Shown one piece after another: positions 1 to 64,000 of a DNA stretch of 64,000 nucleotides (the stretch's first letter is position 1; the number at the start of each line of letters is the position of its first letter). The position numbers were made by a program, and so were the translations under genes. The notes under the pieces are model-generated. The model did not search any database, was not told where the DNA came from, and saw nothing but the letters and a program-made list of their open reading frames with translations. The stretch covers positions 620,001-684,000 of the forward strand of contig NC_013170.1 in assembly GCF_000023845.1 (NCBI RefSeq). Direction: 5' to 3'. The DNA comes from Cryptobacterium curtum DSM 15641 (GTDB lineage Bacteria; Actinomycetota; Coriobacteriia; Coriobacteriales; Eggerthellaceae).

Positions 1-614
1 TGGATGAAGTCACCCGCACCGCTATGTGCGAGGCAGCTCGTCGTGCTGTTGAAGCGGTGGGTTACCGTTCGGCGGGCACAATCGAGTTTCTTCTTGATTC
101 TGATAACAAGTTTTACTTCATGGAAATGAACACGCGTGTGCAGGTGGAGCATCCAGTAACCGAAATGATTACTGGTGTTGATATCATTAAGGAGCAGCTT
201 CGCATTGCCGCAGGTGAAAAGATGCTTTCAGCTTCTCGTGAGCGCTTTGTACCGAATGGCCACGCGATTGAGTTTCGTATCAATGCAGAAGATCCTGACC
301 AGGAATTTCGACCGTGTCCTGGTACAATTGAGCGACTTGTGGTGCCGGGTGGGCCTGGTGTGCGTATCGAGAGTTATCTTGAGCAAGGTAGCCACATCAG
401 CCCCTATTACGATTCGTTGATTGCAAAGCTCATCGTGTGGGGGTCCGATCGCGATGAAGCCATTGCACGAGGCAGGCGCGCTCTTTCGGAATTCGTTATT
501 GAGGGTCCTGGCATCAAGACAACGATTCCGTTTCATCAGCGCGTGCTTGATATTGAAACGTTTAAGGCAGGCAATGCTTGTACTGATTTCATCGAAACGG
601 AGATGGGAGAATAG
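1..614 (+). CDS. accC: Biotin carboxylase subunit of acetyl-CoA carboxylase, 3' part
   Basis: The gene enters from outside the window; codons are in frame from base 3. The product carries out ATP-dependent carboxylation of biotin on the carrier protein, the first half-reaction of acetyl-CoA carboxylase, in the cytoplasm at the start of fatty acid synthesis. The visible part has the end of the ATP-grasp domain (FMEMNTRVQVEHPVTE, containing the catalytic ExNxRxQVEH stretch) and the biotin carboxylase C-terminal domain (HAIEFRINAEDP, later YYDSLIAKLIVWG). About 200 residues are seen, so more than half of the usual ~450-residue protein lies upstream. The stop is three bases before the Asp23 gene, so the two are very likely cotranscribed. 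Pyruvate or propionyl-CoA carboxylase subunits share these motifs; an acc role fits the stand-alone domain end. Confidence 0.93.
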   Translation, partial: DEVTRTAMCEAARRAVEAVGYRSAGTIEFLLDSDNKFYFMEMNTRVQVEHPVTEMITGVDIIKEQLRIAAGEKMLSASRERFVPNGHAIEFRINAEDPDQEFRPCPGTIERLVVPGGPGVRIESYLEQGSHISPYYDSLIAKLIVWGSDRDEAIARGRRALSEFVIEGPGIKTTIPFHQRVLDIETFKAGNACTDFIETEMGE

Positions 615-617
615 GTT

Positions 618-965
618 ATGTCCGATCTAAACGTAGAAGGAATGGCACTTGCAGACGGGGTGCTTGAAACCATTATCTCAATTGCAGTGCAAGAAGTAGA
701 AGGCGTTGCTCGCGTAGGTGGGGCGTCTGCGGCTGGTGGATTGTTCTCGTCGCGCAAAGCAAAACCGGTCACCCGCGGTATTGAGGTTTCAACCGACGAG
801 GATGATGGCATTGCTGTTTCTGTGCGCATCGAGGTTGTGTTTGGCCAGGTGCTGCCCGAGGTTGCCCAAGCAGTGCGCACTGCGGTTGCCAATGCTGTTC
901 TTACCCAGGTGGGAGCGCATGTTTCCTCGGTAGACGTCTATATTGACGGTATTCGCTTCGAGTAG
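618..965 (+). CDS. Asp23/Gls24 family envelope stress protein (first copy)
   Basis: A 115-residue protein of the Asp23/Gls24 (DUF322) family. Family members are small cytoplasmic proteins, often held at the membrane by a partner, linked with envelope stress in Gram-positive bacteria; the exact function is not known. The pattern of alternating beta and helix and the ending SSVDVYIDGIRFE are typical. It sits between accC and nusB, three bases after the accC stop, an arrangement common in Gram-positive genomes. No AmaP-like membrane partner is next to it here. A second, diverged copy lies at 37287-37634. Confidence 0.88.
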   Translation: MSDLNVEGMALADGVLETIISIAVQEVEGVARVGGASAAGGLFSSRKAKPVTRGIEVSTDEDDGIAVSVRIEVVFGQVLPEVAQAVRTAVANAVLTQVGAHVSSVDVYIDGIRFE

Positions 966-974
966 GGGACCAAC

Positions 975-1463
975 GTGGCGAAACGGCATGAGCGTACCCT
1001 TGCGCGACGCATGGCAGTGCAGGTCCTCTATGAGGGCGAGATTACTGATACCCTTGCTTCTGAGATAGTGCTTCGACCCGATGCGGTACCCGATGGGGGT
1101 GCGCTGCCTGCGTATGCAGTCTCGCTTGTTGAAGGTGTCTGCGCTCATCGAGTTGCAATTGATAACAAAATCGCAGCCGCTTCCGAAAACTGGTCGGTTG
1201 GTCGTATGCCGCTTGTTGATCGTGCCATTATGCGGCTGGCGGTATTTGAGATGACCCATTGCGACGATGTACCGCTTTCGGTTTCTATTAACGAGGCGGT
1301 TGAACTTGCAAAGGAATTTGGCGGTGCTGATGATTCGGCGCGCTTTGTCAATGGCATTTTAGGGCGTATTGCCCGTCAGGATAATGAAGACGCCGAACTA
1401 CCTGAGTTGTCGGACATGTCTGACGCTGTTGATGAATCTGATACGGCAGGAGAGAAAGCATGA
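975..1463 (+). CDS. nusB: Transcription antitermination factor NusB
   Basis: A 162-residue all-helical RNA-binding protein. With NusE (ribosomal protein S10) it binds boxA RNA and supports antitermination in rRNA operons. The start RRMAVQVLYEGEI and the central block DRAIMRLAVFEMTHCDDVPLSVSINEAVELAKEFGGADDSARFVNGIL (given here as its family hallmark positions, about residues 81-130) match NusB. The start is GTG at 975, with AGGGG just upstream inside the end of the Asp23 gene. About 30 acidic residues trail the conserved fold. The stop overlaps the start of xseB by four bases, so the two are translationally coupled. Confidence 0.94.
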   Translation: MAKRHERTLARRMAVQVLYEGEITDTLASEIVLRPDAVPDGGALPAYAVSLVEGVCAHRVAIDNKIAAASENWSVGRMPLVDRAIMRLAVFEMTHCDDVPLSVSINEAVELAKEFGGADDSARFVNGILGRIARQDNEDAELPELSDMSDAVDESDTAGEKA

Positions 1464-1798
1464 ACGGCACAGGCGCTGATCAAGCCGATGATCTTACCTT
1501 TGAGGGTGTCAACGACCGTCTGACGGAGATTGTTGATGCGGTCTCCAACGATGACATTTCGCTGGAAGAGGCGCTTGATCTCTTTGAAGAAGCCATAGAC
1601 CTAGGCATGCAGGCATCTTCGCTACTTGAAGAAGGTATTGTGCAAGAATCGCCAGATAAAGATAGCGCATTGCATGAAAGTGACGGGGCTGGCATCGCGT
1701 CTAATCCTACTGGCATTAAGCCTAACCCTGTTGACCCTGTTGGTATTGCGTATAACCCTGTTAGCACTACCTCTAACTTCAGTTCACCTGCTGAATAA
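1460..1798 (+). CDS. xseB: Exodeoxyribonuclease VII small subunit with a long C-terminal tail
   Basis: Residues 12-60 match XseB, the small subunit that caps the XseA nuclease in exonuclease VII, an enzyme that degrades single-stranded DNA to oligonucleotides. The signature is FEGVNDRLTEIVDAVSNDD followed by SLEEALDLFEEAIDLG. XseB proteins are usually 60-80 residues; this one is 112, with a tail rich in Asn, Pro, Ser and Thr and containing related NPxG/NPV motifs. The DNA of the tail repeats the words TAACCCTGTT and CCTGTT. No xseA gene is in the window; nusB and xseB overlap directly, so the large subunit must lie elsewhere or be absent. The tail might be a recent low-complexity addition. 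Confidence 0.85.
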   Translation: MNGTGADQADDLTFEGVNDRLTEIVDAVSNDDISLEEALDLFEEAIDLGMQASSLLEEGIVQESPDKDSALHESDGAGIASNPTGIKPNPVDPVGIAYNPVSTTSNFSSPAE

Positions 1799-1895
1799 CA
1801 GGTACTTGGATTATTTTGCGGATGTGACGTGCCGCAGAAGAATGTATGCCGCAGAAGCATGAAACGTGCAGCGACAACGAAAGGAGGCATGATAA

Positions 1896-3785
1896 GTGAA
1901 TCATAAGCGCATACTAGACAGTATCGAGAGTCCTCAAGACCTCAAAGGTATGAGTGTGTCTGATCTTACCACCCTGTGCAATGAATTACGCACGGAAATG
2001 GTCAAAGTTACTTCCCAGAATGGCGGGCACCTTGCATCGAGTCTTGGTGCGGTAGAAACTATCGTGGCTCTTCATTCGTTGCTTGATTGCCCCGACGATA
2101 AAATTGTTTTCGATGTGGGTCATCAGGCCTATGCGCACAAACTTCTGACCGGTCGTCGCTCTCGCTTTTCTACCTTGCGGCAGCTTGATGGTATTACCGG
2201 GTTTCCAAATCCGGATGAAAGTCCCTATGACGTTCACCCTTCTGGGCATGCTTCCGATAGCTTATCGATTGCTATGGGGCTTGCGAAGGCACGCGATTTA
2301 TCAGGTACATCAAACAAGATCGTTGCACTCGTTGGAGACGCTGCACTTTCTGGCGGTATGGCTTTTGAAGCGCTCAATCATATTGGTCAAGAACAGACAC
2401 CAATGGTTATCGTACTCAACGACAACGGAATGTCTATTTCGCGACCGATCGGTGCGCTCGTTCGTCATTTGGGAAATCTGCGGGCGAGCAGTCAGTACCG
2501 GCATACGCGCGATGCGCTTCAAGAAGCGATGGAAGACCGCGGTCCCTTAACGCAAGGGTTACTCGATTTAGGTCGGAATATGAAGGAATCCATGAAGCAG
2601 TTTGTGATTCCTCATGCGATGGTCTTTGAACAGCTCGGCATTACCTGTACCGCACCGGTTGATGGTCACGATGTTGGTCTTCTGCGTGAGATGTTTTCAG
2701 TAGCGCTGGCAGCTGATGCTCCCGTGCTCGTGCATGTGGTTACGCGCAAGGGAGCAGGGTACGCTCCTGCAGAGGCAAGCCCCGAAAAGTTTCACGGCAT
2801 TTCCGCCTTCGACATTAAGACAGGTCTCACAAAGAAAAAGCCAGCTACTGCCCCTACCTATACGAGTGCTTTTGCTTCGGCGCTTATGGCTGAAGCAAAG
2901 GTCGATCCTGACATTGTTGCTATTACAGCAGCTATGAAGTCGGGTACCGGTTTGGCGGATTTTGCAGCGACGTACCCAGAGCGTTTCATCGATACGGGAA
3001 TTACCGAAGAACATGCGCTTGGTTTAGCTAGTGGACTAGCTGCAGGCGGTAAAAAACCGGTTGTTGCAATCTATTCCACGTTTCTACAACGTGCAATTGA
3101 CCAGGTTATTATTGATAATGCCTTGCCACATCAGCATACGGTTCTTGCTATTGATCGAGCGGGGTTGGTGGGTGATGACGGTCCCACGCACAACGGCGTT
3201 TTTGATATTGCCTATCTGCGCATGATTCCTCATATGAAGATCATGGCTCCTTCTAATGAAGTCGAACTGGCGAGCGCTCTGCATACGGCATTAGCCGATA
3301 CGTCAGGTCCTGTTGCGTTGCGGTATCCACGCGGCGAAGCCGAGGGTGCTATCAATCCGAATGGTCCCGAGACGTGGAAGCCGGGACAGTCACTTGTCCG
3401 TCGTGTAGGCGACGATGTAGCGATTCTTGCCTTTGGGCGTCTTGTGAATGAAGCGCTTGGTGCCGCCGATCTCCTTGCCAAAGCGGGTATAGAAGCACGG
3501 GTCGTTGATATGCGGTGGTGCAAGCCGCTTGATGAAGAAGCGATTGCTCAAGCTGCTACCACTCGTCTTATTGTGACGGCAGAAGAGGGTGTTATTGCCG
3601 GGGGTGCTGGTGAAGGGGTTCTCGGTGTTCTTGCGCAGCGAAACCTTGCCTGTCCCTCGCTTCTTTTAGGCATTCCCGATCGTTTTGTTGAGCAGGGGAA
3701 GATACCGGCGCTCTTTAAGCGTTTGGGTCTTGATGCAGCAGGAATGGCACGTCGCATAGAACAAGCGCTGCGCGATAAAAGCTGA
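1896..3785 (+). CDS. dxs: 1-deoxy-D-xylulose-5-phosphate synthase
   Basis: A 629-residue thiamine-diphosphate enzyme that joins pyruvate and glyceraldehyde 3-phosphate to make DXP, the entry step of the MEP isoprenoid pathway. The three transketolase-like domains are in the usual order: the TPP-binding part (VGDAALSGGMAFEALNHIG near residues 145-165), the pyrimidine-binding part (ITEEHALGLASGLA, then GDDGPTHNGVFDIAY), and the C-terminal domain. Length is normal for the family. The start is GTG at 1896, chosen because AAAGGAGG lies eight bases upstream; an ATG closer to the Shine-Dalgarno is out of frame. It is about 100 bases after xseB and probably in the same operon. Confidence 0.95.
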   Translation: MNHKRILDSIESPQDLKGMSVSDLTTLCNELRTEMVKVTSQNGGHLASSLGAVETIVALHSLLDCPDDKIVFDVGHQAYAHKLLTGRRSRFSTLRQLDGITGFPNPDESPYDVHPSGHASDSLSIAMGLAKARDLSGTSNKIVALVGDAALSGGMAFEALNHIGQEQTPMVIVLNDNGMSISRPIGALVRHLGNLRASSQYRHTRDALQEAMEDRGPLTQGLLDLGRNMKESMKQFVIPHAMVFEQLGITCTAPVDGHDVGLLREMFSVALAADAPVLVHVVTRKGAGYAPAEASPEKFHGISAFDIKTGLTKKKPATAPTYTSAFASALMAEAKVDPDIVAITAAMKSGTGLADFAATYPERFIDTGITEEHALGLASGLAAGGKKPVVAIYSTFLQRAIDQVIIDNALPHQHTVLAIDRAGLVGDDGPTHNGVFDIAYLRMIPHMKIMAPSNEVELASALHTALADTSGPVALRYPRGEAEGAINPNGPETWKPGQSLVRRVGDDVAILAFGRLVNEALGAADLLAKAGIEARVVDMRWCKPLDEEAIAQAATTRLIVTAEEGVIAGGAGEGVLGVLAQRNLACPSLLLGIPDRFVEQGKIPALFKRLGLDAAGMARRIEQALRDKS

Positions 3786-3837
3786 TCGTTGCATGAGCCC
3801 TGTGAGGCAGTATGTGAGATAAGTTCGTATATTCTTT

Positions 3838-3906
3838 GCGAGGGAAGTATTTCCTTGCCAATAAGTTCCTTTTCTTGTGCGTATCACGTAAGATATCGTC
3901 TTACGT
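3838..3906 (+). terminator. Two stem-loops between dxs and the transporter gene
   Basis: The first hairpin is GCGAGGGAA, loop GTA, TTTCCTTGC (3838-3858), nine pairs with two G-U. The second is a perfect eight-base dyad ACGTAAGA-TATCG-TCTTACGT (3886-3906). Neither is followed at once by a strong T run, so they could be a weak dxs terminator or a control element for the transporter gene that starts 29 bases later. Confidence 0.45.
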
Positions 3907-3934
3907 TTGAGTATTGATTGGACTGGATAGCATT

Positions 3935-5218
3935 ATGTTTACTCAACCGCAAATCATAGCCATCGTCGTATTTGTCGGCGTTATGACGCTTGTCGCCACC
4001 GAAAAGGTGCACCGTTGTTTGGCAGCTCTTGCCGGCGCGCTCATTCTTGTTGTGACGGGTGTTATTAGTTTCGATACGGGAATCTCCCATATCGATTTCA
4101 ACACTATCGGTGTTTTACTGGGCATGATGCTTTTTGTCTCGGTGATAAAAGAATCGGGTCTGTTTGAATATACGGCACTGAAAGCTGCGCAGATTGCCAA
4201 GGGTGATCCATGGCGTATTATGGTGGCGTTTATACTGATAACTGCCATGCTTTCAGCACTGCTCGATAACGTGACCACCGTGTTGCTGGTCGGTCCTATG
4301 ACTCTTGTTGTCTGTCGGATGCTTGAAATTAATCCGATACCGTTTTTCCTTACTGAAATTATGGCGAGTAACATTGGTGGTACAGCAACGCTTATCGGCG
4401 ATCCGCCTAACATCATGATCGGCTCGGCAGCAAACCTGACTTTTTTCGATTTCGTTGCCAATGATGCACCGGCGGTTGTTGTTATTCTTGCTGTTGTTAT
4501 TCTGGCATTCCGTTTTATGTATGGGCGCAACATGGGCGTTGACGAGACGCATCGCGCTGCCATTATGAAACTCAATCCTAAAGAGAAGATTCGTGACTTA
4601 AGTCTTTTCCGAAAGAGCCTCGTCATGATTGCCCTTGTGGTGGTCTTCTTTATGGTTCATGGACAGCTTGGTCTTGAATCCAGTGTCATTGCGCTGTCTG
4701 CCGCCTGCATCATGATGCTTATTGGTCGCGCCGATTTGGAATTGTCTGTGTTCAACGTGGAGTGGACAACCATTGGCTTCTTCTGTGCCCTCTTTATGGT
4801 TGTTGGTGCCCTATCTGAAACCGGTGTTATTACCATGCTGGCTGAATGGATTATGGACATCACAAACGATAATCCGCTTGCCATGATGATCGTGATTCTC
4901 TGGGCGAGCGCCATTATTAGCGCGGTGCTCGACAACATTCCGTTTGTCGCCACAATGATTCCTGTCATCACTGCCATTGGGATGACCGGTGTGGATGTCG
5001 TTCCCCTGTGGTGGGCTCTTTCGCTTGGCGCGTGCTTAGGTGGCAACGGTACGCTTATCGGAGCAAGCGCCAATGTGGTGTTATCGTCTATTTCGACGAA
5101 GGAAGGGTATCCCATTTCCTTCATGGACTTCACGAAGGTTGGCTTCCCCGTCATGATACTTACGGTAGCGGTGGCGACGGTTTACTGTCTTATCCGCTAT
5201 GGCTTGCCCATGATGTAG
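3935..5218 (+). CDS. ArsB/NhaD family ion transporter
   Basis: A 427-residue integral membrane protein of the ion transporter superfamily that includes NhaD sodium/proton antiporters and ArsB arsenite permeases. The hallmark NIGGTATLIGDPPN is present near residues 140-155, and a second, related half-repeat with GGNGTLIGASANV lies near residue 375, as expected for the inverted repeat fold. About ten or eleven hydrophobic segments are visible. There is no arsenic operon (arsR, arsC) nearby, so Na+/H+ exchange or an organic anion role is as likely as arsenite export. The start at ATG 3935 is preferred over an upstream in-frame TTG (3914) because a GGAT word lies about seven bases before it; the difference is only seven residues. 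Confidence 0.85.
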   Translation: MFTQPQIIAIVVFVGVMTLVATEKVHRCLAALAGALILVVTGVISFDTGISHIDFNTIGVLLGMMLFVSVIKESGLFEYTALKAAQIAKGDPWRIMVAFILITAMLSALLDNVTTVLLVGPMTLVVCRMLEINPIPFFLTEIMASNIGGTATLIGDPPNIMIGSAANLTFFDFVANDAPAVVVILAVVILAFRFMYGRNMGVDETHRAAIMKLNPKEKIRDLSLFRKSLVMIALVVVFFMVHGQLGLESSVIALSAACIMMLIGRADLELSVFNVEWTTIGFFCALFMVVGALSETGVITMLAEWIMDITNDNPLAMMIVILWASAIISAVLDNIPFVATMIPVITAIGMTGVDVVPLWWALSLGACLGGNGTLIGASANVVLSSISTKEGYPISFMDFTKVGFPVMILTVAVATVYCLIRYGLPMM

Positions 5219-5802
5219 TCGGTACTGCAAAAGGGATAAAAAACGAGGTTGCACGCGCCCACATGGGTCTGCCAATGACGCAAGAGGCATTGCACCGCTT
5301 ATCTATGCTGAAGCTGTTATCCCTCTGGTTCCCTGAATGGCTTGATCGGTCTCCATCGTCTTATGCCTGCCTGTTGGCGTTGTGCTGGCAGGCAGATAGC
5401 CATAAACAATCACATACATGGCTTTGAATATGCCAATTTCTGGCACTCCAGGTCATCTCTATTACCTGGTAGATTACGTAAAAGCCATCGTCCTTTTGCG
5501 CCCTTTTATTCTCGCGTACTAAACCGTATGATCAGCCTAAACTGCCTGTTCTGAAACGTATCTGCTGGGATGCGTTTGAAGGTTGCGGCAGTATGGGGTG
5601 CTGCCGGTGGTATCTCGATTGGCAGTTCACATGAAGCAATCGCGCGTGAGTGTGAACTTACTAAAGGGGAGCACCAATGAACCGCGAACATCTAAATGAA
5701 TGTAATAGCTCGTGAGTGTGGGTGTTGGATGTGGGTGAACCTGGCTACCAGTTATACGGGGTTCTTTTTGTCAAGCTCGGGCAAAATGAGCAGGTGTGAG
5801 AC
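5219..5802. other. Gene-poor decayed region before the prepilin peptidase
   Basis: A 584-base stretch with no intact gene. It holds an eight-base dyad TGCCTGCC / GGCAGGCA (5364-5371 and 5387-5394) without a T run. Short reading frames in three different phases look like pieces of one or more broken genes: a 30-residue frame from ATG 5430 (MPISGTPGHLYYLVDYVKA at its start), a frame with KPYDQPKLPVLKRI before 5570, a 36-residue frame from ATG 5570 with VAAVWGAAGGISIG, and a frame with VLDVGEPGYQL near 5725. The word AVWGAAGG recalls the P-loop region of actinobacterial CpaE/FlpE-like pilus ATPases (AVWGPxGxPG). See the separate entry for that candidate. Confidence 0.5.
5490..5800 (+). pseudogene. 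Possible remnant of a ParA/CpaE-like ATPase gene
   Basis: In the frame starting at 5570 the text KVAAVWGAAGGISIGSS then EAIARECELTKGEH looks like the start of a MinD/ParA/CpaE-type ATPase domain: a strand, a glycine-rich P-loop, and the following helix with an AxARExxxxGEH pattern. The P-loop lacks the usual GKS/GRTT ending. Upstream text in another phase (KPYDQPKLPVLKRI) and downstream text in a third (VLDVGEPGYQL) would fit the pieces either side after frameshifts. Such ATPases sit in Tad/type IV pilus loci close to a prepilin peptidase, which is the next gene. This is pattern reading by eye with no alignment, so it is tentative. Confidence 0.3.
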
Positions 5803-6774
5803 GTGGGTGGATCTGTCATACCAAGTCTGCCTATCATGTCGCTGCTTTTCTCGGGAATTATTGAGGCTGTTCTCTCAGTTGAGATCAGCTCGGAAGCTGT
5901 TATCGCCGTGCTTGTTGCTGGGGTCGTAGGGGCTGTTTCCTCAGCGGCAAGTAGCATCTTTGTGTGGCATTTCTTGATGCATGTCGGGGTGAAGCCGCCT
6001 CGATGGCAACCTTTCTTGCTCTGTCTTTTCTGCATGGCACTGTGCATCGTTGTTACTGCCGCACACCCATCCTCAGTTATTGATGCGTGTGATAGGAGTC
6101 TGGTGGCAGGTATTTTGATGGCCGCTGCTTGGTCAGATGGAACCTGTCGATTAATTCCTGATGCGTTGTCGTATGGGGGCGCTGGCTTACATCTAATCCT
6201 TCTGATAGGTGCTCATCTGTATGCTGGTACACAAAGCGCTATCCCATCCGCGGTTTTTCATGCCGTTTTAAACGCATTCGGTATGGTGGCGTTACTTGCT
6301 GTTGCTGCACTCTGCTGCTACAAGTCGCGTGGCTACCGTTCGACTGACAAAACATTGTCCTCTCGATTGCTACTTAGAGCACCTATAGACTCTCGGCGTA
6401 GTCCTGTTGAATCTATCTGTGCCATATCATCCAGAACGTCCGCAGTGGCTACCACACCCGTAGTGCCGGCGGCTCCGAGCGAACTTACTCGGCGCTCTTC
6501 TGATAACAGCACCCTTAGTGCTGCACCAATTGGCGGGGGAGATATCAAGCTGATTGCCTGTATCACTTTTTGCTGTGGATGGTGGAGCACGCTTTCTCTT
6601 GTCGGCGTTGCCTGTCTGCTTGCGTTAGCCAGTGCAATTTTGCGACAGCTATATAGCCGCTTGCATGCTGCAAAGAACCGCAAGCCGTTCTCTGTATATC
6701 CTCGTTTGTTGTCCCATGCAACATTCCCGTTTGTCCCCTCAATTGCTGTGGCGTTCTGGGTAGTCTCGCTTTAG
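5803..6774 (+). CDS. A24 family prepilin peptidase
   Basis: A 323-residue membrane aspartic peptidase of the TadV/PilD type, which cuts the leader of type IV prepilins or Flp pilins at the cytoplasmic face. Both catalytic aspartates are visible: Asp112 in WSDGTCRLIPD and Asp247 in the GGGDIK motif. Eight or so hydrophobic segments surround them. Between the two motifs is an unusual Ser/Thr/Arg-rich insert of about 65 residues (roughly 178-243). The N-methyltransferase domain of PilD is absent, as in TadV-like short forms. The start is GTG at 5803, with a weak AGCAGG upstream; ATG 5836 is an alternative. No pilin, pilus ATPase or secretin gene is in the window, so it may be a survivor of a lost pilus locus or may serve genes elsewhere. 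Confidence 0.82.
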   Translation: MGGSVIPSLPIMSLLFSGIIEAVLSVEISSEAVIAVLVAGVVGAVSSAASSIFVWHFLMHVGVKPPRWQPFLLCLFCMALCIVVTAAHPSSVIDACDRSLVAGILMAAAWSDGTCRLIPDALSYGGAGLHLILLIGAHLYAGTQSAIPSAVFHAVLNAFGMVALLAVAALCCYKSRGYRSTDKTLSSRLLLRAPIDSRRSPVESICAISSRTSAVATTPVVPAAPSELTRRSSDNSTLSAAPIGGGDIKLIACITFCCGWWSTLSLVGVACLLALASAILRQLYSRLHAAKNRKPFSVYPRLLSHATFPFVPSIAVAFWVVSL

Positions 6775-6884
6775 CGGGTTAAACACAAAATCGGTTGGAC
6801 TGAGATGCTTTTTAGCAGCGTGTAGGGCAGCAGTGGCGAGGCGTAAGATGCTCAAGGATTAATCGCGTGGCGACCTGGTGTCTG

Positions 6885-6893
6885 TGCTACAAT
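6885..6893 (+). promoter_or_regulatory. Extended -10 promoter for rpsA
   Basis: TGCTACAAT is an extended -10 element (TG, one base, TACAAT). No convincing -35 lies 17 bases upstream, which is usual for extended -10 promoters. It would give a leader of about 140 bases before rpsA. The leader contains a small hairpin CGCCC-TT-GGGCG near 6960-6971 and a CCCC that could pair with the GGGG of the ribosome binding site. Confidence 0.5.
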
Positions 6894-7039
6894 GGCTTGG
6901 TCTGTCTGGCGGAGGGCTAGATGGGCAGGTATTGTTGGCCCCCGAGACATGTTTGAAAACGCCCTTGGGCGCCGTGAACATGGTTTAACCAGCACGCATT
7001 CATGACGAAGGGTCCCCGTTGTTTTGAAAGGGGTCCATT

Positions 7040-8251
7040 TTGACCGAAATCAAGAACCCGTCCGTGATCGATTACGAGGACGTTCCCGACGATCAGATGA
7101 ACGCGATGATCGATGGTACGTTGACCGAATTTGATGAGGGCGATCTCGTCGACGGCACAGTTGTCAAGATTGAGCGCGACGAAGTGCTGGTTGACATCGG
7201 ATTCAAAAGCGAGGGTGTTATTCCCGCTCGCGAGCTGTCTATTCGCAAAGATGCCGATCCATCTGACATTGTGAATCTGGGCGATTCTATTGAAGCGCTG
7301 GTGCTGCAGAAGGAAGATAAAGACGGCCGTCTGATTCTGTCCAAGAAGCGTGCTGAATACGAGCGTGCTTGGATTTCTGTTGAAGAGAAGTTCAAGGCTG
7401 GCGAAATCGTTTCTGGTGAGGTTATCGAAGTTGTCAAGGGTGGCCTGATTCTCGATATCGGCCTGCGCGGCTTTCTGCCCGCTTCCCTTGTTGACTTGCG
7501 TCGCGTAAAAGATCTTGATATGTATCTGGGCACTCCCCTTGAAGCACGCGTTATCGAAATGGATCGCAACCGCAACAACGTGGTGCTTTCTCGTCGTGTC
7601 CTTCTGGAAGAAGGTCGCAAGAACGAGCGCGCCGAAATTCTTTCACGTCTAACCAAGGGCATGCGCCTGAAGGGTACTGTGTCCTCGATCGTCGATTTCG
7701 GTGCCTTCGTGGATCTGGGTGGCATCGATGGTCTGGTTCACATTTCCGAACTCTCTTGGAGCCACGTCAACCATCCTTCCGAGGTCGTCAAAGTTGGTGA
7801 CGAAGTAGAGGTTCAGGTTCTCGACGTCGACTTGCAGCGTGAGCGCATTTCGCTGGGTCTCAAGCAGACGACTGAAGATCCGTGGGTTAAGCTGGTAGAA
7901 AGCTATCCAGTTGGAAGCATTATTGATGGTAAGGTTACCAAGACGGTTCCATTTGGCGCCTTTGTCGAACTTGGCCCCAACGTTGAAGGCCTCGTGCATA
8001 TCTCTGAGATGGCTAACAAGCACATTGAAGCCCCCACGCAAGTTGTGCATGCGGGCGATGAAGTGAAGGTCAAGGTCATGGAGATCAATACCGAGCGCCG
8101 TCGCATTAGCCTGTCTATGAAGGCTGCTGCTGAGGATCTTGGTATTGAGATTGCTGTTGCCGAGCCCGATCCGGCTGCTCTGGAAGAAAAAGCTGCTCGT
8201 CAGGCCAAGCGTGCCGCGCGGGAAGCCGAAGAAGAAGAGCAAGAAGATTAA
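7040..8251 (+). CDS. rpsA: 30S ribosomal protein S1
   Basis: A 403-residue RNA-binding protein with four S1 (OB-fold) repeats, at about residues 32-105, 118-185, 205-275 and 290-360. The third and fourth carry the clear motif [16 protein letters not shown]...GLVHISE. S1 helps the 30S subunit take up mRNAs, particularly structured ones. Four repeats and a charged tail ending in acidic and basic runs fit actinobacterial S1 rather than the six-repeat E. coli form. The start is TTG at 7040, supported by GAAAGGGG seven bases upstream. It is probably transcribed alone and closed by the terminator at 8315. Confidence 0.95.
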
Positions 8252-8314
8252 ATCGCGTTGAGATAGATAACGCTTCTTGAAATAATGCTTCAGAAGCGCA
8301 GACTTCTATTACAA

Positions 8315-8351
8315 ACAAGGTCGCTCGCAGCATGCAGGCGGCCTTGTTTTT
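8315..8351 (+). terminator. Rho-independent terminator after rpsA
   Basis: Ten-pair stem ACAAGGTCGC / GCGGCCTTGT (one G-U pair), loop of 13 bases, followed by TTTT. It lies 64 bases after the rpsA stop. Confidence 0.85.
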
Positions 8352-8428
8352 GTATCAATAATAGCTGCAATGGATGGTACGATAGCAGCGTCCCGCTTTC
8401 TTGGTTTGCAACAGGAGGATGATCACGC

Positions 8429-9031
8429 ATGAAGAGGTGCGTTCTGATCGGTGGTATCGGTTCTGGTAAGTCCACGGTATCTCGCATGCTGCAAGAACAT
8501 GGCGCTGCATGTGTCGATTTGGATGATTGCGGACACGAAGTTTTACTTAATCCAACCGTTATTTCAATGCTGACTGAAACCTTTGGCGAGGACATCCTTG
8601 ATGCACAAGGGCAGATTGATCATGCGGCACTGGCGCAGAAGGCATTTGCGACACCACAGGCAACGGTTCGTTTGAATGCTATCACTCAGCCGCGTCTTTT
8701 ACGTATCGCACAGAAGCGCCTTGATGACCTCGAAGCGGATGGCTGCGCGATCGCCTTTGTCGAGATATCGGCCTACGATGGGCCAGATGGCACGTTTGCT
8801 CCCTTGTTCCGCACCGATGATGCGGTGATATCAGTCACGGCACCCAAGCGTCTGCGTATCGAGCGGGCAATTGGCAAGGGATATTCGGAACAAGACGTAC
8901 GCAACCGCATTGCGCGGCAGGTAAGCGATGCGCAGCGAGCATTATGGGCTGATTTTGTTATCAGCAATAAAGGAACGCTGGCCGACCTGCAGGCACATGT
9001 GGATGCTATCTGGAAAAAGATAACCGCTTAA
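8429..9031 (+). CDS. coaE: Dephospho-CoA kinase
   Basis: A 200-residue P-loop kinase that phosphorylates the 3' hydroxyl of dephospho-CoA, the last step of coenzyme A synthesis. The Walker A motif GGIGSGKST lies at residues 8-16, followed by the substrate motif DLDDCGHEVL, and the lid region KGYSEQDVRNRIARQ near residue 150. Length is normal. AGGAGG lies nine bases before the ATG at 8429. The partner step, coaD, is also in this window at 42148. Confidence 0.94.
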   Translation: MKRCVLIGGIGSGKSTVSRMLQEHGAACVDLDDCGHEVLLNPTVISMLTETFGEDILDAQGQIDHAALAQKAFATPQATVRLNAITQPRLLRIAQKRLDDLEADGCAIAFVEISAYDGPDGTFAPLFRTDDAVISVTAPKRLRIERAIGKGYSEQDVRNRIARQVSDAQRALWADFVISNKGTLADLQAHVDAIWKKITA

Positions 9032-9082
9032 ACACAGCTTTCTTCCGCATCATTTTTTATAGTTACCCCCCCTATACTGAGA

Positions 9083-9118
9083 GCCGTTGCCGCTATTGCA
9101 TCGCAGCGGCTTTTCTTT
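9083..9118 (+). terminator. Terminator after coaE
   Basis: Eight-pair stem GCCGTTGC / GCAGCGGC (one G-U), 12-base loop, then TTTTCTTT. It lies between coaE and uvrB, 17 bases before the uvrB start, so uvrB transcription from upstream may be attenuated here. Confidence 0.75.
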
Positions 9119-9134
9119 AAGCAAAGGTGGTTAC

Positions 9135-11261
9135 ATGCCGCATCTTTCAAATATTGATGGGTCAACAATGGAAGGAAAGCTTCCCGACGTACGTTTAGCG
9201 GGACAGCCGTTTCGAGTGGTGGCACCTTTTGAGCCCTCGGGCGATCAGCCGGCTGCCATCCGTGCACTTGCGCAGGGTGTTCAGGATGGATTGCGCTATC
9301 AAACACTCCTTGGTGTGACGGGCAGTGGCAAGACGTTCACGATGGCTAAGACCATTGAAAGCCTCCAGCGTCCAACGCTCGTGCTTGAACCAAATAAAAC
9401 CCTCGCAGCTCAGGTTGCTGCTGAGTTGCGCGAGTTTTTCCCCGATAACGCAGTTGTTTATTTTGTTTCGTACTACGACTATTACCAGCCCGAAGCATAC
9501 GTTCCATCCACTGATACCTTTATTGAAAAAGACGCTTCCATTAATGAAGAGGTGGAAAAGCTGCGTCATGCTGCGACAAGTGCCTTACTGTCACGCCGCG
9601 ATGTGATTGTTGTTGCATCAGTCAGCTGCATCTATGGCATTGGCAGTCCGATGGATTATGCGGGCATGGCGGTGTTTGCCGACAAAGATAAGCCGATTGA
9701 CCGTGATCAAATGATCCATGGACTTATTGACATTCAGTACGACCGCAACGATTACGAATTGACGCGCGGTACGTTTCGGGTGCGGGGTGATGCACTCGAT
9801 GTATTTCCTCCGTATGCAGACAACCCGATTCGTCTTGAATTTTGGGGTGATGAGATTGAGTCAATTACGGAAATCGATAACGTAACTGGTGAAGTGCTCA
9901 ATAGCTACGAAGCGCTTCCTATCTGGCCAGCCTCGCATTATGTTACCGCTAAACCCAAGATGGATCATGCTATTAAGACGATCCGCGAAGAATTGCGTGA
10001 GCGTCTGGCGCAGTTCAAAGAAGAGGGCAAACTGCTGGAAGCACAACGCCTTGAGATGCGTGTTTCGTACGATCTCGAGATGATGGAAACAATGGGTTTC
10101 TGCAGCGGCATCGAAAATTATTCGCGTCATCTAGATGGTCGTTCTCCTGGTGAGCCGCCGTATACGTTACTTGATTACTTTCCGCGCGATTTCATTTGCA
10201 TCGTCGACGAAAGTCACGTAACAGTGCCGCAGGTTCGCGGCATGCACGAAGGTGACCGCAGCCGTAAGGTTACCTTGGCTGAGCACGGTTTTCGTCTGCC
10301 GAGCTGTTTGGATAACCGTCCCTTGCGTTTTGACGAATTTGAGCAACGCGTCGGTCAGTTTATCTATGTGTCGGCTACTCCTGGTGACTATGAGAATCGC
10401 GTAAGCCAGAAAACAGTTGAACAGATTATTCGTCCAACCGGCCTGCTTGATCCTGAGATTATCGTGCGACCAACTGCAAGTCAGATCGATGATATTATCG
10501 ACGAGGCCCGTGCACGTGCGCAAAATCATGAACGCACGCTGATTACTACGTTAACGAAGAAAATGGCAGAAGATCTAACTGATCATCTACTTGATCAGAG
10601 TATCAAGGCGCGCTATATGCATTCCGATATTGGTACGCTTGAACGTGTGGATATCTTACGCGAGCTGCGCCAAGGAAAATTCGATGTTCTTGTTGGTATC
10701 AATCTACTGCGTGAAGGGCTTGACTTACCCGAGGTGTCGCTGGTGGCCATTCTTGATGCCGACAAAGAAGGTTTCTTGCGCCATTATCGATCGCTCATTC
10801 AGACCATTGGTCGTGCGGCGCGAAATGCCCATGGTCAGGTAATTATGTATGCCGATAAGCGCACTGATTCCATGGACTTGGCTATCACGGAAACGCAACG
10901 CCGACGTGCCCTTCAGATGGCCTATAACGAAAAACATGGGATTACTCCCCAGACAATCAAAAAAGACATCAATGACATCATGGATTATGTCCAGCAGGAA
11001 GCAGGGGATGTTTCAGCTGAGCAGATCAACCAAGAGCTTGCAAGCCTATCGCGGGGCGAAGTTATGCGCGTGGTGGCCGCAATGGAAGAAGACATGCGCC
11101 AGGCTTCGGCTGACCTTGACTTCGATCGGGCTGCTTCACTGCGCGATCAGATTGTTCGTTTGAAATCTCAAGTTGAGGGACAAAGCGAAGAAGATGTCTT
11201 GGCTGGCTTGAAGAAGACAGCGCGAAAGGGGAGTGATTTCGGTCGCCGCAAACGTGCTTAG
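9135..11261 (+). CDS. uvrB: Excinuclease ABC subunit B
   Basis: A 708-residue DNA repair helicase-like protein that verifies damage with UvrA and recruits UvrC for incision. It has Walker [11 protein letters not shown] (near residue 60), the beta-hairpin region [12 protein letters not shown] (near 115), motif [10 protein letters not shown], motif [11 protein letters not shown], and a C-terminal UVR domain ([15 protein letters not shown]). Length is normal. ATG at 9135 is chosen for AAAGGTGG seven bases upstream; a longer in-frame version begins at 9087 inside the terminator stem and is unlikely. The radical SAM gene follows 51 bases later and may be cotranscribed. Confidence 0.96.
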
Positions 11262-11312
11262 TGCTGGCAATGCGATAAAATGGAATACATAGCAGGCAAG
11301 GGGGCGATTCGA

Positions 11313-12800
11313 ATGAAGATCCGCTTTTTGGAGCCGGGAAACCCGCCCTATAGACCATCACCGCTCAATTGGTTTGTGTACGACCGTACTATCCGTACGC
11401 CATCGAATGGCATGCTTATTCTGGCAACTATCCTGCACCGTCGCTATGAAGATGTCTATTGTTACAGCGAATCCATCTCGCGGATCGTTTGGGACGATGT
11501 GCTTGACGCCGATGTGATATGCCTATCTATTTTTACCTTCAGCGCGAATAGGGGCTATGAGTTAGCTGACTATATCCGCCAGCATAGTTCGGCGGTAATC
11601 ATTATTGGTGGGCTTCATGCAACGCTTTGCGCTGAAGAAGCATTAGCCCATGCTGATTATGTTCTTACTGGCGAAGGCGATGAAAGCCTGCCACGGCTTG
11701 TTGCGGCCCTTGAGACACATACCGTGACCGATGGTATTCCCGGTGTGTACTACTGGCGTGCAGGGCGGCCTACGTGTGACACACCAGCGGTGCTGCCGCA
11801 TGACATCGAAACTATTCCTGACCGTACATTGCTGTATCGTTTTAAAGAAATGGCGGGTCATTCCACCATATGGGCGCAGGTACATGCTTCGCGTGGTTGC
11901 CCTTATCATTGTGATTACTGTTCGCTTGTGGCGGCATTTGGATCTGGTGTCCGATGTCGTGCTCCTGAAACCGTTGTCGAGGATATTCGTCAGGCTATTG
12001 ATTTCTTCGATACGGGACACCATCGCCTGGCGCGTATGTTGTGGATTACCGACGATAACTTTTTTGCCAATCGCTCCTGGGCAATTTCAGTACTGCAGGC
12101 CCTTATCGAAAGCGATATCAATTACACCTTCACTATTCAGGCGCGTTATGAAGTGGGTTTCGACGATGAAATGCTTGACCTTTTGGCGCGGGCAGGGTTT
12201 ATTGAGATAGCAATGGGTATCGAATTTCTAGAAGATGAGGCGTTTGAACTCTACCATAAGACATCCACCTATTCACAGATAGAGCAGTCTGTAGCGAATA
12301 TCAAACGACATGGATTGCGGGTGCGCGGATTGTTTATTGTCGGTGCCGACAATCATGAGGTTGGTGTTGGTGATCGACTGGCCGATTTTGTCATCAGCCA
12401 CGACATCGACGGTGTCCTCGTGCAATCGATGTATTTTATTCCCGGTACACCAGTGTATAAAACGCATCAAGACCAGTTGTTCGACACCAGCAATTGGAGT
12501 CGCAACATGGGTAAGGTGGTGCATTACCCACAGCATATGACAGCCGTTCAGCTGCAGTGTGAAATGATTCATGCGACAAAACGTATTTATTCATTTAAGC
12601 GCCTTGTTCAGGCCTTGTTGTGCAAGCGCGGCATTAATCGCACGCTATTTCTTGGCGAATGGCTATGGTACGTTTTTGTGCGTGCTGACCTGCGGCGCGA
12701 TTTATCGTATTTGCGCGAAAAGGATAGACAAGAGCAGGTGGCTCATCATAAACCACACAACCTACAGTGTCTTGGCATAGGGACCTCATCGACGCTGTAG
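11313..12800 (+). CDS. B12-binding-domain radical SAM protein
   Basis: A 495-residue protein with an N-terminal cobalamin-binding-type Rossmann domain (about residues 20-140, with ADVICLSIFTFSANRGYEL and IIGGLHATLCAEEALAHADY, but no DxHxxG histidine motif) and a radical SAM domain whose cluster motif CPYHCDYC gives Cys196, Cys200 and Cys203. The C-terminal half has the radical SAM barrel (EIAMGIEFLEDEAFELYHKT). Family members modify or cleave diverse substrates; methyltransfer, ring contraction and thioether chemistry are all known, so the substrate cannot be named. ATG at 11313 is preferred over 11280 because CAAGGGGG is well placed upstream. The stop codon lies inside a terminator stem. Confidence 0.85.
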   Translation: MKIRFLEPGNPPYRPSPLNWFVYDRTIRTPSNGMLILATILHRRYEDVYCYSESISRIVWDDVLDADVICLSIFTFSANRGYELADYIRQHSSAVIIIGGLHATLCAEEALAHADYVLTGEGDESLPRLVAALETHTVTDGIPGVYYWRAGRPTCDTPAVLPHDIETIPDRTLLYRFKEMAGHSTIWAQVHASRGCPYHCDYCSLVAAFGSGVRCRAPETVVEDIRQAIDFFDTGHHRLARMLWITDDNFFANRSWAISVLQALIESDINYTFTIQARYEVGFDDEMLDLLARAGFIEIAMGIEFLEDEAFELYHKTSTYSQIEQSVANIKRHGLRVRGLFIVGADNHEVGVGDRLADFVISHDIDGVLVQSMYFIPGTPVYKTHQDQLFDTSNWSRNMGKVVHYPQHMTAVQLQCEMIHATKRIYSFKRLVQALLCKRGINRTLFLGEWLWYVFVRADLRRDLSYLREKDRQEQVAHHKPHNLQCLGIGTSSTL

Positions 12801-12806
12801 GTTTTG
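12759..12806 (+). terminator. Terminator overlapping the radical SAM stop codon
   Basis: A perfect nine-pair dyad AACCTACAG (12759-12767) / CTGTAGGTT (12795-12803), extended by three pairs after one mismatch, and followed by TTTT overlapping the stem end. The TAG stop of the gene is in the 3' arm, so ribosomes reaching the stop would disturb the hairpin. Confidence 0.6.
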
Positions 12807-12828
12807 CGGGCATTAAGTAAAGAGCGAT

Positions 12829-13743
12829 TTATTCGCTGATCATCGAAAGATAACGCTCTCCGGTGTCAGGTAAGATGGCGACAATAGTCTTTCCAGCCGA
12901 TTCAGGGCGTGCCGCAACTTCAGCGGCAGCAGCGGCCGCCGCGCCAGATGAAATGCCTACCAGGATACCCTGTTCTTGCGAAAGTTTACGTTGATAGGCG
13001 AGCGCTGTTTCACTCGTTACATGCAGCAGTTCGTCAAAGATATTCATATCCATCGTCTCAGCAATGAATCCAGGGGCAAGACCCTGGATCTTATGCTTGC
13101 CCGGTGCACCACCAGCAAGAATGGGAGATTCTTCTGGTTCGAGTGCGAAGATTTTGATGTTGGGGTTCTGCTCGCGCAGATACTTGCCTGCACCCGACAG
13201 GGTGCCACCCGTGCCAACACCAGCAATAAAGATATCGATCGTGCCTTCAGTATCCTTCCAGATTTCAGGACCGGTAGTGCGGTAGTGAATCTGCGGATTA
13301 ACCGGGTTAGTAAATTGGCTTGGAGCAAAGCTATTTGGTGTGCTGGCCAGTAATTCCTTAGCACGTGCGTCGGCACCGGGTACACCATCGGCACCGGGCG
13401 TCAAAACCAGTTCGGCACCGTAGGCCTTGATAAGATTGCGGCGCTCGACGCTCATGGTTTCAGGCATGGTTACAATAAGTTTCAAGCCACGTGCAGCGGC
13501 AACCATAGCCAATCCAACACCGGTGTTACCTGAAGTGGATTCGATAAGTACCGAGTCTTTGTTAATAAGGCCGCGCTCAAAGGCATCATCAATAATAGCC
13601 TTTGCGATGCGGTCTTTTACGCTGCCGCCTGGGTTCTGTGATTCGAGTTTTCCGTAGACATTTGCGTTGTCACTTACCTTGAGGGTGACAAGGGGAGTAT
13701 TCCCCACAAGTTCGTCAATGCTCTGCACTGCCTTTACTGTCAT
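12829..13743 (-). CDS. cysK: Cysteine synthase A (O-acetylserine sulfhydrylase)
   Basis: A 304-residue PLP enzyme that makes cysteine from O-acetylserine and sulfide. The PLP lysine is in NPGGSVKDR (about residue 42), the substrate loop is TSGNTG, and the phosphate-binding loop is GTGGTLSG. Length is normal. ATG at 13743 is chosen; the open frame extends 46 codons upstream through a promoter and an operator-like dyad, so the longer start is not credible. The gene is alone on its strand, convergent with the radical SAM gene. The dyad at 13763-13790 and the Rrf2 gene 900 bases away suggest regulation by sulfur or redox state. Confidence 0.94.
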   Translation of the reverse strand: MTVKAVQSIDELVGNTPLVTLKVSDNANVYGKLESQNPGGSVKDRIAKAIIDDAFERGLINKDSVLIESTSGNTGVGLAMVAAARGLKLIVTMPETMSVERRNLIKAYGAELVLTPGADGVPGADARAKELLASTPNSFAPSQFTNPVNPQIHYRTTGPEIWKDTEGTIDIFIAGVGTGGTLSGAGKYLREQNPNIKIFALEPEESPILAGGAPGKHKIQGLAPGFIAETMDMNIFDELLHVTSETALAYQRKLSQEQGILVGISSGAAAAAAAEVAARPESAGKTIVAILPDTGERYLSMISE

Positions 13744-13762
13744 GACCGTCTTCTTTCTTCTC

Positions 13763-13790
13763 CTAGTAACAAATCCTACTAAGTTACTAG
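13763..13790 (-). promoter_or_regulatory. Operator-like dyad in the cysK leader
   Basis: Perfect inverted repeat CTAGTAAC - 12 bases - GTTACTAG, 20 bases upstream of the cysK start codon and just downstream of the predicted transcription start. Position and symmetry fit a repressor site acting as a roadblock. The nearby Rrf2 protein is the obvious candidate to bind it, but this is inference. Confidence 0.6.
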
Positions 13791-13809
13791 ACTTAATATA
13801 ACAATGCCT

Positions 13810-13838
13810 ACCATAGAATGAGGGGGAGACGTCGTCAA
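13810..13838 (-). promoter_or_regulatory. cysK promoter
   Basis: On the minus strand: -35 TTGACG (13833-13838), 17-base spacer, -10 TATGGT (13810-13815). Transcription would begin near 13803, upstream of the dyad. Confidence 0.6.
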
Positions 13839-14030
13839 GCAAAAGCATGCGAGGATACGCGAATACCCATGTATCCACCATGTATTACGTTGTTTATTGT
13901 TCTGTTGCTATTGTGCGACACGTCATAAAGCGTATTCTTGCGCTGATCGTTTGCTTTACAGGGGCCATTCAATGAGACTGGTCTTCACCTAACAAGTGAG
14001 TGATCTTCGTTTTGTTAAACCAGGTCTAGG

Positions 14031-14426
14031 CTATTCCGCTTCCTGGTTTGCGGGAATTGTCTTAACCCCAAAGGTGAAATAGATGATATGGATTATCCAG
14101 ACGCATAGCAGTACCAGACAACCAACTACGATGCCTTTTCGTCCCATTAAGACAGCGCCAATACCCATTAGCAATGTGACAACTGACATGATGCGAATTT
14201 TAGTTTTTCGGGTCATGCCACGATGGGCTACGTAGTCAGCTAGGTTGTCCTGGTAGAGCTTTGTATGCGTAAACCAGGTGTTCAGGCGCTCTGAGCTTCG
14301 CGCAAAACAATAGGCGGCGACAAGTAAAAAGGGAACCGAGGGCAGTAGAGGAATAACAGCACCAACGGCACCGAGCCCAAGTCCGAGACAGCCAAGTATA
14401 AGGTAGAGGATCTTCTTAATATTCAT
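14031..14426 (-). CDS. DUF454 (YbaN-like) small membrane protein
   Basis: A 131-residue protein with three or four hydrophobic segments: residues 5-30 (LYLILGCLGLGLGAVGAVIPLLPSV is the core, given in part as GLGLGAVGAVIPLLPSVPF), a short second stretch, and two near the C-terminus. The motif PLLPSVPFLLVAAYCFARSS with ERLNTWF and the word HRGMTRKTKIRI are family hallmarks. Function is not known; YbaN in E. coli is uncharacterised. ATG at 14426 has AAGG eight bases upstream. The upstream extension of the frame (to 14516) lacks such support. It lies between cysK and the Rrf2 gene, divergent from the latter. Confidence 0.8.
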   Translation of the reverse strand: MNIKKILYLILGCLGLGLGAVGAVIPLLPSVPFLLVAAYCFARSSERLNTWFTHTKLYQDNLADYVAHRGMTRKTKIRIMSVVTLLMGIGAVLMGRKGIVVGCLVLLCVWIIHIIYFTFGVKTIPANQEAE

Positions 14427-14590
14427 GCATAAGCCTTGTCGACTCCCGTTCGCGATAGATCTTAAGGCAAAACGAATCGTTTCAAAAGCATAAACATCCT
14501 TGGATGAGGCATCCAACGAAACCGGTGCTTCAAACGTACGATTACCATATCCAACGAAGCATATGCTTTAGCGCACGATTGTCGCATGGG

Positions 14591-14608
14591 CATGAACCCT
14601 ATTTCATG
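14591..14608 (+). promoter_or_regulatory. Dyad upstream of the Rrf2 regulator gene
   Basis: Perfect six-base inverted repeat CATGAA-CCCTAT-TTCATG, 35 bases before the start codon. It lies where a core promoter should be, so it could be an autoregulatory site. The sequence is not like the cysK dyad. Confidence 0.4.
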
Positions 14609-14642
14609 TCATACTAACAGGAAAAGAAGGGAAGGCGGACGG

Positions 14643-15101
14643 ATGAAGATCTCGACGAAAGGACGCTATGCCCTGCGCTTGGCTATTGACGTCGCGCAGC
14701 ATCAGCTTGCTGGTCCAGTGCCGCTGCGTGAGTCGGCTAAACGACAGGGAATTTCAGTTAAATACATGGAGCAACTTGCTGCTCAAATGACCCATGGCGG
14801 ACTTTTAACAAGCACGCGCGGCGCACATGGAGGTTATCGTTTAGCGCGCTTGGATACGGATATTACAGCGGGTGACATTCTTCGCGTGAGCGAAGGCGGC
14901 TATGCGCCTGTAGCGTGTCTCGAGGATGATTTTGGCATCTGTCCCCATCGGGGCGCCTGCGAAACTATTGCCTTCTGGGAGGGTCTTGACCAAGCGATCG
15001 AGCGCTATGTCGATAGTGTTACGCTGGCAGATCTGGTTGCCCAGGCACAGCAGGCTGCGTCTCGTGCGCAGGAGGCATTTCCTCTTCGTCATTCCCGTTA
15101 A
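14643..15101 (+). CDS. Rrf2 family transcriptional regulator with three cysteines (IscR/NsrR type)
   Basis: A 152-residue winged-helix regulator. The start MKISTKGRYALRLAIDVA and the recognition region KYMEQLAAQMTHGGLLTSTRG with GGYRLAR are classic Rrf2. Cysteines at 92, 100 and 106 (C-x7-C-x5-C) match the place of the Fe-S ligands of IscR and NsrR, so it probably senses redox, nitric oxide or cluster supply; the sulfur regulator CymR lacks these cysteines. ATG at 14643 has GGAAGGCGGA upstream. The neighbours, cysK and a flavodoxin-ferredoxin protein, fit a sulfur or redox regulon. The last 83 bases of the gene overlap the end of the convergent EFR1 gene. Confidence 0.88.
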   Translation: MKISTKGRYALRLAIDVAQHQLAGPVPLRESAKRQGISVKYMEQLAAQMTHGGLLTSTRGAHGGYRLARLDTDITAGDILRVSEGGYAPVACLEDDFGICPHRGACETIAFWEGLDQAIERYVDSVTLADLVAQAQQAASRAQEAFPLRHSR

Positions 15102-15960
15102 TAGGATGAATAATTTCTTCGGGTTCGGGAATAGACATGTCGACACTTTGCGCAATAGCCGCGGTGAACGTGGGGTTTGCATCAAGGATAGGGTTTGTGT
15201 AACGCTGCCGCCGCGTCGTGCTTGTTCCGTATTGAATGGCTTCAAGCGGGCAGCGCTGTAAACAGGCAAAGCATCGTGTGCAGCGATCAGCTTCCCACGT
15301 GGGAAAGCCGTCTTCATCCTGATAAATCACATTAGTAGGACAAATGTCCCAGCATATACCGCAGCGACTGCAGCGCCCGCGGTTTAGCGAAAAGCGCCGC
15401 GTCGATGACGGCTTATGCTCTTTACCGGTGAATGCACTGAGTACAAGACCAAGAGGATTGCGATCTTCTGCATGCACCATACGTTTGCTGTCAATTTGGA
15501 AAGCGATACTGCGCGCGGTGCGATGTGCGCCTTCGTTCAAACGCTTTTGTTTGCGCGTCGATCCTGGCCCGGTGAGTATGATGCAGTTATTGACGTTTCG
15601 AATAGAGAACGATGCATCAAGCTTAATATGCTGATACTTTGCGAGCATCTTTGCAAAGAAACCAGCGGTATTGCCGACAAATACACCGCACGTGATTACG
15701 CAATAGCAATAACCGGGTACGAAGTCGTTTCCATTGGGCGTAATAAAACACAGCCAGCGAAGAAATTCATCAACAAGTGCGGGTGTGGTGAAGGTGTTAA
15801 CAGGGAATATGAAGCCCAGGTTTTCGCCCTGTTCAACATGGAATCCAAAGGTCCCCTGACGAAAGGCAGACCCCATGTCAGCTAAGGAGTCATGGGTTGC
15901 TTCAGCTATGGTTTGAGCCGCTTCGAGTGAATTTCCCGTTGCGGTGAAATAAAAAATCAT
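15019..15960 (-). CDS. EFR1 family flavodoxin-ferredoxin fusion
   Basis: A 313-residue electron-transfer protein. The N-terminus has a flavodoxin-like FMN-binding start (FTATGNS at residues 5-11), and the C-terminal half has two [4Fe-4S] motifs: Cys197, 200, 203, 207 and Cys227, 230, 233, 237. This is the EFR1 (EFR1 family ferrodoxin) layout common in anaerobes; the redox partners are not known. A Pro/Glu-rich tail of about 40 residues follows and is the part encoded over the end of the Rrf2 gene. A minus-strand -10 (TATACT, 16003-16008) lies about 43 bases before the ATG at 15960. Confidence 0.85.
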   Translation of the reverse strand: MIFYFTATGNSLEAAQTIAEATHDSLADMGSAFRQGTFGFHVEQGENLGFIFPVNTFTTPALVDEFLRWLCFITPNGNDFVPGYCYCVITCGVFVGNTAGFFAKMLAKYQHIKLDASFSIRNVNNCIILTGPGSTRKQKRLNEGAHRTARSIAFQIDSKRMVHAEDRNPLGLVLSAFTGKEHKPSSTRRFSLNRGRCSRCGICWDICPTNVIYQDEDGFPTWEADRCTRCFACLQRCPLEAIQYGTSTTRRQRYTNPILDANPTFTAAIAQSVDMSIPEPEEIIHPINGNDEEEMPPAHETQPAVPGQPDLPA

Positions 15961-16002
15961 GCGTGTCTCGCTGTGGCTTCCGATATCGTCTTGCGAGCGT
16001 TT

Positions 16003-16008
16003 AGTATA
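16003..16008 (-). promoter_or_regulatory. -10 element for the EFR1 gene
   Basis: TATACT on the minus strand, 43 bases before the start codon. No clear -35 was found. Confidence 0.35.
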
Positions 16009-16029
16009 ACGGGTTTGTTACTATTCAGC

Positions 16030-16512
16030 CTAGAGCTCGTCGGTATCTATCCAGATAGTAAACGGCCCATCGTTTTCTAGAGCGATGCGCATATCAGCAC
16101 CAAATTCACCAAACGCAGCAGACGGGAGCGTGTCGATAACCTGTTTACAGAAGAAGCGATATAGGGAAAGCGCTTGTTCTTGCGATGCCGAACGGGCAAA
16201 ACTTGGTCGACGACCATGAGAGACGTCAGCGAAAAGCGTGAACTGTGACACGATAAGTGCCTGGGCGTTCACCTCAGCAAGCGACAGGTTGGTTTTGTGT
16301 GTATCATCCTCAAAAATGCGCAGCGAAGATATCTTGCGCCATAAACGGTGGGCATCTTCTTCGCGATCGTTATGCCCAACACCAAGAAGTACGACGATGC
16401 CCTTTTCGATAGCCCGATTAGGCTCGCCAGAAATAATTCCTGCTAGTGTCTTGTCGGTATCGTCGTCGATGAATACCTGCGCACAATTGACGCGTTGTAC
16501 GAGTGCGCGCAT
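16030..16512 (-). CDS. dtd: D-aminoacyl-tRNA deacylase
   Basis: A 160-residue tRNA-editing enzyme that frees D-amino acids, and glycine from mischarged tRNA-Ala. The family signatures SQFTL (residues 92-96) and the gly-cis-Pro type NDGPFTIW near the C-terminus are both present. A 10-residue insert near residue 18 (DTDKTLAGII) is slightly longer than usual. It is the only gene under the promoter at 16539-16567 and AAGGATGA precedes the ATG. Confidence 0.93.
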   Translation of the reverse strand: MRALVQRVNCAQVFIDDDTDKTLAGIISGEPNRAIEKGIVVLLGVGHNDREEDAHRLWRKISSLRIFEDDTHKTNLSLAEVNAQALIVSQFTLFADVSHGRRPSFARSASQEQALSLYRFFCKQVIDTLPSAAFGEFGADMRIALENDGPFTIWIDTDEL

Positions 16513-16538
16513 AGATCATCCTTTCTTCAGTATTAAGC

Positions 16539-16567
16539 GTATTATTAAGTGGTTTTCAATATATCAA
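16539..16567 (-). promoter_or_regulatory. dtd promoter
   Basis: Minus strand: -35 TTGATA (16562-16567), 17-base spacer, -10 TAATAC (16539-16544). The start codon of dtd is about 27 bases downstream. Confidence 0.65.
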
Positions 16568-16748
16568 CCAGCTGGATAGAGCAGATACGTGCTGCAAAAA
16601 AGACAGGTAGCGGACAGGTTTGTGCCCACCAATCTGTCCCGAATAGAGTATATGATACACTTGTTCGTATTTAGAGGCCTTTTAGTTGGGCAGTTTGTTG
16701 CTTGCTCTGTGGCGGGAGTGTATTGAATGGGAAGGAACAAGCGCAGCT

Positions 16749-18485
16749 ATGATCGATGAATTGCATGTGCAAAATATTGCGCTTATCCGTGATGCCATGC
16801 TGCTGCCTGCTCGGGGACTGACGGTCATTACGGGTGAAACCGGTGCAGGTAAGACAGCTTTAATCGGCGCTCTCAACCTGATTGTAGGCGGTCGTGCGGA
16901 TGCGTCGCTTGTACGTGAGGGTTCCCAGGGTCTTTCCGTAGAAGCGCGGTTATGTTCACTTGCAAGCGCTTCTCGTGTTTCTAGTAATGGCAATGCTAAT
17001 GAGTCTGCTGATACTGATACTCGCAAGCTGACTCATGCTGATACCGACAAATCGGCTGATGTTGATGGCGATACAGTAGTGCAGCGCACCTTGTCGGCCG
17101 AAGGGCGCAGCCGCGTTCATATTGACGGACATATTGCCAGTGTTGGACAGTTGGCCGATTCCGTTGGGGAAACTATCGATCTTTGCGGGCAGCACGAGCA
17201 CCAGAAGCTGCTCTCTTCATCAAACCACCGTGCGTTACTTGATGCGTGGGCGCAGGATGATCTTGCTTCGGTGAAGAAGGAATTTTCTGAAGCGTATCAA
17301 GCTGCCACGCAGGCAGCGCGAGTGGTGGAAGAGATACAGCATACCGGTGATCTTTCCGATGATGCTATTGAACGGGCGCGCTTTATCGTGCGGCGCATTG
17401 ATGAGGTTGATCCGCAACCGGGTGAATACGAAGAGTTAGCAGCTCGATTGCCACTGCTCGAAAATGCCGAGTCGCTTGCGCGCTCTATTGAAGGTGCGCA
17501 TGCTGCACTTTCAGCCGACGACGCTGCGCTTGATGCACTTGGTCGCTCAGCTTCTCTTATTGACGAGGCAGCGACGGTTGATCCATCGTTGGCGGCGTTT
17601 GCGCAGAGTTTGCGAGAGGCGTTGTATGTTGTCGAAGATGTAGCTCGCGATATTCGCTCATACGGCGATGCGATCGATGTCGACCTTGGCAGTCTGGCAG
17701 TTTTACAAGACCGTATGGGGGCTATGCAAGATCTTATGCGCAGCTGGGGCCCCACGATGGAAGCGGTGCTTATTGCGCGCGATGATGCACGCCGCACCCT
17801 TTCGCTTGCTGATGGTCTTGACGACAGGCTTCGCGAAGCGTTAGCACAGCAAGAACAAGTCGAGGACGTTCTTGCACGTGCTGCAGAACGGCTACACCAT
17901 GCACGCAGTAAAGCAGCGCCTCAATTTGCCGAAGCAGTCTGTGCTCAAATGGAGCGTCTGAGCCTTGGTGGCGTTCAGCTTGAATGTGCGGTTGAGATGC
18001 TTGCGCGGGAAAAGTGGACAGAAGCGGGTAGCGATGCGGTGGAATTTTTATTCCGTCCCGGCACGGACATGACCGCTCGTCCGCTTGCAAAGATTGCGTC
18101 TGGTGGTGAAGTAAGCCGCGTCATGCTTGCTATCAAGGTTGTTCTTGGTGCAGTCGACGAATCTGAAACACTCGTATTTGACGAGGTTGATGCTGGCGTA
18201 GGTGGTGCGGCAGCTCGCTCGCTTGCCGCGTTGCTGGTCGACCTTGCCAAGACGCATCAGGTTATTGTTGTTACCCATCTACCGCAGATGGCGGTGTATG
18301 CCGATGCTCATTATGTTGTGCGTAAGACACAGGGTTCTACGCCCGAAACAACGCTTACGGCACTTTCAGAATCAGACCGTGTTTCTGAAATAGCCCGTAT
18401 GTTGTCTGGGGACACAGGAAAGGCGGCTCTCGATCACGCACGCGAATTGCTTGCCGAAGCGACCGAATATAAAGCAACGGCTTAA
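16749..18485 (+). CDS. recN: DNA repair protein RecN
   Basis: A 578-residue SMC-like ATPase that acts in double-strand break repair. It has Walker A GETGAGKTA (29-37), a Q-loop region DLCGQHEHQKLL, a long coiled-coil middle, the ABC signature IASGGEVSRVMLAIK, and Walker B LVFDEVDAGVGG. A 35-residue Asp/Ser/Asn/Thr-rich insert (about 72-108), coded by repeats of gatac/gatgt words, splits the first lobe and is not part of the family. ATG at 16749 starts MIDELHVQNIALI as in other RecN proteins; its Shine-Dalgarno (GGAAGGA) is a little far, about 12 bases. A longer frame from TTG 16686 has no support. No LexA-type box was recognised upstream. Confidence 0.94.
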   Translation: MIDELHVQNIALIRDAMLLPARGLTVITGETGAGKTALIGALNLIVGGRADASLVREGSQGLSVEARLCSLASASRVSSNGNANESADTDTRKLTHADTDKSADVDGDTVVQRTLSAEGRSRVHIDGHIASVGQLADSVGETIDLCGQHEHQKLLSSSNHRALLDAWAQDDLASVKKEFSEAYQAATQAARVVEEIQHTGDLSDDAIERARFIVRRIDEVDPQPGEYEELAARLPLLENAESLARSIEGAHAALSADDAALDALGRSASLIDEAATVDPSLAAFAQSLREALYVVEDVARDIRSYGDAIDVDLGSLAVLQDRMGAMQDLMRSWGPTMEAVLIARDDARRTLSLADGLDDRLREALAQQEQVEDVLARAAERLHHARSKAAPQFAEAVCAQMERLSLGGVQLECAVEMLAREKWTEAGSDAVEFLFRPGTDMTARPLAKIASGGEVSRVMLAIKVVLGAVDESETLVFDEVDAGVGGAAARSLAALLVDLAKTHQVIVVTHLPQMAVYADAHYVVRKTQGSTPETTLTALSESDRVSEIARMLSGDTGKAALDHARELLAEATEYKATA

Positions 18486-18654
18486 AGCACGTGTTTTAGT
18501 TTTTCGTTCGGGGTGCGGGATGCCGAGAGTCTTGCTGCTGTCTTCAGTGCATGTACTATGGGTTTATACGATATGGCTATGTGCGATAAGTAGGGCGCAC
18601 TCGTGGCATGTGTGTTGATATGGCAGCAGTGGTAGTTGACGGCGTATGCGCTGA

Positions 18655-20019
18655 TCAAATACCTTTAACCATCAATTCCCGCACAAGGTCCAAGAGGGAA
18701 TCACGCTCGTTACGCCGTGTTTCGTCGATAACTGCATTAAGCGCTGCATCAAGTGCCTTTCCGACGGCAGGCCCTGCTGGCACACCAAGTTTGATGACAT
18801 CGTTTCCATTAATTGCAAGTGCTGATCGACTAAACGCTGCATTTTGCTCAATGATGGCATCTAAGCACTTTTCAGCAGCGTCAGCCGCCTTTGTCCCTCC
18901 GCGCCATTGCGGTGCATGTGCGAGTGAATCGGCGCGCTTTAAAGCACAGAGATCGCGGAAGAGATCTTCTCGTCCGTCAAGACGTTGCAACATGCGCTTA
19001 GTGGCGCGCGGTGTTGGTGCAATCGGTATGTCGTGATAGCGAATGAGTAGGCAAGCATCGTGGATGAATCGCGTGGGGAACCGAAGTCGCTTCAATAGAT
19101 TGCGTGCCATTGCTTCACCAACAGCTGCGTGGTCAGGGAAATGCCCCGCGCCCGCTTCATCAACAACCATGGTGGCAGGCTTGCCGATGTCATGCAGGAA
19201 GGCACACCAACGCACTAGTGATTTCTTAGGTGTCTGTTGAGTGGCCCAGGCAAGATGCTCATACACATCGAACGAATGATACTTGCTTTGCTGATCAAAT
19301 CCGCAAGTGCAGGATAGTTCAGGGATTGCCGCGCAGATAACAGGGGCGCAATTCATAAGCGCATCATGTACAAAGGACCCTTTGAGCAGCGCATCCATTT
19401 CAGCGGCAATGCGTTCCGCTGATATACGTGCTAAATTATGCGCTGCTTCATTCATGGCGTGTGCGGTTTCTGTCTCAAGGGTGAAGCCAAGCTGACTGGC
19501 AAACCGCGCGCCACGCAAAATGCGTAAGGCGTCTTCATCAAAACGCTGCTGAGCCTTGCCGACGGCACGTATAATTTTTGCAGCTGCATCTGCCTGCCCG
19601 CCATAGGGGTCGTGCAAACCTCGAGAGGGGTTCCACGCCATGGCATTGATCGTGAAATCGCGCCGGGCAAGATCTTCATCGATGCTATCAACCGGGAAAA
19701 CATATTCAGGATGGCGACCGTCTTGATACTGTCCCTCGCCACGGAATGTTGTTACTTCAAAGGGGGTTCCATCGGCGATGATGGTTACCGTTCCGTGTTG
19801 AGTTCCCGTTTCAACGGTGGTCATTCCTGCTGCTTGACAGAGCCTGACAGTTTCTTGCCAGGAGGCCGATGAAGCAATATCAATGTCATGTATTGGTCGT
19901 CCTATAAGGCCATCGCGCACGCATCCACCGACAAGCCACGCTTCAACACCAGCCTGTTCAAGCGTTTCAATGATGCGTTGAACCGGCGGATTCATAAGTG
20001 TGTCGAGCATGTTGTTCAA
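18655..20019 (-). CDS. cca: CCA tRNA nucleotidyltransferase with HD domain
   Basis: A 454-residue enzyme that adds or repairs the 3' CCA end of tRNAs. The N-terminal nucleotidyltransferase head has the GG...DxD pattern (LVGGCVRDGLIGRPIHDIDI), then the ARRDFTINAMA and ILRGARFASQLGF motifs, and the C-terminal HD domain shows HDIGKP. This is the class II actinobacterial form. The three tRNA genes in this window all encode CCA, so the enzyme would mainly do repair. TTG at 20019 has AGGAT five bases before it; ATG at 20010 is nearly as likely. It is convergent with recN. Confidence 0.9.
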   Translation of the reverse strand: MNNMLDTLMNPPVQRIIETLEQAGVEAWLVGGCVRDGLIGRPIHDIDIASSASWQETVRLCQAAGMTTVETGTQHGTVTIIADGTPFEVTTFRGEGQYQDGRHPEYVFPVDSIDEDLARRDFTINAMAWNPSRGLHDPYGGQADAAAKIIRAVGKAQQRFDEDALRILRGARFASQLGFTLETETAHAMNEAAHNLARISAERIAAEMDALLKGSFVHDALMNCAPVICAAIPELSCTCGFDQQSKYHSFDVYEHLAWATQQTPKKSLVRWCAFLHDIGKPATMVVDEAGAGHFPDHAAVGEAMARNLLKRLRFPTRFIHDACLLIRYHDIPIAPTPRATKRMLQRLDGREDLFRDLCALKRADSLAHAPQWRGGTKAADAAEKCLDAIIEQNAAFSRSALAINGNDVIKLGVPAGPAVGKALDAALNAVIDETRRNERDSLLDLVRELMVKGI

Positions 20020-20398
20020 GATCTATCCTGACGTTTGAGTGAACAGGGTGCCGCGTCTATCGTTGGCGACTTTGCTATACGTCAAAAGACGAATATATAG
20101 TGCAGTCGATTTTCTTTTCATTTTGATTGTGCTGTTCGGATAAGAGATTAGCAAGGGTGAATTACGGGTAATCGTTAGATATATCTGAAGTAGTGTTTTG
20201 TAGCAACCCGAAAAGGCATCTCGGAGCACCCATCAGTACATAGCTTTTTCTGCCACGGATACCATGCGCTAAAATGAACGCAACATAACAGAGGTTGCAT
20301 ATCACAGATGGGTGCGATGCAATAAAGTATGTATCCAACAGTACGGTAAAGTACGTTAACTAATACAGTATTAAGACCACACGAGAAAGCTGGGGGTT
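20020..20398. other. Intergenic region between cca and the NYN-LOTUS gene
   Basis: 379 bases, A+T-rich, holding the divergent control regions of the two genes. A possible -10 (TAAAAT in GCTAAAATG, near 20270) faces the NYN gene. The tandem repeat and palindrome at 20340-20373 are listed separately. No RNA gene or small reading frame with support was seen. Confidence 0.5.
20340..20373 (+). promoter_or_regulatory. Tandem 10-base repeat and palindrome before the NYN-LOTUS gene
   Basis: AGTACGGTAA is followed directly by AGTACGTTAA (20340-20359, nine of ten bases the same), then the palindrome TAATAC-A-GTATTA (20361-20373). The block ends 26 bases before the start codon and may be an operator overlapping a promoter. 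Confidence 0.45.
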
Positions 20399-21337
20399 AT
20401 GCCCGATCAGACTGAGCGCAAGCCGTTCGCACTGCTTATCGATTCCGACAATGTTTCCGCAAAATATATCCAAGGTATTATGAATGAACTGACCAGCCGT
20501 CATGGTCAGGTAACGTATCGACGCATCTATGGTGACTGGACCAGCAGTCAAATGGGGAAGTGGAAAGATGTACTTGCCGATTATTCGCTGACTCCTATGC
20601 AGCAGTTCCCCAATACGAAAGGTAAAAATGCCACTGACTCATTCCTTATTATTGATGCGATGGACATTCTCTACGAGGGGAAAATAGAGGGGTTCTGCAT
20701 TGTGTCGAGCGATGGCGATTTCACGCGTCTCGCGAGCCGTCTGCGTGATGCAGGTATGACGGTGGTAGGCATGGGAGAGCAGAAGACTCCCCGTTCGTTT
20801 AGAAGTGCTTGTACCGTGTTTACCGGCCTTGAGCTGCTTATTGATACCGACGATGGAGAAACGCCCGCTCCGTCTGGGGAAAACTCTATTAGCAAACGCG
20901 ATGTAGCGGATGCGATTGTCAACATCATTAACGAGGGTAATGGCCAAGGACAGCATCTAGGATCGGTCGGAAGTAGACTTGTTAATGTCTACCCCGACTT
21001 CGACGTGCGTTCTTTTGGGTATAGTCAGCTTTCCAAGTTCCTTGAGAGTTTTGACAATCTTCAGCTTGACCGACGTGACAACGCGGTCTTCGTTAGCCTG
21101 AAGGACACCGACCGCTTACGTGATCAAGTCGATGCTTTCGTGGTTGACCTTGCTCGTCGTGCTGGCGCAGAGGGCGTAAACCTTGGGTATCTCGGCGGTC
21201 TTATTCATTCGTCATTTCCGGATTTCAGCGTGAAGGACTACGGCTACTCCAAGCTTTCAAAGTTCATTCGCGATGTTGAGGGAGTTCTGCTTGTCGACGA
21301 TGAATCGGGCACGCGTGTTGTAATCGATTGCGAATAG
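20399..21337 (+). CDS. NYN domain nuclease-like protein with two LOTUS (OST-HTH) domains
   Basis: A 312-residue protein. Residues 10-150 are an NYN (PIN-like) domain with LIDSDNVS, TDSFLIIDAMDIL and SSDGDF carrying the acidic metal-binding residues. Two LOTUS/OST-HTH domains follow, at about 168-236 and 243-311, each with the pattern YPDFDVRSFGYSQLSKFLE / FPDFSVKDYGYSKLSKFI. LOTUS domains bind RNA (G-quadruplex RNA in studied cases), so this is probably an RNA-binding ribonuclease; targets are unknown. It stands alone. The GGGGG upstream ends only two bases before the ATG, closer than normal, so initiation may be weak or another start used. Eukaryotic MARF1/Limkain proteins share this combination. 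Confidence 0.85.
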   Translation: MPDQTERKPFALLIDSDNVSAKYIQGIMNELTSRHGQVTYRRIYGDWTSSQMGKWKDVLADYSLTPMQQFPNTKGKNATDSFLIIDAMDILYEGKIEGFCIVSSDGDFTRLASRLRDAGMTVVGMGEQKTPRSFRSACTVFTGLELLIDTDDGETPAPSGENSISKRDVADAIVNIINEGNGQGQHLGSVGSRLVNVYPDFDVRSFGYSQLSKFLESFDNLQLDRRDNAVFVSLKDTDRLRDQVDAFVVDLARRAGAEGVNLGYLGGLIHSSFPDFSVKDYGYSKLSKFIRDVEGVLLVDDESGTRVVIDCE

Positions 21338-21697
21338 ACTTGCAGTACTTTATTGCTGTAGATTCTAAGGCATCTGTTAAATCGTTCTTATCCAAGCCAA
21401 GAGTGATTGCACATGGCCTTAAAATTCTTTGCAAGAAAATTGCCATCTAGTATCTAGATAATCCAAGTTACTTTATCCATGTATAGATATCCTTATTGTT
21501 TCGAGAGCTAATAGAATATAAGGAACCTGGTCATTTGCATGCGCTCTGGTGAAGGGTAATGATGATAACGACGTTTGGGTAGGTGAGTGAACGGGAGGAG
21601 TTTTACTCGTATCTTGCGGGAAAAACCCTTGACGATGCCGTGCTTAATACGTAACATGTCTTCCCGCGTTGCACGCGGACGCATGCAACGAAGCCAA
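21338..21697. other. Intergenic region before the tRNA pair
   Basis: 360 bases, A+T-rich in the first half. The only clear elements are the tRNA promoter at 21629-21657 and a GC-rich inverted stretch CCGCGTTGCACGCGG (21664-21678, CCGCGT / ACGCGG) in the 5' leader of the tRNA transcript, which may be a processing hairpin. Confidence 0.45.
21629..21657 (+). promoter_or_regulatory. Promoter for the tRNA-Gln/tRNA-Glu pair
   Basis: -35 TTGACG (21629-21634), 17-base spacer, -10 TAACAT (21652-21657), 40 bases before the mature tRNA-Gln. Confidence 0.65.
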
Positions 21698-21771
21698 TGG
21701 GGTATCGTATAATGGTAGTACAGCGGTTTCTGGTACCGTATGTGTGGGTTCGACTCCTGCTACCCCAGCCA
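21698..21771 (+). tRNA. tRNA-Gln (anticodon CUG)
   Basis: Cloverleaf with seven-pair acceptor TGGGGTA / TACCCCA, anticodon loop TTCTGGT giving CTG, T arm with GGTTCGACTCC, discriminator G and encoded CCA. The U1 start and weak U-A first pair are usual for tRNA-Gln. Confidence 0.93.
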
Positions 21772-21774
21772 TAA

Positions 21775-21851
21775 GGCCCGTTCGTCTAGCGGTTTAGGAC
21801 ATCGCCCTCTCAAGGCGGAGATCACGAGTTCGAATCTCGTACGGGCTACCA
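21775..21851 (+). tRNA. tRNA-Glu (anticodon CUC)
   Basis: Acceptor GGCCCGT / ACGGGCT, anticodon loop CTCTCAA giving CTC, T arm with AGTTCGAATCT, discriminator A and encoded CCA. Three bases after tRNA-Gln, so processed from one transcript. Confidence 0.93.
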
Positions 21852-21858
21852 ACTTTTT

Positions 21859-21890
21859 ACAGGTCAGAAGCTTATAGCTCTGACCTGTTT
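21859..21890 (+). terminator. Terminator after the tRNA pair
   Basis: Perfect ten-pair stem ACAGGTCAGA / TCTGACCTGT around AGCTTATAGC, followed by TT then CACG. The T run is short. Confidence 0.7.
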
Positions 21891-21946
21891 CACGTTCTGT
21901 CGTTGCTTTTGGTCACATCTGATCGCATCTTGGTCCCTTTCAGGAT

Positions 21947-22038
21947 CTTTGCTTTGAATCTTCCGCAGTACCTTTCTACTGGCGATTATCGCGCAGCAGT
22001 GCCTTTTCAAAGCCTTTGCTTTGAACCCTTCGCTGTAC
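21947..22038 (+). repeat. Imperfect 25-base direct repeat
   Basis: CTTTGCTTTGAATCTTCCGC at 21947 and CTTTGCTTTGAACCCTTCGC at 22014, each continuing five more bases; 21 of 25 positions agree. The units are 67 bases apart. Function not known. Confidence 0.5.
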
Positions 22039-22223
22039 ACGGCAATCTCTTCTCATGCTTCTGCTTGTTTAAGAAATCGTCCGGAGGCCTACAGATATGA
22101 TGCCTGCTATACGCATAATGGACACTAATGTAAATAGGTAGATAGATATCTGCCAGGTTGTTGCTTCATGGCGGCAATATTTTTTAAAAGTGATTGCATC
22201 CTTTATTTATATGCATCAAATAA

Positions 22224-22274
22224 CAATACAAATTCAAATTAATGTATTGCAGCAAGCCAACCAAGGACTACAAT
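22224..22274 (+). promoter_or_regulatory. Promoter and dyad for the BTAD regulator
   Basis: -35 TTGCAG (22247-22252), 16-base spacer, -10 TACAAT (22269-22274). A perfect seven-base dyad CAATACA - 12 bases - TGTATTG (22224-22249) covers the first half of the -35, a good place for an activator or repressor. Confidence 0.6.
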
Positions 22275-22322
22275 TGAATCCTCTCCCCACATAACCTCCC
22301 TTGAAGATGAAGGAGGATCTTT

Positions 22323-25046
22323 ATGTACGATTTTCTAGAGCACTGTGCGTGTAACGGTTCAGCGCCGGAGCAATTCTCAGAGCGAAAAATGCTCTTCAGG
22401 AATGCTCTTCTTGCTCGCATGATGGCCGACAGAACTCGCGTGCGCTATTTGGTTGCACCAGAACTGTTTGGTAAGAGCTCTCTTGCCTGTAGCTATGCTC
22501 GTTTCGTCTTTGCTTTCAATGATGTTTGGTGGGTCAATGGAAAGAGTGCTTGCCTCTTACGCGATCTGGATGACGGAAGTCTTATGCAGGACTTTCCGCA
22601 GGTTATTCCCGCTGGTGGGCTGGTAGTGCTTGATGATGTGCCATCTTTAGGAAAAGATCGCGCTCAGAAATTTTGGGAATTCTGCCAAACGATGGTTACA
22701 TCAGGTCGTGAGGTAGTGGTTGCTGCAACACCAGGTACTGATCCACTTGCAGCTTTTCGCTCTTCTTGTGTCGTCATTGGGTCGCGCGACCTGCTTTGCA
22801 CTGATGAAGAATGCAGTGCGCTTGGTGTTCGACCGCTAAGAACGGAGTCATCCTTTCGCCTTATCGATCGAGTAGCAGGCCTCGCGCAACATTCTTCGCC
22901 GCAATATGAACGGTTTCTTCATGCGCTTATTGCTGATGGGCAGCAGGATAGGGCGGTGCTTTCTTTTGTTGTTCTGTCGCTTGAGGAAGCGACAACGGAT
23001 GAGATCGCCTGTGTGCTTAATACCTCATTTGATGTCACGGATATCAATGTAGAATCGCTGCCATTTATCCAGTTCAATGCCACCACTTCAACATTCTCGG
23101 CGAAGGGTTTCCCTCTGGCTTCCATTGTTCGTGCTTACGCTCCTTATTTCCAGAGCGATGCTGGCGATTCGGGTTTGGGTCTTGATGATGTTTTGGTAGG
23201 AAGAGTGGCTGATATTCTCATGCGTAAAAGACGCTTTGAGCGCGCATGTGGTTTCGTAGCTGCTCTTTGTTCGCCCTCAAAGCGATCAGAATGGCTTCGT
23301 CGCTGGCAAGATGTTATGGCAGGTGCAGGGGCTCTTGCGCCGGCAGAAGCGGTGTTTGCGACGCTTACCCGCTATCGTGAGGGATCACATATTGATCTTC
23401 AAGTGGGTTCTCTGCTACGCCGCGTTATGGCAGGTGATCAAACAGCCGCTTTGAAACTGCTGCAATCTGCCCGTCGCTCTGACTGCTCTTTATCGTTGCG
23501 CCTGCGCTGCGCGTCGACCGCGCTTATGGCACCAGAACATTCCGCAGAAGTGTTACGAGACTTTTCGTTGACGGAAGCAGCACATGCTCTTGCGTCAGTG
23601 GGCGGTGAATCAAGCCTTTCCAGCCAAGTGCGCGCCCTGCTCGTTTTCTGGCAGCACATTATGCACTCAGAAAACGAAGAGCTCGATCTGCTTTCGGTGG
23701 CTCGTCATCTTGATGCGGATAGCACTTCAGACGATGCGGCGTGGGCCTTTGCCTGTTTGCTGCGGGTACGTGGTACGTGCGACAGTCACACGTGTGCATC
23801 GATAGCACAGTACTTACACACCTTACCGCAGGCAGAGGGAGGAATTGGTTTTATCTTTTTGCATCGGTTACTTGCTGAATTGCAACTTGATAAAGCCAGT
23901 ATTGCAGCAGTGCCGATGAGTGACATGTGTCAAAAACTTCAGGCGAAACTTAATACGCAGCGTGAACTGTTTGCGCGCCTCGTTCCAGAAGGAGATTTCC
24001 ATACGCCCACATCAAAGGAAAGCCTTCGTCTCGCTGGACTCAAGGAAAATTCTTCTCTATCTGCGCACGAAGAAGATTCACAAGCATTTGCCTCAGAGGG
24101 AAGCTCGCGCATGTCTGTTTCAGAGGAATTCACTCGTTGTGCTTCTACCACACTGGATTATTCTGTTTCTACTACATCAAATCACGCGACTTTCGGAGCG
24201 ACCCATTGCACTCAGAGACCTTCAAGTACTGCCAATGCGATGGCAACTGCTTCTTCGGTAGACAATCCGCCTGATATAACACCTCTTTTACAGGTGCGCT
24301 TGTTCGGTTCATTCTCGGTATCTCATGGGGAAGAGCCAGTTGATATGGCGCGACTGAGTCGGCAAAAGACGCGGGCACTGTTGGCGATTCTCCTGCTGTA
24401 TCCGGGGCAGGATATACCGGGCGATACGATTGCTTTCATGTTGTGGCCGCGCAGTGATGGGGCTAAAGCACGGCGCAATATGTACAGCGTGCTCTCAAAA
24501 CTGCGTGGTGCCCTAAAGCTTCCCGATGGTACCTGTCCGTATCTCAAGCGAGCTCAAGGTGTGGTGGCGCTGGTTCCTTCGCTGGTCAGAAGCGATTGTG
24601 ACCAAGTGGGTGCACTCTGTCGTAGTCTGCGATTTGACCATCTTGAACCAGCGGCCATTGTGGATGCATTTAATGCCTTGCGCTTGCAGTATGCAGGTGA
24701 ATTCCTGCCCGGCAATATTGAAGACGAACCCATTGCCCGTGCCCGTCGCTTGTGGCAGGGGCGTACGGTAGATGCGGCACTGCATGCAGCCCAGCGGCTT
24801 GAGGAAGCGGACTGCCTGCAGGAAGCTCTCAGCGTTGCTGAGCAAGCACTTGAATGGGATACCCATCGTGAAGATTGTCACGGACGACTCATGCGCCTGC
24901 AAGCTCGTTGCGGTCAGCGTCCGGCGGCGGTGGAAACATGGTTACGCTATCTGGACATGATGCGTGCATTTGGGCTGGATGCCTCGAAGACAATGAATGC
25001 GCTGTACGAAGAAATAATAGGGAATTCTCTTGGGGTCATAGCGTAG
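22323..25046 (+). CDS. Large ATPase-BTAD transcriptional regulator
   Basis: A 907-residue regulator. The N-terminus (to about 290) looks like a STAND-type ATPase: a degenerate Walker A APELFGKSSL (45-54) and Walker B GGLVVLDDVP near 100. A helical, repeat-like middle follows, then a Ser/Thr-rich linker (about 560-650). From about 655 there is an OmpR/SARP-type winged helix (VRLFGSFSV; LSRQKTRALLAILLLYPG; LWPRSDGAKARRNMYSVLSKLR) and from about 750 a bacterial transcriptional activator (BTAD) domain. SARP regulators usually have the DNA-binding end first; here it is last, as in other coriobacterial family members and MalT-like proteins. Its target genes are unknown. AAGGAGG lies eight bases before the ATG. 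It is not in an operon with secA (184-base gap). Confidence 0.8.
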   Translation: MYDFLEHCACNGSAPEQFSERKMLFRNALLARMMADRTRVRYLVAPELFGKSSLACSYARFVFAFNDVWWVNGKSACLLRDLDDGSLMQDFPQVIPAGGLVVLDDVPSLGKDRAQKFWEFCQTMVTSGREVVVAATPGTDPLAAFRSSCVVIGSRDLLCTDEECSALGVRPLRTESSFRLIDRVAGLAQHSSPQYERFLHALIADGQQDRAVLSFVVLSLEEATTDEIACVLNTSFDVTDINVESLPFIQFNATTSTFSAKGFPLASIVRAYAPYFQSDAGDSGLGLDDVLVGRVADILMRKRRFERACGFVAALCSPSKRSEWLRRWQDVMAGAGALAPAEAVFATLTRYREGSHIDLQVGSLLRRVMAGDQTAALKLLQSARRSDCSLSLRLRCASTALMAPEHSAEVLRDFSLTEAAHALASVGGESSLSSQVRALLVFWQHIMHSENEELDLLSVARHLDADSTSDDAAWAFACLLRVRGTCDSHTCASIAQYLHTLPQAEGGIGFIFLHRLLAELQLDKASIAAVPMSDMCQKLQAKLNTQRELFARLVPEGDFHTPTSKESLRLAGLKENSSLSAHEEDSQAFASEGSSRMSVSEEFTRCASTTLDYSVSTTSNHATFGATHCTQRPSSTANAMATASSVDNPPDITPLLQVRLFGSFSVSHGEEPVDMARLSRQKTRALLAILLLYPGQDIPGDTIAFMLWPRSDGAKARRNMYSVLSKLRGALKLPDGTCPYLKRAQGVVALVPSLVRSDCDQVGALCRSLRFDHLEPAAIVDAFNALRLQYAGEFLPGNIEDEPIARARRLWQGRTVDAALHAAQRLEEADCLQEALSVAEQALEWDTHREDCHGRLMRLQARCGQRPAAVETWLRYLDMMRAFGLDASKTMNALYEEIIGNSLGVIA

Positions 25047-25229
25047 TAAGCTTGAGTATCTTTGCTGTCTTGTTCTTTGCAGGTGAAAGCTGGTATGTAT
25101 TTCCCTTGCACTGATATGCGGTGTGCTAGAGTAGAAAAGCTATCCAGTATTGTGTACGCGTTTGCCGCAGAGCATGCTTGCGGAGCATGGTTTTGACAGC
25201 GTGTCTTGAAGAGAAAGGCCTGTGACCGC

Positions 25230-28067
25230 ATGGGTTTTCTTTCGAAGATTCTTACTGTTGGTGAGGGTCGTCAGCTTAAAAAGTATCACGGCATTGTTGA
25301 GGTTATTAATGGCCTTGAACCCGCTATGGAAAAGCGCAGCGACGATGAGCTCCGTGCGTTAACGGGGCAGCTACGTGGACGCGTTCAGGCAGGTGAAGAC
25401 CTGGATGCTATCCTGCCTGAGGCGTTTGCTTGTGTGCGCGAAGCGTCAAAGCGTACGCTGGGGCTGCGTCATTTTGATGTGCAGCTTATCGGTGGTATGG
25501 CGCTTAATGCCGGACAGATTGCCGAAATGAAAACCGGTGAAGGTAAGACGCTTGTCTCGACACTTGCCGGTTATCTCAATGCGCTCGGCGGTAACAACGT
25601 TCATATCGTGACGGTCAACGACTACCTAGCACGACGCGACAGTGAATGGATGGGGCGTGTGTACCGTTTCCTCGGTATGAAGGTAGGCCTTATTCAAAAT
25701 GGTATGCAGCCGTCGCAGAAGATTCCTGCCTATCAGGCTGATATCACATATGGTACGAACAGCGAGTTTGGTTTTGATTATCTGCGTGACAACATGGTTA
25801 CGCGTGCCGATCGTCGCGTACAGCGCGGTCATCACTTTGCTGTGGTCGACGAGGTTGACTCAATCCTCATTGATGAAGCGCGTACCCCGTTGATTATATC
25901 GGGGGCAGGCACCCAAGCTGCTGATACCTACCGTCGTTTTGCCCGCGTAATGCCAGGTCTCAAGCGCGACATCGACTTCGAAATGGACGAAGCAAAGCGC
26001 ACGATTACCGCAACTGAAACAGGTCTTGTCAAGATTGAAAACCGCTTGGGTATTGAAGATCTCTACAACGATCCCTCAGGGCAGATGCCTAACCATCTTC
26101 AGCAGGCATTAAAAGCTCAATTCCTTTTCCATCGCGATAAAGATTACGTGGTGGCAGATGGTGAAGTAAAAATCGTTGATGAATTTACGGGTCGTATTAT
26201 GGAAGGCCGTCGCTGGTCAGAGGGTCTTCATCAGGCCATCGAGGCTAAAGAAGGCGTCGCCATTAAAGAAGAGAATCAGACGCTTGCGACCATTACCCTG
26301 CAAAATTACTTCCGTCTGTATGAAAAGCTGTCAGGCATGACCGGTACAGCCATGACTGAAGATGCTGAATTCCGTGAGATCTACAAGCTCCCGGTTATGG
26401 CTATTCCACCGAATCGCCCGGTTGCGCGTAAAGACGAAAACGATCTTATTTACCGTACAATTGATGCAAAGTTTAATGCGGTTGCCGACGACATTGAACG
26501 CCGCAATGAAGCGGGTCAACCCTGCCTCATCGGTACGGTTTCCATTGAGAATTCCGAGAAGCTTTCACGTTTACTTGATAAGCGCGGTATTGCCCACGAA
26601 ACGCTCAACGCTAAAAACCACGAGCGCGAAGCGCATATCATCGCACAGGCTGGGCGTGTCGGTGCGGTAACTATCGCAACAAACATGGCCGGTCGTGGTA
26701 CCGACATCCTACTGGGTGGTAATGCCGAAGTGATGGCAGACGATCTACTGCGTGCACGCGGCTTTGACCCCGATATCGATCCTGATTTCAAACCCGATGT
26801 TGAAGCAGAAGAAGAAACGGAACCCGTAGCTCCTTCTGAAGCGGATCGCGCCCAAGCGTTAGCTGAGGCCCGTGCTATTACCACCGATGAACATGAGCGC
26901 GTTTTAGCTGCTGGTGGACTGTGCGTTATTGGCACCGAGCGTCATGAAAGCCGTCGTATCGACAATCAGTTGCGTGGTCGTGCCGGCCGTCAGGGCGATC
27001 CGGGATCAACACAATTCTATTTGTCGTTGGAAGATGATCTCATGCGCCTGTTCGGGGGCGATCGCATGGATCGGGTGGCGTCCATGATGGAGCGCACTGA
27101 TATGCCTGAAGATATGCCTATTCAGGCAGGTATGGTTTCGAAAGCCATCGAAAGTGCGCAGCGCCAGGTTGAAACAATCAACTTTGGTGCCCGTAAAAAT
27201 GTTCTTGAATACGACGATGTTATGAATCTGCAGCGCAAAGCCATCTATGAAGAGCGCAATGCCATTCTTGATGGTAAAGACTTAACTGAGCGTATCCCTG
27301 AAATCGCTGAAGAGGCTGCTCGTACGGTCGTGGAAGAAAACTGTCCCGACCGTTCGCCATCGGACGACTGGGATATGCGCGCGGTCGATCTGTGGGTTTC
27401 TCAGATGGACGGGCGTAATTCGTTCTCAGCTGAAAATATCGATCACGAAGATGATCCTGAAGCGCTTATTGAAGCAGTTACCGAAGAACTGGTGAGTGCA
27501 TTCGACGAAAAGCGTGAGATTTTGGGCGACGAGATCATGAAGAGTCTTGAGTCACAGATCATGCTGCGCATCATTGATACGCGCTGGATGGATCATCTTT
27601 CCAATATGGATTATCTCAAAACAGGTATTGGGCTGCGTGCATTTGGTCAGCGCGATCCACTGGTAGAATACAAAAACGAAGCGCACCGTGCGTTTGGTGA
27701 GATGACCTCAGGCATGTATGAAACGTTTTTGCGCACCGTTTTGCGTTTGCAGATTGCTACACGAGAAGAAGTGCCCCAGAACCAGGAAGCGGATCCCACC
27801 GAGCGCTCGATGAGCTATTCGTCTCCCGAAGGAACACTCAATGACAGCTCTCTGTCAACTGCGCAACGCGTGGCGGCGGCAAGTCGTGCTGCCCATGGTG
27901 CTCCTGCGGCTGTGCCGAATGTACCACGTGAAGTGGTAAAACCGCAAACATACGTGAAGGATAAGACCGACCCCTACGCCAATGTGGGGCGTAACGACCC
28001 CTGTCCCTGCGGAAGTGGTAAGAAATTTAAGAAATGCCATGGCGCTAACCTCACTGCCCGCAATTGA
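25230..28067 (+). CDS. secA: Protein translocase ATPase SecA
   Basis: A 945-residue motor that drives proteins through SecYEG. Visible parts: [19 protein letters not shown] (Walker A, about residues 97-112), [20 protein letters not shown] (DEAD motif and following), [32 protein letters not shown], and the C-terminal zinc motif [14 protein letters not shown] that binds SecB or ribosomes. A Glu/Asp/Pro-rich insert of about 35 residues (around 515-550) sits in the nucleotide-binding domain 2 region. ATG at 25230 (MGFLSKIL) has GAGAAAGG upstream; TTG 25206 is too far upstream. prfB follows after 83 bases, the usual Gram-positive order. Confidence 0.97.
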
Positions 28068-28150
28068 CAAAACGTCTAACCCCTTTCAGGCACTTAGCTT
28101 AAGGGGTATAGATGTGTTACTTGTCGATCGGGTGAAAGGTATAGGGTCCC

Positions 28151-29245
28151 ATGGCGGATTCTGTTGAGGTAAACAAGGCGGCTGAACGCCTTACCGAAGC
28201 GCACAGTTTTCTTCATATCGATGCGCGAAAACAGCGCTTGGCTGAGCTTGATCAGCAGACGGCTCAACCTGGGTTTTGGGATGATATCGACCGTGCGCAG
28301 GCGGTGTCAAAGGAAGCAAGCGATATTCGTACGCTGCTTGATACGTATGAACATGCTCATACGTTGCTTGATGACTGGCGGTGTGCACTCGATCTTGCAC
28401 AGGATGATCCTGATTTTGCTACTGAGGCACAAAAAGCTGCCGATGAGCTATCGCGTCTTCTTGATGATTTCGAGATTGAATCATGGTTTGGCAATCGCTT
28501 TGACGAAGGGGATTGCATCGTTACGATCAATCCAGGGTCAGGCGGTCTTGAAGCTCAAGACTGGTGCGACATGCTGTTTCATATGTATACCAAATATGCC
28601 GAAAATCGTGGCTGGAAGGTACGTGTTCTCGATGCGCCCTTAGGGGAGGTTATCGGTATAGAACATGCGTCATTTCAGATCGAAGGTCGTTTTGCCTATG
28701 GCATGCTACGCAGTGAAATCGGCGTTCACCGGCTGGTGCGTATTTCGCCTACCGACGATAAAAAGCGTCGTCACACCACCTTTGCGAGTGTCGAAGTGAT
28801 GCCCGTGTTGCCTGATGATATCGAGGTCAATCTCAATCCAGCTGATGTGCGCGTTGACGTGTACCGGGCGAGTGGACCAGGTGGTCAATGTGTCAATACC
28901 ACCGATTCGGCCGTACGTCTCACTCATATTCCTACTGGCACCGTTGTGACCTGCCAGAATCAAAAGTCGCAGCTTCAGAACAAAGAAGCGGCGTTTCGTA
29001 TCTTGCGCGCTCGCTTGTTTGAACTTGAAGAACGCAAACGTCAGGAAGAAATTGAAGCTCTGCGCGGCGAGAAGCGCGAGAATAGTTTTGGCAGTCAAAT
29101 TCGCAATTATGTGCTGTATCCCTATCAAATGGTGAAGGACTTACGCAGCGGCATCGAAACGGGCAATGTCGATGCTGTTTTAGGCGGAGATCTTGATCAG
29201 TTTGTTATTGGATATCATCGATGGAATGCATCACGAGGGGCTTAA
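28151..29245 (+). CDS. prfB: Peptide chain release factor 2 with SPT in place of SPF
   Basis: A 364-residue class I release factor that reads UGA and UAA. The catalytic GGQ motif is at 244-246 in SGPGGQCVN. The codon-reading tripeptide, SPF in RF2 of most bacteria, reads Ser199-Pro200-Thr201 here (RISPTDDKKRRHTTF). No in-frame stop or CTTTGA frameshift site is present near codon 26, so the gene does not use the autoregulatory +1 frameshift of E. coli. Start ATG at 28151 has AAAGGTATAGGG upstream. It lies between secA and the transketolase genes. Confidence 0.95.
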   Translation: MADSVEVNKAAERLTEAHSFLHIDARKQRLAELDQQTAQPGFWDDIDRAQAVSKEASDIRTLLDTYEHAHTLLDDWRCALDLAQDDPDFATEAQKAADELSRLLDDFEIESWFGNRFDEGDCIVTINPGSGGLEAQDWCDMLFHMYTKYAENRGWKVRVLDAPLGEVIGIEHASFQIEGRFAYGMLRSEIGVHRLVRISPTDDKKRRHTTFASVEVMPVLPDDIEVNLNPADVRVDVYRASGPGGQCVNTTDSAVRLTHIPTGTVVTCQNQKSQLQNKEAAFRILRARLFELEERKRQEEIEALRGEKRENSFGSQIRNYVLYPYQMVKDLRSGIETGNVDAVLGGDLDQFVIGYHRWNASRGA

Positions 29246-29384
29246 CAAGAATTTTCAGTCGGTTTATTGGTATGCCGTGAGGGCGGGCAAATCGGTATAG
29301 ATCACCATCATCCGACATGGCACAATACGTACCGCAGGCTTCAGTTACGAGGTCTTCATCTGAAACTTTCCGGGAAGGAACACC

Positions 29385-30212
29385 ATGGATCCACAAGGAC
29401 TGTGTGCTATCGCAGACGATATGCGGGTAGACATTGTCAAGATGATTGCAGAGGCAGGAAGTGGGCATCCAGGTGGATCTCTTTCCTGTATCGACATCTT
29501 GGCAGCACTGTATTTCGGGGGGGTGCTTACTCATGACCCTGAGCACCCTGATGATCCTTCTCGCGATCGGTTTATCTTAGCGAAGGGTCATGCTGCCCCT
29601 GCTTTGTATACTGCACTGGCGCATGCAGGTTATTTTCCTCGCGAAGAACTTATGACACTGCGCAAACTCGGCACGCGCTTGCAGGGTCACCCTGATTGCA
29701 GCTTGTTACCGGGCGTTGAAGTGTCAACAGGTTCGCTGGGTCAAGGGCTTTCTATCGCAGCTGGTATGGCGTGTGGCCTGCGTCTTAATGGCAGCAATGT
29801 ACACGTATTTTGCCTGTTAGGCGATGGTGAATGCGAAGAAGGTCAGGTTTGGGAAGCAGCGATGTTTGCCGCTCATGAACACCTGGGATCACTTGTTGCC
29901 ATTGTTGATGCGAATGGTCTACAGATCGATGGGGCAGTAAACGACGTCGTACAGACCGGCACTCTTTCTGATAAGTTTCATGCTTTTGGTTGGGATGTTT
30001 CCGAAGTGGATGGCAACGATGTCAAGGCGGTTAGGGATCTTTTGATGTCTTTGAAGTCATCGCCATCTAATCACCCTCAGGCAGTAATTGCCCACACTAT
30101 CAAGGGGAAGGGCGTGTCATTTATGGAAGGCCAGGCTGGCTGGCATGGTAAGGCACCCAATGCGGAAGAACTTACCCGTGCCCTTTCAGATCTCGCCCGT
30201 ACAAAGGAGTAG
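29385..30212 (+). CDS. Transketolase, N-terminal subunit
   Basis: A 275-residue TPP-binding half of a split transketolase, which moves two-carbon units between sugar phosphates in the non-oxidative pentose phosphate pathway. The sequence shows GSGHPGGSLSCIDILAALYF, then HGD-type GSLGQGLSIAAGMA, and the TPP motif LLGDGECEEGQVWEAAMFA. The pyrimidine-binding half is the next gene, four bases on, so both chains make the active enzyme. GGGAAGGA precedes the ATG. A similar split is found in many anaerobes. Confidence 0.93.
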   Translation: MDPQGLCAIADDMRVDIVKMIAEAGSGHPGGSLSCIDILAALYFGGVLTHDPEHPDDPSRDRFILAKGHAAPALYTALAHAGYFPREELMTLRKLGTRLQGHPDCSLLPGVEVSTGSLGQGLSIAAGMACGLRLNGSNVHVFCLLGDGECEEGQVWEAAMFAAHEHLGSLVAIVDANGLQIDGAVNDVVQTGTLSDKFHAFGWDVSEVDGNDVKAVRDLLMSLKSSPSNHPQAVIAHTIKGKGVSFMEGQAGWHGKAPNAEELTRALSDLARTKE

Positions 30213-30216
30213 TCCC

Positions 30217-31194
30217 ATGGTACAGTTTGCAACATCCGAACAGGCTGCTCTCAAGAAAGCTACCCGCGCTGCTTTCGGTCCAACACTAGTTGAATTGGCA
30301 AGCGCTGGCGTGCCTGTTGTGGCGGTTGATGCCGATCTTTCAGGATCGACTACCCTAAAAAAGTTTGCTGAGTCTGCCGAGGGTGCGGGACGCTTTTTCA
30401 ATGTGGGCATCGCTGAACAGAATATGATTGATGTCGCCGCCGGACTATCGTTGACTGGCAATGTCGCTTTTACTGGCAGTTTTGCTGTGTTTGGTACGGG
30501 GCGTGCCTACGATCAAATTCGTAACACGGTTTGCTATTCGCGCCTCAACGTCAAAGTTTGCCCCACGCATGCCGGTATTTCGGTTGGCCCAGATGGTGGC
30601 AGTCACCAGATGCTTGAAGATATCGCCCTTATGCGTGCCTTGCCGAATATGACGGTTTTGGTGCCTGCTGACTATGCATCTGCCCGTGCTGCTCTCAAAC
30701 TGGCAGCTACCACGCCAGGCCCTGTGTATGTACGCATGGGCCGCGCAGCGGTTCCCGCTGTATATGCCGACGAGGTTGAACTTGAATGTGGGCGCGCCTA
30801 CGTCTTGCGAGAAGGCACAGATGTCACCATTATTGCGTGCGGTGTTGAAATTCGTGAAGCACTTGCGGCTGCTGACATTCTTGAAAGGGGGGGTATTACC
30901 GCTGAGGTCATCGATGCCTTTAGCGTAAAACCCCTCGATGAACAGACTATTATTGCCAGCGCACGTAAAACAGGATGCGTTGTCGTTGCCGAAGAGCATT
31001 CGGTACATGGTGGTCTGAGTTCTGCAGTAGCTGAATTGCTTGCTGAGGAATATCCCGTTCCATGCCGTTTTGTTGCCATGCGCGACCGATTTGGCAAATC
31101 GGGTTCTTTTGAAGAGTTGATGAGCTATTTCGGCTTAGATGCGGCTGCCATTGTTGAAGCTGTGGAAAGCGTCGTTGCTCGTAAAACCCTCTGA
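30217..31194 (+). CDS. Transketolase, C-terminal subunit
   Basis: A 325-residue partner of the preceding gene. It holds the pyrimidine-binding domain (FNVGIAEQNMIDVAAGLSLTG, with the catalytic Glu, and THAGISVGPDGGSHQMLEDIALMR) and the C-terminal transketolase domain (VYVRMGRAAVP, then VVAEEHSVHGGLSSAVAE). ATG at 30217 is fixed by AAAGGAG nine bases upstream; the open frame continues upstream only as an overlap of the N-subunit gene. A DXP synthase role is excluded by the separate dxs at 1896. Confidence 0.93.
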   Translation: MVQFATSEQAALKKATRAAFGPTLVELASAGVPVVAVDADLSGSTTLKKFAESAEGAGRFFNVGIAEQNMIDVAAGLSLTGNVAFTGSFAVFGTGRAYDQIRNTVCYSRLNVKVCPTHAGISVGPDGGSHQMLEDIALMRALPNMTVLVPADYASARAALKLAATTPGPVYVRMGRAAVPAVYADEVELECGRAYVLREGTDVTIIACGVEIREALAAADILERGGITAEVIDAFSVKPLDEQTIIASARKTGCVVVAEEHSVHGGLSSAVAELLAEEYPVPCRFVAMRDRFGKSGSFEELMSYFGLDAAAIVEAVESVVARKTL

Positions 31195-31242
31195 TAAAAT
31201 CAGTCAAGCTTTACATAAGCAACGATATGAACGGAGTATTCT

Positions 31243-32085
31243 GTGACGAACGCTGACATCCAAGGGGCTGCTGCTCATGCAGCTCACTCTGCGGGCGAGC
31301 GACAGAATCAAGCGAAGCAGGTGACAGCTCAGCTGTCTTCAACGCTTCCCGATCTCGACCTTGATGCAACACCGCAACCAAGCGGCACGCCGGTTATCAC
31401 ATTTGACCACGTGACGAAGGTGTACCCCGCGCAACCAAACAAGCCCGCTCTCTATGACATTTCGCTGCAGGTTTTTGCTGGTGAATTTGTCTTTCTCGTC
31501 GGCCATTCTGGCTCGGGTAAGACCACACTTACCCGCATGATCATTCGCGAAGTCAGGCCCACTGAAGGACATATCTACATCGCCGACGAGGATCTTGCAA
31601 CCATGCGTAACTGGCGTGTGCCCTACCTGCGTCGCAATATTGGCACAGTATTTCAGGACTTTAAGCTGCTTCCCAATAAGACGGTATTTGAAAATGTCGC
31701 CTTTGCATTGGAAGTTATCGGTAAGTCTCGCCATGTTATTCGCACGCAGGTACCTGAAGTACTGCGCTTGGTGGGTCTGCAGGACAAACTCGACAAACGT
31801 CCCGATCAACTTTCTGGTGGCGAGCAGCAGCGGGTGAGTATTGCTCGCGCTATTGTGAACCGTCCACCGCTTTTGGTGTGTGACGAACCAACGGGTAACC
31901 TTGATCCTCAGACATCGCGCGGCATTATGGATTTGCTTGAACGCATTAACCGTACGGGCACGACCGTGCTCGTTGCCACGCATGACCGTGAAATGGTTGA
32001 TAACATGCGTCGTCGTGTTATTGCATTGGAAAAAGGCCGTCTCACCCGCGACCAGGATAGGGGGGTGTACGGCTTCGATGTCTAG
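31243..32085 (+). CDS. ftsE: Cell division ATP-binding protein FtsE
   Basis: A 280-residue ABC ATPase of the FtsEX complex, which acts at the septum to switch on peptidoglycan hydrolases. Walker [11 protein letters not shown] (about 88-97), signature [16 protein letters not shown], Walker [14 protein letters not shown]. An N-terminal extension of about 50 residues, Ala/Gln/Pro-rich, precedes the ABC domain and is unusual. The start is GTG at 31243 with CGGAG upstream. The end overlaps ftsX by eight bases. Confidence 0.94.
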
Positions 32086-32992
32086 TTTCGCCTACTTCTT
32101 TAGCGAATCTCTTAAGGGTTTCGCGCGTAACCTTTCAACAGCGTTGGGTTCGATCGTTACGATCTTTCTTTCGCTACTGATTATTGGAATTTTCCTTATT
32201 GGCGGATTTATCGTCGATAACATTGTTAAATCCGTCGAAGATAAGGTGTCGGTGACAGCCTATATTTCTGACGATGCTTCTCAAGAAGATATCGATGCAG
32301 TTGAAAGCTATATTCGTGGCCTTGATGGGGTTGCAAAAGTTGGCTTTACCACAAAGGATCAAGCACTTGAGAACTTCAAGAATTCGATGACCGGTAACCC
32401 CGAAATTGTCGAACAGCTTGATGGTCAAAATCCGCTTCCTGCTTCGATCGATGTTGAACTTTCTGAAGCACAACAGGTTGAAACGGTGGCAAGCCAGATC
32501 GAATCGAATGCCACGTTTAAGAAGATTGCCGACAATGCCGACGATCCGTCTGATTCGCTGAAATATGGTCAGAAGACGGTCGAAAAGCTTTTCACGGTAA
32601 CCAATTACATACGCTATGTGGGTATGGCCCTAGTCGCGCTGCTGATCTTTATCGCCTTCGTATTTATCAACAATACGATTCGTCTATCGATTCTTGCGCG
32701 CCGCAAAGAGATTGCCATCATGCGTCTGGTAGGTGCTTCGAATAACTTCATTCGTGGGCCATTTTTGATGGAGGGTGCGCTCCACGCGATTATCGGTGCT
32801 GGCTTTGCCATGCTCGTGATGGAAGTACTGCATCGCGTAGCAATGCCGCAGATGCAGAGCGCACTACCGTGGCTGCCGGTGAGCGTTCCGGAATCTTCCT
32901 TCCTTATGATTTATTTGACTCTTCTGGTAAGCGGTCTGCTCATTGGTCTGCTTGGCTCCACGTTGGCTATGCGTCGTTACTTGAAGGTGTAA
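32078..32992 (+). CDS. ftsX: Cell division protein FtsX
   Basis: A 304-residue permease-like partner of FtsE with four membrane segments: one near residues 22-45, an outer domain (about 50-170), then three in the last 130 residues ([51 protein letters not shown]). The motif [26 protein letters not shown] is the FtsX/ABC2 hallmark. ATG 32078 lies inside the ftsE end, so the two are coupled. The S41-type protein that follows is the natural downstream effector position in Gram-positive genomes. Confidence 0.94.
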
Positions 32993-33034
32993 TACTGAAG
33001 GCGTAGCGCAGCTTACAAAGGGGGCTTAAAGCCG

Positions 33035-34309
33035 ATGTTGCGCAAAACGCGCGATAGCGCATCATATAGTGAAAAACACAATCTCAGGCTGATCAAATTC
33101 ATGGTCAGCCTGCTGTGCATTGTTCTTGCCTTTGTGGGTGGGTTTATCCTGCGCGGTAACGACGCGGTGCTTGATCGTTTGGGTATGCGTAATACGTCTG
33201 GTTCAGGTGACCTCAACCCCGGTATGACGGTATCTGGTAATACGTATGATTCCCTTTCAGCACGAGTTGCCGAAATACAGGGCATCTTAAATAAGGAAAG
33301 CGTCGATTCTTACGATCTCGATGCGACAACCAGCAATGTTTTAAACGCATTAACGTCCTCAACGAATGATTCGTTCGTGCATTATTACGATGCCACTCAT
33401 TACGCAACGTATCTTAAGGACGTTTCGGCAAATTATGCAGGGGTTGGCATCCTCTTTTCAGAACGCAAAGGCAAGGCATTTGCCGTTGACGTATTTAACG
33501 GGTCAGAAGCAGAGTCAGTCGGTGTGCAAGAAGGCGACTACGTCGTATCGATTGACGGCGATAGAGGAACCGATGGTGTGTGGACCGCAGCCGAAGCAAC
33601 GAAAGCGGTAACGCGCGAAGCGGGCTCTTCGGTTGTTATTACTTTTCGCCGCCCATCTAGTCCTGATGCTGATGGCGGATCTGAATATACGGTTACCTTG
33701 TCGTGCACTCGCTATGACGAACCGAATGTCACCACCGAATTGATTGATTCAGTGGGGTACATCAAGCTTACTCAGATTACGCAAAATTCTGATTCTTTGG
33801 TACTTGATGCTATCACCGACCTGGCGGACTCAGGTGCGCAGTCGTATGTGTTTGATATTCGCGATAATCCCGGCGGCTATCTCACGCAAGCGGTTGATTT
33901 GGCATCGCTTTTTGTGAAAAGCGGTATTGCTGTTCAGATTAATACCAAGAGTGCTCAAACGAACCGAACAGTTACTGGCAATACAGCTACTGATGCGCCA
34001 CTAGTCCTGCTGGTGAACAGAAATACTGCTGGTACGGCTGAGGTGCTTGCTGGTGCTCTGCAGGACAATAAACGTGCAACGCTTATTGGCGTGCAGAGCA
34101 TGGGCAAGGGGTCGGTCCAGTCTGTTAAAGAACTGTCGTTTGGTGGTGCACTGCGCTATACCTCAGCTTATTATTTGACTCCCTTAGGCTACACGATCGA
34201 CAAAGTTGGGATTGCACCTGATGTGCAGGTACAGCCTGGAGATGATGATTCGGTTGACACCCAGAAAAATCTTGCAGTCGAGACTGCTCAGTCGCTTGTG
34301 CGCGAATAG
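33035..34309 (+). CDS. S41 family processing-peptidase-like protein lacking the catalytic serine
   Basis: A 424-residue protein with one N-terminal membrane anchor (about residues 22-42), a PDZ domain (about 125-215, GVGILFSERKGKAFAVDVFNGS) and an S41 domain. The Lys of the Ser-Lys dyad is present (Lys358 in SMGKGSVQS) and so is the following Gln. The nucleophile, expected 25 residues earlier in a stretch such as NTASAAE, is Gly333 (NTAGTAE). The codon is GGT, one base from AGT (Ser). If real, the protein cannot use normal Ser-Lys catalysis, though Thr334 is next to the site. Family relatives are CtpA/CtpB. It follows ftsEX closely, so it could be a scaffold or inactive regulator in cell wall hydrolysis. 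AAAGGGGG precedes the ATG. Confidence 0.88.
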   Translation: MLRKTRDSASYSEKHNLRLIKFMVSLLCIVLAFVGGFILRGNDAVLDRLGMRNTSGSGDLNPGMTVSGNTYDSLSARVAEIQGILNKESVDSYDLDATTSNVLNALTSSTNDSFVHYYDATHYATYLKDVSANYAGVGILFSERKGKAFAVDVFNGSEAESVGVQEGDYVVSIDGDRGTDGVWTAAEATKAVTREAGSSVVITFRRPSSPDADGGSEYTVTLSCTRYDEPNVTTELIDSVGYIKLTQITQNSDSLVLDAITDLADSGAQSYVFDIRDNPGGYLTQAVDLASLFVKSGIAVQINTKSAQTNRTVTGNTATDAPLVLLVNRNTAGTAEVLAGALQDNKRATLIGVQSMGKGSVQSVKELSFGGALRYTSAYYLTPLGYTIDKVGIAPDVQVQPGDDDSVDTQKNLAVETAQSLVRE

Positions 34310-34341
34310 AGGCATGCGCTTCACTACGTGCGGCTTTTCGC

Positions 34342-34350
34342 TGCTATAAT
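34342..34350 (+). promoter_or_regulatory. Extended -10 promoter for the M42 peptidase gene
   Basis: TGCTATAAT is a near-perfect extended -10, about 88 bases before the M42 start. No clear -35. Confidence 0.6.
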
Positions 34351-34437
34351 GGCGCGATGATTACGAGATTGCGAAAGCCATCAGGGCAGGTGTAATCAAT
34401 AGATAACAAAGAACCACAGGAAGAAAAGGAAGATGCA

Positions 34438-35673
34438 ATGAACGAAGAGCAGCTTTCATTCCTCGAAACTATGGTAGCAACACCTTCGGTAACGGGATGC
34501 GAGCACCTGGTTGCAAGTCTTGTTCGAGAGCGCTTAGCCGATGTCGCTGATGAAATCGATACCGATGTCATGGGCTCGGTGCATGCACGCGTGCGGGGGA
34601 CAGGTGTTCCCAACGACGCAGCATTATCTGCACAGACAGATGGCGGAGCTTCTGGTGAAGAAGCGGCAGGCGTGACGAATGAGGCCGAGACAGCAGGCGT
34701 GACGAATGAGACCGCTGCGGCAACAGCATCAGATGAAGTCACCGCGGCAACAGCATCAGATGAAGCAGCACCCCGTGTTCCTTCGGTTTTAATTGCTGCT
34801 CACATGGATGAGATTGGCCTTATGGTCAATTACATTTCTGACGAGGGTTTTCTCAGTGTAAAACCGGTTGGTGGTGTTGACGCTGGTCTGCTTCCTGGAT
34901 TGCGGGTGGATGTGCACACTGACGAAGGAGCCCTGCGCGGAGTTGTTGGCCGCCAACCAATTCATTTGGTACCTGCCGATGAACGCAAGCAGGTGGCTCC
35001 TTTCGAAAAGCTTGTTATTGATCTTGGTATGCCGGCTGATATGGTTAAACAGCGCGTACAGATAGGCGATACCGTAACGTACGGAGTTGGCTTTGAGCGC
35101 TTCGGCGATGGTATGGCCGTGTCGCGTGCCTTTGACGATAAAGCAGGCGTTTTTATTGGGATTGGCGTAGCGTGCGAACTGGCACGCGGTCCACGTGCAG
35201 CGGCTGATTTCATTCTTGCTGCTACCGTACAGGAAGAAATCGGTTTGCGCGGTGGACTCACGAGCGCTTACAGCGTGGATGCCGATGTGTGCCTGGCTTT
35301 CGATGTAACGCATGCCACTGATTATCCCGGTATTGATAAGGCAAAACACGGCAACATTGTCTGTGGCGGTGGACCGGTTATTGCGCGGGGTCCGAATATC
35401 AATCCTGTTGTCTTTAATCGTCTTGTCGCAGCAGCGCAGGCTGAAGGAATTGATTATCAGATAGAAGCTGAACCGGGTGTAACCGGCACCGATGCAGGGG
35501 AAATGCAGATTCAACGTGGAGGTAAAGCATGCGGATTGGTGTCGTTGCCACTGCGCTATATGCATACCCCGACGGAAGTCATCAATCTGTCCGATGTGGA
35601 TGGCTGTATTAAGCTTCTTGCGCGGTTCATTCGCGATTTAGATGCTGACGTTTCGTTTGTGCCGGGGATGTAA
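34438..35673 (+). CDS. M42 family metallopeptidase with repeat insert
   Basis: A 411-residue zinc/cobalt aminopeptidase of the glutamyl aminopeptidase/PepA-like M42 family, which forms large tetrahedral particles that trim peptides. Metal ligands: His in AAHMDEIG (about residue 121), Asp in RAFDDKAG, Glu in QEEIGLRG, Asp in AFDVTHATD, and a His near the C-terminus (YMHTP). Between the N-terminal part and the first metal His is a low-complexity insert of about 45 residues (72-116) with four nine-residue units (two of AGVTNE type, two of ATASDE type). The insert is not in the family. It lies upstream of smpB, four bases apart, and probably in one operon. Confidence 0.92.
   Translation: MNEEQLSFLETMVATPSVTGCEHLVASLVRERLADVADEIDTDVMGSVHARVRGTGVPNDAALSAQTDGGASGEEAAGVTNEAETAGVTNETAAATASDEVTAATASDEAAPRVPSVLIAAHMDEIGLMVNYISDEGFLSVKPVGGVDAGLLPGLRVDVHTDEGALRGVVGRQPIHLVPADERKQVAPFEKLVIDLGMPADMVKQRVQIGDTVTYGVGFERFGDGMAVSRAFDDKAGVFIGIGVACELARGPRAAADFILAATVQEEIGLRGGLTSAYSVDADVCLAFDVTHATDYPGIDKAKHGNIVCGGGPVIARGPNINPVVFNRLVAAAQAEGIDYQIEAEPGVTGTDAGEMQIQRGGKACGLVSLPLRYMHTPTEVINLSDVDGCIKLLARFIRDLDADVSFVPGM
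34666..34770 (+). repeat. Two tandem 27-base duplications in the M42 gene
   Basis: The 18-base word GCAGGCGTGACGAATGAG occurs at 34666 and 34693, and a 22-base word beginning GCGGCAACAGCATCAG occurs at 34717 and 34744. Both pairs have a period of 27 bases, so each keeps the frame as nine residues. Confidence 0.9.
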
Positions 35674-35676
35674 ACG

Positions 35677-36144
35677 ATGGCGCGCGAAGAAAAACTTATC
35701 GCGCGGAACCGATCGGCGCGTCATGAATATGAAGTGCTTTCGACGTACGAGTGCGGCATTCAGCTTGCAGGCACCGAGGTCTGTTCCCTGCGCGAAAACA
35801 ATGCTCAGCTCACCGATTGCTTTGCGTTGGTGCGGCGCGGAGAAGTGTGGTTGATGAATCTTCATATCGCACCGTACAGTCACGGCAACCTTGCGAATCG
35901 CGACCCTGATCGCAATCGTAAACTCCTCTTGCATCGTAACGAAATACGGACGCTGCAAGAGCAGACGCGCGAACGTGGTCGAGCTCTTATCCCGCTGAAG
36001 ATGTACTTTGCAAAGAATGGTTTGGTTAAAGTTGAGCTTGCGGTATGCCGTGGTAAGAAGCTTTATGACAAGCGTCAGGATTTGCGTCGACGGGATGCCG
36101 CACGCGAAGTTGAGAGAACACTTAAAGAGCGAAGTCGCTATTAA
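35677..36144 (+). CDS. smpB: SsrA-binding protein
   Basis: A 155-residue RNA-binding protein that works with tmRNA to free stalled ribosomes. The OB-fold shows ARHEYEVLSTYECGIQLAGTEVCSLR, then NLHIAPYSHGN (with the conserved HIxPY), and the basic C-terminal tail GKKLYDKRQDLRRRDAAREV that enters the decoding site. Length is normal. The Shine-Dalgarno (GGGGATG) overlaps the end of the M42 gene. No tmRNA gene (ssrA) was found in the bases that follow, although it often sits there. Confidence 0.95.
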   Translation: MAREEKLIARNRSARHEYEVLSTYECGIQLAGTEVCSLRENNAQLTDCFALVRRGEVWLMNLHIAPYSHGNLANRDPDRNRKLLLHRNEIRTLQEQTRERGRALIPLKMYFAKNGLVKVELAVCRGKKLYDKRQDLRRRDAAREVERTLKERSRY

Positions 36145-36216
36145 CTGCTGTTGCTGTGAATATGACGTGTCAGCTGGCAGGATCCTGAGAGATACTGAGA
36201 CACGATAGGAGACGCT

Positions 36217-36567
36217 ATGTCTGCCACACATGAAGATACCGAGCAAGAGGTTGTCTACGTCTATGTCGATGAAGACGGCAATGAAATCGAGGTATCCGAC
36301 GACGATCTCGAGGACTATGAAGTCGTTGAAGAATATGAAGAGGAATATGAGCAGGACGAAGAAGAGTTAGAAGAAGGGGAAGAGAGGGGCGGAGACAGCT
36401 CTGCAAAATCTGCAGGCGAGGATAATCCACTTTCCTACGATAACGTTCAGGAGACAACTGATAATCTCAACGATATTGCTCGCGAAGGGGTTGCTGCAGC
36501 GCGTGAACTCAAGGAAACCTACGACGACATAAAAGGGCTCTTCAGCATCGGCAATTGGCTCAAGTAA
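36217..36567 (+). CDS. Small very acidic protein of unknown function
   Basis: A 116-residue protein. Residues 8-62 are nearly all Glu, Asp, Tyr and Val (YVYVDEDGNEIEVSDDDLED, then runs of EEYEEEYEQDEEELEE). Residues 75-116 look like an amphipathic helix with a hydrophobic end (ARELKETYDDIKGLFSIGNWLK). The calculated charge is strongly negative. I do not recognise the family; the order after smpB and before rpmB suggests a conserved neighbourhood in related genomes, but that is a guess. GATAGGAGA precedes the ATG at 36217, giving good support for translation. A role as a regulator binding basic proteins is speculative. Confidence 0.65.
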   Translation: MSATHEDTEQEVVYVYVDEDGNEIEVSDDDLEDYEVVEEYEEEYEQDEEELEEGEERGGDSSAKSAGEDNPLSYDNVQETTDNLNDIAREGVAAARELKETYDDIKGLFSIGNWLK

Positions 36568-36824
36568 TTTGTTCTTTATCTTGCAGTTTGCGTAGGTATG
36601 AAAAAGGATATCGACCTACATCAACACCCCTTTATTGGGCGCATATTTTGTCCTTTACCTCATATGCGGCCTGATGTGTCCAAGAAATCGTCCGGAGACC
36701 ACCTCTTGTTTGATTTGATCCAAGCATGAAAAAACCGCCCGGTAGGGCGGTTTTACGTGAACGATAAAAGTTCTTTACGGTAAGACTTCGACGCTTAACA
36801 GCAAAGTTTCAAAGCGCTTAGTCC
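36568..36824. other. Intergenic region between the acidic protein and rpmB
   Basis: 257 bases. It has a seven-base dyad CGCATAT / ATATGCG (36640-36668), the 16-base word AAGAAATCGTCCGGAG (36682-36697) also found at 22071-22086, and the shared terminator at 36731-36754. No coding frame. Confidence 0.5.
36731..36754. terminator. Bidirectional terminator for rpmB and the acidic protein gene
   Basis: Perfect ten-pair stem AAAACCGCCC-GGTA-GGGCGGTTTT. On the plus strand it ends in TTTT, on the minus strand in TTTTTT, so it should work both ways. It lies 71 bases after the rpmB stop. Confidence 0.9.
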
Positions 36825-37016
36825 TTATGCGCGCTCAACCTTTCCAGCTTTCAGGCATTTCGTGCAGACGTTAGCCTTGCGAACGCGACCCTTGTCATCT
36901 TTGATGGTGACGCGCTGAACATTCGGGTGGAACATACGATTAGTCACGCGATGTGAATGGCTCACATTTCGCCCAGCGACGGGGGTCTTGCCACATACTT
37001 CACAAACCTTGGACAT
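36825..37016 (-). CDS. rpmB: 50S ribosomal protein L28
   Basis: A 63-residue ribosomal protein with two Cys pairs (CEVCGK and CTKCLKAGK) that form the zinc site of the C+ type, so the gene is expected under zinc-replete growth. The middle [20 protein letters not shown] is the L28 signature. ATG at 37016 is preferred to the upstream frame end because GGAGTG is nine bases before it. It is transcribed divergently from the Asp23 gene at 37287. Confidence 0.95.
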
Positions 37017-37286
37017 TCGAATCACTCCAGACGATATGATTTCAGCTTGCCTTTATAAGGCACTAAGCGTTTCAAAAACAGCTTACGAAATATACCATGG
37101 AAGCGCTTTGGTGGCCAAATCATTTTCCTATTGTGTGACAGCGCATTCACGGTTCCTTCGCAAATGGCTTGTGGAGAACCACGTGATAACAGGTCAAAGG
37201 GCAAGAGGAGGGTGTCCATGCGCTATACTGGGCAATCGAACTTATAGGATGTAACAATAACGCGCGCATCATGAAAGGATGATCGC

Positions 37287-37634
37287 ATGGCGGAATCGAT
37301 TACCGGCGATCTGCATGTCGCCAATGACGTTTTAGCTGACTTGGTAGGTAACGCAGCGCTCTCGTGCTATGGCGTAGTGGGCATGGCTGCGCCAACAGCA
37401 GCTGATGGTATTGCCAAAATCCTGCCCGCGAGCCGTCTGCGCCGTGGTGTCGTGGTTGATACGAGCCAAGCAGGCGTGCATGTAGATCTGTATGTCGTTA
37501 TTGAATACGGCACAAACATCAACACGGTTTCACAAAACCTTATTGAAGCGGTGACGTTTGCCCTTACCAACTATGCTCAAGTGCCTCTTGCGGGTGTGGA
37601 CGTGCATGTCCAGGGTGTCAAGGTGCGTAAATAG
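37287..37634 (+). CDS. Asp23/Gls24 family protein (second copy)
   Basis: A 115-residue Asp23/Gls24 (DUF322) protein, the same length as the copy at 618 but with different sequence; the pattern ADLVGNAALSCYGVVGMA...GVVVDTSQAGVHVDLYVVIEYG...VDVHVQGVKV is shared. In most Gram-positives one such protein lies just before fakA, as here (65-base gap). AAAGGATG precedes the ATG. A possible -10 TATACT lies at 37224-37229. Confidence 0.9.
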   Translation: MAESITGDLHVANDVLADLVGNAALSCYGVVGMAAPTAADGIAKILPASRLRRGVVVDTSQAGVHVDLYVVIEYGTNINTVSQNLIEAVTFALTNYAQVPLAGVDVHVQGVKVRK

Positions 37635-37698
37635 GCAACGTTTAAATGCGGTGCCTGTCGGTTTAAGCAGCACCGTTTCGCAAGGAGAGAACAACAAC

Positions 37699-39330
37699 AT
37701 GGCAGAAACCTATACGACCAACGACATTCTCAATGCCATAGCAGCTGCGAGTAAGGCGTTGGGCGAGCGCAAAGATGAGGTTAATCGCCTCAATGTCTTT
37801 CCCGTGCCCGATGGCGATACGGGAACAAACATGTCGCTTACGGTGAAGATGGTTGTCGATAATCTGGCCGCTCTTCCCATTGGCGCCTCGGGGGCTGATA
37901 TACGGCGTGCAATCACTACCGGTGCGCTTATGGGCGCGCGTGGTAATTCGGGTGTTATTACTTCGCAAATACTGCGTGGCCTCTGCGAAGGGGCCGCCGA
38001 ATGCGAAGCGTTTGACGTGCCCTCGATTGATCATGCGTTTGATACCGCATCTACCACGGCGTTTCAGGCTGTTCGCAAGCCAGTTGAAGGTACCATTCTC
38101 ACGGTTTTGAAGGATACCGCTGCTGCTGCACATCGTGCCAACAAGAAGAAAATGCCGCTTGAAGAGGCACTTTCCTTTATTGTGAGCGAAGCATACGCAT
38201 CGGTACAGCGCACACCCGACCTACTCGCAGTGCTGAAGGAAAACAACGTTGTCGATGCAGGTGGATTTGGCCTTGCCATCTTGATAGACAGCTTTGTTGC
38301 CGCCCTAACAGGGCGGGAAGCTCCTCTTGGTGACGAACTTGCCATTGCGCGATCGGCTGAACCGAAGGTAGCTATCGAGCAGATTAACGACTGGGAAGGC
38401 TCTGCCTATCGGTATTGCAACGAATTTCTTGTTGATTCAGATACGCTCGATAAAAATGAAGCGCTGGACTTTCTTGCCACGATGGGCGACTGTGAACTGT
38501 GCGTAGGGGACAACCCGAAGTTCAAGGTTCACGTTCATTCGAATCATCCTGACCAAGTTCTTGCCTACTTCCTTGAACGTGGTCAAATTTTTGAGGTCTT
38601 TATTCATAATATGCAGCTTCAAGCAGCTGATCGCACGGCGAAACTTGCCGAAGAGCAGCAACGCGAACACAAACCGCTTGGCTTTGTCGCGGTGGCAGCT
38701 GGCGCAGGCAACGCGCGAATTCTTGAGTCGCTTGGTGTTGATTACGTCGTATCCGGTGGGCAGACGATGAATCCTTCAACGAAGGATTTGCTTGATGCAG
38801 TAAATTCTGTCAATGCCGATGCGGTTATTGTTTTGCCGAACAACAAGAACATTATCATGGCAGCTCAAAGTTGTGCTGAGGTTTCCAATATCCCGTGTGA
38901 AGTGGTACCGACAACAAGTGTACCCCAAGCATTTTCTGCGCTTATTGCCTGCAACCCAACCGGCGGTCTTGAAGAAAACGTTCGTGTGATGACTGATGCG
39001 CTTGCCGACGTTCGAACGGGCGAAGTAACAACTGCTATCAAAGACGCCAAGGATGCTCACGGTAACCCCATTAAGGCAGGCGATGTTATCGGTATTGCTG
39101 ATGGCTCCATCGAGGCAGTTGCGCAGACGGTAGACGATGCGGTTGAGGCATTGCTTGAGCATCTTGAAGCCGACGAGTATGACACGCTCACTATTCTTGC
39201 GGGTGACGAAATGACCGATGATGCATTTAACGCGCTTGTTGAATCCATTGAGTCGACCTATGACGATCTGGAAGTTGATGCGCATCGAGGTGATCAGCCT
39301 CTCTATCCAATCGTGTTTTCTCTAGAATAG
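37699..39330 (+). CDS. fakA: DAK2-domain fatty acid kinase, FakA type
   Basis: A 543-residue protein of the YloV/FakA family. With a FakB carrier it phosphorylates exogenous fatty acids for lipid synthesis. The N-terminal DhaL/DAK2 domain shows VFPVPDGDTGTNMSLT (metal and ADP binding), GARGNSGVITSQILRG and DAGGFGLAIL; the C-terminal half has the FakA-specific domain (NNKNIIMAAQSCAEVS) and the DegV-like end. ATG 37699 is chosen for CAAGGAGAGA 10 bases upstream; a 47-codon longer frame overlaps the Asp23 gene and is rejected. Next genes are recG, rsmD and coaD, the common order. Confidence 0.9.
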   Translation: MAETYTTNDILNAIAAASKALGERKDEVNRLNVFPVPDGDTGTNMSLTVKMVVDNLAALPIGASGADIRRAITTGALMGARGNSGVITSQILRGLCEGAAECEAFDVPSIDHAFDTASTTAFQAVRKPVEGTILTVLKDTAAAAHRANKKKMPLEEALSFIVSEAYASVQRTPDLLAVLKENNVVDAGGFGLAILIDSFVAALTGREAPLGDELAIARSAEPKVAIEQINDWEGSAYRYCNEFLVDSDTLDKNEALDFLATMGDCELCVGDNPKFKVHVHSNHPDQVLAYFLERGQIFEVFIHNMQLQAADRTAKLAEEQQREHKPLGFVAVAAGAGNARILESLGVDYVVSGGQTMNPSTKDLLDAVNSVNADAVIVLPNNKNIIMAAQSCAEVSNIPCEVVPTTSVPQAFSALIACNPTGGLEENVRVMTDALADVRTGEVTTAIKDAKDAHGNPIKAGDVIGIADGSIEAVAQTVDDAVEALLEHLEADEYDTLTILAGDEMTDDAFNALVESIESTYDDLEVDAHRGDQPLYPIVFSLE

Positions 39331-39356
39331 TTCCGTCCAGCCAGCAGGGAAGGTGT

Positions 39357-41582
39357 ATGGGCGTAGATAAACACACAACGCAACGAAAGGCGGCGCGAGC
39401 TTTGGCTTCCAGCCGCCTTTCTGCTGTGCTTGCCTTTGATGGACCGGTTTCTCAGGTAAAAGGAGTATCGGCTGGCCGCGCGTCGGTGCTTGCTTCCTGG
39501 GGTGTACGTACCGTACGTGATTTAATCGATCGGTTTCCACACCGCTATCTCGATATGAGTGAACGCACAACAATAGCAGCTGCCACGATTGGTCAGTCGT
39601 GCACAGTGGCTGGATGGATTCACGAGATAAAACTGAAGCGTCCCAAACCACGTCTTGATTTGGTTGAAATCACCCTGCGCGATGCAACGGGTACCCTTTT
39701 GGTTACCTGCTTTCGGCAGCCATGGCTTGCCGATCGGCTTCATGAGGGCGATACCGTTGCTCTCTCAGGTAAAATAGAGTTTTCTTACGGCTTTAAGCGC
39801 ATGACAAATCCCTATCTTGAAGTGGTTGAGGGCTCGCTTGATGCGGTTGAAGGCATTATTATTCCTATCCATCCTGCTGGTGGTAAGCTGACTGCGGCAT
39901 GGGTCCGTCGGCTTGTCTCATCGGCGCTCTCGCTTTGCGCTGGCCTTGACGATCCGCTGCCTCTTGATTTGCGCGTACAGTATCGACTTATGAGCCGCCA
40001 GACTGCTCTTCAATGCATTCATTTTCCCCATACTATGGATGAAGCGCGCTTGGCTCGGCGTCGTTTGGCGTATGAGGAAGTATTTCTGCTTGAGCTCAAT
40101 CTGATGATAAGCCAGCGTGCTGAAGCACAAGGAGCATCTCCTATAGCGCATCGCATTGACGGTCCGGCTGTTCGTGCGCTGGCAAAAGCGCTTCCTTTTA
40201 CCCTGACTGAAGAACAGATGGTTGCTCGTGATGAAATTCTTCATCGCATGGCAGCACCCACAAGTGCGAGTCATATGCTGCTTGGCGACGTCGGAACCGG
40301 TAAGACCGCTGTTGCACTCTTTGCCTTGGCTGCTGCTACCGATTCTGGCAACCAGGCACTTATGATGGCGCCAACCGAAGTATTAGCGGCACAGCACGCC
40401 GCGAGTGCTGGTTCCTTGCTTGATGCAGCAGGCGTTTCATGGGCGCTTCTGACCGCTTCGACTCCTACCGATGAGCGTGCGTGCATTCGAGAAGGTTTAT
40501 CAAACGGTTCGCTTACCGTTCTGTTTGGAACACATGCGCTGCTGGAACCCGATATTGCACCACGTTCCTGTTCGCTTGTGGTGATTGACGAACAGCAGCG
40601 TTTTGGGGTGGAGCAGCGCCGTACTTTACGGGAAAAGGGCCCCGGCTGTGACTACCTTACCTTAACTGCCACACCCATCCCGCGTACGCTTGCTCTGGCA
40701 CTTTATGGTGGCATGACGCTTTCCTACCTCACAAAGCGCCCGCGCAACCGCGCTGGAACAACCACGCGGGTGCTTGTTCATTCACGCCGGGGTGAAGCGT
40801 ACGAAATTGCACGTGATGCGCTTGATGCGGGTCACCAGGTATTTGTTGTGTGTCCGCTTATTGGCAAGCCCGCTTCAGACGCGCAGACCAAGCATACGCG
40901 TGAGGCTGCTGCCGACGAAGAAGAGGGATATGCGTACGCGCGTATTGCTATTGAAGATGAAGGCGACCTGCATGATGACGATATTCATGCTGCGCGTGAA
41001 GAAGCTCGCTTTCTCCAAGAGAAAATATTTTGCGGCTATAGCGTTGGTGTGTTGCATGGCCGTATGCCCGCCACGGAAAAGCGCGCTTCAATGGAGCGTT
41101 TTGCTGCAGGTGAAGTCGATGTGCTGGTAGCAACAACGGTTATCGAAGTTGGTATCGATGTGCCGAATGCGACGGTAATGATTGTTGAGGATGCGGATCG
41201 GTTTGGCTTATCGCAGCTCCATCAGCTACGAGGTCGCGTTGGTCGTGGCGATGTTCCGGGGGAAGTCTGCCTGATATCTTCGACAAAAAATCCTGTTGCC
41301 CTTGAGCGTCTTGCGGCTATGGAGCGTACTGAAAATGGCTTTGAACTGGCAGAATTCGATCTGTCACTTCGTCGAGAAGGCGATATCTTAGGAAACCGCC
41401 AGCACGGAGCATCATCCTTGCGTCTGGTGAATGTCATACGCGATCGGGCGATTGTCGAGACGGCATATCGCGATGCGCGCACCCTTATTGAAGCTGACCC
41501 CGATTTGTCACAGCCCGACCACGCCGCACTGCGTCTTGAACTCTCTCGTACCTTTTCACCTCATGGGGAAGGGGTGTCTTGA
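39357..41582 (+). CDS. recG: ATP-dependent DNA helicase RecG
   Basis: A 741-residue superfamily 2 helicase that remodels stalled forks and Holliday junctions. The wedge OB-fold lies at about residues 60-160, Walker A is LLGDVGTGKTAVA, motif II is VIDEQQRFGVEQR (DEQQ where E. coli has DEQH), followed by LTATPIPRT, and motif VI with GRGDVPG. Length is normal. AGGGAAGG lies seven bases before ATG 39357. It is immediately followed by rsmD with little or no gap. Confidence 0.95.
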   Translation: MGVDKHTTQRKAARALASSRLSAVLAFDGPVSQVKGVSAGRASVLASWGVRTVRDLIDRFPHRYLDMSERTTIAAATIGQSCTVAGWIHEIKLKRPKPRLDLVEITLRDATGTLLVTCFRQPWLADRLHEGDTVALSGKIEFSYGFKRMTNPYLEVVEGSLDAVEGIIIPIHPAGGKLTAAWVRRLVSSALSLCAGLDDPLPLDLRVQYRLMSRQTALQCIHFPHTMDEARLARRRLAYEEVFLLELNLMISQRAEAQGASPIAHRIDGPAVRALAKALPFTLTEEQMVARDEILHRMAAPTSASHMLLGDVGTGKTAVALFALAAATDSGNQALMMAPTEVLAAQHAASAGSLLDAAGVSWALLTASTPTDERACIREGLSNGSLTVLFGTHALLEPDIAPRSCSLVVIDEQQRFGVEQRRTLREKGPGCDYLTLTATPIPRTLALALYGGMTLSYLTKRPRNRAGTTTRVLVHSRRGEAYEIARDALDAGHQVFVVCPLIGKPASDAQTKHTREAAADEEEGYAYARIAIEDEGDLHDDDIHAAREEARFLQEKIFCGYSVGVLHGRMPATEKRASMERFAAGEVDVLVATTVIEVGIDVPNATVMIVEDADRFGLSQLHQLRGRVGRGDVPGEVCLISSTKNPVALERLAAMERTENGFELAEFDLSLRREGDILGNRQHGASSLRLVNVIRDRAIVETAYRDARTLIEADPDLSQPDHAALRLELSRTFSPHGEGVS

Positions 41583-41584
41583 TC

Positions 41585-42151
41585 ATGCGGGTGATTTCCG
41601 GAATATATCGTGGCCGACGTCTTGTAGCTCCTGCGGGTCGTGGCACGCGGCCGACAACCGATCGCGTGCGTGAATCGCTCATGAGCACCATCGCTTCGGC
41701 ACGTGGGGGCTGGGACGACGCAATCGTTCTCGATGCTTTTGCTGGCAGTGGCGCGCTTGCGATTGAAGCGCTTTCGCGCGGTGCGCGATGGGCATGCCTG
41801 TGTGAACAAGATCGTGCAGCATTGCAGGCGATCAAGGAAAATACGGCGTTTATTACCGATGATTCGTTTCAGATTGTGCGGGGCGATGTGCTCGGTCGCA
41901 TTGTTGTTCATCCGCCAACACCCTATGATATTGTCTTTCTTGACCCGCCGTATGCGCTTGATGCGCGCTTACTTGCTACTTTGTTACAGCGTTTAGAAGC
42001 GGCCGAGCAATTGGCAGATGATGCTCTTATCGCCTATGAGCATGATGCTGGGCGCTCTTACGCTGAACTTACGCGCCTTGAGACACTTTCGCTAGCTACT
42101 TCAAAGGTGTATGGAGACACCGTTGTTGACTTATTCAGGAGGACCATATGA
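41585..42151 (+). CDS. rsmD: 16S rRNA (guanine(966)-N(2))-methyltransferase
   Basis: A 188-residue SAM-dependent methyltransferase that methylates G966 in 16S rRNA. Motif I is LDAFAGSGALAIEALSRGA, motif IV is FLDPPYALD, and the N-terminus has RVISGIYRGRRLVAPAGRGTRPTTDRVRESL, all typical. ATG 41585 is preferred; TTG 41579 overlaps the recG stop. The 3' end overlaps coaD by four bases (ATGA). Confidence 0.93.
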   Translation: MRVISGIYRGRRLVAPAGRGTRPTTDRVRESLMSTIASARGGWDDAIVLDAFAGSGALAIEALSRGARWACLCEQDRAALQAIKENTAFITDDSFQIVRGDVLGRIVVHPPTPYDIVFLDPPYALDARLLATLLQRLEAAEQLADDALIAYEHDAGRSYAELTRLETLSLATSKVYGDTVVDLFRRTI

Positions 42152-42678
42152 GTACGCCATCAGTGCGTCCCGAACGACGCGCTCTTGTTCCCGGGACGTT
42201 TGACCCTATTACTGAAGGACATCTCGACATCATTCGCCGCGCGGCGCAGATATTTGACGAGGTGCTTGTTGCCGTCGCCGCTTCGCCTGCAAAGGGTGGC
42301 CATGGGCGCTTATTTACGCTTGAGGAGCGGGTGTCGTTAGTGCGTACGTCAACCGCTGATATCAGTAATGTTCGCGTTGAGCCGTTTAGCGAACTTCTTG
42401 TTGAATTTGCGCGTCGGATGCAGGCTGATGTCGTGGTGAAGGGGTTGCGTGCTATCACCGACTTTGAATACGAGTTTCAGATGACGGCGATGAACTATGA
42501 AATTGAACGCAATATCGAAACAGTGTTTATCATGTCACCGCCGCAATATATGTACCTTTCATCGTCCATCGTTCGTGAAATTGCGAGCCTCAATGGCCCC
42601 TTTGAGCAGTTTGTTTCGCCTTGCGTGTATGAAGCGCTGTGTGAAAAATATCATCTTGATCGTACCGATTGTAAGTAG
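42148..42678 (+). CDS. coaD: Phosphopantetheine adenylyltransferase
   Basis: A 176-residue enzyme that makes dephospho-CoA from 4'-phosphopantetheine and ATP. The GTFDPITEGHLDII stretch (residues 16-29) carries the HxGH-like motif, and YLSSSIVREIASLNG is the second signature. It has AGGAGG seven bases before the ATG, which lies inside the rsmD stop overlap. The step after it is coaE (8429). It ends a conserved run of genes; the decayed transporter follows. Confidence 0.95.
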   Translation: MSTPSVRPERRALVPGTFDPITEGHLDIIRRAAQIFDEVLVAVAASPAKGGHGRLFTLEERVSLVRTSTADISNVRVEPFSELLVEFARRMQADVVVKGLRAITDFEYEFQMTAMNYEIERNIETVFIMSPPQYMYLSSSIVREIASLNGPFEQFVSPCVYEALCEKYHLDRTDCK

Positions 42679-42789
42679 TTAATTTTCCTTTATATCAAAT
42701 GATCTATTGCTCCTTTCAGGACTAGCAGCCTTTCTAAATATGGGAAACTATTCTAAAAATAACGCTTCTAAAAGAGGTAATTACCTCTC

Positions 42790-42842
42790 TTGACATCTAT
42801 ATGTTATTGAACAATTACTATGTTAGTGACTAACATAGTAAT
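42790..42842 (+). promoter_or_regulatory. TetR-type operator and -35 for the decayed efflux gene
   Basis: -35 TTGACA at 42790-42795. A perfect 13-base dyad ATTACTATGTTAG-TGA-CTAACATAGTAAT covers 42814-42842. It lies over the expected -10 and start site, 22 bases before the MFS start codon. This is an unusually perfect operator for a TetR-type repressor, yet the repressor gene downstream is broken. Confidence 0.8.
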
Positions 42843-42863
42843 ACGTGTAAAGAGACAGTGACT

Positions 42864-44419
42864 ATGGGTACAAGGTCTAATAACAGCCAAATCGTGTCAG
42901 AGGTGTCGAATGCCTTTACAGTGCAACAGTCATGGCGCGCTTTGGGTGGACTGTGTCTTGGCATGTTTGTTTGTTTCGCTAATACGACAGCTTTTAATAT
43001 TGCCCTACCCACAATCTCTGTTTCTTTGGCAGCCGGTCAGGCAGAACAGCAGTGGATGGTTTCGTCGTATAACTTGATTTTTGCAGCGTTCATGCTGATA
43101 TCGGGGTCATTAGGCGACAGGTGGGGCGCCAAGCGGACGCTTCTGTTAGGTACTGGAGCGTCTATCGCTGCGTCCTTCATAGGGATTTTTGCGTCCAACT
43201 CTATAACGACCATCATTGCGCGAGGACTCATGGGCCTAGGGGCGGGATTTTATGTGCCTATGGGACCTGCCATCATAAAACATCTTTTCGCATCAGATAA
43301 GCAGATGCGTGCTCTTACGCTGGGAGCTATCGCGATGACTCTTGGCGCACCGTTCGGTTTGATTCTTGGTGGCCTACTCATACATTTTGCTGATTGGCGA
43401 TCTATTTTTGTCTTCGATTTCGTGGCCTTTATCGGCATTACGTTGCTTAATGCTCTATTGTTGCCACATTCTGGTCAACTGTCTTGCAGAAGAAAGACAC
43501 GCTTCGTTCGATTGCCCTTTGCATCGGTGTTTTTTGCGCTTGTCGGACTTTCTTTACTTTCGGCGGGTCTTATTAATGCACAGGTTTCACTGTCTACCCC
43601 TGATTCGTGGGGTTTAGTACTGGCGGGATTACTTGCGACAGTCTTATTCGTGTATCACGATACGCATTCCTTAAACCCCCTTGCTGAACTCGACTTGTTG
43701 CGCACCCCTTCGTTTTTAGCTTCGTTGGTGGCGTTATTTGCTCTTAACTTGGCGATAGCGGGCATATTGTTTGTGCTGCCGACGTATGCTGAAACAGCAC
43801 TTGAAAATAAGCGCTGTTGGGTGCGATTATGTTTATGCCCATGGTTGGTGCTGCTATAGCGGGATCCGTTATAGTCAAGCATCTTGCCGATCGGGTAGGA
43901 AAAAGAGGGGCGTGTATCGGGAGTCTCATCTGCATTGCTCTTGGTTTGGTTGGTATGGCTCTGTCAACAATAGGAGCAAGCTATCCTGTTTTGATTGCGG
44001 GTCAATGTATTTGTGGCTTGGGTATGGGCATGGGGTTACCCGTCATGCAAAGTTGGGGTATTGAACACGTGTCAGAACAGCAAGCTGGTGGAGCTGCTGC
44101 CCTTATTTCTACCTTTCAGCAGATTGGATGCCTTGTGGGGATTAGCGCGCTCGGTTCGCTGGTTGGATCATTGTATGTAACAGCCTGCAGGGGGAGTGCA
44201 GCAGAGGGATTTGCGTCTATCGCTTTGGCCTTTGAAGCAGCTAATCAAGACGCAACGCACGCGCAAGCAATCCGTGATGCGGCCAGTGGTGCGTATGCCC
44301 ATGCTATTCTAATAACATTCTGCATCACTGCTAGTGCACTTCTTTTACTAGCAGCATGCATTGCACTTGTATCGAGAGCAAAGCGAGAAGAAGACCATGT
44401 GAGAAGTCGAGCAAGCTGA
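42864..44419 (+). pseudogene. DHA2-type MFS efflux transporter with a frameshift
   Basis: The gene reads as a 14-helix MFS exporter of the EmrB/QacA (DHA2) type, with the DHA motif GSLGDRWGAKRTLLLG at residues 78-93. The first frame runs to 43859, but after ALENK near 43808-43811 the true text (ALLGAIMFMPMVGAAIAG) continues in another frame to 44419. A single base lost in the A-rich GAAAATAA word would explain it. Both halves together give about 518 codons, the right size. Unless this is a sequence error or a programmed slip, the pump is dead. Substrate unknown. Confidence 0.85.
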
Positions 44420-44444
44420 TACGCACGACACTGCAGCACACGGG

Positions 44445-45044
44445 ATGCTGGCGCGGGCAGATTGGCAGGCGCAGCGCCTTCGTTCTACCCGCTCACCTGC
44501 GGGCTGAAACTCATTTCTGAGCATGGGTACGATACAACGACGGCTCAGGATATTGTTCAAGCTGTCGGGGTTTCCACCATGACGTTCTTTCGCCACTTTC
44601 TTTCTAAGGAAGATGTTGTTTTGGGAATGTCGCCTGATAGCAATGCTATTATAGCTGCTGCAGAGGCGCTCAAAAGTTCAAGTAAAGACCTTTACCCTGT
44701 GAAATTGCCCATGCTGTTTTACAGGTGGCTATAGAAAAACCTGATTCTGAAGGGCTGTCTGACATCGCTCTTCGACTTGTCGTTGTGCACAAAAATCCTA
44801 CGCTTCTGAAAGCCTTGTACGCTCGTATTTCTCGTTGGACAGATATCGTGAAAACACTTTTCCCGATTCATTGCGCGCAGCTAATGCTAGTGAGTTTTCG
44901 ATGCGTTTGATGGCATCTGCTATAGTAATGTACTGGGTTGAGGTTATGTGTGAATGGTCTCGACAGGGTGGGATTAACGCTGATAGGCAACTCTTACAGA
45001 CACTCGCCAATGAAGCTGATACACAAATGATGGACCTGTATTGA
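44445..45044 (+). pseudogene. TetR family regulator broken by at least three frameshifts
   Basis: The pieces, in order: MLARADWQAQRLRSTR (frame of 44445, a typical pre-HTH start), then GLKLISEHGYDTTTAQDIVQAVGVSTMTFFRHFLSKEDVV (given in parts: GLKLISEHGYDTTTAQDIV is the TetR HTH start; VGVSTMTFFRHFLSKEDVV its end) in another frame, then IEKPDSEGLSDIALRLVVVH in the third, and DSLRAANASEFSMRLMASAI in the first again. Breaks lie near 44500-44508, 44720-44735 and 44840-44880. The pieces make one coherent TetR protein when joined. The predicted start region also has an ATG directly followed by TGA (44397). It would have controlled the pump at 42864 through the dyad at 42814. Confidence 0.8.
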
Positions 45045-45072
45045 GGTTGATACACAAACGATGGCCCGGTAT
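45011..45072 (+). repeat. 31-base tandem duplication at the end of the tetR remnant
   Basis: TGAAGCTGATACACAAATGA (start of unit 1, 45011-45041) and TGAGGTTGATACACAAACGA (start of unit 2, 45042-45072). The two 31-base units agree at 26 positions and are adjacent. The first contains the last codons of the regulator, the second lies after its stop. Confidence 0.7.
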
Positions 45073-45238
45073 ACAGCTCTTATCCATTAAAATAAACATT
45101 TGGCAGGGGAATATTGTGCGCTGATAGTGAACAGCTCGCTTGCCATTTTGCACGCGTTTGCGCGCATGGTAGAATGACACGGCTATTTGAGTGTATCGAA
45201 ACTAACGCAGTTGTAATGCAGCATCTGGAAGGAACAAC

Positions 45239-45715
45239 ATGGACGAAACAGGAGTCTTGGGTCTGCTCGAGGAGCTTTCCATTCTATTGGAGGATGCCAA
45301 GCCCGTTTTCGGTAAGGGCAATTTGCGGCAGGTGGATGTAGCCGCTGCATTCGAGATTATTGATGACATCCGCGACTCATTCCCGAGTGAATTTGCTCAG
45401 TCACGCCAGATCGTCCGTGAGCGCCAGAGCTTGCTTGACGATGCCGAAGCTGAGGCTGACCGCATGATCGAAGATGCGCGCAGCCAGGCACTGACCATCG
45501 CAAGCGAACAGGAAATCGTTCGGATTTCTCAACAGCAGGCCGACCAGATTATGGCTGACGCCCGCGAACTTGAGCGTGAAACCCGCGCCGGTGCAGAAGA
45601 TTACGCTGATGAAGTTTTCGGTCACGTTGAACAGAGCCTCGACACGCTGCTTGGCAACGTGCGTCGCTGCCGTGAGCGTCTTAATTCCAGTTCGCTTGGC
45701 ACCACTGCTCGGTAG
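45239..45715 (+). CDS. Coiled-coil protein in the position of SepIVA (DivIVA-like)
   Basis: A 158-residue protein that is mostly helical. Residues 35-130 form a long charged coiled coil (RQIVRERQSLLDDAEAEADR, then DQIMADARELERETRAGAED). It lies just before DUF177-rpmF-plsX-rnc-smc-ftsY, the same place as the DivIVA-like septal protein SepIVA in mycobacteria, so a role in division or polar growth is inferred from position. Some annotation would name it an ATP synthase b-like protein, which would be wrong without a membrane anchor; none is seen. GGAAGGAACA precedes the ATG. Confidence 0.7.
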   Translation: MDETGVLGLLEELSILLEDAKPVFGKGNLRQVDVAAAFEIIDDIRDSFPSEFAQSRQIVRERQSLLDDAEAEADRMIEDARSQALTIASEQEIVRISQQQADQIMADARELERETRAGAEDYADEVFGHVEQSLDTLLGNVRRCRERLNSSSLGTTAR

Positions 45716-45732
45716 GTCGAGCTAGGGTTTTC

Positions 45733-46296
45733 TTGCCGGCATATATCGAAATACCACGAGAGCTCTTCGCTCAGGCGGAGAGCTCTTCGTTTGAGGGCAC
45801 TTGCGAGTTTGCCTGCCTTGACGCTAATCCTGATAGGTATCGGTTTACCGCCCCACTAAAGTGGTCTATTACGGTGCAGAGCACGGGAAAGATGCTCATT
45901 TTAGATGGCACGGTATCGGGAATAGGCAATACTGCCTGTGCGCGTTGTCTTGATGAATTTGAGATTGAACTGACGGGCACTATCGAAGGGTGCTACCTTT
46001 TGCCGGGTACACCTGCACCAACTGACATGGATTCGGATGAATATGATGTTCTGCCAATGAACCGGATAATTGATGTTGAGCCATTAATTATTGCGGCGCT
46101 GTTGGTAGATATTCCGCTTGTTCCTCTTTGCCGTCCTGATTGTCGCGGAATTTGTCCGGATTGTGGCATTAATCTCAACGAGGCATCATGCGATTGCGCT
46201 GCACGTCGTGCGGCAGCGCGCCAACAAGAAGAAAAGGCAGCTAATCCGTTTGCGGCACTTGAGTCACTTGATTTAGGGCAGCCGAAAGAAGACTGA
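45733..46296 (+). CDS. DUF177 (YceD) family protein
   Basis: A 187-residue protein of the YceD/DUF177 family, which is found next to rpmF and has been linked to rRNA or ribosome metabolism. The conserved middle CARCLDEFEIELTGTIEGCYL and the zinc-like Cys set CRPDCRGICPDCGINLN (Cys about 136-147) are present. The start is probably TTG 45733 (MPAYIEIPRELF), with AGGG upstream; no better ATG exists. It is followed by rpmF after about 137 bases. Confidence 0.88.
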   Translation: MPAYIEIPRELFAQAESSSFEGTCEFACLDANPDRYRFTAPLKWSITVQSTGKMLILDGTVSGIGNTACARCLDEFEIELTGTIEGCYLLPGTPAPTDMDSDEYDVLPMNRIIDVEPLIIAALLVDIPLVPLCRPDCRGICPDCGINLNEASCDCAARRAAARQQEEKAANPFAALESLDLGQPKED

Positions 46297-46433
46297 CGAC
46301 ACTATGCAATATCGATGGACGATCCTTGCATTCAAAACGGACGTGCGCTAATATCATCGCTTGCGTGTTCACAAGAAGACTAATCGGATTTAAACCAATC
46401 GGGTTTGCATCCGTCGCAATGAAGGAGAGTCCA

Positions 46434-46613
46434 ATGGCAGTACCTAAAGGGAAAAAGGGTCGTGCTCGCACCCATGCCCGTCGTTCCGTTCACGACAGGA
46501 TTGCCCAGCCCGCTCGGAGCGTTTGCCCCAAGTGTGGTGAAGTAAAGCTTCCGCATCGTGTATGCCCAAGCTGTGGCTTCTATCGCGACCGTGAGGTCAT
46601 TGAGACGGCTTAG
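46434..46613 (+). CDS. rpmF: 50S ribosomal protein L32
   Basis: A 59-residue ribosomal protein beginning MAVPKGKKGRARTHARRS, with the zinc Cys pairs CPKCGE and CPSCGF. GAAGGAGAG precedes ATG 46434. It is followed by a strong terminator, so plsX may have its own promoter as well. Confidence 0.95.
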   Translation: MAVPKGKKGRARTHARRSVHDRIAQPARSVCPKCGEVKLPHRVCPSCGFYRDREVIETA

Positions 46614-46633
46614 TCTTTTTAGTTGGTATATGG

Positions 46634-46669
46634 ATCCCCCGGCGTGCTTATCGCGTACGGGGGATTTTT
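46634..46669 (+). terminator. Terminator after rpmF
   Basis: Stem ATCCCCCG / CGGGGGAT (eight pairs), 16-base loop with a possible inner GCG/CGC, then TTTT. Confidence 0.85.
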
Positions 46670-46881
46670 CATACCTGCACACAGTTGACCAGGAATAATT
46701 GACCAGGAAATAAGATAGATGCCGGGTGTTAATGCTGAAGTGTACAGCCATAGTGCACAGGGTTAAGCACGGGCGCAGTACAGATAAGTGCCGATAGTAG
46801 GTATAACGGCATACGAGTTCCGTCATAGAATTTATCAATATATAAGCCCGATGATTGAATCCCTCGAAGGAGGCTTTGAGC

Positions 46882-47904
46882 ATGAACGATACCGTTACGA
46901 TAGCAGTTGATGCCCTTGGTGGAGACGCTGGCGCATCGGTGGTACTCCCTGGTGTCGCAGCCGCTCTTGCGCAGGATTCGCACCTGCAGGTTATTCTCTG
47001 CGGGCCGGCCGATATCGTAGAGCCGTTTGCACGCGAGCATGAGCGCTGTCAAGCTCAGGTGACAACCGAAGAAATCGCGATGGGTGAACATCCAGCGACG
47101 GCCGTGCGGAAGAAACGTGATTCTTCGCTGGTGGTGGGGTGTCGCCTTGTGAAGGAAGATCGTGCGCAAGGGTTCTTTTCGGCTGGATCAACCGGTGCGG
47201 TATTAGCTGCGGGTACGATGGTGGTTGGACGCATTAAGGGGGTGGCTCGCCCGGCGCTTTGTACCGTTCTTCCATCGCCTGCGAAACCGGTTATCCTCTG
47301 TGATTGTGGAGCGAATGCCGACTGTAAGCCTGAATATCTGCTCCAGTTCGCCCAGATGGCGTCGATCTATGCTAAAACGGTGCTTGGTCGCGAAAATCCA
47401 CGTGTTGCGCTTTTGAATATCGGGTCTGAAGAAGCAAAGGGAAGTCGACTAGCTCAAGAGGCTCACGCGCTTTTGAAAGACAAGTTCCCTGGCTTTGCGG
47501 GTAATGCCGAGGGCAACGATGTACTTGCGGGTTCGTTTGACGTGTTTGTCACCGATGGATTTACTGGCAATGTTTGCTTGAAGACCATCGAAGGCACTGC
47601 TCGCACGCTGATGGGTGCCTTGTCTGGTGTCTTTCGGGCAAATCCTCTTACCATGCTTGCTGCTGCTCTGGTAAAAGGGGGACTTGTTGATTTGAAACGG
47701 TCTCTTTCCTCAGACGAAACAGGTGCAGCGCCACTGCTCGGAGTGCGTGGTGCAATAATGGTGGGGCATGGCTCGTCAAACGAGCAAGCAGTCAAAAACG
47801 GGGTGCTTACTTCAGCACGCGTTGCCCGCCTGGGGGTTTCTAAAATAATCGCGCAAACGATTCTGCCTGAAACTGCCTCGGGTACAATTATCGAGGGAAA
47901 ATAA
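46882..47904 (+). CDS. plsX: Phosphate acyltransferase PlsX
   Basis: A 340-residue enzyme that turns acyl-ACP into acyl-phosphate for the PlsY step of phospholipid synthesis. Signatures: TIAVDALGGDAGASVVLPGV at the start, FFSAGSTGAVLAAGTM, and DVFVTDGFTGNVCLKTIEGTA. ATG 46882 is chosen because AAGGAGG lies nine bases upstream. Works with fakA (37699), which feeds the same acyl-phosphate pool in Gram-positives. Confidence 0.95.
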   Translation: MNDTVTIAVDALGGDAGASVVLPGVAAALAQDSHLQVILCGPADIVEPFAREHERCQAQVTTEEIAMGEHPATAVRKKRDSSLVVGCRLVKEDRAQGFFSAGSTGAVLAAGTMVVGRIKGVARPALCTVLPSPAKPVILCDCGANADCKPEYLLQFAQMASIYAKTVLGRENPRVALLNIGSEEAKGSRLAQEAHALLKDKFPGFAGNAEGNDVLAGSFDVFVTDGFTGNVCLKTIEGTARTLMGALSGVFRANPLTMLAAALVKGGLVDLKRSLSSDETGAAPLLGVRGAIMVGHGSSNEQAVKNGVLTSARVARLGVSKIIAQTILPETASGTIIEGK

Positions 47905-47933
47905 AGCAGCGGTAGGTAAGATCGCCCGCTGCG

Positions 47934-48806
47934 ATGACGCAGAGAGGGCGAGATCGGTTTCGGGATATGGTTACGCACGATGAACAGCGCGAAAAACTCG
48001 ATCGCGCTCAAGAGGTTTTAGGGTATCGCTTTTCAGATGAGCACTTTTTGTTATCGGCTATTACGCATCCCTCTGCAGTTGAGGGCATGCCGGTTAAGTT
48101 TTCCTATGAACGGCTTGAATTTTTAGGCGATAGCATTTTAGGGGCTGTCGTTGCTGATGCCGCATTTCATCGGTTTCCCGATCTTGACGAAGGCGGCCTG
48201 ACACGCATTAAGGTGTCTCTCGTGGCTGGATCTTCGTTATCCCAGGTAGCTAATGAATTGGGATTTGCCGATTTTATTATCTTTGGCCAGTCTGAAGCAG
48301 GTACTGGTCGTCGTGGTCTGCATTCAGCACTCGAAAATGTCTACGAGGCTGTGGTGGCCGCTTTGTATTTGGATGGCGGCATGGAAGTTGCTCGCTCCTT
48401 TATTGTTCAAACCCTGCTTGGTTACATGAGCATTGACATGGCGCGCGAACCGGAAAATCCTAAGAGTGCGCTGCAAGAAAAACTGCAGGAGGATGGCATT
48501 ACTCCTACCTATAAACTTATTGAAACGCAGGGGCCACCGCATGATCGTACATTTGTTGCAGCGGTATATGCGGGCCTGCAAGCGCTTGCGCGAGGGGTTG
48601 GGCGCACGAAGAAAGAAGCGGAGAGCAAGGCGGCTCAGACAGCGCTTTCCCATCTGCCCGACGAAAAGCATAAGCGGCATAAAGATAAGGGTAAAGATAA
48701 AGCTGAACATCGCAAGAAGGGTGCTACGAGTCATTCTCAAGATAACGATACGGGCGAAAAGCCGATACCGGATACGGTGGCATCGAACACGGCAGGGCGG
48801 GAGTAA
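47934..48806 (+). CDS. rnc: Ribonuclease III
   Basis: A double-stranded RNA endonuclease that processes rRNA and other structured RNAs. The catalytic signature YERLEFLGDSILGAVVAD is present, then a dsRNA-binding domain (NPKSALQEKLQEDGITPTYKL). Length is 290 residues if ATG 47934 is used; ATG 47967 is an alternative and neither has a strong Shine-Dalgarno. The C-terminal 60 residues are Lys/His/Asp-rich and low in complexity (HKRHKDKGKDKAEHRKKGAT), longer than usual. It precedes smc by three bases. Confidence 0.93.
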   Translation: MTQRGRDRFRDMVTHDEQREKLDRAQEVLGYRFSDEHFLLSAITHPSAVEGMPVKFSYERLEFLGDSILGAVVADAAFHRFPDLDEGGLTRIKVSLVAGSSLSQVANELGFADFIIFGQSEAGTGRRGLHSALENVYEAVVAALYLDGGMEVARSFIVQTLLGYMSIDMAREPENPKSALQEKLQEDGITPTYKLIETQGPPHDRTFVAAVYAGLQALARGVGRTKKEAESKAAQTALSHLPDEKHKRHKDKGKDKAEHRKKGATSHSQDNDTGEKPIPDTVASNTAGRE

Positions 48807-48809
48807 CGC

Positions 48810-51800
48810 ATGCATCTGAAGTCGCTCGTTCTTAAGGGCTTCAAGTCGTTTGCAGATCGCAGTGTCTTGTCGTTTGAGCCAGGTATCACCGCTGTAGTGG
48901 GCCCTAATGGGTCGGGGAAGTCAAACGTTTCTGATGCCGTGCTGTGGGTTTTAGGCGAACGAAATGCAAAAAACCTACGTGGTCAGGCAATGGAAGACGT
49001 TATCTTTGCCGGTTCAGCGGTGCGAAAACCAGTGTCTGTTGCCGAAGTGGAGCTTATATTAGACAACACTGATGGCACGCTTCCGGTGGAATATTCTGAA
49101 GTGTCCATTGCCCGTCGCATGTATCGCAGCGGCGAAAGCGAATACCTGATTAATGGAACGATTGCCCGCCGTATGGATGTGCTCGACATTCTGCATGACT
49201 CAGGGCTTGGAACCGGTACCCATTCGATTATCTCGCAGGGGCATTTGGCCTCGATATTGCAGAGTCGTCCTGAAGATCGGCGTGCCCTTATTGAAGAGGC
49301 CGCTGGCGTGCTCAAGCATAAGCAGCGCAAAGCGCGCAGCGAACGGAAGCTCGAACGTATGGATGCGAGCTTGACGCGTGTGCGCGATATTGTGGCAGAG
49401 GTTGAACGAACGCTGCGTCCGCTCGAGCGTAAAGCACGTCGTGCGCTGGCCTATAAAGAAGTTTCTGCTGAACTCGCGCAGGTCAAGCTTGGTCTTTCTG
49501 TTGATGATTTACGTAAACTGCAAGTATCGTGGGATGAAGCGCGTACGCGTGATACCCAGCTTACCGATAAACTTTCAGATATGCGTGCCACTATAGAGCA
49601 CGCCGAAAAGCAAGCCGAGACACTTCAACATCGTTTGCAGGTTGAAACGGCTGATGCTGGTCAGGCGACAGCACTGCTTCGTCGGGCGGAAGGCATATCG
49701 GATAAGCTCGACTCAAATGTCCTTGTATTGCGTGAAAAGAAGCGTTCGCTTGCTTCTTACCTCGCTGAAATGCAGCTTTCCCTTGAAGCAGGTACGAGCC
49801 GCTTACAAGAAGCCGAAGGACGTCAGCAGGAAGCGCGTGAAGCGGCCGATGCAGCAGTTCAGGCGCGCGAGGCAGCCGATGCAGCATTGAAGCGCGCACA
49901 AGATGAAGCGGATGAAATACAGGCGCACAAACGAGTGCTTCAGCAGAAAAGCGATGAAGCCACCCGTGCGCGACGCGATGCGTTGGCTCAGTTAGAGGCA
50001 GCGCGCGCTCGCCAGGCGCAGATGCTCAAGCAGCTTGCTGAAAATGAAGCGGCTGAAGAAATGCTTTCTACGCAGACAGCGCAGCTAACCGAACGTCTCG
50101 AAGCTGCGCGCCGTACAGCACAGGTAGCCGATGAAGCACAGGTGGATGCTCAAGCAGCGTGCGAAGCAGCACGTGTGTCTGACGAGACAGCCCGTGAGGC
50201 TGTGGGCAAGGCGCTTCATGAACGCGATAAAGCGCGTGGTGTTGTTGACCAGGCCCGTAACGATCGTGACAGTGCCCAAGCGCGATTTAAAGGGCTTGAG
50301 GAACTTGAGCGTGCACGCACGCAAGAAAACCCGCTGCGCGCGTGGGGCGCTAATGCCGCCGCTCAACCATCGGGCCCCGCACGTATTCTTGAAGCGATTC
50401 GAGTATCCGACAGCCAAATGGAACCACTGGTCAGTCAAGTACTTGCCGATGATGTCTGGGCGCTTGTTGCCCGTGATGAATCTGAGGCCTTCAACCTTAT
50501 CGATCGTGCCTTGGCCGCTGATACCGTGGGGAGTATCTCAGTTGCCTATGGAGCCCAGGTTGATACTCGGGCTCAGTCTTTGTCCGATGCCCCTTCTGGT
50601 GCGGTGTGTTTGCTTGACTACGTGGAAGCGGATCCCACTGTTCAGGAAGCGCTTCAGTCGCTTTCTGGCGATGTACTTGTGTGCAAGACCCTTGATGATG
50701 CGCGTGGCGCATGTCGGGCGGGGTGGCGTGCAGTAACGCCTGACGGTGTTATGGCATTACCTACCGGCACAATTCATCTGTTGAGGGCTGATGCCGAAGG
50801 ATCGAGCGCGCGAGATGCTCTATCAGTTCATGGTCGTCTTGAAGAAGCGCGAAAGGCGGCAGATAGTGCTGAAAAGGCGCTTGCTGCGGCGCAACAGCGG
50901 GTAGTAGCAGCTGAAGATAATTTACGACAGCACCAGGCAAAAAATCTTGAGACATCACAGGCGCTCGCGCAGGCAAAGGGCATGGCTGCTTCGGCAGCTG
51001 AAGATGCTCGTCGTGCTGCGGAAGACCTAAAAGGGCTTGAACGCGAGGCTGAATCTCTTGCTGAATCACGTCGCGCTGCGCGTGCGGCACTTGATGCTTC
51101 ACGTCCTGATGCCGCTGCTCTTGATGATCGCATTCGTGCATTGTCGGTTACTATTGACGAGGCCACCTCGACCATAAACGAACTTCGTGACCAACTGGCG
51201 CCGGTGCGCAGCCAGGCTGATCGAGCAGTAGCCAATCTCGCTGAAGCAAAACTTGCCAGTGCTACAGCTAAAGAGCGGACCGATTACGCGGCTCGTATCC
51301 TGATTGCGCGCGAGCAGGATATCAAACAGGCACGCCGCGCTCAGTTGTCGTTGAGCGAAGGCATCCAGCGTAAGGGGATAGCTGCCAGTCGTATCGACCC
51401 ATTACTTACTTCTCTTGAGACTCTTTGCGCGGCCGCCCGCAGTCGGGCCGCGCGGCTTGAGACAGCTTCCGTTGCTTCGCAGGAAGCAACCGCAGCACTT
51501 CACGAACAGATTAATGTGGCTCGTGAAGAAGTTCGGAAAGCGCACGATGCGTTTGATACAGCCAACGAGCATCTTTCGGATTTACGTGTTGAAGCAGGCC
51601 GTTTGGAGATGCGTGTTGAAGCGGCTATTTCGACAATCGTCGATGAATGTGCCACACCTTTAGAAACAGCCCTTTCCCTTCCGGAATTGGATGACCGGAG
51701 TACGGCGGAAGCATCTGCATTTAAACTACAGCGGAAAATAGATGGTATGGGGACGGTTAATCCTGATGCCGCAGAGGAATATGAGCAACTCAAAGAGCGC

Positions 51801-52364
51801 TTCGACTATTTGAATACCCAGCTCGAAGATATGTTAACCGCTCGTCGCAGCCTAGCGCGTATTGTTACTATTATTGACGAGCGTATGAAGGATGACTTTG
51901 CCAATACCTTCGCACGCGTTGATGATAATTTCCGCCGCATCTTTGAAGTGTTGTTCCCTGGTGGATCGGGGTCGCTCGAATTGGTTGATCCTGACGACAT
52001 GGAAAACACGGGTGTTGAAGTGAATGCACAGCCATCAGGCAAGCGCATTCTAAAAATGTCCCTTATGTCGGGCGGTGAAAAATCACTGGTTGCGCTGGCA
52101 TTGCTCTTTGCTGTATATAAAACTCGGTCAACACCATTTTATATTCTCGACGAAGTTGAAGCAGCGCTTGACGATACAAATTTGCGGCGTCTTGCAGCAT
52201 ATCTTGATTCAATCCGTCACGAGACGCAGTTTATTATGATCACACACCAGCGCCGCACGATGGAGATGGCCGATGTGCTGTACGGCATTTCGATGCAGGC
52301 CGATGGTGTTACCAAGGTGATGAGCCAGCGTCTTGATAAGGCGCTTCGCTACGCGGAAGGATAA
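48810..52364 (+). CDS. smc: Chromosome segregation protein SMC
   Basis: An 1184-residue condensin ATPase. Walker A GPNGSGKSNVSDAVLW at about residues 31-47; hinge around 515-650; two long coiled coils rich in Ala, Glu and Arg; the C-terminal signature LMSGGEKSLVALALLFAVY and Walker B FYILDEVEAALDDTN. Length is normal. ATG 48810 is near the rnc stop and preceded by a GGCGGGAG word. It is followed by ftsY after three bases, so the four genes rnc-smc-ftsY-ffh form one run. Confidence 0.96.
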   Translation: MHLKSLVLKGFKSFADRSVLSFEPGITAVVGPNGSGKSNVSDAVLWVLGERNAKNLRGQAMEDVIFAGSAVRKPVSVAEVELILDNTDGTLPVEYSEVSIARRMYRSGESEYLINGTIARRMDVLDILHDSGLGTGTHSIISQGHLASILQSRPEDRRALIEEAAGVLKHKQRKARSERKLERMDASLTRVRDIVAEVERTLRPLERKARRALAYKEVSAELAQVKLGLSVDDLRKLQVSWDEARTRDTQLTDKLSDMRATIEHAEKQAETLQHRLQVETADAGQATALLRRAEGISDKLDSNVLVLREKKRSLASYLAEMQLSLEAGTSRLQEAEGRQQEAREAADAAVQAREAADAALKRAQDEADEIQAHKRVLQQKSDEATRARRDALAQLEAARARQAQMLKQLAENEAAEEMLSTQTAQLTERLEAARRTAQVADEAQVDAQAACEAARVSDETAREAVGKALHERDKARGVVDQARNDRDSAQARFKGLEELERARTQENPLRAWGANAAAQPSGPARILEAIRVSDSQMEPLVSQVLADDVWALVARDESEAFNLIDRALAADTVGSISVAYGAQVDTRAQSLSDAPSGAVCLLDYVEADPTVQEALQSLSGDVLVCKTLDDARGACRAGWRAVTPDGVMALPTGTIHLLRADAEGSSARDALSVHGRLEEARKAADSAEKALAAAQQRVVAAEDNLRQHQAKNLETSQALAQAKGMAASAAEDARRAAEDLKGLEREAESLAESRRAARAALDASRPDAAALDDRIRALSVTIDEATSTINELRDQLAPVRSQADRAVANLAEAKLASATAKERTDYAARILIAREQDIKQARRAQLSLSEGIQRKGIAASRIDPLLTSLETLCAAARSRAARLETASVASQEATAALHEQINVAREEVRKAHDAFDTANEHLSDLRVEAGRLEMRVEAAISTIVDECATPLETALSLPELDDRSTAEASAFKLQRKIDGMGTVNPDAAEEYEQLKERFDYLNTQLEDMLTARRSLARIVTIIDERMKDDFANTFARVDDNFRRIFEVLFPGGSGSLELVDPDDMENTGVEVNAQPSGKRILKMSLMSGGEKSLVALALLFAVYKTRSTPFYILDEVEAALDDTNLRRLAAYLDSIRHETQFIMITHQRRTMEMADVLYGISMQADGVTKVMSQRLDKALRYAEG

Positions 52365-52367
52365 AAG

Positions 52368-53511
<1,144 letters not shown>

Positions 53512-53522
<11 letters not shown>

Positions 53523-54924
53523 CCTTTCTGAGCGCCTTCAAGGCATATTTGGTGGCTTGCGTGGCAAAGGCAAGCTTACCGAAGAAGATATTGATGCTGC
53601 TATGCGTGACATTCGTCTGGCGCTGCTTGAAGCCGACGTCAACTACAAGGTAGTAAAGTCGTTTGTGGCGCGCACGAAAGAACGCTGCCTTACCGCAGAA
53701 ATACTTGATTCTCTCACTCCTGCTCAAAATGTGGTTAAGGTTGTACTTGACGAGCTTACGGGGCTATTGGGCGGCGACTCACCGCGCCTGGAGCTTACGA
53801 GCCGCATTCCAAACGTGATCATGCTTGTTGGATTGCAGGGTTCAGGCAAGACAACCGCTGCTGCAAAACTGGCCTACCTGCTGAAGAAGCGCAATCGCAA
53901 CCCCTTACTAGTTGCGTGCGACGTGTATCGACCTGCTGCTGCCGATCAGCTGCAAACGCTCGGTGACGAAATTGATGTGCGTGTCTATCGTGGTGAAGGA
54001 AAAGACCCGGTTGCTATTGCTCGTGAAGGTGTGCAGGATGCCATCGACCATTTACGTGATGTGGTAATCGTCGATACGGCCGGGCGTCTGCATGTTGATG
54101 AAGACATGATGGCTGAGGCCAGTGCCATCAAAGACGCGGTCAACCCTGATCAGATTCTTATGGTTGTTGATGCCATGACCGGTCAGGATGTTGTCAACGT
54201 TGCTGCTGCTTTTGCTGAACGCGTGGACTTCGATGGTGTCATTATGTCCAAAATGGACGGTGACGCACGAGGTGGTGGCGCGCTTTCAGTACGCGAAGTC
54301 ACCGGTAAGCCAATCAAGTTCATTAGCGCTGGCGAAAAGCCTGATTCACTCGAAGAATTTCATCCCGACCGCCTTGCCAAGCGCATTTTAGGCATGGGTG
54401 ATGTTGTCAGTCTTATCGAAACGGCGGCACAGCTTCAAGAAGATCAGCTCGCCGATGAAGCGGCTGAGCGCATGTTAAAAGCGCAGCTCAATCTCAACGA
54501 TTTTCTTGAGATGAACAAGCGTGTCCGCAAAATGGGAGGCATACAAAAACTCGTTTCAGCCTTGCCTGGTGGCGATCGAGCCTTGTCTCAGGGGCAAGTT
54601 GACATGAGTGCTCTCGACCGCATGGAAACCATTATCTTTAGCATGACCGCCGAAGAACGCGAGCATCCCGACGTGCTTAACGGAAGCCGCCGGGCACGTA
54701 TTGCTCGTGGCGCTGGCGTAACGGTTACTGATGTTAATCAGGTCATGAAGAAATTCAACGAGACAAAGAAGATGATGAAGCAGTTTATGCCCACCGAAGA
54801 GGTCTCTTCGCGCGGGAAAAAAGGCAAGAAGCGTAAAGGAAAACGTCGCCGTACTCTTCCTGGTATGGGCGGAATGGGTGCTGTCGATTTGAAAAAGCTG
54901 CAAGACATGATAGGGCAGATGTAA
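53512..54924 (+). CDS. ffh: Signal recognition particle protein Ffh
   Basis: A 470-residue SRP GTPase. N domain: LQGIFGGLRGKGKLTEEDID; G domain: GLQGSGKTTAAAKLA, DVYRPAAADQLQ, DTAGRLHVDEDMM, DGDARGGGALS; the M domain has the Met-rich signal-peptide groove and the RNA-binding part (NGSRRARIARGAGVTVTDVNQ). ATG 53512 is inside the end of ftsY; the next upstream in-frame GTG is only seven codons away. No SRP RNA gene was recognised nearby. The end is close to the infC leader. Confidence 0.96.
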
Positions 54925-55122
54925 CGTCCTTACACGTATTCCGGTTGTCATCTTTTGGGTGGAAATAATATGATGCCTTGTCGTATCTGCAACCTGCCGT
55001 TCGCTCGTTATGCCATTCGTGCTATTATGCAAAAGCTGTTTCAAGCGGGGTGATAAACCCCCACCTAGTTCGGCGCTTATGCTGCTGATGGGTCGCTCGC
55101 ATATCGCATTGATATTCGTCCG

Positions 55123-55149
55123 CCCCGTGGCATGCGCCGCGGGGTTTTT
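55123..55149 (+). terminator. Attenuator-like terminator in the infC leader
   Basis: Nine-pair stem CCCCGTGGC / GCCGCGGGG (one G-U), ATGC loop, then TTTTT. It lies 45 bases before the infC start, after a leader of about 200 bases with no gene. The infC-rpmI-rplT operon is regulated in many bacteria by L20 binding to leader RNA; a terminator here fits that scheme. Confidence 0.75.
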
Positions 55150-55177
55150 GCTTGTCAGCTATAGATGAAAGCTACCA

Positions 55178-55196
55178 AAAGGAGGTGTTTGCGATA
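55178..55196 (+). promoter_or_regulatory. Ribosome binding site and ATA start of infC
   Basis: AAAGGAGGTG (55178-55187) is a near-perfect Shine-Dalgarno, and ATA (55194-55196) lies eight bases after GGAGG. The only other in-frame candidates are GTG 55185, inside the Shine-Dalgarno, and TTG 55152, directly after the terminator stem with no Shine-Dalgarno. infC is the classic gene that uses AUU-type starts to sense its own product. Confidence 0.7.
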
Positions 55197-55775
55197 GCTG
55201 CGAAAGAGCCACGGCTCAACGAAGCCATCACTGCGCGTGAAGTACGGTTGATCGGCTACGACGGGGAACAGATGGGTATCTGTGCCACCGAGGAGGCCCA
55301 ACATGTTGCCGATATGGCAGGTCTCGATCTGGTAGAGATTGCTCCAAATGCTCAACCGCCCGTATGCCGCGTCATGGACTATGGCAAGTTCAAGTACGAA
55401 CAGGCCATCAAGGCAAAGCAGGCTCGCAAGAACCAAAGCAAGATTGAAATCAAAGAGATGAAGTTCCGCCCGAAGATCGACGTGGGAGATTACACCACGA
55501 AGAAGAAGCATGTTATTCGCTTCCTTGAGCAGGGCAACAAAGTCAAGATCACCATTATGTTCCGCGGCCGCGAAATGGCCCATCCAGAACAGGGTTTAAG
55601 CATCTTGGAACGCCTTGCGGACGATCTGAAGGACATGGCAGCCATCGAAGCTCAGCCGAAGATGGAAGGCCGTAACATGCACATGGTCATCGCTCCGTTG
55701 GCCAGTGCGATTAAGAAAAAGAAAGACGTAGTCGCCAAGGGCGGCAAAGCGAAGCAGGGGAAGGAAGAGGAATAA
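55194..55775 (+). CDS. infC: Translation initiation factor IF-3
   Basis: A 193-residue initiation factor that keeps the ribosomal subunits apart and checks the start codon. The N-domain LNEAITAREVRLIGYDGEQMGI, the linker RVMDYGKFKYEQ and the C-domain MKFRPKIDVGDYTTKKKHVIRFL are all present. The start is taken as ATA 55194 for the reasons given at the ribosome binding site. The tail is Lys/Ala/Gly-rich. rpmI follows after three bases and rplT after that, the standard IF3 operon. Confidence 0.9.
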   Translation: MAAKEPRLNEAITAREVRLIGYDGEQMGICATEEAQHVADMAGLDLVEIAPNAQPPVCRVMDYGKFKYEQAIKAKQARKNQSKIEIKEMKFRPKIDVGDYTTKKKHVIRFLEQGNKVKITIMFRGREMAHPEQGLSILERLADDLKDMAAIEAQPKMEGRNMHMVIAPLASAIKKKKDVVAKGGKAKQGKEEE

Positions 55776-55778
55776 ACC

Positions 55779-55976
55779 ATGCCTAAGATGAAAACCCACA
55801 GCGGCACCGCCAAGCGTTTCCGCGTTACCGGTTCTGGCAAGATTATGCATGCTAAGGCATTTAAGAGCCACATCATGACTAAGAAGAGCCAGAAGCGTAA
55901 GCGTAATTTCCGTCACGAGACCGAGCTTGCTCATGCTGATCAGAAGATGATCGGCCGCAATCTTGGTATCCGTTAG
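55779..55976 (+). CDS. rpmI: 50S ribosomal protein L35
   Basis: A 65-residue basic ribosomal protein: [28 protein letters not shown] at the start (family signature, residues 1-28, shown in outline by its [12 protein letters not shown] core). It is three bases after infC and 21 before rplT. Confidence 0.95.
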
Positions 55977-55997
55977 TCCACAAGGAGGATATGAATC

Positions 55998-64000: not shown

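Follow-up and report, generated by a model that had tools for sequence, protein, structure and literature searches.

The S41-family gene found immediately after ftsX in Cryptobacterium curtum DSM 15641 raises the question of whether its product, in which glycine appears where the catalytic serine of such peptidases is expected, can still cut its substrates and, if not, what the protein has been kept for. The window considered here corresponds to 64,000 nucleotides of the C. curtum genome (contig NC_013170.1, positions 620,001 to 684,000 of the forward strand), and includes the following features:

31243..32085, + strand: ftsE (ABC_tran match), preceding ftsX
32078..32992, + strand: ftsX (FtsX_ECD and FtsX Pfam matches; start taken from the ORF)
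33035..34309, + strand: putative S41-family pseudoprotease gene, 424 amino acids (Pfam PF03572, E=3.3e-44; AlphaFold; Foldseek)
33101..33154, + strand: hydrophobic N-terminal anchor, residues ~23-40 (sequence, model helix 2-41, conservation)
33422..33718, + strand: diverged PDZ-like region, residues ~130-228 (strands in the AlphaFold model, CtpB alignment)
33752..34231, + strand: S41 peptidase domain, residues 240-399 (Pfam PF03572)
34025..34027, + strand: Thr331 (family column counts: Thr in 109 of 110, Ser in one)
34031..34033, + strand: Gly333 (GGT), the catalytic Ser position (codon read, CtpA alignment, family column)
34100..34102, + strand: Met356, equivalent of CtpA Phe325 (family and outgroup column; PMC11021448)
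34106..34108, + strand: Lys358 (AAG), the catalytic base position, 25 residues after Gly333 (kept in 109 of 110)

The open reading frame at 33035-34309 is intact and encodes a membrane-anchored S41 protein of the CtpA/CtpB type comprising, in order, an N-terminal anchor, a linker, a PDZ-like region and the S41 peptidase domain. The anchor, as noted in the preliminary description of this locus, is indeed present, and Arg40 at its end is invariant within the family, not so in proteins outside the family. The protein scored 150.8 bits against PF03572 (cut-off 24) and 215.5 bits against TIGR00225 (prc), slightly below the cut-off of 218.6. In the AlphaFold model (mean pLDDT 90), a helix begins at residue 334, as expected for the catalytic site, and the top Foldseek matches of this model were H. 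pylori CtpA, P. aeruginosa CtpA and B. subtilis CtpB. These S41A CTPs, as well as the alga D1 protease, share with the C. curtum protein the fold, domain order, NPGG loop and active-site Lys and Gln, and in B. subtilis the gene order is likewise ftsEX-ctpB (PMC5072692). Unlike these enzymes, the C. curtum protein lacks both the catalytic Ser and the aromatic residue before Gly-Lys, contains a diverged PDZ region and is the product of the sole S41 gene, with PF03572 being matched once in the whole genome (1,617,804 bp, one contig).

When the protein was aligned with P. aeruginosa CtpA using phmmer, no gaps were introduced at the site, and Gly333 fell opposite Ser302, a position occupied by Ser in structure 7rpq and by the engineered S302A replacement in 7rqh and 8sxe. 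A proper S41 alignment thus places Gly333, and no intact Ser, at the catalytic position at the N-terminus of the helix, 25 residues before the dyad Lys, as originally claimed, while the Lys itself is kept at +25. The Asp originally reported at +11 is found if one counts from Gly333 (Asp344), but not from Lys358, where +11 is Phe369.

Residue-level reading involved 110 of 128 family genomes with a match, the C. curtum window being counted among the 110. The family searched is the Eggerthellaceae, Actinomycetota of gut and mouth, given that Eggerthella, Gordonibacter, Slackia, Adlercreutzia and Enteroscipio were named among the relatives in the alignment search. At position 333, Ala was found in 73 loci, Gly in 26 and Ser in 11, such that Ser is absent from 99 of the 110. 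Elsewhere in the active site, Lys358 and Gln362 were each retained in 109 of the 110 proteins, and Glu336 and Gly280-Gly281 in all. The 25-residue spacing to Lys was recovered by a plain regular expression in 109 of the 110; in L075, there is one additional residue between the motif and Lys. Of 40 further members of the class, the 38 that fall outside the order all present Ser-Ala-Ser-Ala-Ser-Glu together with the Lys, and Ser was retained in four proteins from three other families of the order (L152 and L156 of f6, L153 of f26 and L158 of f27). An alignment-based scan of the collection, using peptide patterns that leave out the Ser motif, retrieved 51 S41 sequences of distant phyla, and every one of these likewise has Ser. 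Because Ser is universal in both the outgroup and the distant set, its loss is best considered a property of the lineage rather than noise. Family f5, which belongs to the same order, includes two genomes with Gly at position 333 and Asp or Ser at position 358; in both, the gene still follows ftsX. These S41 proteins (L130 and L293), without both Ser and Lys, appear to represent a more advanced dead state than do those of the Eggerthellaceae. L130 seems also to have dropped much of the PDZ region.

A second determinant of activity points in the same direction. The S302A and K327A mutants of P. aeruginosa CtpA are inactive, with F325A or G246M causing a defect nearly as strong as that of S302A (PMC11021448). 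At position 356, two residues before the Lys and equivalent to CtpA Phe325, Phe or Tyr was found in 38 of 38 outgroup proteins, whereas Leu, Met, Gln, Ala, Arg or Ile was found in all 110 family proteins, including the 11 with Ser and that of C. curtum (Met356). The equivalent of CtpA Gly246 (Gly280) is retained in the family. As for the PDZ domain, originally described as kept, it appears to persist in diverged form only: the region is folded in the model, but no Pfam PDZ match was obtained with the C. curtum protein, and two near relatives scored at or just below the cut-off, as compared to 56 bits for an active protein of the outgroup. The PDZ peptide sensor of CtpB, Arg168 (PMC3808539), corresponds to Thr193 in C. 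curtum, as placed via alignment with the R168A entry. Arg occupies column 193 in 37 of 38 outgroup proteins, as compared to eight of 110 family members, although this is weaker evidence since many members carry Arg one position further on. CtpA His84 was also considered as a third marker of lost activity but was dropped, as the outgroup mostly lacks this residue too.

The gene has nonetheless been maintained. Most close pairs of Eggerthellaceae sequences gave dN/dS values of 0.05-0.12 and a few gave 0.14-0.35, showing the gene to be under purifying selection. The family peptidase domain diverges ~1.1-1.36 times as fast as FtsX in most distance bins, and 1.7 times as fast among the closest pairs, as compared to ~0.9-1.25 times in the active outgroup, with the outgroup ratio being below that of the family in every matched bin except one small, near-equal bin. 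The peptidase domain of the family thus shows mild relaxation. In the same comparison, the PDZ region was not clearly faster to diverge.

Since Ser was lost across nearly the entire family yet the gene is kept by selection, the S41 protein is probably a non-cutting regulator of wall-remodelling enzymes. We regard it as probable that the Eggerthellaceae contain a lineage-wide S41 pseudoprotease, most likely acting with FtsEX as a partner that responds to peptides without cutting them. The predicted loss of catalysis is well supported; a partnership with FtsEX, or a scaffold role, is suggested by gene order, and peptide binding by the C. curtum protein is suggested by analogy. Indeed, the pseudoenzyme option offered in the preliminary description is strongly supported by the absence of Ser, the loss of the aromatic residue at position 356 in every member and the retained constraint and ftsX linkage. 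According to this proposal, an ancestor of the family would have carried, immediately downstream of ftsX, the gene for an active peptidase of the CtpA/CtpB type. Cleavage would have been lost as Ser333 gave way to Ala or Gly, the aromatic residue at position 356 disappeared and the PDZ sensor Arg eroded, while purifying selection preserved the gene within the ftsEX operon, along with the anchor, fold, NPGG loop, Lys358 and Gln362. The protein may bind extracytoplasmic peptide tails or a hydrolase, and could then signal the bound state to FtsX and its PcsB-type NlpC/P60 hydrolases, either through its conformation or as a scaffold. In other words, the binding step would have stayed and the cutting step gone, with FtsX being the likely partner, judging by gene order. 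Counting against a pseudoprotease, the near-invariance of Lys358 and Gln362 is odd if the chemistry is gone, and position 333 still shifts among Ala, Gly and Ser.

Examination of the gene neighborhood revealed the S41 gene to begin 42 bp after the end of ftsX. In every one of the 110 family loci, which represent more than 40 genera, it is the next gene downstream of ftsX and shares its strand, as would befit an FtsEX partner encoded with ftsEX. Still, the S41 gene also follows ftsX in the 38 active-type outgroup relatives, such that adjacency alone shows no new role in FtsEX function, the gene order being ancestral. This, together with sister families that retain ftsX without an S41 gene, would be in line with a pseudoprotease having a separate chaperone-like or peptide-binding role in the envelope, its position next to ftsX being merely inherited. 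Such a role is, however, unlikely, given the unbroken linkage across the family and its persistence in f5 despite loss of the whole dyad. In some family members (e.g., G110 and G131), ftsX is present and the S41 gene absent, and S41 function is thus not indispensable. In sampled genomes of the order with no S41 match (L265-L281), ftsX is often followed by what, by eye, is an RNase R-like gene, or by others. As such, related lineages present an active enzyme (the outgroup), a presumably dead enzyme (the Eggerthellaceae and f5) or no enzyme (the S41-less families) at one locus. By table count, 121 of the 125 family genomes having a match contain a single S41 gene, additional matches being weak; with PF03572 being single-copy, no active S41 paralogue is there to compensate for the loss.

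The codons used at position 333 address how Ser was lost. Ser is encoded by TCN in the outgroup and in 10 of the 11 Ser-bearing family members, and Ala by GCN. Accordingly, while GGT is one transition from AGT in terms of codon distance, as originally pointed out, the codon probably changed from TCN through GCN to GGN. The 11 Ser-bearing members are dispersed inside Ala/Gly clades. Parsimony called for 18 changes when unconstrained, as opposed to 30 when regain of Ser was forbidden, and likelihood models allowing regain were better by 4.1 log units for two extra parameters, with Ser and Ala fitting about equally well as the family-root state. Whichever root state is assumed, catalysis appears not to be held by selection, whereas the protein is. 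The scattering of Ser among clades, the single step between TCN and GCN, the better fit of regain and the retention of Lys358 are what one would expect of a mixed family in which catalysis is dispensable yet possible and single-base substitutions switch members between an active Ser form and an inactive Ala or Gly form. This explanation is nevertheless quite improbable, as all 11 Ser-bearers also lack the aromatic residue at position 356 and Arg at position 193.

Less probable still is a peptidase that remains active by means of another nucleophile, be it Thr331 or a Ser or Thr at position 332 or 334, even if Thr331 and Lys358 are almost invariant. The neighboring Thr originally put forward (Thr334) is found in only 11 of the 110 proteins, 48 of the 98 Ser-lacking members checked contain no Ser, Thr or Cys at positions 332-335, and no new hydroxyl or thiol has become fixed next to Lys358. 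Thr331 is the one hydroxyl of the motif that stays constant in the family; its equivalent in P. aeruginosa CtpA S302A is a Ser that is still present, yet the mutant is inactive (PMC11021448), and the aromatic residue at position 356 is lost in any case. Finally, it was raised originally that Ser may have been lost recently, or that the GGT codon could reflect a sequencing error. The single-codon difference is all that speaks for a change confined to C. curtum, and both options can be dismissed, since the nearest relatives (~70% identity) present Ala and the other family loci are for the most part also without Ser.

Returning to the pseudoprotease as a candidate partner of FtsEX, likely targets of FtsEX were considered. 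In other bacteria, FtsEX controls coiled-coil proteins of the PcsB type. The C. curtum genome encodes two adjacent NlpC/P60 proteins with a PcsB coiled coil (L292:2301-4715; G000:C1:1490500-1498000), PcsB-type coiled-coil proteins were found in 76 of 76 family genomes and no M23/LytM domain was matched in the C. curtum genome. The FtsEX target in Eggerthellaceae thus probably corresponds to PcsB-type hydrolases. No shared C-terminal tail fitting the CtpB PDZ preference was found on the PcsB-type hydrolases of relatives; one of the C. curtum proteins ends in Tyr-Ala. The C. curtum pair also present twin-arginine-like signal peptides, with one containing a long Ser/Asn-rich linker.

A CTP without Ser could plausibly serve as a peptide-operated switch, given that CtpB S309A retains peptide binding, with binding alone driving the active conformation (PMC3808539), and that in the complex of CtpA S302A and LbcA, peptide is present in the tunnel (PMC11021448). 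Active CTPs degrade, and hence control, wall hydrolases (PMC6050968). FtsEX-dependent hydrolases are elsewhere controlled by extracytoplasmic or membrane partners without catalytic activity, namely EnvC, with its degenerate LytM domain, and SweD/SweC of B. subtilis (PMC7668044, PMC6705773). The C. curtum protein is unrelated to these in fold, presenting the S41 fold rather than the coiled coil and LytM/M23 domain of an EnvC-type adaptor, and its partnership with FtsX is suggested by gene order. A more specific version of the preferred reading, put forward tentatively and with some doubt, is that the protein is a family-wide, non-cutting, peptide-gated switch built into FtsEX, the S41 counterpart of EnvC, in which control of hydrolases by binding would have replaced their degradation, the latter being how CtpA acts in P. 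aeruginosa.

Pseudoproteases are well known in animals but, to our knowledge, few cases have been described in which an entire bacterial family has one as its fixed state. MamO, a repurposed serine protease, and CspC/CspA of C. difficile likewise derive from serine peptidases and have been retained for functions other than proteolysis (PMC4794232, PMC12880746), although they belong to peptidase families other than S41 and act in other pathways. The open-access literature searched yielded no description of an S41 pseudoprotease encoded next to ftsEX. If the proposed reading is correct, then CTPs would have a proteolysis-independent job in the FtsEX pathway, related lineages would offer a clean natural experiment, with active enzyme, dead enzyme or no gene at the same locus, and annotation as "S41 family peptidase" would mislead in the case of Eggerthellaceae gut bacteria.

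Two other observations concern the flanking genes in the window. Upstream of ftsE, transketolase is encoded as two adjacent ORFs corresponding to its N- and C-terminal halves (29385-31194). Downstream, 128 bp separate the S41 stop codon from the start of a gene encoding an M42 aminopeptidase (34438-35673), the product of which contains an Ala/Thr/Glu-rich, repeat-like insert near the N-terminus (residues ~60-115).
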